Source of the DNA: a virus
Length of the DNA: 32,763 nucleotides
Strand: one strand, 5' to 3'
Virus record (IMG/VR): IMGVR_UViG_3300008114_000080
Location: 1-32,763 of that record
Under the pieces are notes generated by a model. It did not search any database. It had not been told where the DNA came from and saw only the letters and a list, made by a program, of their open reading frames with translations. A program made the position numbers and the translations under genes. Positions 1 through 32,763 of this stretch are shown here, one piece after another. The number at the start of each line of letters is the position of its first letter. Position 1 is the first letter of the stretch.

Positions 1-207
1 ACCAAAACTCATCGGAGATAAGTAAGATTTGTTGTTAATGTTGTAGTGAAAGTACAATTCAATGAAAGGATTCTCTTTGTTGAATTTGTAAGGGACTAAA
101 CGAATAGTGTGTTTTCCCGGTGCTGGTTTCCAAAGTTCTACAGTTGTTCTTTGGGTGTTTTGCAGTTTGTTAAGTCTGCTCTTAATTGCGTCTAAATTAA
201 TAGCCAT
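1..207 (-). CDS. gp32-like single-stranded DNA-binding protein, N-terminal part (cut by window edge)
   Basis: Only the first 69 residues are in the window; the rest lies before base 1. The start ATG is at 207 and the frame is open to the edge. After an N-terminal helix (AINLDAIKSRLNKLQ) comes a stretch of the type PGKHTIRLVPYKF, then FIELYFHYNI and KSYLSPMSFG. This matches the beginning of the OB-fold core of T4 gp32 and its marine relatives, where a short 'LAST'-type basic tail leads into a VIRFLP-like strand. The family coats ssDNA during replication, recombination and repair. Two tandem host-like promoters (314-345 and 383-414) precede it, which suits the strong expression such a protein needs. 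The identification rests on a short fragment, so it is probable rather than certain. Confidence 0.7.
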   Translation of the reverse strand, partial: MAINLDAIKSRLNKLQNTQRTTVELWKPAPGKHTIRLVPYKFNKENPFIELYFHYNINNKSYLSPMSFG

Positions 208-313
208 TTTCTTTTAAGTTTTAAGAGTTTAAGGTTTAAAACGTTTATGTTTTAAGGTTGGATTATAGTGTCTTTCCTACACTTCCGTTACATTAATAAA
301 TATAATAGAAATA

Positions 314-345
314 CAAATATACAACAATTTTCCGATATTTCCAAA
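314..345 (-). promoter_or_regulatory. Bacteroidetes-type promoter, proximal of two before the gp32-like gene
   Basis: Read on the minus strand, TTTG (345-342) is followed by exactly 20 bases and then TATATTTG (321-314). This matches the known Bacteroidetes housekeeping-sigma consensus TTTG-N19-21-TAnnTTTG. It lies about 110 nt upstream of the gp32-like start codon. Confidence 0.75.
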
Positions 346-382
346 TCTTTTTTCTACTATATTTTTATGGTAAAAGATGTAA

Positions 383-414
383 CAAATATACGATAAATTT
401 GTGACAATACCAAA
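383..414 (-). promoter_or_regulatory. Bacteroidetes-type promoter, distal of two before the gp32-like gene
   Basis: On the minus strand TTTG (414-411), 20 bases, then TATATTTG (390-383). Element sequence and spacing are identical to the promoter at 314-345. It begins just downstream of the terminator at 416-446, so the gp32-like gene is probably an independent transcription unit. Confidence 0.75.
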
Positions 415-415
415 T

Positions 416-446
416 AAAAAAGGGAGAATTTTTAGTTTCTCCCTTT
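416..446 (-). terminator. Rho-independent terminator after the 240-residue protein gene
   Basis: A perfect 10-bp stem (446-437 with 428-419, sequence AAAGGGAGAA / TTCTCCCTTT) has an 8-nt loop. On the minus strand it is followed directly by a T run (418-416 plus neighbouring stem Ts). It begins 4 nt after the stop codon at 450. Confidence 0.9.
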
Positions 447-449
447 GTT

Positions 450-1172
450 TTATCTTTTAATCATTGATGTTAATTTCGTTGAACTTTCTTGCATTTCATC
501 TCTATTATACCATACTTTATTTTTATCATTCCATCGGTAACCCAAATGTGTTGCTGCATCGGCAAATCCTTCTTCATCAAAATCTTCACTACCATAATCA
601 CCAAACTCATACCCCATATCAGTCAAAGCATTGTATAATTCCTCATCACTTTGGCCATCTACTGATGTATCTTGCTTAACTGATTGTGAATATTTTACAC
701 CCTTAGAATCAGATGATTGTGGATATTTAGCAATTATATCTTTAGCATACTTGTTACCAGGAAGACCACTAACGGCTGTTCGAAAATCAAACACATCTAA
801 TTTATTGGAAAGTAAATCATCCGATATCTTAGAAAGGTCTACACCATTCTTATCTGCCCAACCTGCTACCTGTTTTGGCACCATTTGAGCTCTAGATGCT
901 ACTGCAATAACAGATGTCATTGGGTCAGCTTTAGGGACTTCAATACCTCTATCTTTTGCATAATCACCACCAAACATATCATTTGGTTTTGCATCTACTT
1001 TAGGTTCACTACCTTTTTTATCTTTAGGTTCCGTGTGAGAACCAGCTTTTAATGCCGCTGCTTTATTTTCAGGTGATTTGAAATAAACTAACTTTCCAGT
1101 CTCTTTACTTCTAGCCACCAATTTAGGGTCTATGTTAGCTTCTACTAATTCTTTTAATCTAATGTTTGCCAT
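450..1172 (-). CDS. Uncharacterised phage protein with an acidic C-terminal half
   Basis: This 240-residue protein has no function I can recognise. The N-terminus (about residues 1-45) reads IRLKELVEANIDPKLVARS then ETGKLVYFKSPENKAAALKAG. Similar 'SGK-VYF-s---AA-KAG' modules recur at the start of T4-like phage proteins of unknown role. A Lys/Asp/Pro-rich linker follows at about 45-85. The C-terminal part is acidic (DEELYNALTDMGYEFGDYG, DFDEEGFADAATHLGYRW) and may form a small helical domain. There is no signal peptide or membrane segment. The gene is monocistronic: it has its own promoter (1191-1224) and a strong terminator 4 nt past the stop. Its place between lysis and replication genes does not settle its role. 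Confidence 0.8.
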   Translation of the reverse strand: MANIRLKELVEANIDPKLVARSKETGKLVYFKSPENKAAALKAGSHTEPKDKKGSEPKVDAKPNDMFGGDYAKDRGIEVPKADPMTSVIAVASRAQMVPKQVAGWADKNGVDLSKISDDLLSNKLDVFDFRTAVSGLPGNKYAKDIIAKYPQSSDSKGVKYSQSVKQDTSVDGQSDEELYNALTDMGYEFGDYGSEDFDEEGFADAATHLGYRWNDKNKVWYNRDEMQESSTKLTSMIKR

Positions 1173-1190
1173 TTACTTTATATTATATTA

Positions 1191-1224
1191 TATAAATATA
1201 CGAATTTTTTATAAATCTACCAAA
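1191..1224 (-). promoter_or_regulatory. Promoter with both host-like and late-type elements
   Basis: On the minus strand TTTG (1224-1221), 20 bases, TATATTTA (1200-1193) fits the Bacteroidetes spacing. The overlapping TATTTATA (1198-1191) is the late-type motif found before seven other genes here. The ATG at 1172 is 18 nt downstream. The TTTG element overlaps the region just past the endolysin stop. Confidence 0.6.
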
Positions 1225-1227
1225 TTA

Positions 1228-2067
1228 TTATGCTAATAAATGATAATATTCTTTAAAATGTTTGATACGGTCTGCCAATCCAATAGTTCCACCATTTACT
1301 CTTTTTGTAATAGATGTTACAGTTTGGTCAGTTGCACCACCATCTGCTAATTTATTTAATCCATTTTTAGACCAGAACCATGCTGCTGAAAGTAATGCAT
1401 AATTGCTACTAACTACATCCGGATTATTTGCTATATCTTCTCCAATTGCTTTACCGAATTGAGTGTAGTTATCTCTACCGGTCAATTGGATATAACCACG
1501 TCCTCTAAATTTGTAGCCATCACCACTTGCTTCCGAACCATTGCTCATACGATTTGCATATACTTTGTTTGCAATCTTTTGTGGTTGTCTAGCATATGGT
1601 GTTGCCGCTGCTTCAGTTGGAAAATATTTCTTAAAGATACCAGCCAATCCTTTAGCCGAATAGTTTAGGTTTTCTTGTGTTACTCTAAATCCACCACTTT
1701 CGTGTCCACATTGTGCTAAAAAATGTGCCAATCTTAATGGAGTATTGATTTGGAATTTAGCTGCGGTATCAGGAATCATTGCGATTACCGCATCAGGAAT
1801 ATGTCCTTTTAATTTATCCAATTTCAATCCACCTACTGGTGCTATTGGTGCTGGTGCTACTGGTGCAATTGATACACCACTTTGTCCCATAATCATTTCC
1901 CATGTTTTAGGACCAACAATACCATCTGCAGGAAGTCCATGCTTTACTTGGAATTCTTTTACGGCTTGTTCGGTTTTAGGTCCAAAATTTGTTACAGCTG
2001 GAGAGATACCTAATTTCTCCTGCATTAATTTAACGTTTTCGTTGTTATCACCTTTTTTTAATAACAT
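1228..2067 (-). CDS. Endolysin: peptidoglycan-binding domain plus GH19 chitinase-like catalytic domain
   Basis: This 279-residue protein probably degrades cell-wall peptidoglycan at the end of infection. Residues about 1-60 form a PG_binding_1 domain (KKGDNNENVKLMQEKLG, TEQAVKEFQVKHGLPADGIVGPKTW). A Pro/Ala linker follows at about 67-79. From about 95 to the end is a GH19 (chitinase/lysozyme-type) domain with AHFLAQCGHESGGF, where E123 is the likely catalytic acid. It continues with ENLNYSAKGL, YARQPQKIANKVYANRM and the signature GDGYKFRGRGYIQLTGR at 183-198. There is no signal peptide, so a holin or another export route would be needed; none is seen nearby. The start lies 7 nt after the stop of the preceding gene, so the two are co-transcribed. 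T4 uses an unrelated lysozyme (gpe) for this job. Confidence 0.92.
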   Translation of the reverse strand: MLLKKGDNNENVKLMQEKLGISPAVTNFGPKTEQAVKEFQVKHGLPADGIVGPKTWEMIMGQSGVSIAPVAPAPIAPVGGLKLDKLKGHIPDAVIAMIPDTAAKFQINTPLRLAHFLAQCGHESGGFRVTQENLNYSAKGLAGIFKKYFPTEAAATPYARQPQKIANKVYANRMSNGSEASGDGYKFRGRGYIQLTGRDNYTQFGKAIGEDIANNPDVVSSNYALLSAAWFWSKNGLNKLADGGATDQTVTSITKRVNGGTIGLADRIKHFKEYYHLLA

Positions 2068-2074
2068 AATAATA

Positions 2075-2503
2075 TTATTTGTGTTCTTCAGTTATAACTT
2101 CTTTACCTTCACCAAAGTCAATTACTTCAAAAACTCTTGTTTGAATCTTCTTAGTCCCTTCGGCATTGGTTAATATGATTGAATTTTTAAATTTCTGCCA
2201 ATTAATGACAAAAGAATTATCCAACACCCCACCATTCTCCTCTTTAACTAATTCGTTAAGAGCATTAATAGTGTAAAGTGAGTTAGATTCCTTTTTTCTA
2301 TGTATTAAAATAGTATTTTCCAACGGAGTATCCGGTTGGAATGCTGTATCTATATTGTACGTGATAAATAATTCATCTAAATTCGCCTTATTTTGGAGAA
2401 TATAAATGTAATTATAAACGATATGGTAAGTTTCCCTTATTAATTGTAATGTATTTTGTAACTCACCTTTCGTTGTAAACGTACATAATAACTGTGTTTT
2501 CAT
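2075..2503 (-). CDS. Uncharacterised phage protein, 142 residues
   Basis: I do not recognise a named family. The sequence opens MKTQLLCTFTTKGELQNTL and continues with a Tyr/Ile-rich stretch (ETYHIVYNYIYILQN). There is a likely beta segment near NTILIHRKK and a charged C-terminus ending TEEHK. It has no signal peptide or clear transmembrane helix. It is the first gene after a late-type motif (2533-2540) and is followed within 7 nt by the endolysin. A virion or late role is therefore plausible, but that is inference from position only. Confidence 0.75.
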   Translation of the reverse strand: MKTQLLCTFTTKGELQNTLQLIRETYHIVYNYIYILQNKANLDELFITYNIDTAFQPDTPLENTILIHRKKESNSLYTINALNELVKEENGGVLDNSFVINWQKFKNSIILTNAEGTKKIQTRVFEVIDFGEGKEVITEEHK

Positions 2504-2532
2504 CCGCTTTCCCTTTTCTTTTTTATATCATC

Positions 2533-2540
2533 TATAAATA
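2533..2540 (-). promoter_or_regulatory. Candidate late promoter (TATTTATA)
   Basis: TATTTATA on the minus strand, preceded by CA and placed 29 nt before the ATG at 2503. No TTTG element is found 20 bases upstream, unlike the host-like class. Confidence 0.5.
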
Positions 2541-2565
2541 TGAAAAAACGAATGAAAGGGTATTT

Positions 2566-5500
2566 TTACTTATTTTTTGAATCAAAGCATTTTTGCATAT
2601 CATCTGACCATGCAAGGGTGTTTGCTGTTTTTGCTTGAGGTCCTTGTTTTGGTCTAAATACTTTTGGTGAAATTTCTTTTCTTTGATTATTTTTATCAAC
2701 CAGATATATAGCAATTGATTTACCCGTTACAAACCCTTCTTTATTTTTTATAAATTTTTCAGTTTTAAAATCAACAACGAAGTTTTTTTCCAAATCTTTA
2801 GTATCGTCAACTCCTAAACAATTTTTAATCGTCTTTGCAGATACTCGTATTCCTTCCATAGTAAGGTCTGTACTTCTTTTTAGAATTTGATGGATATCCT
2901 TATCATTCTTTGGTAAATCTATTTTATCTAAATGCAATGCAGCTACCGCATCTTTGAATCCTAATGCAGCTGCCGCATTTGTTGGATTACCATTCATTGT
3001 TTTGGCTTTTATTTTGCTCAACTTTTCAAATATACCTCTTTGAGTTTCAAATGCTTTCTTTCTCATAGCTTCTAAAGCACCTTGTGTATCTATTGTCTTT
3101 GGTATCGGCTTTCCGGCAGCCTTAAACGTTTCCCTAGCAGATGTAGCTCCTCTATCTATAACTTTTCTTTCATTTTCAGTAACAACGTTTGGTGATTTTA
3201 TTTGTACATTATTTAATATTTTAAACGGAGATACTGATTTAATTGCTTGTTTATTTTTTTTATCACCTAACCAAGTTTGATTAAACCAATTTATATATTC
3301 AGTTCTACCTTTTTTACCAGCATCTAATGCTTTTCTAACCTGTTGTTTTACACTGTCTTCAATTTCAGGGTTTTTTAATAAACCAGCGGTGTTATCTTCT
3401 CCATATTTATCAAGAGTATCTTGAACAAATGCATCTGCTTGTAATTCTTCTTTAGATTTTTTTCTCTTTACACCACTTATTTCTTCTGCTATCGCAACAC
3501 TCTTTGCATCTGATTTTCCTTGTGCTGATATTACTTTATTAATTGTGTCAACCCAATTTTTATAGTGCTTTTTAGTATCAGGATTAGTTAGAACAAATTC
3601 TTCCATTTTTTTAAATTCCTGTGGTGATAATCCTAAATGATATTTTGAGTGATTACTAGATATGGTACTATATCCTCTTTCAATTAATTTTATTTCGTTT
3701 GCACCATCTTCTATAATTTTTCTTGCTTTACCCGCATCCGCCTGGCTTATCTGTCCGCTCTTAATCATTTCTTCCACTCTTATTCCAGATTGTATCATAT
3801 CATTGTACAATGTGCCGTTTGCCTGTAAATCACCTAATGTTTTTTTATCACTCCAACCATCATATAATAGATTACCATTAATATCTTTTGTCAATACAAC
3901 GGTATCTGCCGCATTTTCTCCGCCACCCGAACTCATTATCCATTTTTTCAAATCTTCTTTTTCTATCTTATATACCTTACGAGTTTCATTATCGTATATG
4001 TAGCAATTTTTACTAGTGTCTACTTCCGATAACATATTATCTCTATCAGTTTTAATTTTTTCAGGTGTATTATCTTTTTTAGATGTTCCCCCATATCCTA
4101 TGACACTTGCAGTTTTTCCAAAACCAACCTGTTTTCTGCACTCATCTGCACCTTCGGTACTTCTTTGATATTTTGATTTACCACTTCTTGCAACAATTGC
4201 ACAGTTTTTATATAATCCCTGTTGCTCTTTTGTAATACCCTCTGGTATTTTAATTTTATTTTTAGATTTGATTACTGGCTCCGATTGTTGCTCACCCAAT
4301 TTTGTACCAAAAACTTTTGTAAAAATAATCATTGCAAGTTCTTGCTCAGTCAAATTTGGATATTTTTGTAAAATAACTGCAACTTCATTTGACATATTTT
4401 CATTAAAGTTAGAACCTGCATTTCCTGGTGCCACCCACCACTCACCTTCGGTATATCCATTTTTTAAAGCAGCATCGGAAGTTGCCGAACCTTGTAACAA
4501 TATACCTTTACCATCTTTCCCATAAAGTTCTTTAAAAATTTTATCTACCTTTTTTAGGTCTACTGCTTGAGTAGTTTCTTCACCGGTATCTTTTGTATCT
4601 TTACTAGTGGCAGCTTTTGCTGCTTTTGTTGCCGCTTTTTGTTTTTTAGGGTCAATAGTTTGTACTTTTACTTTTTTACCTCTAGCAGTTGTTTTTGTTA
4701 CTACCGCTTCAAACAATAAGTAAGCAAGTGTTTCATCTCCGTGTAATAATACTTCTTCCACTATACTCTCAACAATTCTATATTGTGCGGGGCCTCCAGG
4801 GGTATCTGAATAATATCCACCACCTATGCTATAAATTTTTCCACCAGGTGTTTCATCTGCGGCTTTAGGTTCAGGTAGTTTTTCAGTTGGTTTTTCACTC
4901 TTTCCTTTTCTATAAGCATCAACGTGTGAATTACCAACGGGTGCAATTACTGTATATCCAGCATCTTCTGCCTCTTTTATTTTTCTATCTAATTCTCTTT
5001 GACGGAATCCATTATAAGCCTCTTGTGCTTTCATAATTTCATTATCACCCATCTTACCTTCATCATTATAATTTAATTCATAAAGGTCTTTTTGTTGTGC
5101 ATCGGTTAGGTTATCCCAATCAACATCACCATCAAATTGTGAACTTCCACCTTTTTTAGCTTGGTCTATTAACCATGCTTTTCCCTCATCATCTAAATAA
5201 TCTTCAGGTAACATATCGGCGTCTTTCCCATCCTGTCCATACATATTTGACCATACTGCAGCTTTAGCTTTGGATTTACTTCCACCTACTGCATTTGCTA
5301 CTTCATCAAATACTGGTGAGGTATCATCGGATATATCTGCATTTTCATCCCAACTACTTTCTTCTGCATTATCAAAGTGTCCTTTTACGGCATCTCTAAT
5401 CTCTTTTTGTTCTCCACTAAATTGTATATTACCTTCACTATCTTTACTCATTCCACCTTCACCTACAAACATTACTTTTGTATCCTTTGGAAGTGATGTG

Positions 5501-7026
5501 ACTTGATTAATTGTTTCCTTGGTACTTTCATTTCCTTTACCATGTTCAATACCAATAATCATAGACCCATTTGGAGTTGTTTCTACATCCAATTTCTCTC
5601 CGTTTGATGTTGTTCTATTTTTTAAACCATCAACAACTTCATCAGGTTGTTTTGTTACCAATTGGTCAGATGGTGTTTCTTTATTAGCATCCGCTTTTTT
5701 AGCAGCAATACCCATATCTTCTGCAAACTTATTTGCCATTGGGATTGCTTCTTTAATATCCATATCCAATACCGTTGTTTTCATTGGTATTTGTGCATCC
5801 GGATGTTGTGCGTTATAAGCTGCTATCGCTGCCCATCTATGATGTCCATCGATTATATATCCATCTCTACTCACATAAATTGGTGCAGTGATTCCTTCAT
5901 TATTAGGATTTTCTTCTAAAGCTCCAATCATACCCACTACTTTAGCACCAACTAATTCAGATTGTGTTGCTTTTAATTTATCGGCAGGAACTTCGGTTTG
6001 TACTGTATTAATTCCTTTTTCCTTTAACATTTCTTTGAAAATCGGTTCAGTATCTACGTCCCCATTTTCATCAACAGGCATATTGGCTGCTCTACTTCCT
6101 TCAATCGCTTTACCTTTAAATTGTGGCATTTCTTCTCTAGGAATTCCTAAATTATCATCACAATACAAGTTTGTACCAGGTACAGTTATTTGACAAAGAT
6201 TAATGTTTGGTGCTTTTTCACCTTTAGCTTTTGCATCATCAACAATTTGTTTTACTTTATTAATATCAGTATTAAATTGTTCTAATTCTTTTTCACCAAT
6301 CCCAGCTGGTATATCGGATTCACCACCAAATGTATCAGGATCCGCTTGTGGAATTTCGTCTTGTACATCTACCGCAGGTATCGGATTGAAATCAGTTTCT
6401 ACTCCTGAAGTTACATCTTTTTCAGATTCAGCACCTTTATCTTCTGTATCTTTTGCTATTTGTGCAAGAGTTTCTTTTTCTTTATCCAAACGAGCAGCCA
6501 TCGCTGGGTCTGCTTTTGGGTCAAACATTGCTGCTGCCTGTTTTATTGGGTCTTCCTGTGGTTGTTCTTCACCAGCTCCAGTTGCATCTGTTGGTGCTTC
6601 TGGTTTTTGTGGTTGATTCTCACCACCTAAATCTTTATTAATCGTATCTCTTTCATCCGAACCGTCTGGAGGTAGTAATCTTTCCGCTGCTTTTCTACCA
6701 GGGTGTTCAGCCGGTAATCTCAAAAGGTTACCAACCAATCCTTCGGAATCTTCACCTTTAGCGTTTTTATATTTTATACTTTTATTTAAAATAGGATTTT
6801 TAAACTGCTTATCCGCTTCAACCACATGCTTCTCTGGCGTTTTTCCTTTTTCGGTTAAAAGATTTTCTACTAAATCATTTTTGATATGAGATAGACCCAT
6901 TTCAGAAAGTACAATACCCAACTCTTTTAAATGGGTTGGGTTCTTTGGGTTTGGCATTCCATCATCTACTCGGTATGCCCATTCGGAAATAATTGTATTA
7001 ATTAATTGTGATAAATTCATATTCAT
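2566..7026 (-). CDS. Giant multidomain phage protein with ParB-like nuclease fold and possible Tiki/EreA-like domain
   Basis: This is a 1,486-residue, largely hydrophilic protein. Residues 1-60 (SQLINTIISEWAYRVDDGMP, NPKNPTHLKELGIVLSEMGL) resemble an N-terminal module seen on T4-like phage proteins. Residues 130-260 are low-complexity, rich in Asp, Glu, Pro and Gln. Residues about 343-435 form a ParB/sulfiredoxin-like domain: VPADKLKATQSELVG, then DGYIIDGHHRWAA at 388-400, the family's nucleotide-binding signature. Residues about 488-707 contain IIGIEHGKGNES, VMFVGEGG and a terminal TVIAPVGNSHVDAY. This order of GxxH-like, acidic and GxxH motifs resembles the Tiki/TraB/EreA superfamily, which is an inference. 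Residues 780-830 are Lys-rich and the C-terminal 600 residues are unrecognised. The ATG overlaps the stop of the nuclease gene (TAATG), so translation is probably coupled. It could be an injected or head-internal protein. Confidence 0.88.
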   Translation of the reverse strand: MNMNLSQLINTIISEWAYRVDDGMPNPKNPTHLKELGIVLSEMGLSHIKNDLVENLLTEKGKTPEKHVVEADKQFKNPILNKSIKYKNAKGEDSEGLVGNLLRLPAEHPGRKAAERLLPPDGSDERDTINKDLGGENQPQKPEAPTDATGAGEEQPQEDPIKQAAAMFDPKADPAMAARLDKEKETLAQIAKDTEDKGAESEKDVTSGVETDFNPIPAVDVQDEIPQADPDTFGGESDIPAGIGEKELEQFNTDINKVKQIVDDAKAKGEKAPNINLCQITVPGTNLYCDDNLGIPREEMPQFKGKAIEGSRAANMPVDENGDVDTEPIFKEMLKEKGINTVQTEVPADKLKATQSELVGAKVVGMIGALEENPNNEGITAPIYVSRDGYIIDGHHRWAAIAAYNAQHPDAQIPMKTTVLDMDIKEAIPMANKFAEDMGIAAKKADANKETPSDQLVTKQPDEVVDGLKNRTTSNGEKLDVETTPNGSMIIGIEHGKGNESTKETINQVTSLPKDTKVMFVGEGGMSKDSEGNIQFSGEQKEIRDAVKGHFDNAEESSWDENADISDDTSPVFDEVANAVGGSKSKAKAAVWSNMYGQDGKDADMLPEDYLDDEGKAWLIDQAKKGGSSQFDGDVDWDNLTDAQQKDLYELNYNDEGKMGDNEIMKAQEAYNGFRQRELDRKIKEAEDAGYTVIAPVGNSHVDAYRKGKSEKPTEKLPEPKAADETPGGKIYSIGGGYYSDTPGGPAQYRIVESIVEEVLLHGDETLAYLLFEAVVTKTTARGKKVKVQTIDPKKQKAATKAAKAATSKDTKDTGEETTQAVDLKKVDKIFKELYGKDGKGILLQGSATSDAALKNGYTEGEWWVAPGNAGSNFNENMSNEVAVILQKYPNLTEQELAMIIFTKVFGTKLGEQQSEPVIKSKNKIKIPEGITKEQQGLYKNCAIVARSGKSKYQRSTEGADECRKQVGFGKTASVIGYGGTSKKDNTPEKIKTDRDNMLSEVDTSKNCYIYDNETRKVYKIEKEDLKKWIMSSGGGENAADTVVLTKDINGNLLYDGWSDKKTLGDLQANGTLYNDMIQSGIRVEEMIKSGQISQADAGKARKIIEDGANEIKLIERGYSTISSNHSKYHLGLSPQEFKKMEEFVLTNPDTKKHYKNWVDTINKVISAQGKSDAKSVAIAEEISGVKRKKSKEELQADAFVQDTLDKYGEDNTAGLLKNPEIEDSVKQQVRKALDAGKKGRTEYINWFNQTWLGDKKNKQAIKSVSPFKILNNVQIKSPNVVTENERKVIDRGATSARETFKAAGKPIPKTIDTQGALEAMRKKAFETQRGIFEKLSKIKAKTMNGNPTNAAAALGFKDAVAALHLDKIDLPKNDKDIHQILKRSTDLTMEGIRVSAKTIKNCLGVDDTKDLEKNFVVDFKTEKFIKNKEGFVTGKSIAIYLVDKNNQRKEISPKVFRPKQGPQAKTANTLAWSDDMQKCFDSKNK

Positions 7027-7634
7027 TAAAATTTGTGGTCTCCTTCTTCACATATCATTTCTAATTCATCCCATTTGTATTTTGGTTTTTCATTTAGAAA
7101 TACAAAACATTTCCATTTCTTTTGTTTTTCAAAGTAAACGTGTTTTTGTAAGTGTGATGGAATTGCTGCACCAGTTGGTACTCTTTTAACCGGAGTATCA
7201 AAGAAAGTTTTTATTAAAACGGTGATTGGTTCTACATCATCCCATTTACGGATTTGTTCTTCCAACATTCTCCACTCACCTCTATTAAGATATTGATTTT
7301 GCATTATTGAATTTAGATATGAGAATGTTTGTTTTAAATTCGCTTCGTTATCAGAGAATGTTGCTGCAGGAGCTCCATGTCCTTTATCATAAACATTTCC
7401 TTTATAATCATCACCATCTGATGTTTTTATATTAGACTCTTTATAGAAATCCATATGACCTCTATTAACGTTTGTAGGTCTATTAGTTGAACGATACTTA
7501 ATAATTAGTGGTTGTTCTAACGATTGTGAATAAAGTATATCAAACACTTCATTCTTCACTCTCACATCAGGCAATTGTCCAAACGATGTTAAGGAAACGA
7601 TTAAAAACGATAAAAGGAACATCAATTTTCTCAT
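7026..7634 (-). CDS. Exported DNA/RNA non-specific endonuclease (NUC family)
   Basis: I place the start at the ATG at 7634, giving 202 residues. A signal peptide then begins at residue 1: MRKLMFLLSFLIVSLTSFG with likely cleavage before Q20, a typical Bacteroidetes site. The open frame upstream to 7700 would bury it. The catalytic core reads VYDKGHGAPAATF at 81-93, the DRGH motif of Serratia-type beta-beta-alpha-metal nucleases with H86 as general base. It is followed 31 residues later by LNRGEW with N117, the expected Mg-binding Asn, and then LEE at 124-126. The family cleaves DNA and RNA with little specificity. An exported form would act in the periplasm or outside the cell. A late-type motif lies 24 nt upstream and the stop overlaps the start of the 1,486-residue gene. 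Confidence 0.85.
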   Translation of the reverse strand: MRKLMFLLSFLIVSLTSFGQLPDVRVKNEVFDILYSQSLEQPLIIKYRSTNRPTNVNRGHMDFYKESNIKTSDGDDYKGNVYDKGHGAPAATFSDNEANLKQTFSYLNSIMQNQYLNRGEWRMLEEQIRKWDDVEPITVLIKTFFDTPVKRVPTGAAIPSHLQKHVYFEKQKKWKCFVFLNEKPKYKWDELEMICEEGDHKF

Positions 7635-7658
7635 ATTATAGCATATTTTTGTATATAG

Positions 7659-7666
7659 TATAAATA
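7659..7666 (-). promoter_or_regulatory. Candidate late promoter (TATTTATA)
   Basis: TATTTATA on the minus strand, 24 nt before the ATG at 7634 and just past the polymerase stop at 7673. Its presence here supports the 7634 start, because the longer frame from 7700 would begin upstream of the promoter. Confidence 0.55.
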
Positions 7667-7672
7667 TGTTAT

Positions 7673-8959
7673 TTAGAGGTTTCCGTAAGTTTTCCCCCAA
7701 CTCGCTTTGATTGGAAACCCACCTTCCTCTATTATATCCTTTAACCCCTTAATCAAACTCTTATCCACATCGGCAGGTACATCAAATAGAAACGAGTCAT
7801 AAGTGTACAACTCCAAAGTTATTCCACTACCCTTTATATAATCCAATATCTTCACCATCTTATCCACATTCATTTCAGTTTCATATGCTTGTAGAAGATA
7901 GTTAAATACCTTTTGTGCATTTGGTTGTTCCACCCACATTGTAGGGATTTGACGGTTTGGTGTTTGGATATAACCCTTCACCACACTCTCTTTCCAAAAC
8001 TTATCAATAAAATCAGCAACCTTATCAAAGTATGGTATTTGTCGAAACTCATCATCAATCCCACCATAAAGTAATCGGAATGTTACACCCTTACCTTCGG
8101 CGATATCACATCCATATTGTTCAGCTAACCATTGGTGAACATTTCCTTGTGGTAGTGGGAAATCAATCAACTTACCAATAAGACGTGGGTGATACGAATC
8201 ATAGTCCATTTGTAAGAATATCCCATCCGCTATTAAGGTATCTCTACTCCCATCCGATTTGTTGAGGGCTGCATAGTTCACACCGGCATGTCTATTGGAT
8301 GGTCTGCCTGTTATTGTAAATGGATTATATTCGGTAAACACTAAACCATCTGATGTAATGTGTTTGGAAGACTGTGGCCATCTATCAATAAATTTTTCCT
8401 TATCGACCCGAATTCCGAATTGTTCGATTTCTGAAAGGATTGGTAAGAAGATATCATTATACCAATTATAAGTTTTAGTCTTTTGATTATGGTGTTTTAG
8501 AAATTCATTATCAACGGCTTCACACAATTTAAGAATGGGAATGGATTGAATGACATCTTCTTTGTAACCTTTATGTAATAAGGGAGCTACTAAATGTTGT
8601 ATTGGTTGAGAATAATCTATCGTTTCTCCGGTTTTAAGAAAGTGAGCAGTATCAATGTCATTCAACCCTTCCCTTAAATTAGAGAACGATTGTAGTAGCT
8701 TCTTTTTTTGGAAAACCCACTTATCTCCTTTTGTATTCAAGACACCCTCTATTTGTGATTTAGAGAGGGATATAGTATCAGTATGTTGATGTGGTAGAAT
8801 ATACCTATCGGTAAGAGTTCGTATCAGGATAAAGGATATATGGGTGTTTCGTGGGTGTTTGTCATTATCCACCCACATAGGATACCAAAGGGATGCTTCG
8901 GTTTCCAATATATTCGTCAATTCATCCAACTCACCAGTATTTTCTATCACTCTTATCAT
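7673..8959 (-). CDS. Compact, divergent family-A (Pol I-like) DNA polymerase
   Basis: This 428-residue protein carries the palm motifs of family-A DNA polymerases in order. LEx-GI-vD-like IEQFGIRVDKEKF is at 178-190 and TGRPSNRH at 217-224. Motif A is LQMDYDSYHPRLIGKL with catalytic D252. The motif B region, GKGVTFRLLYGG at 289-300, keeps the Lys and the YG end. Motif C is YTYDSFLFDVP with D388, where Y387 replaces the usual His of HDE and S389 replaces Glu. Residues 1-150 correspond in position to the exonuclease domain. They contain DIDTAHFL at 101-108 but no clear DxE motif, so proofreading may be lost. Standard Pol I Klenow fragments are about 600 residues. Its start overlaps the end of the upstream gene by 29 nt. 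Whether it is the main replicase, a repair enzyme or inactive is unknown. Confidence 0.82.
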   Translation of the reverse strand: MIRVIENTGELDELTNILETEASLWYPMWVDNDKHPRNTHISFILIRTLTDRYILPHQHTDTISLSKSQIEGVLNTKGDKWVFQKKKLLQSFSNLREGLNDIDTAHFLKTGETIDYSQPIQHLVAPLLHKGYKEDVIQSIPILKLCEAVDNEFLKHHNQKTKTYNWYNDIFLPILSEIEQFGIRVDKEKFIDRWPQSSKHITSDGLVFTEYNPFTITGRPSNRHAGVNYAALNKSDGSRDTLIADGIFLQMDYDSYHPRLIGKLIDFPLPQGNVHQWLAEQYGCDIAEGKGVTFRLLYGGIDDEFRQIPYFDKVADFIDKFWKESVVKGYIQTPNRQIPTMWVEQPNAQKVFNYLLQAYETEMNVDKMVKILDYIKGSGITLELYTYDSFLFDVPADVDKSLIKGLKDIIEEGGFPIKASWGKTYGNL

Positions 8960-9197
8960 TCTTATTTGCAGCTTTTGCTTTTTCTAATGTTGATTGTTTT
9001 TTTGCCAATTTGGCTTCCTTTTGTTGTTTTTTCAACGCCTTCTCATAATGAGGTGGAAACTTGTTTGTAACCTCTATCGGTCCATTTGGAAACTTTTTTA
9101 AATCATATTTCCATACAGATTCTACCCCATCATCATCTTTGTAGGTTATTTCAAATTTAGTAGGTTTATCTTTCGGTGGTTCGGGCCATCTTCCCAT
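8931..9197 (-). CDS. Small basic uncharacterised protein, co-transcribed with the polymerase
   Basis: I choose the ATG at 9197, giving 88 residues beginning MGRWPEPPKDKPTKFEITY. A longer frame from a TTG at 9215 would overlap the promoter's TATATTTG box. The first half looks like a small beta-rich domain (EITYKDDDGVESVWKYDLKK). The second half is a highly charged Lys/Ala helix (ALKKQQKEAKLAKKQ) that could be a coiled coil or a nucleic-acid-binding tail. It overlaps the polymerase gene by 29 nt, suggesting translational coupling and a possible accessory role in DNA metabolism. That role is inferred from context only. Confidence 0.7.
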   Translation of the reverse strand: MGRWPEPPKDKPTKFEITYKDDDGVESVWKYDLKKFPNGPIEVTNKFPPHYEKALKKQQKEAKLAKKQSTLEKAKAANKNDKSDRKYW

Positions 9198-9212
9198 AAA
9201 AAACAATTTGTA

Positions 9213-9244
9213 CAAATATACGAAAAAATCCCCAAATTACCAAA
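9213..9244 (-). promoter_or_regulatory. Bacteroidetes-type promoter of the polymerase unit
   Basis: On the minus strand TTTG (9244-9241), 20 bases, TATATTTG (9220-9213), identical in elements and spacing to the gp32-like gene promoters. The ATG at 9197 follows only 15 nt after the box, so the leader would be very short. The TTTG box lies inside the loop of the tmRNA terminator. Confidence 0.72.
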
Positions 9245-9261
9245 TGTAAATTGAGGATTTT
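9223..9261 (-). terminator. Terminator of the tmRNA gene
   Basis: On the minus strand an 11-bp stem with one G-U pair (9261-9251 with 9235-9225) encloses a 15-nt loop and is followed by T residues to 9223. It starts 8 nt after the tmRNA CCA end. It physically overlaps the promoter of the next unit. Confidence 0.7.
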
Positions 9262-9268
9262 AAAAAAA

Positions 9269-9655
9269 TGGTGGAGATGAGGGGAATCGAACCCCTGTCT
9301 TACGAAGTAATCATAATACCAGCATGTCACACGTTTAGGATAAAGTTTAATCTTATCTACTTTCCAAAATAATTGGGGCCGTATGGTTAGTACAGCTTTC
9401 CACCAACCTATCAGTATTTAAGAGCCGATAGGTAGAGCTCCTTTTTGTTCACTTCTTTTTTAAACCCCATGAGTGATACGGGAGGTGATTAGGCTGCTAC
9501 AGCTAAATCAGCACCCATGAATGACATTACATCATCAAAGGTCCAAGTAGATAATTCTACGTCAGTTATTGTTTTGTACAGATTTAAAGACATCTAGCAC
9601 TTCTGTCTACGTGTGGTACTACCATTCTCATCGCAATCAAATCCATGGCATCCCC
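9269..9655 (-). ncRNA. ssrA: Transfer-messenger RNA (tmRNA, trans-translation RNA)
   Basis: This 387-nt RNA has both halves of the tRNA-like domain. The 5' end GGGGATG (9655-9649) pairs over 7 bp (one G-U) with CATCTCC near the 3' end, which finishes with an encoded ACCA. The 5' region contains GGATTTGATTGCG, close to the conserved GGATTCGACGG. The 3' part has a T arm, AGGGGTTCGATTCCCCT. A helix-2 pairing of TTGCGA with TCGTAA is possible, and an AGACA/TGTCT stem can form where pseudoknot 1 is expected. The predicted resume codon is at RNA position 93 (E. coli: 90), directly after TAACT. tmRNA with SmpB rescues stalled ribosomes and tags their products; no smpB is seen here, so host SmpB is probably used. 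It has its own promoter and terminator. Confidence 0.93.
9489..9563 (-). other. tmRNA tag reading frame, 24 codons plus TAA
   Basis: The frame starts at GAC (9563-9561) right after TAACT, the upstream context used before resume codons in other tmRNAs (TAGTC in E. coli, TAACT in some cyanobacteria). It encodes DVELSTWTFDDV, then MSFMGADLAVAA, and a TAA stop. The C-terminal LAVAA matches the ALAA-type degron recognised by ClpXP-like proteases with one Leu-to-Val change. Typical tags are about 10 residues, and Bacteroidetes hosts generally use forms ending YALAA, so this tag is long, acidic and hydrophobic. Confidence 0.8.
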
Positions 9656-9666
9656 ATATAATTATG

Positions 9667-9698
9667 TAAATATAAGAAATTTATTTGATATTACCAAA
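9667..9698 (-). promoter_or_regulatory. Bacteroidetes-type promoter of the tmRNA
   Basis: On the minus strand TTTG (9698-9695), 20 bases, TATATTTA (9674-9667). The mature tmRNA 5' end at 9655 is 11-12 nt after the box, so little or no 5' processing would be required. The TTTG box abuts the stop of the preceding gene at 9699. Confidence 0.68.
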
Positions 9699-10073
9699 TT
9701 AATTTGTCTTTGCAAACTGCAAAAGATTTGGAAGATATAATGAAAGTCTAGGCATTTGTTCAAATACCGTTTTGATTGATTTTTTATTTGCGCCTTTAAT
9801 TTCTTCCTCTGTACCTTTAATTTTCCAATTAATGATACAAAAACTATAATATCCAGATGATTGAATAATATTTAAATTATTTTTATGTATTTCAATTATA
9901 GATGAATTTTTATCATTTACTCTTTGAATAAAAACTCTTTCAATATATCCGGTTTTATAATCATTCTCAACCGGCGTTGGTATATGCGCAACAATTCTTG
10001 GAGACGTGAATGATACCCCCTTTTTTAATATCAATGTAGTATATGAATAAATATTTTGAGAATCGTTTGCCAT
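9699..10073 (-). CDS. Uncharacterised small protein at the end of the baseplate operon
   Basis: This 124-residue protein has no recognised domain. It contains the stretch LKKGVSFTSPRIVAHIPTP and then TGYIERVFIQRVNDKNSSI, with an Ile/Asn-rich middle and a helical C-terminus (EQMPRLSLYLPNLLQFA). It starts 1 nt after the stop of the hub-like gene, so it is the last gene of the long tail/baseplate operon. A small virion or assembly role is likely by position, but unproven. There is no signal peptide or membrane helix. Confidence 0.75.
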   Translation of the reverse strand: MANDSQNIYSYTTLILKKGVSFTSPRIVAHIPTPVENDYKTGYIERVFIQRVNDKNSSIIEIHKNNLNIIQSSGYYSFCIINWKIKGTEEEIKGANKKSIKTVFEQMPRLSLYLPNLLQFAKTN

Positions 10074-10074
10074 T

Positions 10075-12990
10075 TTATTGGTTTTGCTTTTGTTGTCTAA
10101 ATTGTCCAGTTACACTTGTTGTCCACATATTTCCCGAAAAATTATGTTCAATTTCTACAATTTGAAAAAATCCAAAATCTCTATATTTTTTAGGGATACC
10201 ATATACATTGAAAACATCACCACGTCTTAATCCACTTCTACCCAATATTTTAAAACTATATTTAATTGGAAGTGGATGTGATGTGGCCTTTATTTCTTTT
10301 AATCCATAATCTTCAAATGCATTATTTTTTATAATATCAAAAAGCTGCGTATCATCACAACAATAAATTTTAAAATTATCATTAAAATATGATATCCCTT
10401 TTGTTGCAATATCTAATGCATCTGGAGAAATATTAAATTTTTCCGGATTAGGAACTACATCAATCTTACTTAAATTTGCAGTAATTGTTGTTTTATTTTG
10501 GTCATCCGCTGTTGCTTCCGCCGTCTGCACATCTTCTAATAATTTACCAAATGCTCTTCCAGATGGAGTATCGGCCGGTGTAATCTCTTTAAATAAACTT
10601 GGATTTACCGCTGCTGCTATTGCCTGATTTGCAGATGGTGTAAATTTAGTATAAACATCTTCACCCGCTGCATTAACAAATGTTTCATATTTTCCACCCA
10701 TCGCCTGACCGTACGCGATGAATGCTTTTTGCCACCATTTTTGATTTGATGGTTTTGGTTTACATTTGCCCATTTCGGTAGCAAGTTGTACCTTTAATGC
10801 CTGTAATTGTTGGTTCACATTTGGCGTACTCCCCTTATTTGTATTTCCGGCTGTATTTTGTTGAACTCCTTTATTTTTTACAAATTCAACCCCTTTAAAA
10901 AATTTATCCGCGCTTTTAGAAAAAATTCCACCAACATCTATTGTTTTCGAATCAGGATTACTTATATAATCTTGTCTTTTTAAAATAATTTGATTAGTCA
11001 TTTCAGATGGTATATCTATGGAAAGATTAGCTTCCAAAAATACTGATTTTTCTCCTGAATGTGCAAAGTTTCTTATAGTAGATGAATTTTTGCCCGCCCA
11101 GTTTTCATCTATTATTTTTAGTATTATATTACCATCTTTATCAGTTTGTTCGGCTAATTGAAAATTCCAAAATGAATTTACGGCGGATGACATTTCATTC
11201 AACATATCCATCAAAACTTCTCTTATCGATTTATTAGAAGAATTTTTCAAAGCTTCCGAAAATACATTAAAATTAATATATAAATTTCCAAGCTCACCAT
11301 AATAACCATCATTTTCATAATATCCCATATAATTTCCTTTTTGGGGATTTTTAGGGTCTATTGGTGCAGGTCTTAACCCTTTACCATCTGATGAATTTTG
11401 AACAAAAGCTATCTTTTCTGTTACAATTGATGCTGCGGCCGCTTGTGTACCATTTTGCGTAAATAATTGATTTGGTACACTATTCCACGGTAAATTGTTT
11501 TGTACAAATCCAGATTTAATTACAGGTGCTTTAGATACTTGATATGATATATTAATTGAATTATCAATATACGGTGAATTTATAACATTATTAGCATTAA
11601 CCGAATTTACATTTAAATAGTATTCTTGAAAATTAGGAATTGTACCTGGTATTAAAAGTTTTGATGCTTTTGTAGAAAATATTCCAGGAAAGGCTCCTAT
11701 ATGTCCATTTGTTGCTATTTTAACCGTTATCTCTTTATTTCCAACCTTATACGTTGATAATCCATTATTACGATTTAAAATTTCCAATGCCTTTTCAAAA
11801 CGAATATATTTGTTTTGAGATACCAATCTTTCTTTTTCAATCGCAACACCACTTACTGAAAATTCTTTTTCAAGGCCTACTGTTTGTTTTAAACTATCCA
11901 ACCAATTATCGTTTGCAAAATCAAATATATCAGTTGAAACAACATAATCAAAATTAATCAAATCCCAATATCCAACTCTTGAATTTGCGTTATTACTGAT
12001 TTCATTTATTAACCCCTGCACTTCAAATGTTTGTCGTGTTGCGGGAAGTTTATTGTACATCCATTTCCATCTTCTTAATCCTTGATTTTGCAAAGAATAT
12101 GAATTATTTTCTATATCGGCCTGACTATATGGTGGAGCTTCTGGTAAGTTATTAACTTTTCTTCCAGTCACCTTTCCAGCCTTATCCGTTGTTTCGGTTA
12201 TTTTGTTTATATTTTGGTGTAATTGTAAGAATGTTGGTAATCCAGGCATACCCCTTAAATTAACCGTCAGAACATAAATATCCCCTTCCGAAGTCATATC
12301 ACCACCAACTATGAATCCAAAAAATGAATCATAATCACCACCCGATTTAATTCGTTTTTCATTCAATACCCCTGCATTTAAATTTTCATTTGCCGCTTGA
12401 AAAGAAATTTCGTCAGAAGATAGTGGTGTATTGTTAGGATTTTTTATATCTATCAGATGAGATTGAGCCCTATCACTATTCCAACCATATTCAATTAATA
12501 AAGAATGTCCAGGTTCCATACAATGTTCTTGTACCATTTCAGCCTGTGCTAGAGAAAAACATTTAATTACTACTTTAGCATGTCTTGAAATTTGGTCTTT
12601 ACCTTCTTTTACTTCTAAATCCGTAATTATGGGCGATGGTCTTAATACCAAATCACCGGTCCAAGGTGTAGTAAATGGAAAAACAGGATCCAGTTTCCAA
12701 TTAAGTCCCAACATTCCACTCACATATTTGTTTCCATATATTGAAGGTGAACTTTTTACACTTATAACATTTTTATTTGCATCAAGTGTTGGTGTTGCGG
12801 TATCTGAAATTATTGGGGAGTTTGGATTGGATTCCATTATCAACCCATCGCCTGTTCCTGATATTAATCGTATAAACGGTACTAATTCGGATGACGCTAA
12901 AGAAGTGTTACCCAACGGAGATAATCCTTTTCCAGAAGAATTTATATTGGCATGTATATCTCTATTAATTGATGCAAAAATTGGAAACAT
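10075..12990 (-). CDS. Baseplate hub-like structural protein
   Basis: At 971 residues this is large for a hub protein. The N-terminal quarter contains ISRHAKVVIKCFSLAQAEMV, then CMEPGHSLLIEYGWNS at about residues 157-172, a pattern of phage hub proteins that position the membrane-piercing spike. The last 90 residues run KILGRSGLRRGDVFNVYGIP, FFQIVEIEHNFSG and MWTTSVTGQFRQQ. This resembles the final beta domain of gpD/gp27/VgrG-type hubs ('v--v-H-i-g--W-T-v-g--R'). The middle contains Gln/Asn-rich linkers and no visible enzymatic motif. It starts 2 nt after the stop of the LysM protein gene. The specific T4 equivalent (gp27 or another) cannot be settled by eye. Confidence 0.72.
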   Translation of the reverse strand: MFPIFASINRDIHANINSSGKGLSPLGNTSLASSELVPFIRLISGTGDGLIMESNPNSPIISDTATPTLDANKNVISVKSSPSIYGNKYVSGMLGLNWKLDPVFPFTTPWTGDLVLRPSPIITDLEVKEGKDQISRHAKVVIKCFSLAQAEMVQEHCMEPGHSLLIEYGWNSDRAQSHLIDIKNPNNTPLSSDEISFQAANENLNAGVLNEKRIKSGGDYDSFFGFIVGGDMTSEGDIYVLTVNLRGMPGLPTFLQLHQNINKITETTDKAGKVTGRKVNNLPEAPPYSQADIENNSYSLQNQGLRRWKWMYNKLPATRQTFEVQGLINEISNNANSRVGYWDLINFDYVVSTDIFDFANDNWLDSLKQTVGLEKEFSVSGVAIEKERLVSQNKYIRFEKALEILNRNNGLSTYKVGNKEITVKIATNGHIGAFPGIFSTKASKLLIPGTIPNFQEYYLNVNSVNANNVINSPYIDNSINISYQVSKAPVIKSGFVQNNLPWNSVPNQLFTQNGTQAAAASIVTEKIAFVQNSSDGKGLRPAPIDPKNPQKGNYMGYYENDGYYGELGNLYINFNVFSEALKNSSNKSIREVLMDMLNEMSSAVNSFWNFQLAEQTDKDGNIILKIIDENWAGKNSSTIRNFAHSGEKSVFLEANLSIDIPSEMTNQIILKRQDYISNPDSKTIDVGGIFSKSADKFFKGVEFVKNKGVQQNTAGNTNKGSTPNVNQQLQALKVQLATEMGKCKPKPSNQKWWQKAFIAYGQAMGGKYETFVNAAGEDVYTKFTPSANQAIAAAVNPSLFKEITPADTPSGRAFGKLLEDVQTAEATADDQNKTTITANLSKIDVVPNPEKFNISPDALDIATKGISYFNDNFKIYCCDDTQLFDIIKNNAFEDYGLKEIKATSHPLPIKYSFKILGRSGLRRGDVFNVYGIPKKYRDFGFFQIVEIEHNFSGNMWTTSVTGQFRQQKQNQ

Positions 12991-12992
12991 AT

Positions 12993-13277
12993 TTATATCA
13001 TTGTTTGTTCTAAAATACTTTGTGGATTCATTGGTATTCTCAAAATAGTACCATCTTTAAATCCAATTGGTGCACTATGAATATTATTCGCCGCGGCTAT
13101 TATCCACCACAAATTCGAGTCTTTATAAAACTGATATGCTAAAGTATCCAATCTATCACCCGTTTCAGTAGCAACATACATATCATTAAATTGTTCAGGA
13201 ATATTAGGATATATTTTTGGCAAAAATACCTCTCTTCCATCGATTGTCTTTTTTGTTTTATTGTATCTGTATCTCAT
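12993..13277 (-). CDS. LysM-domain baseplate protein (gp53-like)
   Basis: This 94-residue protein is made largely of one LysM-like unit: ATETGDRLDTLAYQFYKDSN at about 36-55, WWIIAAANNI at 57-66, and a terminal GTILRIP. This compact form matches the LysM part of T4 baseplate wedge protein gp53 and of small tail proteins that staple the baseplate around the hub. Its location directly before the hub-like gene (2-nt gap) agrees with that role. There is no signal peptide, so LysM here is structural rather than cell-wall directed. Confidence 0.75.
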   Translation of the reverse strand: MRYRYNKTKKTIDGREVFLPKIYPNIPEQFNDMYVATETGDRLDTLAYQFYKDSNLWWIIAAANNIHSAPIGFKDGTILRIPMNPQSILEQTMI

Positions 13278-13301
13278 ACTATTAAATAATTATTTTAATT
13301 A

Positions 13302-14711
13302 TTAAAATTTAATACCGTATATTGGCGCGCCGGAATTGAAAGAAGCTCCACCTGCAGGGAGTGTAACTAAATTTGTGTTGGTTTGTTTTGTTTTATTTGC
13401 ACTTCGCTGTACTGTTTGTACCTGTGCAGTTCCTTTTTTTAATTTCGTATCTTGAGTTGTACTTACCTGAACTGATGATACGCTTCTAAAACTAATAAAT
13501 GGTGCACCCATATATCCCGGTGCAAATGAATTTGTATTGGGTTGTGATGGAGTTTTCCCCGCTGGCTTTTCTTTTGCATCCTGTCCTTTAACTCCACCTA
13601 ACGCATCAACTACATCCGCACTAACCTGTCCAATTTTTATACTACTGCCAACAATACCTTGAATACCAGCTTCTAAAAAGCTACCTAATGTAGCCGGTAA
13701 TGTTAGTATTTCACCACAAGTTGCTGCCAATCCAAACCACGCACCTTTTGCAACTTCTCCAACAGCATAAACGGCATTTGGTGCATTGTATGCGGCTTTC
13801 CATGCCTTTCCAGAAGCATTCCACAATTCATAATTTTCTTGACCCATATTATTTCTAGCTTGGGTAAAAAAATATTCAGTTTCTTCAAAGTTTTTTTTAA
13901 ATTGGTCAATACTATAACTAAGACCTTTTGTTCTACTATTAACTAAATTAGTGGCCTCTCCGATATTATATCCTTGTGCAATAAATCTATCAAAATTTTC
14001 CAAATCAGTTCCGTCCCAATTTTGTGCAATACTTGATATATCATATTCTTCGATATTTTTTCCGGCGGTTTCACTATGTCCTGGTTTATGACCTAGTTTG
14101 TTTTTTATATATGTTATAACTGCCTTTTCCGCTCGCTTTCCTATTGAAAAAAATCCTATTTCACCTTTTATGATTAGTTCGTCCGAATATTTTGTTTGTG
14201 CAAATTTAATAATAGCTACTTTCGAAAACCCAGGATCTTTGGTAGTAATGAACTTTTTATATTTATATGCAGAAGTTAAAGCACTTGGTATGGCCCCTTC
14301 ACCGCCTACCGGGCCACCCCCAGCAAAATTGGATAACTTAAAAAGTTCACTATAAATATTATACGAAACACTACCAGGAGTAATTTCTTTACCAGCTACC
14401 GCATCGCCAATTGTACTAACTACGCCTTTTGCTAAAATTTTTACACCGGTTATAGCCAAGTTTGCAGCTACCCCTTCACCTGGAACACTTTTTATTATAG
14501 ATAAAAATGCGTTTAAAGTTTCTTTAGTTACCAATCCTGCAATTTCTCTTTTATATTTTTCACCATATTCCGCTTTTAAAACTGCATCAAAATTGTTTTC
14601 AGTTAAAATATACATACTCCCATCAGATGCTTGCCACAAAACGGTATTACCAGACGGCTTTTTTGGTACGACTGTTGGGGTTGCGGGTTGGCGATTGTTG
14701 CTATCTGACAT
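13302..14711 (-). CDS. Uncharacterised tail/baseplate-region protein, 469 residues
   Basis: I do not recognise the family. The protein begins with a Pro-rich flexible end (NRQPATPTVVPKKPSG). It has small-residue, hydrophobic segments near 85-108 (ITGVKILAKGVVSTIG) and 315-355 (GAWFGLAATCGEILTLPATL, then GSFLEAGIQGIVGSS). It finishes with a Gln/Thr/Ser-rich tail. The hydrophobic segments could pack inside an assembly or touch membrane. It lies between two structural genes in the baseplate operon, with 12 nt before it and 24 nt after it, so a virion role is the best guess. A TATTTATA copy at 14351-14358 is inside the coding sequence and is probably coincidental. Confidence 0.7.
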   Translation of the reverse strand: MSDSNNRQPATPTVVPKKPSGNTVLWQASDGSMYILTENNFDAVLKAEYGEKYKREIAGLVTKETLNAFLSIIKSVPGEGVAANLAITGVKILAKGVVSTIGDAVAGKEITPGSVSYNIYSELFKLSNFAGGGPVGGEGAIPSALTSAYKYKKFITTKDPGFSKVAIIKFAQTKYSDELIIKGEIGFFSIGKRAEKAVITYIKNKLGHKPGHSETAGKNIEEYDISSIAQNWDGTDLENFDRFIAQGYNIGEATNLVNSRTKGLSYSIDQFKKNFEETEYFFTQARNNMGQENYELWNASGKAWKAAYNAPNAVYAVGEVAKGAWFGLAATCGEILTLPATLGSFLEAGIQGIVGSSIKIGQVSADVVDALGGVKGQDAKEKPAGKTPSQPNTNSFAPGYMGAPFISFRSVSSVQVSTTQDTKLKKGTAQVQTVQRSANKTKQTNTNLVTLPAGGASFNSGAPIYGIKF

Positions 14712-14723
14712 TTTTATTTTTTA

Positions 14724-16598
14724 TTAAATTGTAAATGTATTTGTGGTTAGGTCTGGTGTAGTAATATTTTTTGGCGTAAAATCAGTATATCCATATAGAA
14801 TACTATTTGGTGAAGTATTATTTCTTCCTTCAATAAATTTCAATGTAATTTCCACATTTATAATCATCGGTAACTTATATTCATCAGCCGGATTATTTTC
14901 ATCCACCGAATATACAAATCCACCAAAAAGTTTAGGAACAATTGGTGATGTTAATTTTTTATTCATACCAATTTCCCAAGGAGTAGTTTCATCAACCGTA
15001 TATGATAAGCTATCAATAAAACATTCTTTATTTTTATATAAATTACCAATTGTAATTTTTAAAATTGGTGGTACAACGGCACCACTTATTCCTTTATAGT
15101 CCTGTGGGTATGTGTATGATGCTAATTCATTAATTCTTTCCCAATTAAATTGATGCTCCATTAAGTTTAAAGAAAATACTTTAAAACTAAACGTCACACT
15201 TCTTTCAATACCACTATATGTGTAAAAAGAAAAAGGATTACCTATAAATTTATTAGTTTCCCAAGATGGAGTAAATGTTTCCGATAAATCTGCGATTGTA
15301 CATCTAAATTGTAAAGTTTCATTGTTGTATATGGAATAGAATTTCAATGGTATATAATCATAACTATCTGCACTATTACCTGCAGAATCTAATGTCGCAG
15401 ATTGTCCACTATAAACTATACTGTTCATAATATTCAAAGCATCTGCTCCATCACTCATACCTCTCTTTTTAAATCTATTTTCTTTAGTAATTCTATCATA
15501 ATCGGAATATTTTATAGGCTCTGACTTCAAACTTTCTAAAATTGGATTTGGTCCAATTTGAGCAATTTGGCCAAACTGTAATGATAATGGCGCTTCTCCT
15601 GGTCTCTGAACTCGTTGGCCAGTAATAGATTCATAAGCTGATATTTTAGCTTCTAAAAATACAGTAGATAAATCGTTTCTATCAAATGGTTCCGGATTTT
15701 TTAATGTTGCTATATTACGTTTTGCCGAATATGGTTGGTCAGATGACCATTTGAATCCCGTTGATGTTGTTGGTTGTGTGGTTTGATTACTTCCACCTTT
15801 TTTATTTTTTCTTTTATTAAAAATCAAACTGCTCAATTTACCAATACCACCAGCAACTAATCCCCCTGCAATAGTGCCGGCGGTGGACATTAAAACATCC
15901 TTAGTCTGACCCATTATGTCTTTATTATTTTTCAATAAACCATCTATAAGTTTGGGTATTCCTTTTTTATTTTTTAATCGTATGATTTTTTTATCAATAT
16001 CATACTCATGGATAAAATCCTGCTCTTTTTTTGCTCTACCTTTTTCAAATTCTTCCGCAACTTTTGAAGGTATCATCGGTTCTGGTAAAAGTCTACCCAA
16101 TGTTCTACTAGCAACATCCGCTAATATATCAGTACCCAATGCTCTAGTATCAAGTTTTGGTGGTACTCTATCTTCTTTTTTTAAAAATAAATTTGAAATT
16201 TTATCACCTACTAAATTTCCTACCGCACTACCAATTTTATCGGTTAGACTATCGGCCAATCCAGCACCACTTGCTCCTATACTTCTTAACATTAATTGTT
16301 TAGAACGAGTTGTACCATTGATAATTCTGAAATAATCACCACCATAAAGAACAAGTTTTGCAGTATCACCAAATGCTTTCAATCCTGCGGTTTCTTCTTC
16401 TAAACGAGTTTCTTTTAATCGTATAGTATCTTTTCTTCTTTTATTTATTTTTTCAGTAAGTGGTTGTAATATTGGATTGGTAGTTTGTATCTGAACATCT
16501 TTACTATTTTGGACAGAGTATGCTTCTTCTACCGTTTTTCCGGCATTAGTTCCTTCCGATATTCTTTGTGTTTTAAATAATTCTAATAATGTTGGCAT
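14724..16598 (-). CDS. Baseplate/tail structural protein with beta-rich C-terminal domain
   Basis: I place the start at the ATG at 16598, giving 624 residues from MPTLLELFKTQRI. This ATG is 1 nt after the stop of the tape measure gene, whereas the upstream candidate at 16649 would overlap it by 50 nt. Residues about 40-330 are charged, with two Gly/Ala-rich amphipathic stretches (for example STAGTIAGGLVAGGIGKLSS). Residues about 400-624 are beta-rich. They carry FRCTIADLSETFTPSWETN, GNPFSFYTYSGIERSVTFSF and ECFIDSLSYTVDETTPWEIG, a pattern I associate with baseplate proteins of T4-like and related contractile tails. No exact T4 counterpart is claimed. Its position straight after the tape measure fits a tail-tube initiator or inner baseplate component. 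Confidence 0.72.
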   Translation of the reverse strand: MPTLLELFKTQRISEGTNAGKTVEEAYSVQNSKDVQIQTTNPILQPLTEKINKRRKDTIRLKETRLEEETAGLKAFGDTAKLVLYGGDYFRIINGTTRSKQLMLRSIGASGAGLADSLTDKIGSAVGNLVGDKISNLFLKKEDRVPPKLDTRALGTDILADVASRTLGRLLPEPMIPSKVAEEFEKGRAKKEQDFIHEYDIDKKIIRLKNKKGIPKLIDGLLKNNKDIMGQTKDVLMSTAGTIAGGLVAGGIGKLSSLIFNKRKNKKGGSNQTTQPTTSTGFKWSSDQPYSAKRNIATLKNPEPFDRNDLSTVFLEAKISAYESITGQRVQRPGEAPLSLQFGQIAQIGPNPILESLKSEPIKYSDYDRITKENRFKKRGMSDGADALNIMNSIVYSGQSATLDSAGNSADSYDYIPLKFYSIYNNETLQFRCTIADLSETFTPSWETNKFIGNPFSFYTYSGIERSVTFSFKVFSLNLMEHQFNWERINELASYTYPQDYKGISGAVVPPILKITIGNLYKNKECFIDSLSYTVDETTPWEIGMNKKLTSPIVPKLFGGFVYSVDENNPADEYKLPMIINVEITLKFIEGRNNTSPNSILYGYTDFTPKNITTPDLTTNTFTI

Positions 16599-16599
16599 A

Positions 16600-19014
16600 T
16601 TATAAAAGTCTTTGTCCGTAAGAGAAGTTATTTCTCGTACTTTGTTCACTTGCTACTGCAATTCCAGTTGTAACTTTTTGTCCATCTAGATAAGTATTGG
16701 TTCTTATTTTACCGGAATTCATGTCCTGTCTTAATGCTTTCATTTCCTGAACTAGGATACCAATAGCTTGTGATGTGGCGACACCTCCTGCAAATGGTAA
16801 GGCTGATGCTGCTCCCAATTTCCCGGCCTGATTTAATCTATCAAGTCTATCAACTACACCCGGTCCAACTGCAATTTGGTCATTTGAACTTGGGGCAAAT
16901 ATTCCACCTTCTTGTGTCGATATTCTAGTTTTTCCACCATCAGTTATTGCCATATCACCCACATTCTTAGCTTTACCCATCGATGCCATCATAGCCGCAA
17001 TTACACCTGCCGCTAATGCAACTCCAATAAACGGCATTGCACCATATGTAGAATATACTTTTGCAATTGCTGCCATTTGTTGTGCAATTGCAACTTTTTT
17101 AGACATGATATACATAGCACCTAATCCTGCTATAATCGCTGGGAATAATCCTGGAACATAATTTAATACTTTAAATATGAATCCAAATCCTTCAGCTAAA
17201 ATTGTAATTACCGGTGTTAATCCTTCCAATAATGGTACAACAGCAGTACCCAACGAAGCAGCTATTCCTTTGAATGCGTTTTCCATTTTAGTAACACTAT
17301 CTGCTATTTCTTTTTGTGCTGCTAATTCTTTAACTTTATCCTGCAATTGTGAATCACTTAAGTCCGTAAGACTTAATCCCTTATCCATTGCATCAGCTAC
17401 TAACTTTTTTTGCTCATCACTCAGTCCAACTAACCTTTCTTGCATTGTAAGTTGTTTACTGATTTCTTCAACAGACATACCGGCTGCATCGGCTAATGCT
17501 CTTTGAGTGAATACATCTTTATTCCTAAAGTCACCTGTTCTTTGTACCTGCCTTAATATTTCTTTTTGTGCATCTACAGTTTTACCAGCAAATGCCAATG
17601 CTCTAGCTTGCGTTAAATTAAATTGCCCACCTACAAACGTTGCCGCTACTAATTCCTTTTCAATTCCGTTTTCAAAATCTAAAAGAGATTCTGTTGTTTT
17701 TAGAACACTTTTTAAATTAGTACCCAATCTTCTAGCTTCTATTGCCGCTCTTCCTAACGCATTTATATCACCTTTAAAATATTTGTAAGACTCTTCGGCA
17801 GATTCTGCGATATCTTTAAATAATTGTGATGGTGCAACACCGGACATTTGTGCCAGGTCTACCAATTGCATGGAAACATTTTGTGCAGTTTGTGCAGTTA
17901 ATCCAGCCATACTTTGAAAAATCATATTAACAGCTGCTGCATCAGATTGTGCAATTCCAAAGTTTTTATTCATCACAGTTAAAGATGAAACAATTCCTTT
18001 GGTAAATGGTATAGAGTCTCCAAATTCGCTTTTTAACGCCTTTACACTTTCATATACATCTTCCGCTTCTACACCTAAATCCGCAAACTCATGTCTAATA
18101 CTCTTAACCTGATTATCTACATCCTTTGTTTGCTTTGCCGTTAAACCAGTTTCTTCTCTAAATTTTTTGGCTGCACTATTTAGTTCGGTAAATTCCTTTA
18201 TAGCAAGTGATATTAACCCTGCTATAATTACAACAGGACCTAAACCTTTTGCAATTCCTTTTACCAATGACGTTATACCAGATACTAGATTACTCAAACC
18301 TTCCGGTAATGAATTTGTAATATCATTTAGTTGAGATTTCAACTCAACATATCTTTCTTGTTGTGCAAGTAATAATTGATTTCTTTCAAAAATTTCTTCT
18401 GCTAATTTTTTATCTTCTTCCGATAATCCAACTATTGATGATTGAAATTCTTGTCTTCGTTTAGCTGCATCACTTATACCAAAAAATGATTCTTTTTCAA
18501 ATGCAAGACTATCTGCTGAATCAATTTGTGTTTGTCTTATCTTTTCTAATTCTGCTCTTCTTGATTCCAATGATGCCAATTCATCACCACTTGCATTAAT
18601 TTCTTTCTTTTTAATATCTAAAATTCTAGCGGTAATTGCAGCAAATGCACCACCACCCTTTTCTTGAGAAACTAATAAATTTTTTACCTGTGGTGATAAT
18701 TTTGCAAACGATGTTCCAAAATCTTCTTGAAGGTCTAAATAATCCTGTTGTTTTTCCGCTGCTTTTTTCCAAAAGTCCGCATAGTCCTCAACCTTATCTG
18801 TTATTTCAGTTATAGCATCTAATTGATTTCCAATATTATCGAGATGCTCTTTATCTTTTTGATTTCGTTTTTCTAAACGTTTTATTTCATCGGCTCCCGC
18901 TGTGGCAATACGCTTATTCCTCTCCTCAAGACGTTGCATGATTTCATCACGCTCTCTGAGTAGTTTATTTTGTTTTTCCAGTTCTTCTGGAGTAAGATTC
19001 CTAACCTCTGCCAT
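16600..19014 (-). CDS. Tail tape measure protein
   Basis: At 804 residues it has the tape measure profile. Long charged coiled-coil segments run from 5 to 230 (ELEKQNKLLRERDEIMQRLE and onward). A hydrophobic segment sits at about 256-272 (KGLGPVVIIAGLISLAIKEF). A helical mid-region follows with LTAKQTKDVDNQVKSI and a run of SMAGLTAQTAQNVSMQLVDL. Two more hydrophobic segments lie near 624-638 and 660-680. The C-terminus is Gly-rich with GGIFAPSSNDQIAVGPGVVD, a motif common near the end of phage tape measures. By the usual 1.5 angstrom per residue rule it would set a tail of very roughly 120 nm. It lies downstream of tube and chaperone genes, the standard order. Confidence 0.88.
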   Translation of the reverse strand: MAEVRNLTPEELEKQNKLLRERDEIMQRLEERNKRIATAGADEIKRLEKRNQKDKEHLDNIGNQLDAITEITDKVEDYADFWKKAAEKQQDYLDLQEDFGTSFAKLSPQVKNLLVSQEKGGGAFAAITARILDIKKKEINASGDELASLESRRAELEKIRQTQIDSADSLAFEKESFFGISDAAKRRQEFQSSIVGLSEEDKKLAEEIFERNQLLLAQQERYVELKSQLNDITNSLPEGLSNLVSGITSLVKGIAKGLGPVVIIAGLISLAIKEFTELNSAAKKFREETGLTAKQTKDVDNQVKSIRHEFADLGVEAEDVYESVKALKSEFGDSIPFTKGIVSSLTVMNKNFGIAQSDAAAVNMIFQSMAGLTAQTAQNVSMQLVDLAQMSGVAPSQLFKDIAESAEESYKYFKGDINALGRAAIEARRLGTNLKSVLKTTESLLDFENGIEKELVAATFVGGQFNLTQARALAFAGKTVDAQKEILRQVQRTGDFRNKDVFTQRALADAAGMSVEEISKQLTMQERLVGLSDEQKKLVADAMDKGLSLTDLSDSQLQDKVKELAAQKEIADSVTKMENAFKGIAASLGTAVVPLLEGLTPVITILAEGFGFIFKVLNYVPGLFPAIIAGLGAMYIMSKKVAIAQQMAAIAKVYSTYGAMPFIGVALAAGVIAAMMASMGKAKNVGDMAITDGGKTRISTQEGGIFAPSSNDQIAVGPGVVDRLDRLNQAGKLGAASALPFAGGVATSQAIGILVQEMKALRQDMNSGKIRTNTYLDGQKVTTGIAVASEQSTRNNFSYGQRLL

Positions 19015-19024
19015 TCTTTATTAA

Positions 19025-19258
19025 TTATTTTACAAATCCATGCTTTAAAAGATAGCCGTAAATTTCAGGATCATCTTTTTTTACTGTATCTAAATAGTTT
19101 TTAGATTTTGCATCAATTGCATCAATTTTAGCCTGCAATTGTTTTAAAACCGGGTCATTATCAATTACTTTTTGAAGTTTTTCAGGTGTTTTTTTACTTG
19201 TGAATAAACCCCAAAATTCATTTATATATGATTCGGATATTTTATATTTTTTTGCCAT
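19025..19258 (-). CDS. Small helical protein before the tape measure
   Basis: I use the ATG at 19258, giving 77 residues from MAKKYKISESYINEFWGLFT. The longer frame from 19282 would reduce the leader after the late-type motif at 19285-19292 to about 2 nt. The sequence is charged and helical (KLQKVIDNDPVLKQLQAKID). It has no membrane segment or known domain. Position between the assembly chaperone and the tape measure, 10 nt before the latter, suggests a virion or tail-assembly accessory. Confidence 0.7.
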   Translation of the reverse strand: MAKKYKISESYINEFWGLFTSKKTPEKLQKVIDNDPVLKQLQAKIDAIDAKSKNYLDTVKKDDPEIYGYLLKHGFVK

Positions 19259-19284
19259 TTTAAATTGTTTACACTTATTCAAAC

Positions 19285-19292
19285 TATAAATA
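19285..19292 (-). promoter_or_regulatory. Candidate late promoter of the tape measure/baseplate operon
   Basis: TATTTATA on the minus strand, 26 nt before the ATG at 19258 and just after the terminator of the chaperone unit. It would drive the seven-gene operon down to 9699, since no other promoter or terminator is visible between those genes. Confidence 0.55.
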
Positions 19293-19299
19293 TCTACTA

Positions 19300-19347
19300 A
19301 AAGAAAAAGTTAGGAATAAGTAAATACTTTACCTAAACCTAACTTTT
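19300..19347 (-). terminator. Terminator after the chaperone frameshift extension
   Basis: A perfect 10-bp stem (19347-19338 with 19314-19305, AAAAGTTAGG / CCTAACTTTT) is followed on the minus strand by T-rich sequence (TTTTTCTTTT). The stem begins inside the last codons of the extension frame, whose stop is at 19331-19329. This placement supports that frame being the real end of the chaperone gene. Confidence 0.8.
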
Positions 19348-19550
19348 GAACTACCTGTGTTATTTTGTGCTTTTTTAGCCTGTTCTGCTTCCTTTTTCTT
19401 TGATTCTACCAATTTATTGTAGTAGAACATTCTTAAATAAGTTGGCATTTTATATAATTCCATCATTGAAAATCCATTACTATACTCAACCATATCAAAG
19501 ATTTGAGTATGAAGTAATGCACTATGATTCTTCGGAAGGCCAAAAAAAGG
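19329..19550 (-). CDS. Tail assembly chaperone C-terminal extension in the +1 frame (probable frameshift product)
   Basis: This frame is open from just after a TGA at 19553-19551 to TAA at 19331-19329. Its meaningful part runs HSALLHTQIFDMVEYSNGF, MMELYKMPTYLRMFYYNKLV, then a charged tail ending VRFR. The IFD-V-YSNGF---LY-MP-YLR-FYY pattern is what normally continues after the FFWP motif in T4 gp26-type proteins. The preceding frame ends in FFWPSEES at 19522. No ATG lies before the conserved part; the first, at 19493, would remove HSALLHTQIFD. A ribosomal frameshift in the overlap is the simplest expression route, giving a fusion of about 318 residues. A T7 run at 19548-19542 is one candidate slip site. 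A sequencing indel is the alternative. Confidence 0.7.
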   Translation of the reverse strand, partial: PFFGLPKNHSALLHTQIFDMVEYSNGFSMMELYKMPTYLRMFYYNKLVESKKKEAEQAKKAQNNTGSSKVRFR

Positions 19551-20286
19551 TCACGCCCATTGGAATGGGCACCACCTCCAATTCCCCATCTTCATGTGTA
19601 AATTCAAACACCATGTCCATATCTGGAGAAACTTTTTTAACATAATCTCTAAATGCTTTACTATCTTTAGCCAAAAATGAATTATTAACAAATTTTGTAA
19701 TAAATCCTAAATCTGCATTACCATCAATCGCTTTAATCATATATCTCAATCTGGTAGTGATTTCAAATGAAGTATCTTTATTCAATTTTTCTAAAGCCTG
19801 TATATCTCTATCAATCAATTTTTCATCACCATGTGTAAGAAGTCTAAATGTTATCTTATTCTTGCCGATAGGTGTAACGAATTCAAATTCATTTTTATTA
19901 TTGAAAGATGAATAATCTATATCTTTAACATTCACCTTTGAAAGGTCTATATTTGCTTCCAAAGTAGTATTTTTCTTTTTTGAATAAAAAGAAACGTTAT
20001 ATTCAGGACCATATCCTAACAATCTTGTTGCTAAAATAATTGCGTTTTTATCACCAATTGAAATATCGTTTATATTAACGCTATCAACAACAACTGATTC
20101 AAACAATTTATCTAAAACAATACCTTTTTTAATCAAATTTGCAGAAGAAAGTATATCTTCTTCTTTTGCTGTCATATATTTGATTGTAATTCTACCCGAT
20201 GCAAGTGGGCTATCTTTTGGATATATTAATCCTTTTGATGGAAGGTCTAATACTTCCGTTGGAAAATCATAATTTTTTTCACTCAT
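19522..20286 (-). CDS. Tail/baseplate hub assembly chaperone (T4 gp26-like)
   Basis: This 254-residue protein has the features of the T4 gp26-type family. It opens with EVLDLPSKGLIYPKDSPLASGRITIKY, an N-terminal stretch typical of that family and of related chaperones. A central region follows with ITFRLLTHGDEKLIDRDIQA and LRYMIKAIDGN. It ends with PIPMGVTFFWP, the family's characteristic motif, five residues before the stop. It lies between the tail tube and the tape measure, exactly where contractile and lambda-like phages place their G/GT assembly chaperones. A late-type motif lies 25 nt upstream. The overlapping second frame (19550-19329) would extend it by about 70 residues. Confidence 0.82.
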   Translation of the reverse strand: MSEKNYDFPTEVLDLPSKGLIYPKDSPLASGRITIKYMTAKEEDILSSANLIKKGIVLDKLFESVVVDSVNINDISIGDKNAIILATRLLGYGPEYNVSFYSKKKNTTLEANIDLSKVNVKDIDYSSFNNKNEFEFVTPIGKNKITFRLLTHGDEKLIDRDIQALEKLNKDTSFEITTRLRYMIKAIDGNADLGFITKFVNNSFLAKDSKAFRDYVKKVSPDMDMVFEFTHEDGELEVVPIPMGVTFFWPSEES

Positions 20287-20311
20287 AACATTACTTTATT
20301 TAGTTTGTATA

Positions 20312-20319
20312 TATAAATA
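20312..20319 (-). promoter_or_regulatory. Candidate late promoter of the chaperone gene
   Basis: TATTTATA on the minus strand, 25 nt before the ATG at 20286 and immediately after the tail tube terminator (20344-20370). No TTTG element is present at the host-like spacing. Confidence 0.55.
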
Positions 20320-20343
20320 CATAAAACAAAAAAATTTGAAAAT

Positions 20344-20370
20344 AAAAAAGGGATACTTTTGGTATCCCTT
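20344..20370 (-). terminator. Rho-independent terminator after the tail tube gene
   Basis: A perfect 9-bp stem (20370-20362 with 20356-20348, AAGGGATAC / GTATCCCTT) has a 5-nt loop and is followed on the minus strand by a T run to 20344. It lies 22 nt past the tube gene stop. Confidence 0.9.
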
Positions 20371-20392
20371 CTTTTTTATAATGTTTTGAATA

Positions 20393-20896
20393 TTAGTATT
20401 CAAGAACTGCGTAATCGTATGTAAGTGTTAATTCAATTGATACTGGTTCGTTTGTTGACGAAAAATCCAAATCACCAAAAGATGCTCTAGAAATGAACGC
20501 TCCATGAAGTGTCCATTGTTCAACCTTATCACCTACTGGACCTAACATATAAAAGTTAATAGTCTTTTTGTAGAATTCTGCATATCCATCACGTCCGGTA
20601 ATAGATTCATGAGATAAACGTATCCATTCCATTACCAACTGCGCTGCAGATGGAACAATTGGGTCATAAAGTGTCACGGATAAATCCTGCCACTCACCTT
20701 TACCTTTTAACTTTCTATAAGTGTTGATATGGTCTATCTTCACAGTTTCAAACTGAATTTCAGGTCTATTTGCGGTTTTAACCATAAATGCCGGAATACC
20801 TACTTCTGCCATTTCCATGTAGTAGCGATTCTTCATTTTTGGCTCAAACTGCCTGAATATCATCTGCTCATATGGTAATATTAAATTGTCTGCCAT
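20393..20896 (-). CDS. Tail tube protein (T4 gp19-like)
   Basis: At 167 residues it matches the usual length of gp19-type tube subunits. Diagnostic stretches are MKNRYYMEMAEVGIPAFMVK near 21-40 and then ANRPEIQFETVKIDHINTYR and KLKGKGEWQDLSVTLYDPI. The C-terminal half contains a WTLHGAFISRASFGDLDF strand pair, typical of the tube barrel. Many copies stack into the inner tube through which DNA passes. It is directly downstream of the sheath gene, the standard order, but has its own late-type motif and terminator. That allows separate, high-level expression. GGA upstream of the ATG could act as a weak ribosome-binding site. Confidence 0.95.
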   Translation of the reverse strand: MADNLILPYEQMIFRQFEPKMKNRYYMEMAEVGIPAFMVKTANRPEIQFETVKIDHINTYRKLKGKGEWQDLSVTLYDPIVPSAAQLVMEWIRLSHESITGRDGYAEFYKKTINFYMLGPVGDKVEQWTLHGAFISRASFGDLDFSSTNEPVSIELTLTYDYAVLEY

Positions 20897-20920
20897 TTTT
20901 TGTTCCTTTTATTTTACTTT

Positions 20921-20928
20921 TATAAATA
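20921..20928 (-). promoter_or_regulatory. Candidate late promoter of the tail tube gene
   Basis: TATTTATA on the minus strand, 24 nt before the ATG at 20896, in the 55-nt gap after the sheath gene. Confidence 0.55.
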
Positions 20929-20951
20929 TCAATTGATTGTAGTTTCCATTA

Positions 20952-23264
20952 TTATGCTGAGAATGATGCTCCAGTTGGAAGAATGTTGAAATCAATTATG
21001 ATGAATTCCGCAGTCTTCGTAGGCTGTAAGTAAATTGCTCCAGCTAATATGTTTCTATCAATTACATCCGGTGTGTTATTTGAATCATCCATTACAACGT
21101 TGAAAGCGTATAAACCTTGTCTTTGTTGAATTGATTCCAAATAAGGATTCACAGTGTTAATGAATCTGCTTCTAGTTTCTGCAGTATTTTGTTCAAATAC
21201 TAAATATCTAGATGTAGATGCAATAAACTTCTTAACAGCGATAAGTAATCTTCTTACGTTGATTCTATCTAATGCAGATGCTTTATCTTGCAATGTTTTC
21301 TGTCCGAATGCTACAATACCTTGTCCAGGGAATGATGCAATTGGATTTACTTTGTTCTCATATAGAGTATCTCTTTCAGAATGTGTTAATCTATTCAATA
21401 CACTAACTGCTCCGGTAATACCACCTCTATTCAAACCAGCAGGTGCGAACCACTCAGCCGCCAATCTATCACTACTTGCAAATACTGCAGGTAATAATAC
21501 TGATGGTGGAACGGTTGTTAATTTATTAGTATTAACATCTATCGTTTTTAACCAAGGATAATAACAAGCTACATAGTTTGAATCTACTGAATTAGCTTGC
21601 TCAGTTGCGGTTGTAATTGAAGATTGATAATCAGTAAAGTCAGCGATGTAGAAACAATCTTGTCTTTCTTCACACATATCAATTAACTTTTGTGTTACCG
21701 CTGGGTGAAGTTCTCTATTAATACCAGGTGCTGCAACTAAATTAATATCGTATTCATCTGGATTAGAAAGTGCGTTTATTGCTTTAACATATGCTTGTGA
21801 ACCTGCTGATGTTAAGTTAGTACAATTCAATCCTTGATTGTTACCAGCTCCCCAATCTGCATCACCAGCTTTCGCTAATCTTACAATCGGATTTACACCA
21901 TCAAAACCACCTTGGAATGCTACAACGAATTGTCTTTTAACCATATCCGATGCCGCAGAACCTGTCAGTTGATAACTCAATTGAGAATCAAATGCGAATG
22001 CTACGTTTGCACCAGTACCAGCACTTGTAGGTATTGGTTTTAAATATTGTGTGTTATCAGTTACAGCACCTACTGATTCATAATCAAATCCACTAAAATA
22101 TATTGGAGATGATGAATTGTTAGCCGCTGAACCGGTTTGGTAAACTACCGCAGGAACTTTAGTTGCCGCAGATACTCTAACAGGGTTAGTGTATGCCCCA
22201 TGTCCAAACGGTGCTGCTGAAATAGGGAATGAACCCGCTTCAGAAACTTCTACCCATACGTTAAGTGATTTATTTGAGTAATCACCATTTTCAGTTATTT
22301 TACCATTGTTATCAATTGTGAAATATCTATCACCAATTACTCTAGCGATGTATCTTGGAGATGATGGGTCTAAATTTACATTACCCCATTGTTCAATTAC
22401 ACTCTTTCTTCTATCAGTATCACCATATCCTCTTAAAGTTACAGTGAAAGTTGCATAGTCCGTAGAACCATCTTCACCGGCAGCCTTAACATTAGAAATA
22501 CTTACTTTATATTTTTTGTTATAAACCTCACCTTGTCCAATTGTATGGAAACGGAAAAGGTCATATCTATCACCACTAATTACTTGAGATTTAATCCAAG
22601 GAGTTACAGCAGATAATGCTTCATCGGTAAAATCTTGGTCAGGTAAAATTTGAGAATAAACTGAAGAAAAAGTATCGGTTGTTGGGAATAGAGATGCACT
22701 ACTTTCAAAATATAGATAAGCATATGCATTTTTACTACCAAATGGAGATTCGCCAAATACATCTTTTAAATCGTTCACATCAGATGGAAGAATAGATGCT
22801 GATATACCAGTTGTTCCACCAAATTCATTTCCTTTTATAATAAATGAACCCTTATCGGCTATATTATCTAAAATACTACCAGTTGAGTCAATCGCTTGAT
22901 ACGTTGCTCCAACTTTAGTATTAAATAATACACCAACTAATTTATCACCAAAACCACTACCACTGGCAAATATACCTACTGGTGCGTTTTGTGTATATCC
23001 TTCAGTACCGGCAACTCTTACAATAGTAGCAGAACCAGCTTCTCTTAAATAGTTCTGAACTGCATACTCTGTGTAAAAAGTTCCATCCGGTGTACCGAAT
23101 ATTGTTTCAAATTCTGATTGTGTTCTTACGATTGTTGGAACGAAAGCAGGTCCTTGTTTAAAAGGTCCTATAAATGCTCCGCCAATTTCACCAATTCCTT
23201 GCGCTAAGAAGGAAAGGTCATTTTCTCTCGTAAATACTCCAGGTGATACGATTCTTTCTGCCAT
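20952..23264 (-). CDS. Contractile tail sheath protein (T4 gp18-like)
   Basis: This 770-residue protein opens with ERIVSPGVFTRENDLSFLAQ, then GEIGGAFIGPFKQGPAFVPT and RTQSEFETIFG, the classic N-terminal signature of myovirus sheath proteins. The C-terminal region has WFAPAGLNRGGITGAVSVLN, the LYENKVNPIASFPGQGIVAF region and a NVRRLLIAVKKFIASTSRYL helix. These form the conserved core that polymerises around the tube and links neighbouring subunits. A large middle part (about 120-480) is likely surface-exposed insert domains. It is longer than T4 gp18 (about 660). A GGAG Shine-Dalgarno-like site precedes the ATG, one of the few strong ones in the window. The leader is unusually long (57 nt after the late-type motif). 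Confidence 0.96.
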   Translation of the reverse strand: MAERIVSPGVFTRENDLSFLAQGIGEIGGAFIGPFKQGPAFVPTIVRTQSEFETIFGTPDGTFYTEYAVQNYLREAGSATIVRVAGTEGYTQNAPVGIFASGSGFGDKLVGVLFNTKVGATYQAIDSTGSILDNIADKGSFIIKGNEFGGTTGISASILPSDVNDLKDVFGESPFGSKNAYAYLYFESSASLFPTTDTFSSVYSQILPDQDFTDEALSAVTPWIKSQVISGDRYDLFRFHTIGQGEVYNKKYKVSISNVKAAGEDGSTDYATFTVTLRGYGDTDRRKSVIEQWGNVNLDPSSPRYIARVIGDRYFTIDNNGKITENGDYSNKSLNVWVEVSEAGSFPISAAPFGHGAYTNPVRVSAATKVPAVVYQTGSAANNSSSPIYFSGFDYESVGAVTDNTQYLKPIPTSAGTGANVAFAFDSQLSYQLTGSAASDMVKRQFVVAFQGGFDGVNPIVRLAKAGDADWGAGNNQGLNCTNLTSAGSQAYVKAINALSNPDEYDINLVAAPGINRELHPAVTQKLIDMCEERQDCFYIADFTDYQSSITTATEQANSVDSNYVACYYPWLKTIDVNTNKLTTVPPSVLLPAVFASSDRLAAEWFAPAGLNRGGITGAVSVLNRLTHSERDTLYENKVNPIASFPGQGIVAFGQKTLQDKASALDRINVRRLLIAVKKFIASTSRYLVFEQNTAETRSRFINTVNPYLESIQQRQGLYAFNVVMDDSNNTPDVIDRNILAGAIYLQPTKTAEFIIIDFNILPTGASFSA

Positions 23265-23321
23265 TTTATTTCTCCGATTTCAGTTTTAATTTGTAGATTT
23301 ATTAATGTATAAAAATACACA

Positions 23322-23329
23322 TATAAATA
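23322..23329 (-). promoter_or_regulatory. Candidate late promoter of the tail sheath gene
   Basis: TATTTATA on the minus strand, 57 nt before the sheath ATG at 23264 and 5 nt after the preceding terminator's T tail. Confidence 0.55.
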
Positions 23330-23334
23330 TAATG

Positions 23335-23375
23335 AAAAAACCCAAAACACAATTTCAATTAACTATGCTTTGGGT
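23335..23375 (-). terminator. Rho-independent terminator before the sheath gene
   Basis: On the minus strand a 12-bp stem with two G-U pairs (23375-23364 with 23351-23340) has a 12-nt loop and is followed by a T run to 23335. It ends the transcript that includes the 127-residue gene (stop at 23399). Confidence 0.85.
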
Positions 23376-23398
23376 ATTATACTTTTAATTTTTTTATT

Positions 23399-23782
23399 TT
23401 AAGGTGTTGGTGGTGTTGGTGTTACCGATCCTGATGCCCAAGGTAGAGAATTTTCAGATATATCACTAACAGCATATCTTTTCTCATATATCTCTTTTTC
23501 TATTCTACCACTAATGTGCTCCCAATAATTTGTTGAAGCAGAACCGCTTACTGTACTTTTAATCCATCCTAATACTTGTTCTTCTGTCAAGCTTTCGTAT
23601 TCAGTAAAATTATCTACATCAACGTCTTCGGCTTTAAATGGAGTTGCACCAATAAATGCACCAAAAACACCATCTGCATCAGTACCTGTCACTTTCCAAC
23701 GAGTACCAATTATAATGTTATCTAGTTCATCACTATTTTGCTTTTTTAAGCCTTCTAATTTCCATGTGTATTGTAATGCCAT
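23399..23782 (-). CDS. Uncharacterised small phage protein with Pro/Thr tail
   Basis: This 127-residue protein starts MALQYTWKLEGLKKQN and has a beta-rich first half (IIIGTRWKVTGTDADGVFGA). An acidic helix follows (EDVDVDNFTEYESLTEEQVL). Similar small proteins lie near tail fibre genes in T4-like phages of marine and freshwater bacteria, but I cannot name a function. The C-terminus ends in a Thr/Pro run (TPTPPTP). It has its own late-type motif and is followed by a strong terminator, so it is a single-gene unit between fibre and sheath. A virion or fibre-attachment role is a guess from context. Confidence 0.72.
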   Translation of the reverse strand: MALQYTWKLEGLKKQNSDELDNIIIGTRWKVTGTDADGVFGAFIGATPFKAEDVDVDNFTEYESLTEEQVLGWIKSTVSGSASTNYWEHISGRIEKEIYEKRYAVSDISENSLPWASGSVTPTPPTP

Positions 23783-23801
23783 AATATATTTGTTTATATG
23801 T

Positions 23802-23809
23802 TATAAATA
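23802..23809 (-). promoter_or_regulatory. Candidate late promoter of the 127-residue protein gene
   Basis: TATTTATA on the minus strand, 19 nt before the ATG at 23782, in the 48-nt gap after the preceding gene. Confidence 0.55.
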
Positions 23810-23830
23810 TTTAGTTTTTAAAATAACGAA

Positions 23831-24262
23831 TTAAATTTGTGAACAACCACTATAATAGTCCGTACTTAATAAATGATTATACGCTTGTTCTACTTCAGTT
23901 AATGGACTTGTTATATCTATAAAGAATTTACATTTATGGTCCATTCCAGCAGTACCAATACTAACTCCGTATTGATTATCCGATGGGTTTGTTCCAATAA
24001 ATCCAATTGGTTTTGCATTAGCATCTCTGGCCGCTTTGTCTTTCCAAATAGTAACGGCTATTTCGCCAACATATCCAGCTTTCCAATAAACTTCAGTACC
24101 AGGTGTTTCATCTCTAGCTGTTAAACCATCCGGTCTAGATGTATCGGGTGGCGGTGGAACATCTGCCATTCTTTTTTCAACTCTAACACTGGTAACAACA
24201 TGATATGCATTTTGTGCTTCTAATCCAGTACCAGGTAATTCGTAATTTCTTTGTATTGCCAT
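23831..24262 (-). CDS. Uncharacterised protein following the giant tail fibre
   Basis: This 143-residue protein (MAIQRNYELPGTGLEAQNAY and onward) has no known domain that I can name. It appears beta-rich, with a Pro-rich loop (ADVPPPPDTSRPDG) and the strands VYWKAGYVGEIAVTIWKDK and CKFFIDITSPL. It begins 3 nt after the stop of the giant fibre, with a GGAT site before its ATG, so it is co-transcribed with the fibre. A small cofactor, cap or attachment protein for the fibre is possible but not shown by the sequence. Confidence 0.72.
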   Translation of the reverse strand: MAIQRNYELPGTGLEAQNAYHVVTSVRVEKRMADVPPPPDTSRPDGLTARDETPGTEVYWKAGYVGEIAVTIWKDKAARDANAKPIGFIGTNPSDNQYGVSIGTAGMDHKCKFFIDITSPLTEVEQAYNHLLSTDYYSGCSQI

Positions 24263-24265
24263 AAT

Positions 24266-27200
24266 TTATCCTTTATTATTAAGTATTAGTTTGTTTACAA
24301 TTTCTTTCAATTCTTCAATTTCTTTTTGTTGAGTTTTGATAATTTCGTTTTGTTCTTTAATTGCTTCAATAAACAAACCTGCAAAGTTACCATATGCAAC
24401 CCCATATTCATCAACATCTTCCGCATAAGTTACTACTTCAGGTAATACCTCATCAACTTCCTGTGCAATTACACCAATGTTTCTTTTTTTGGTTTCATCA
24501 TCAATTCTGTTATACCAAACACCTCTTAATCTTAATAATTTATCCAAAGGATTGTCAACAGTTTCAATGTTTTCTTTTTTTCTTCTATCAGAATATGCAA
24601 CAACATCACCCGTTGCGTAAATTCCTTTTTCAACATAAATACCATAAGATGAAGATGTTGATGATGTATTAAAACCAGTACAATTGTTTCCTAATGAATG
24701 ATAAAATGTCCATCTACCATAGTCTTGAATGTACATACCACCATTACCACTACCATCAAACATTAAATGTGGTTGATTTCCGGTACCAATACTGATACCA
24801 TACCATCCATTCCTACTTCCATCAGCTCTCCATGAACCATAAGATGATGCGTAGTTTGGATACCAGTGTGCACCATTATAATCTGAATAATATCCAGCTG
24901 TTGCCGTATATTGCCACTTATATTTAAATGAATAATTTGATGAACCTGCTAAAGTGAAACACAAATCACTCATATCATAATCGGAATAAACTCTAGTTCC
25001 TTCATAAGAACCAGCATTTGCTCCTAATTTAAGACCTGTGTGATATGCGATTCTTAAATCCGGATAAGGATAACTCCATCCACCACCTTCTTGGAAGATA
25101 TTATAAGCGTTTGTACCTTGTCCAGAGTTGCCTCCAGTTCCAATGAAATCTATTCTAGCTACTCTTACATAGTTGTTAAACTCACCACTACTAAATTGTG
25201 AATAAGATTGAGGGTCACAATAATATCCTGTATTATTGGAATCATACATAATATATGCGTACAGATAATATCCAGGGTTAGAATCACTCATTACGAATTC
25301 TCTCCAACCGGATACACCACCGCCCCACTTACCTCTAGCCCAATATCTATTTGCGGTTGCATCTGCTGCACCTACCATCATCCAACCATATCCCGCTCCA
25401 CCATCTGAAGTTGAATAGTGTTGACCAGATACGATACCTTGAGCGTGAACATAACCACCGCCTTGAGGGTGAGCAGTTCCACCACCCCATATATCCCATC
25501 CATTAAATCCACCAGACCAAGCATTATCCCAGTTACCATATCCAGTACCCCATCCTTGTGTACCTGTCCAATAGTTACTATCACCAGTAATATCTCTACG
25601 ATTGGTGTTAGACCTACCTAACATAAATGCCGCTCTACGAGTATAATCGGTAATTGCGTACATATTAGTAGTACCATTAGGGTCAGAATAATATCCAGTA
25701 TTATCTCTATCGTATGTTATATATGGTCTAGCATCGTTCATATATGTAATACGATACAACTCCATATGAGCGTTACCATATTCAATACGAATTTGCCAGT
25801 TACCAGATGAGTTCAACATACCGAAACCACTACCATCCCAATATCCAGCATATCCTCTACTATCAGATTCGTAGTTATTATAGAATTGAATACCACCATA
25901 TCCATATCCACCACCCGCTGATTTCCAATATCCATTATTAGTGTACCAGTGCATTCCTCTATTTTGATTATAGAGTCCAGTACCATTGCTATTATTTCTA
26001 AACCAACCATTGTTATAAACTTCTGCAAAAGTTGGTCCCGCATCAGTTCTTACGTTTTGGTTTAAGTGAGATGACATCCATCCTAAATAAGCCATCCATA
26101 TATCACCACTATCATTAAAATAGTTTCTATCATTACCATCACCCCTTCTCATTATGAAGTATCCACCGGATAGTCTTTGCCAATAAGCGTGAGATGAGTG
26201 CCATTGTAATTTATTGTATTCACCTTGCCATCCACCCGAATCACTATACAACATATTACCCGCACTAATGTACAAGTTATTTGTATGAACAAAGTTAAGT
26301 CTTGAAGAACCATTCGGGTCTAATCTATATCCGGTATCATTTGTATCATACCAAATAGTTGCATACATATCACCACCACTACCAAAGTAAGTGTTACCCC
26401 ACCATAAGTTATGCATTATTACATGATAACCATTACCATATAATTCATTTACGTTAAAGTAGAAGTTTGAACGGTCGGTATAAATGTGAGCATGTCCAGT
26501 ATTCGCAGGTCCAAACTCAATATATCCAGACGGAGTTTGATGTCTCCAACCCCAAGAACCACTTCTCCAATAATAAGAGCCATCACCATAATCGATTTCG
26601 GAAAGCCTAGAACGTCCAGCTGGATTCGTAAAGTATCCAGTATTATCAGTATCATAGAATATCGGTGCTCTCATTGATTCATCAGTCTCAATGTATCTTT
26701 GTACATAGAAACGAGTAAACCAGTTAGAGTGTTTAATATTACCGCCAATTGGAGTTTCTCTTAAATAAAGTGTTGTACCTTGTGGTTTCCAGAATTCCGG
26801 AGAACCAGAACCCCATTGGTGTAAACGGAACATTGCCGGTTCAGTAGAGAAGTTACCAGAAGTTGATATTTCTAATGTTCTGAATGAACCATGCGGTAAT
26901 CCCCAGCCATATCCATAAGGGTCATGTCCCCACCAACCATTACCATCATTATAGTTTCTATTAGTGTCCGCACGAAGCTTATTTGTACCAATTACATTAT
27001 AAATACTTGTACTAGCTTGATTACTATAATAAGATGTATCGTTTGAATCATAAAATATAGGTGCTCTTAATGAGTTACCTGCTTCCAAATAGTTGTTTAC
27101 ATATACCCAGTTACTTGCATAGAACTCCATATTAGTATAACGAGTACCAGAAGTATTTGTGTTGTAAACGTACATATGTCCAGATGTACTAAATCTAAAA

Positions 27201-30200
27201 TACGCTTGACCAAACGAAGTATTAGGTCTACTAAAGTAATAAGGTCCAGAACCATCATGATATGTGTTATCAACGTTATATCCAAATCCAGCCCAATCCC
27301 AAGTATTACCTGGTTCAGAACACCACATTTGTAATTGAACAACACCGGTACCAGCACCATTATTAGATGCTAATAATCGGTTTCTTATTGTAGAATCACC
27401 ATGACCACCACTCATTCGTAATCCACCATAAATTTCGGTGAATGAAGCTGGGTTAATATAGTATCCAGTATTATCCGAATCGTAGAATATTGGAGCTCTT
27501 GCACTATTTGCGAATTCACTATATCCTCTATCTACTCTAAAGTAAGAATCTCTAATCCATCTCCAAATCCAACCATAAGATGTATCATGCATACCCATAG
27601 TGTTACCACCATTATTGTAGTCATGCATCAATGTCATTTGAGAACCTAAAGCATATCCGTTCCAACCATTTCTACCATTAGCATTTGTAGTTGCTACAGT
27701 TCCATATGGATTACCAACGTTTTCAGGAGATGCAATACCTCTAGAATATGGAGTCCAATACATACCACCTGAACTTCTTTGATAAATCCAATCACTCACA
27801 TACACCGTCACCATTGAAGATGTACCATTAGGGTCTACATAATATCCGGTATCATTAATATCATACCAATAAGGTGCGTAGATATATCCATTACCATGAA
27901 CTCTATATACCCAACCACCACCATTATTAACAGCATATCCGTAAGTTGCACCATTTGAAACTTCAACGTACATACCATAATCATGTGCACTCTTATCAAT
28001 TCTTAATCCCCAGTCATTGTTACTTCTATCGGATAAAGTTAATACAGCATCAGTACCGCCTAAACTAAATGGATTTGATGCTCTATAAAGTATTACTGAC
28101 CCATTATCAATACCACCCGCTATTAAACCATTGTTGATTTGTAGTCTATTAAGTTGAGAAGTTGAATTTGCATTAATGTAATAACCTGTATCTGAAATAT
28201 CAGAGAATATCGGTGCTCTTACATCACTGTCCGAATAGATAATTCCGGTATATTTTATGTTACCACCTTGCCATCTTTCATACGATGCCTTATCGGAAAT
28301 CGTTGAAGTTGGTGAGAATGTATATGTACTACCATGTGTTTCAGAATATGATGTACCACTGCCATTCGCAAAATGTACCGATGTACTACCAACAATATTA
28401 AATAAATAATAAACGGTTGCACCTCTTAACCAAATCACCAAACGAGATGATTCCGAAATTTGTTGCCAGTTTGCAATTCCATTAAATGTTCTTCCGTAAT
28501 ATTCTAAATTTTCATATGTTGCACCAAATCCCCATCCACTCGCTTTAACAGTGAATCTTGCATTCATTGTACTGAATCCAATTCCGGAGTATCCTGGGTC
28601 ATCATATCCACCTCTTTCAATTACGAATTCACCATATTGTTGAACAGTTGCACCCGCGCCAATATTAAGAATTACTGGATAGAATGTACTAGCATTACCA
28701 CCAACAGTTATAGCGGTTCTAGCTACGTTATCCAATCTTTGTGCGTATTGAACACCACCTTGAATTATATTATCTACTTGAAGTGTTAATAATCTTGAAG
28801 TACCATTCGGGTCTACTCTATAAGTTGTGTTATCATTATCATAGTAAATAGATGCATAGAATCCTCTACTTGCCGAATGTGTATTATCATACATCGCAAC
28901 TTTAAACCAACCGCCACTATTTGGCCAGAATCTTCTGAACCATAATGAATCGGTTGAACCGCCTGCTAATTGCCATCCATACGCACTATTATATGCATTT
29001 GTATAGTGAAGTGCTTGCATTCCTGTCCAATGTGATGCATCACCAGGACTATTTGCAGGAGATGACCAAGTATCAAAGAAACCACTACCCCAAGTCATTA
29101 CTGAATTAAAGTCAGTAGTTCCCCATCCCATAGAACCTACCCAATAGTTAGAATCTGATGTGTGTGCCCATCTTGGAATATTATATTTCCAAGTTCCTTT
29201 TGTACCTTCTACAGTTCTAGCAGTAAATCCATTTATACTGGTATCTCTATCAGATGCCGGATTTAGGAAATATGTACTATCGTTCCTATCTAAAAATCTA
29301 TTTGCGTAAATATCACCATATAATTCCATTATAGATGAACCATTTTCTCTACCGATATAAGCAAACTGCCCATTACCGGCACTATTATCCATAAATCTTA
29401 CATAAGAGTTGGTATTATTATTATTACTATCAAGTCTTAAAATAATATCATTAAATGAGTTTAAAGATACACTATCACTAAAGTTTCCATTAAGGTCAGT
29501 TGATGCTAAACCATGATTACTATACGAATCATAAGCAGCATCCCAGTCCAATGAAATATATGCTAATCTACTAATATATGCACTATATGTACCATACGTT
29601 CCCCAAATGGAGTATTCACTACCAACTCTAAATGAACCCTGTGCTCTTATATATGCATCTACATACACATTTTTAGAACCTCTAGAACGAATCCAAGTAC
29701 TATCCTGCATAAACCATCCACCACCCCATCCAAATGCAAGTTCTTCATCTTTAAGGAATGATGAAGTACCTCTACCGAATACAATCGCATCGTTGTTACC
29801 TATTAATTGTATTGAACCATTTATAAATAATTTATTAGCGGTTGGATTACTACCTACAGCTGCACTATTATCCGAAGATGTATATGAAAAATCAGTTGTA
29901 TTAATTCCAAGTCTATCTTTTAACCATGCTCTACCATCACCAGTAACTTCAAATTCAGTGTCCCAACCATTTGTATGCAAACGGAATGAATCAGTTTCAT
30001 CAAAATGAATTGAGAATCCATCTCTACCAAAAACACCTCTTGAAGTTCCATGATAACCAATACCCATATGGTTATTAGCACCACCTCTAATGTTTATTGC
30101 GTTCCAGTTTTCACTACCACCATCATTTACTAAAATATTTTCAGTACCATTGCCTCTATGCGGCATTGTTATATAAAGTAAGTTGGAAGTGCCGTTTGGA

Positions 30201-32763
30201 TTTAAATAATATCCCGTATTATCTTGGTCATAAAATAATGGTGAACGAGTATCCACATAAGAATACAATCTACCATCACTATCTAATCTCATACCTTCAG
30301 TACCATTGATTGAAGTGAAATCGGATGTATTATTTACATAGAATCTTAATCTACCGCCGGTTGCAGTTCTACCTGCTATGATATAGTTATCACCATTATT
30401 ACCCAATTGAAGATGATACCAGTTAAATGAACCATGATAGTTGTTAGAACCCGCAGTATAACGTGCTCTAAAATATGATGATGCATTTGGCGTATAAATG
30501 TCACCAGTTGAAATATTTCCTCTATTAGTTACAGTTGCTAAAGTTTCAGATGCAGCAGTACCACTAATATCGGTCTGCATTGTTGCTCTACCAACAGTTC
30601 TTATTAAAGATAAACCGGAAGTTGATGCTTCGGTAATTGACCAGTTTTCTAAATATGAATGTCCTTGGTCATAAATACCTCTTACATTAAATCTACCATA
30701 GTAAATGTTACTTGAAAGATGAATACAAACTTTACCACTACCATTTCTACCAATAGAAACGGTACCAGGATCCCAACCACCTTTGTTTATATAAGATACA
30801 CTTGTCCATCCTGAAGGGTCTGGTGAATATGCGTACCAAACAATTTGTAAATGAATAGGTGCACCATTTCCATATGCATATCCTTCAATAATAACAATAG
30901 GCATATTAAATACGCCATAATCAATATTTGTGGTAATTAGATACCCGGTTGAAGGAGTTGCACCACCGGCATAATAACCGGAAGTTAATGAATGATATCC
31001 AGTTGCTATTTGAGTACCTCTAATAACATTTTGTCTTGATGTTGAAGCAGGGTCTACATAATATCCTGTATCATTTCTATCGTATAAAGAATCCGCATCA
31101 ATTCTACCCATAGTATGAGTAGCAAATGAAGTACTACTACCAGCGTTCCAAATATATCCAGTTGGAGTACTACCTAATGCCGCACGATAGTTAATGTACA
31201 TATTTCCGGTTGTACCACCTAATGTTATTTCATTACCTGCTGATGTAATACTGAAATATCCTGTATTAGTATCTATATAATTTGATGCACCATCTATTTC
31301 AACTTTTCCAAAACGTACCGTATCGGTTGTTCTTACGTTTTGGTTCATTGCATACAATTCATTTGCTCCCTGGCCGGTATCAACGGTTGCAAATGTCACC
31401 GCATCCGTAGTTCTTACGTTTTGGTTCATTGCATATAATTCGTTTGCACCTTGACCAGTATCGACCGTTGCGAATGTAACCGCATCCGTAGTTCTTACGT
31501 TTTGGTTCATTGCATATAATTCGTTTGCTCCTTGTCCGGTATCAACTGTTGCAAATGTCACTGCGTCCGTTGTACGAACATTTTGATTCATTAAGTAAAC
31601 TTCCGTTGCACCTTGTCCAGTATCTACAGTTCCGCTAAGAACTACGTTACCACCTACATACAATCCATCTTCAGCGTACCATCTATCATTTGCTTCTTCC
31701 CAATAGAATGTCTTTGTTGCTGCATTACCTCTCTTAACTTCTATACCAGCATTTTCAGTTGGTGTAGTTGATGCTCCAATATCTGCATTTAATGTAATGA
31801 TATTATCACCTACATTTAAAGTTGTTGTATTAATATATGTTGTTGTACCACTTACAGTAAGGTCACCACTAATTGTAGCGTTACCAGTTACCGCTAACGT
31901 AGTACCATCGAATCTTAAATTTGCTTCAACTGTACCATTTGGTGCAGTTCCATTTAATGTGATTACACCATTATCAGTATTACCCGTTAATGCCAATAAT
32001 CCAGATGTTCCTCCAGAACCTGCGGTACCAGTTGTTCCAGATGTGCCCCCACTACCAGATGTGCCACTCGTTCCACCACTACCAGAAGAACCAGATGTGC
32101 CACTCGTTCCACCACTACCAGATGAACCAGACGAACCACCACTTCCCGATGTTCCTCTAGTACCAGATGTGCCTGCACTTCCAGATGAACCTGATGTACC
32201 AGTTGTTCCAGATGTGCCCCCACTTCCGGATGAACCACTACTTCCTGAACTTCCAGATGAACCCGCTTGTCCACTTGAACCGGAACTTCCAGATGAACCA
32301 CTACTACCTGAAGTTCCAGATGAACCTGATGAACCAGAAGAACCAGAGATTCCAGATGAACCACTGCTTCCAGATGTACCAGCTGTACCGGCTGTACCTG
32401 CACTTGAAGATGTGCCAGATGAACCACCACTTCCCGATGTACCAGATGAGCCACTACTTCCAGATGTGCCACTCGTACCTGCAGTACCAGCCGTTCCACC
32501 GGTACCTGCACTTGCAGATGTACCAGATGAACCACCACTACCGGATGAACCCGAACTTCCAGATGAGCCACTACTTCCCGATGTACCACTACTACCAGAA
32601 GCACCACCGCCACCAGTTAAACCAGATGAACCACCACTTCCTGATGTGCCACTACTACCACTACTTCCGGATGTGCCAGATGAACCAGAACTTCCTGATG
32701 TACCTGCCGTACCACCTACACCGGTCAGACCAGATGTACCACCTGTGCCGGCAGTACCAGTTG
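24266..32763 (-). CDS. Giant tail fibre with collagen-like region and S74 autoprocessing chaperone (5' end outside the window)
   Basis: The frame is open from the window edge to TAA at 24266: at least 2,831 codons with no start yet. From the N-terminal side it contains about 255 residues of collagen-like Gly-X-Y (GTSGSSG type; 32761-31997). Next comes a segment with ATISGDLTVSGTTTYINT, then LNVGDNIITLNADIG, usual in phage fibre necks. Four 27-residue repeats follow (31627-31304), then about 1,900 residues rich in Gly, Asn, Tyr and Trp with a dozen DNTGYYvdPnGTS repeats. The last 109 residues (YSDRRKKENIETVDN, GVIAQEVDEVLPEVV, AIKEQNEIIKTQQKEIEELK) are a peptidase S74 intramolecular chaperone. 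This trimerises the fibre and cuts itself off, with the Ser of YSDRR as expected nucleophile. Start codons near 31996 are internal. Likely role: host receptor binding. Confidence 0.93.
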   Translation of the reverse strand, partial: TGTAGTGGTSGLTGVGGTAGTSGSSGSSGTSGSSGSSGTSGSGGSSGLTGGGGASGSSGTSGSSGSSGSSGSSGSGGSSGTSASAGTGGTAGTAGTSGTSGSSGSSGTSGSGGSSGTSSSAGTAGTAGTSGSSGSSGISGSSGSSGSSGTSGSSGSSGSSGSSGQAGSSGSSGSSGSSGSGGTSGTTGTSGSSGSAGTSGTRGTSGSGGSSGSSGSGGTSGTSGSSGSGGTSGTSGSGGTSGTTGTAGSGGTSGLLALTGNTDNGVITLNGTAPNGTVEANLRFDGTTLAVTGNATISGDLTVSGTTTYINTTTLNVGDNIITLNADIGASTTPTENAGIEVKRGNAATKTFYWEEANDRWYAEDGLYVGGNVVLSGTVDTGQGATEVYLMNQNVRTTDAVTFATVDTGQGANELYAMNQNVRTTDAVTFATVDTGQGANELYAMNQNVRTTDAVTFATVDTGQGANELYAMNQNVRTTDTVRFGKVEIDGASNYIDTNTGYFSITSAGNEITLGGTTGNMYINYRAALGSTPTGYIWNAGSSTSFATHTMGRIDADSLYDRNDTGYYVDPASTSRQNVIRGTQIATGYHSLTSGYYAGGATPSTGYLITTNIDYGVFNMPIVIIEGYAYGNGAPIHLQIVWYAYSPDPSGWTSVSYINKGGWDPGTVSIGRNGSGKVCIHLSSNIYYGRFNVRGIYDQGHSYLENWSITEASTSGLSLIRTVGRATMQTDISGTAASETLATVTNRGNISTGDIYTPNASSYFRARYTAGSNNYHGSFNWYHLQLGNNGDNYIIAGRTATGGRLRFYVNNTSDFTSINGTEGMRLDSDGRLYSYVDTRSPLFYDQDNTGYYLNPNGTSNLLYITMPHRGNGTENILVNDGGSENWNAINIRGGANNHMGIGYHGTSRGVFGRDGFSIHFDETDSFRLHTNGWDTEFEVTGDGRAWLKDRLGINTTDFSYTSSDNSAAVGSNPTANKLFINGSIQLIGNNDAIVFGRGTSSFLKDEELAFGWGGGWFMQDSTWIRSRGSKNVYVDAYIRAQGSFRVGSEYSIWGTYGTYSAYISRLAYISLDWDAAYDSYSNHGLASTDLNGNFSDSVSLNSFNDIILRLDSNNNNTNSYVRFMDNSAGNGQFAYIGRENGSSIMELYGDIYANRFLDRNDSTYFLNPASDRDTSINGFTARTVEGTKGTWKYNIPRWAHTSDSNYWVGSMGWGTTDFNSVMTWGSGFFDTWSSPANSPGDASHWTGMQALHYTNAYNSAYGWQLAGGSTDSLWFRRFWPNSGGWFKVAMYDNTHSASRGFYASIYYDNDNTTYRVDPNGTSRLLTLQVDNIIQGGVQYAQRLDNVARTAITVGGNASTFYPVILNIGAGATVQQYGEFVIERGGYDDPGYSGIGFSTMNARFTVKASGWGFGATYENLEYYGRTFNGIANWQQISESSRLVIWLRGATVYYLFNIVGSTSVHFANGSGTSYSETHGSTYTFSPTSTISDKASYERWQGGNIKYTGIIYSDSDVRAPIFSDISDTGYYINANSTSQLNRLQINNGLIAGGIDNGSVILYRASNPFSLGGTDAVLTLSDRSNNDWGLRIDKSAHDYGMYVEVSNGATYGYAVNNGGGWVYRVHGNGYIYAPYWYDINDTGYYVDPNGTSSMVTVYVSDWIYQRSSGGMYWTPYSRGIASPENVGNPYGTVATTNANGRNGWNGYALGSQMTLMHDYNNGGNTMGMHDTSYGWIWRWIRDSYFRVDRGYSEFANSARAPIFYDSDNTGYYINPASFTEIYGGLRMSGGHGDSTIRNRLLASNNGAGTGVVQLQMWCSEPGNTWDWAGFGYNVDNTYHDGSGPYYFSRPNTSFGQAYFRFSTSGHMYVYNTNTSGTRYTNMEFYASNWVYVNNYLEAGNSLRAPIFYDSNDTSYYSNQASTSIYNVIGTNKLRADTNRNYNDGNGWWGHDPYGYGWGLPHGSFRTLEISTSGNFSTEPAMFRLHQWGSGSPEFWKPQGTTLYLRETPIGGNIKHSNWFTRFYVQRYIETDESMRAPIFYDTDNTGYFTNPAGRSRLSEIDYGDGSYYWRSGSWGWRHQTPSGYIEFGPANTGHAHIYTDRSNFYFNVNELYGNGYHVIMHNLWWGNTYFGSGGDMYATIWYDTNDTGYRLDPNGSSRLNFVHTNNLYISAGNMLYSDSGGWQGEYNKLQWHSSHAYWQRLSGGYFIMRRGDGNDRNYFNDSGDIWMAYLGWMSSHLNQNVRTDAGPTFAEVYNNGWFRNNSNGTGLYNQNRGMHWYTNNGYWKSAGGGYGYGGIQFYNNYESDSRGYAGYWDGSGFGMLNSSGNWQIRIEYGNAHMELYRITYMNDARPYITYDRDNTGYYSDPNGTTNMYAITDYTRRAAFMLGRSNTNRRDITGDSNYWTGTQGWGTGYGNWDNAWSGGFNGWDIWGGGTAHPQGGGYVHAQGIVSGQHYSTSDGGAGYGWMMVGAADATANRYWARGKWGGGVSGWREFVMSDSNPGYYLYAYIMYDSNNTGYYCDPQSYSQFSSGEFNNYVRVARIDFIGTGGNSGQGTNAYNIFQEGGGWSYPYPDLRIAYHTGLKLGANAGSYEGTRVYSDYDMSDLCFTLAGSSNYSFKYKWQYTATAGYYSDYNGAHWYPNYASSYGSWRADGSRNGWYGISIGTGNQPHLMFDGSGNGGMYIQDYGRWTFYHSLGNNCTGFNTSSTSSSYGIYVEKGIYATGDVVAYSDRRKKENIETVDNPLDKLLRLRGVWYNRIDDETKKRNIGVIAQEVDEVLPEVVTYAEDVDEYGVAYGNFAGLFIEAIKEQNEIIKTQQKEIEELKEIVNKLILNNKG
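25210..31090 (-). repeat. About twelve dispersed protein repeats, consensus YDxxNTGYYvdPnGTS
   Basis: Within the fibre a motif of about 18 residues recurs roughly every 60-250 residues. Examples are DRNDTGYYVDPASTS, DQDNTGYYLNPNGTS, DINDTGYYVDPNGTS, DSDNTGYYINPAS, DTNDTGYRLDPNGSS and DSNNTGYYCDPQS. Many are preceded by RAPIFYD. Each copy probably marks the boundary of one building block of the shaft or of a receptor-binding module. Copies differ at the DNA level, so the array is old or under diversification rather than recently duplicated. Confidence 0.85.
31304..31627 (-). repeat. Four tandem 81-bp in-frame repeats in the tail fibre
   Basis: Four consecutive 81-bp units (31627-31547, 31546-31466, 31465-31385, 31384-31304) encode VDTGQGANELYAMNQNVRTT plus DAVTFAT, with small changes in the first and last copies. 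The inner two code for identical peptides. The unit is a structural repeat of the fibre neck and a natural site for copy-number change by recombination or slippage. Confidence 0.92.
31997..32763 (-). repeat. Collagen-like Gly-X-Y coding region
   Basis: On the minus strand every third codon is Gly (GGT, GGA, GGC or GGG) through about 85 triplets. X and Y are mostly Thr, Ser or Ala (GTS, GSS, GSG, GTA), with rare GQA, GSI and GLT forms. At least one interruption (Ser for Gly) occurs near 32410. The frame is continuous with the fibre downstream and continues past the window edge. Phage collagen-like segments form trimeric stalks. Confidence 0.93.

Follow-up and report, generated by a model that had tools for sequence, protein, structure and literature searches.

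A multi-domain protein of a T4-like phage with a predicted Tiki/TraB-superfamily domain and an exchangeable C-terminal module, a candidate injected tool-kit

What does a phage do with a single very large chain in which several unrelated enzyme-like domains (a ParB-like domain, a Tiki domain and a C-terminal module) are joined? The question is raised by P0001, a protein encoded in a 32,763-nucleotide stretch of viral DNA (the window) from a contractile-tailed, T4-like virus that infects bacteria. The open reading frame of 1,486 residues described in the original prediction is real and lies on the minus strand, as one open frame from an ATG at 7026 to a stop codon at 2566. Its start codon and the stop codon of the nuclease gene upstream share one base (TAATG), and the gene has an AAGGAG-type ribosome site. 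The gene adjoins an endolysin gene with tail genes not far off, and its neighbourhood includes one half of a family-A DNA polymerase (phrog_17, E 1.9e-9). A Pfam search with the full-length protein gave no match. The modules (Table 1), their conservation, their exchange and the occurrence of a protease gene in related records were computed here. Every module is found in other combinations too, giving a mosaic architecture, and the Tiki and C-terminal modules are also present as short separate genes.

Table 1. Features of P0001 and its neighbouring genes (positions in the window; a slash marks a predicted cut).
Feature	Position	Strand	Evidence or remark
Whole multi-domain ORF P0001, 1,486 aa	2566..7026	-	2 further contigs have 100% identical copies; 40+ relatives are mosaic
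Residues 1-130, N-terminal module, predicted capsid-targeting/scaffold segment	6637..7026	-	(I/L/V)xE sites LTE59, VVE70/A71
Residues 131-270, acidic linker, 25% D+E	6217..6636	-	
Residues 274-449, ParB/sulfiredoxin-like domain, DGHHRW 393-398	5680..6207	-	phrog_2859, E 1.5e-19; motif invariant
Residues 480-707, Tiki/TraB-superfamily hydrolase-like domain (predicted), G492xxH495, E523, R675, G698xxH701	4906..5589	-	
Residues 724-832, junction, GGGYYSDTPGGPAQY linker and predicted protease site LFE773/A774	4531..4857	-	common to many relatives
Residues 833-1486, exchangeable C-terminal module type c2, predicted nuclease-like	2569..4530	-	E876, D1041, S1059-x-K1061, D1066, Q1068
Partner gene, DNA/RNA non-specific endonuclease, signal-peptide-like N-terminus	7026..7700	-	PF01223, E 2.9e-18
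P0004, constant neighbour downstream of P0001, 142 aa	2075..2503	-	89-99% identical beside six C-terminal types

The ParB signature IIDGHHRWAA, previously placed at residues 388-400, is present at 391-400, and its core DGHHRW is unchanged in 12 of 12 homologues of the domain. The domain has the ParB/Srx character with the invariant Arg motif expected of DdrB-like ParB domains, a subgroup to which it may belong; ParB-like PHROGs match it with weak E-values. Its relatives reside in known phage polyvalent proteins, and a tblastn comparison with polyvalent 'PLxRFG' proteins gave E 3e-8.

Downstream of the ParB domain, the original prediction had seen a Tiki/EreA-like GxxH...E...GxxH pattern, which is carried by IIGIEHGKGNES (490-501), GEGG (522-525) and VGNSHVDAY (697-705). 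With R675 it becomes the GxxH...E...R...GxxH signature of the Tiki/TraB superfamily: the invariant G16, H19, E45, R215, G238 and H241 of the TraB profile correspond to G492, H495, E523, R675, G698 and H701 of the phage domain. The last four of these are present in all 49 homologues and the first two in 48, the remaining row beginning downstream of both, and the degraded motifs in relatives that might have spoken against the assignment are not seen. The R-to-G spacing is 23 in both the TraB profile and the phage domain, and the H-to-E spacing of 28 equals that of the published Tiki enzymes Bcr135 (85/113) and RRSP (3902/3930). Structure prediction, suggested at the outset as a check, gave for residues 480-707 a model with a pLDDT of 90.2 and a parallel beta-sheet core with helices, as shared by Tiki/TraB proteins. 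Its three best structural matches, 8b6h_DQ, 7w5z_E and 8bqs_DQ (Z 9.6, 8.3 and 8.3 over 175-178 residues, rmsd 5.6-6.1), are all named TraB family protein by their depositors, and the next match follows at Z 6.1; the TraB match emerged only in the VIA re-alignment, Foldseek against the PDB alone returning nothing significant. A GTAHVS-type TraB profile found the TraB subunit in the PDB weakly (E 0.17) and served to identify the chain.

Profile similarity for residues 488-707, also anticipated, is modest when taken singly. With the cognate motif in register, the domain matched ChaN at E 0.0038 and TraB at E 0.017, values that block-shuffled controls reached in 4 and 17 of 250 cases, respectively, and never both, whereas the erythromycin esterase (Ere) profile gave no sequence support, a null result that is uninformative because TraB against Ere fails too. 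Pfam reported PF01963 in 4 of the 49 members (best E 0.054) and PF04187 at E 0.025. On signature and model together, we assign residues 480-707 to the Tiki/TraB superfamily and predict hydrolase activity for them. Stand-alone genes for the domain encode 226-289 residues. T6PP_C Pfam matches occur in six members (E 0.00018). A scan of one collection of 85,000 bacterial and archaeal genomes detected no Tiki homologue, and PDB sequence searches returned chance matches only with the Tiki profile and designed helical bundles only with a general TraB profile. One member of the Tiki module and two of the C-terminal module found no match by tblastn in 50,697 named phage records; as none of these phages carries either module, there is no experimental precedent. 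The literature searched holds no report of a Tiki/TraB-superfamily hydrolase in phages.

What had been described as about 600 unrecognised residues at the C-terminus is really a conserved module of 654 residues with 46 homologues and 26 invariant columns, and the description as unrecognised does not stand. The residues listed for it in Table 1 are unchanged in 46 of 46 homologues, strands are predicted around D1041 and K1061, and from this motif arrangement we predict an SxK-type PD-(D/E)XK-like active site. The structure model had no significant match in the PDB, including by Foldseek, so that the nuclease reading follows motif logic; the region is a widespread phage module, probably nuclease-like. 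Profile comparison did not support HpaII restriction endonucleases as its relatives.

The most unusual aspect of the protein, overlooked by the original prediction, is that this module is exchangeable. We compared 41 non-redundant syntenic loci, each consisting of the polymerase half, the nuclease, a P0001-type ORF, P0004 and usually the endolysin. Across them the C-terminal module takes six forms (c1-c6) that are unrelated or barely related to one another, while P0004 keeps the identity given in Table 1 across the change of C-terminus and is 100% identical in the near-identical contig of the window. Profile comparison links A4, c3, c4 and c5 into one family with the motif GxG..E / D / SxKK; by motif only, c6 carries an HNH-like motif and a further type, c0, looks ligase-like (KTDG). 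The hhalign matches c0-c6 and c4-c6 were discarded, as they fell in all-gap or poorly trimmed regions. In total at least seven C-terminal types occupy the fixed locus. Cytidylyltransferase-like units are among those read from the P0001-type locus. No cargo-specific immunity gene was found directly downstream, where P0004 stays constant across six cargo types.

At the other end of the chain, residues 1-130, likewise overlooked earlier, look like a packaging and processing module. Within the first 110 residues the density of (I/L/V)xEA sites is 6.3 per 1000 residues; the overall density is 1.6 and that of shuffled copies 1.1, which puts the N-terminal value about 6-fold above the shuffled one. 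At the first site [ILV]xEA is retained in 21 of 28 distinct N-termini, the exact form being absent from the other 7. Junction sites across the family read ITE/A, LTE/A, INE/A, VVE/A and LFE/A, with E/K instead of E/A at some module junctions. They resemble T4 prohead-protease sites and match the cleavages reported for T4 Alt at ITE and LTE (PMC5694885), which counts in favour of prohead-protease processing. Eight of 14 related records carry a gene for a Peptidase S77 prohead protease (PF03420), so that the T4-type combination of an (I/L)xE site near the N-terminus and a prohead protease is found in this phage group; the gene was not found in the window record, a fragment, nor in several related contigs, also fragments.

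The coupled nuclease noted in the original prediction is borne out as a PF01223 protein, translationally coupled to P0001 and directly upstream in most syntenic relatives. Its export is more likely than membership in the packaged protein. A tblastn search with P0006 against 50,697 phage records gave no match.

We lean towards P0001 being a late virion-cargo polyprotein of a T4-like phage that is packaged in the head, processed by the prohead protease and injected as separate enzymes, with its C-terminus swapped as a cassette. Packaging and injection are plausible given the prohead-protease-type sites, the protease gene in relatives and the ParB kin in polyvalent proteins; we infer them, together with cleavage, the enzyme activities and their targets. 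The N-terminal module would take the polyprotein into the prohead scaffold, where the S77-type protease would cleave the (I/L/V)xE junction sites. The capsid would then contain separate enzymes: a nuclease/NTPase of ParB-like type, a hydrolase of Tiki/TraB type and the nuclease-like effector from the C-terminus. Entering the cell with the phage DNA, they would act early. Nucleic acid, be it the host genome, the DNA of a rival or nucleic acid used in defence, may be the target of the ParB and C-terminal units, and a peptide, protein or ester bond of the host that of the Tiki unit. Which effector works best would depend on the host, hence the cassette-like exchange of the C-terminal unit between phages. 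The fuller proposition, that one fixed locus in the T4-like group encodes a head-packaged polyprotein cut by the prohead protease into injected enzymes including a Tiki/TraB hydrolase, its C-terminal DNA-acting unit being swapped without immunity genes, is more tentative and falls somewhat short of probable.

Autoprocessing of polyvalent proteins by zincins has been proposed by Iyer et al. (PMC5512222), and some longer relatives of P0001 (L009, L033 and L103) have HExxH zincin-like segments, with DUF6782 in L009 (E 0.0025). P0001 might then be a polyvalent protein that is packaged and injected whole or after cutting by a zincin peptidase, as proposed for P1 DdrB-like proteins, its xEA sites being incidental helix ends. 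We consider this unlikely, since P0001 and most relatives lack the HExxH segment, and both the N-terminal site density and the S77 gene in related records argue against it. Nor is it at all likely that P0001 is a late intracellular protein that is never packaged and that serves as a scaffold or in phage DNA metabolism, its Tiki domain hydrolysing protein. A ParB nuclease and a nuclease-like C-terminus near the polymerase half would suit such a role, as would the ligase-like c0, but the gene also lies beside the endolysin and near tail genes, its ParB kin occur in proteins considered injected, and strong C-terminal exchange between constant flanks is more what one expects of a conflict role than of core replication. 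That the chain is a structural scaffold or linker whose enzyme domains have decayed is very improbable: its size and long acidic linkers are in keeping with this, yet 46 to 49 diverse homologues all keep the active-site residues and the Tiki domain is found as a separate gene.

The locus points to an injected tool-kit with a swappable last unit, undescribed in this form, in which polyvalent proteins and T4 internal head proteins are joined in one testable arrangement. Its fixed genomic slot makes new injected phage effectors readable, including the C-terminal types (at least seven) and Tiki, ParB, zincin-like and cytidylyltransferase-like units. The paper of Iyer et al. 2017 (PMC5512222) mentions neither Tiki nor EreA, and the Tiki domain hints at a phage-protein hydrolase outside the published polyvalent-protein catalogue.

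Among known systems, polymorphic toxins (Rhs/CDI) share with P0001 a constant N-terminus and swappable nuclease-like C-terminal domains, whereas at its locus the gene that follows is the same from cargo to cargo and no immunity gene specific to the cargo lies there. MARTX-type multi-effector toxins, among whose effectors is one of the Tiki family (PMC6254334), resemble it in outline, with several effector domains in one chain and proteolytic release (proposed for P0001), but have no sequence relation to it, and delivery here would be by the capsid into bacteria. With TraB/PrgY/GumN, ChaN and EreA of the Tiki superfamily the phage domain has in common the six signature residues and the fold match to TraB family proteins; it differs in that a long helical insert separates its E and R motifs and in being part of a phage polyprotein. 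The T4 internal head proteins (IPI-III, Alt) combine a capsid-targeting sequence with gp21 processing, and the P0001 family resembles them in its (I/L)xE site type, in the S77 prohead protease of its relatives and in having quickly changing cargo, presumably anti-host in P0001 as well, after a leader that is conserved (PMC3012670, PMC5694885); unlike these small single-domain proteins, it is one chain of 1,100-2,500 residues with several enzyme domains. Closest are the polyvalent proteins of the DdrB-like ParB type (for example the PLxRFG proteins of Klebsiella phage ZX1 and F116-like phages), with which P0001 shares its very large size, its multi-domain build from unrelated enzyme domains, a ParB/Srx domain with conserved Arg and late-gene surroundings, and from which it is set apart by a Tiki/TraB domain, a C-terminal module that changes while the locus stays fixed, junctions with prohead-protease-type sites and a T4-like phage as its bearer.

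The upstream nuclease gene and P0001, the large multi-domain open frame, are probably translationally coupled, since the ATG of P0001 shares one base with the nuclease stop codon. The ParB-like and Tiki-like motifs that the original prediction assigned to P0001 lie within three residues of where it placed them. Residues 274–449 match phrog_2859 (E 1.5e-19), their best named relatives being polyvalent PLxRFG proteins (large multi-domain phage proteins) of Klebsiella and Pseudomonas phages, and DGHHRW is invariant among homologues of this domain. The ParB-class domain of polyvalent proteins is regarded as an NTP-regulated DNase (PMC5512222).

The proposed TraB/Tiki-like GxxH...E...GxxH pattern held up across 49 phage homologues: the first GxxH is present in 48, the remaining row starting past the motif, and the E, an R and the second GxxH are present in all. 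In a TraB comparison profile made here from cellular proteins, the leading invariants number exactly six; they follow the order seen in the phage domain and keep its R-to-G spacing of 23 residues. The H-to-E distance of 28 is that of Bcr135 and RRSP (PMC6254334). Profile–profile matches were weak and in register (ChaN, E 0.0038; TraB, E 0.017). Foldseek with the predicted model (pLDDT 90.2) gave no significant match; when its candidates were re-aligned, one protein took the top three places (Z 9.6, 8.3 and 8.3, versus 6.1 for the next). This protein was named 'TraB family protein' by its depositors, and its structure paper reports a TraB-family subunit (PMC10060162). Taken together, the motif conservation, spacings, structural match and in-register profiles make it very likely that residues 480–707 belong to the Tiki/TraB superfamily. 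In the searched literature, most subscription papers and preprints lying outside its reach, we found no phage Tiki/TraB virion protein.

Residues 833–1486 give a confident model (pLDDT 91) that had no match in the PDB; a BFVD comparison gave uncharacterised phage proteins as structural relatives, including a weak one (E 0.04) from Synechococcus phage ACG-2014c. Conserved in 46 of 46 sequences are E876, D1041, D1048, S1059-D-K1061, D1066 and Q1068. Clustering the C-termini of 58 non-redundant multi-domain relatives gave seven groups (c0–c6). In profile comparisons c2, the P0001 type, connects with c3 at E 3e-13 and with c4 at E 1e-6, and c4 in turn connects with c5 at E 3e-8. Read by eye, a GxG..E, D, SxKK pattern is common to these four types; also by eye, c6 shows a motif resembling HNH, and c0 one (KTDG) resembling that of a ligase. 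Because an HNH-like domain replaces the module in relatives, and because of its E/D/SxK residue set, we lean slightly towards a nuclease. Enzymes of the Cfr10I type have SxK instead of ExK.

Relatives were collected from IMG/VR (46 loci by protein scan, about 150 more by two profile scans), and their matches to P0001 are mosaic. The ParB region recurs in company with residues 1–213. The Tiki region is not always present, and both it and the C-terminal module are also found as genes of their own, of 226–289 aa and about 640–840 aa respectively. A few short linkers (GGxYYSDxPxGPAxY and GKxVYFxSxExKxAAxxAGTH) are reused at junctions. Some internal junctions of big ORFs retain a gene-start-like peptide, MKIESLIKEIISEIKLEA, which suggests that these ORFs may have arisen by fusion of formerly separate genes. 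In two 365-aa proteins, of L103 and L081, the Tiki domain is fused behind a zincin-like segment (HELCHH). The Tiki-containing ORFs of L050 and L093 begin with a cytidylyltransferase-like domain; L050 belongs to the group with the ligase-like KTDG C-terminus, and the phages concerned do not have the window's synteny. In L013 (about residues 560–640), L034, L026 and L029 a glycine-rich segment, probably membrane-spanning, lies between ParB/Tiki and the C-terminal module.

C-terminal exchange is seen at a fixed locus. In 41 non-redundant loci the gene order is polymerase half, nuclease, P0001-like ORF and P0004 (the product directly downstream), usually then endolysin, and the upstream genes are conserved as well wherever the contig extends far enough. 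P0004 is 89–99% identical across loci while the neighbouring C-terminal type varies among c1–c6. Since the gene adjoining the P0001-like ORF is constant whatever the cargo, this position holds no immunity gene specific to one cargo type.

Features of the window and of related IMG/VR records
Record	Feature	Position	Strand	Remarks
Window	P0006	450-1172	-	starts MANIRLKELVEA, then linker LVARSKETGKLVYFKSPENKAAALKAGSH
Window	P0004	2075-2503	-	142 aa
Window	P0001	7026 to 2566	-	1,486 residues
Window	DNA/RNA non-specific endonuclease	7026-7700	-	signal-peptide-like start MRKLMFLLSFLIVSLTSFG
Window	family-A DNA polymerase, polymerase half only	7673-8959	-	428 aa; phrog_17 positions 921-1235
Window	phage-encoded tmRNA	9269-9655	-	Rfam 82 bits and ARAGORN; tag DVELSTWTFDDVMSFMGADLAVAA
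Window	tail-fibre-like ORF	24266-32761	-	>2,800 aa; open at window end
L103	zincin-like segment ahead of Tiki domain	4251-5348		365 aa
L081	zincin-like segment ahead of Tiki domain	3569-4666		365 aa
L050	ORF with cytidylyltransferase-like start	3730-9729		PF01467, E 1.4e-7
L093	ORF with cytidylyltransferase-like start	4672-6705		PF01467, E 7.8e-5

In most syntenic loci the endonuclease gene lies immediately next to the big ORF, and its start suggests that the product is possibly exported. Many relatives keep the polymerase half, whose exonuclease counterpart must be either encoded elsewhere or absent. The tmRNA tag is unusually long, and in 22 of 26 sampled relatives a tmRNA was called at about the same place, most with similar tags of 23–26 residues ending AxAA. 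The 32.8-kb record carries T4-like tail genes, its sheath being 48% identical to that of Microcystis phage Mel-JY01 and 40% to that of Flavobacterium phage immuto. The tail-fibre-like ORF combines a collagen-like GSSGTSG repeat region with a chaperone-like C-terminus.

An S77 prohead protease is encoded in 8 of 14 related records, among them five of the six longest. P0006, with no match in named phages, is probably another processed head protein, judging by its start and by a linker also found at big-ORF junctions. The analysis shows the modules, the conservation of their active-site residues, the exchange and the protease gene in relatives; P0001 is most likely a polyprotein that would be packaged and cut inside the prohead, its products then being injected to act on putative targets. 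The evidence for packaging and cutting, from the protease gene and from the sites that follow, is indirect. The motif [ILV]xEA occurs 6.3 times per 1000 residues in the first 110 residues of large ORFs versus 1.6 over these ORFs as a whole; other ORFs (1.05) and shuffled copies (1.10) give the background. Its first site is kept in 21 of 28 distinct N-termini, as VVE, ITE, LTE, INE or similar followed by A; T4 Alt is cleaved at ITE and LTE (PMC5694885).
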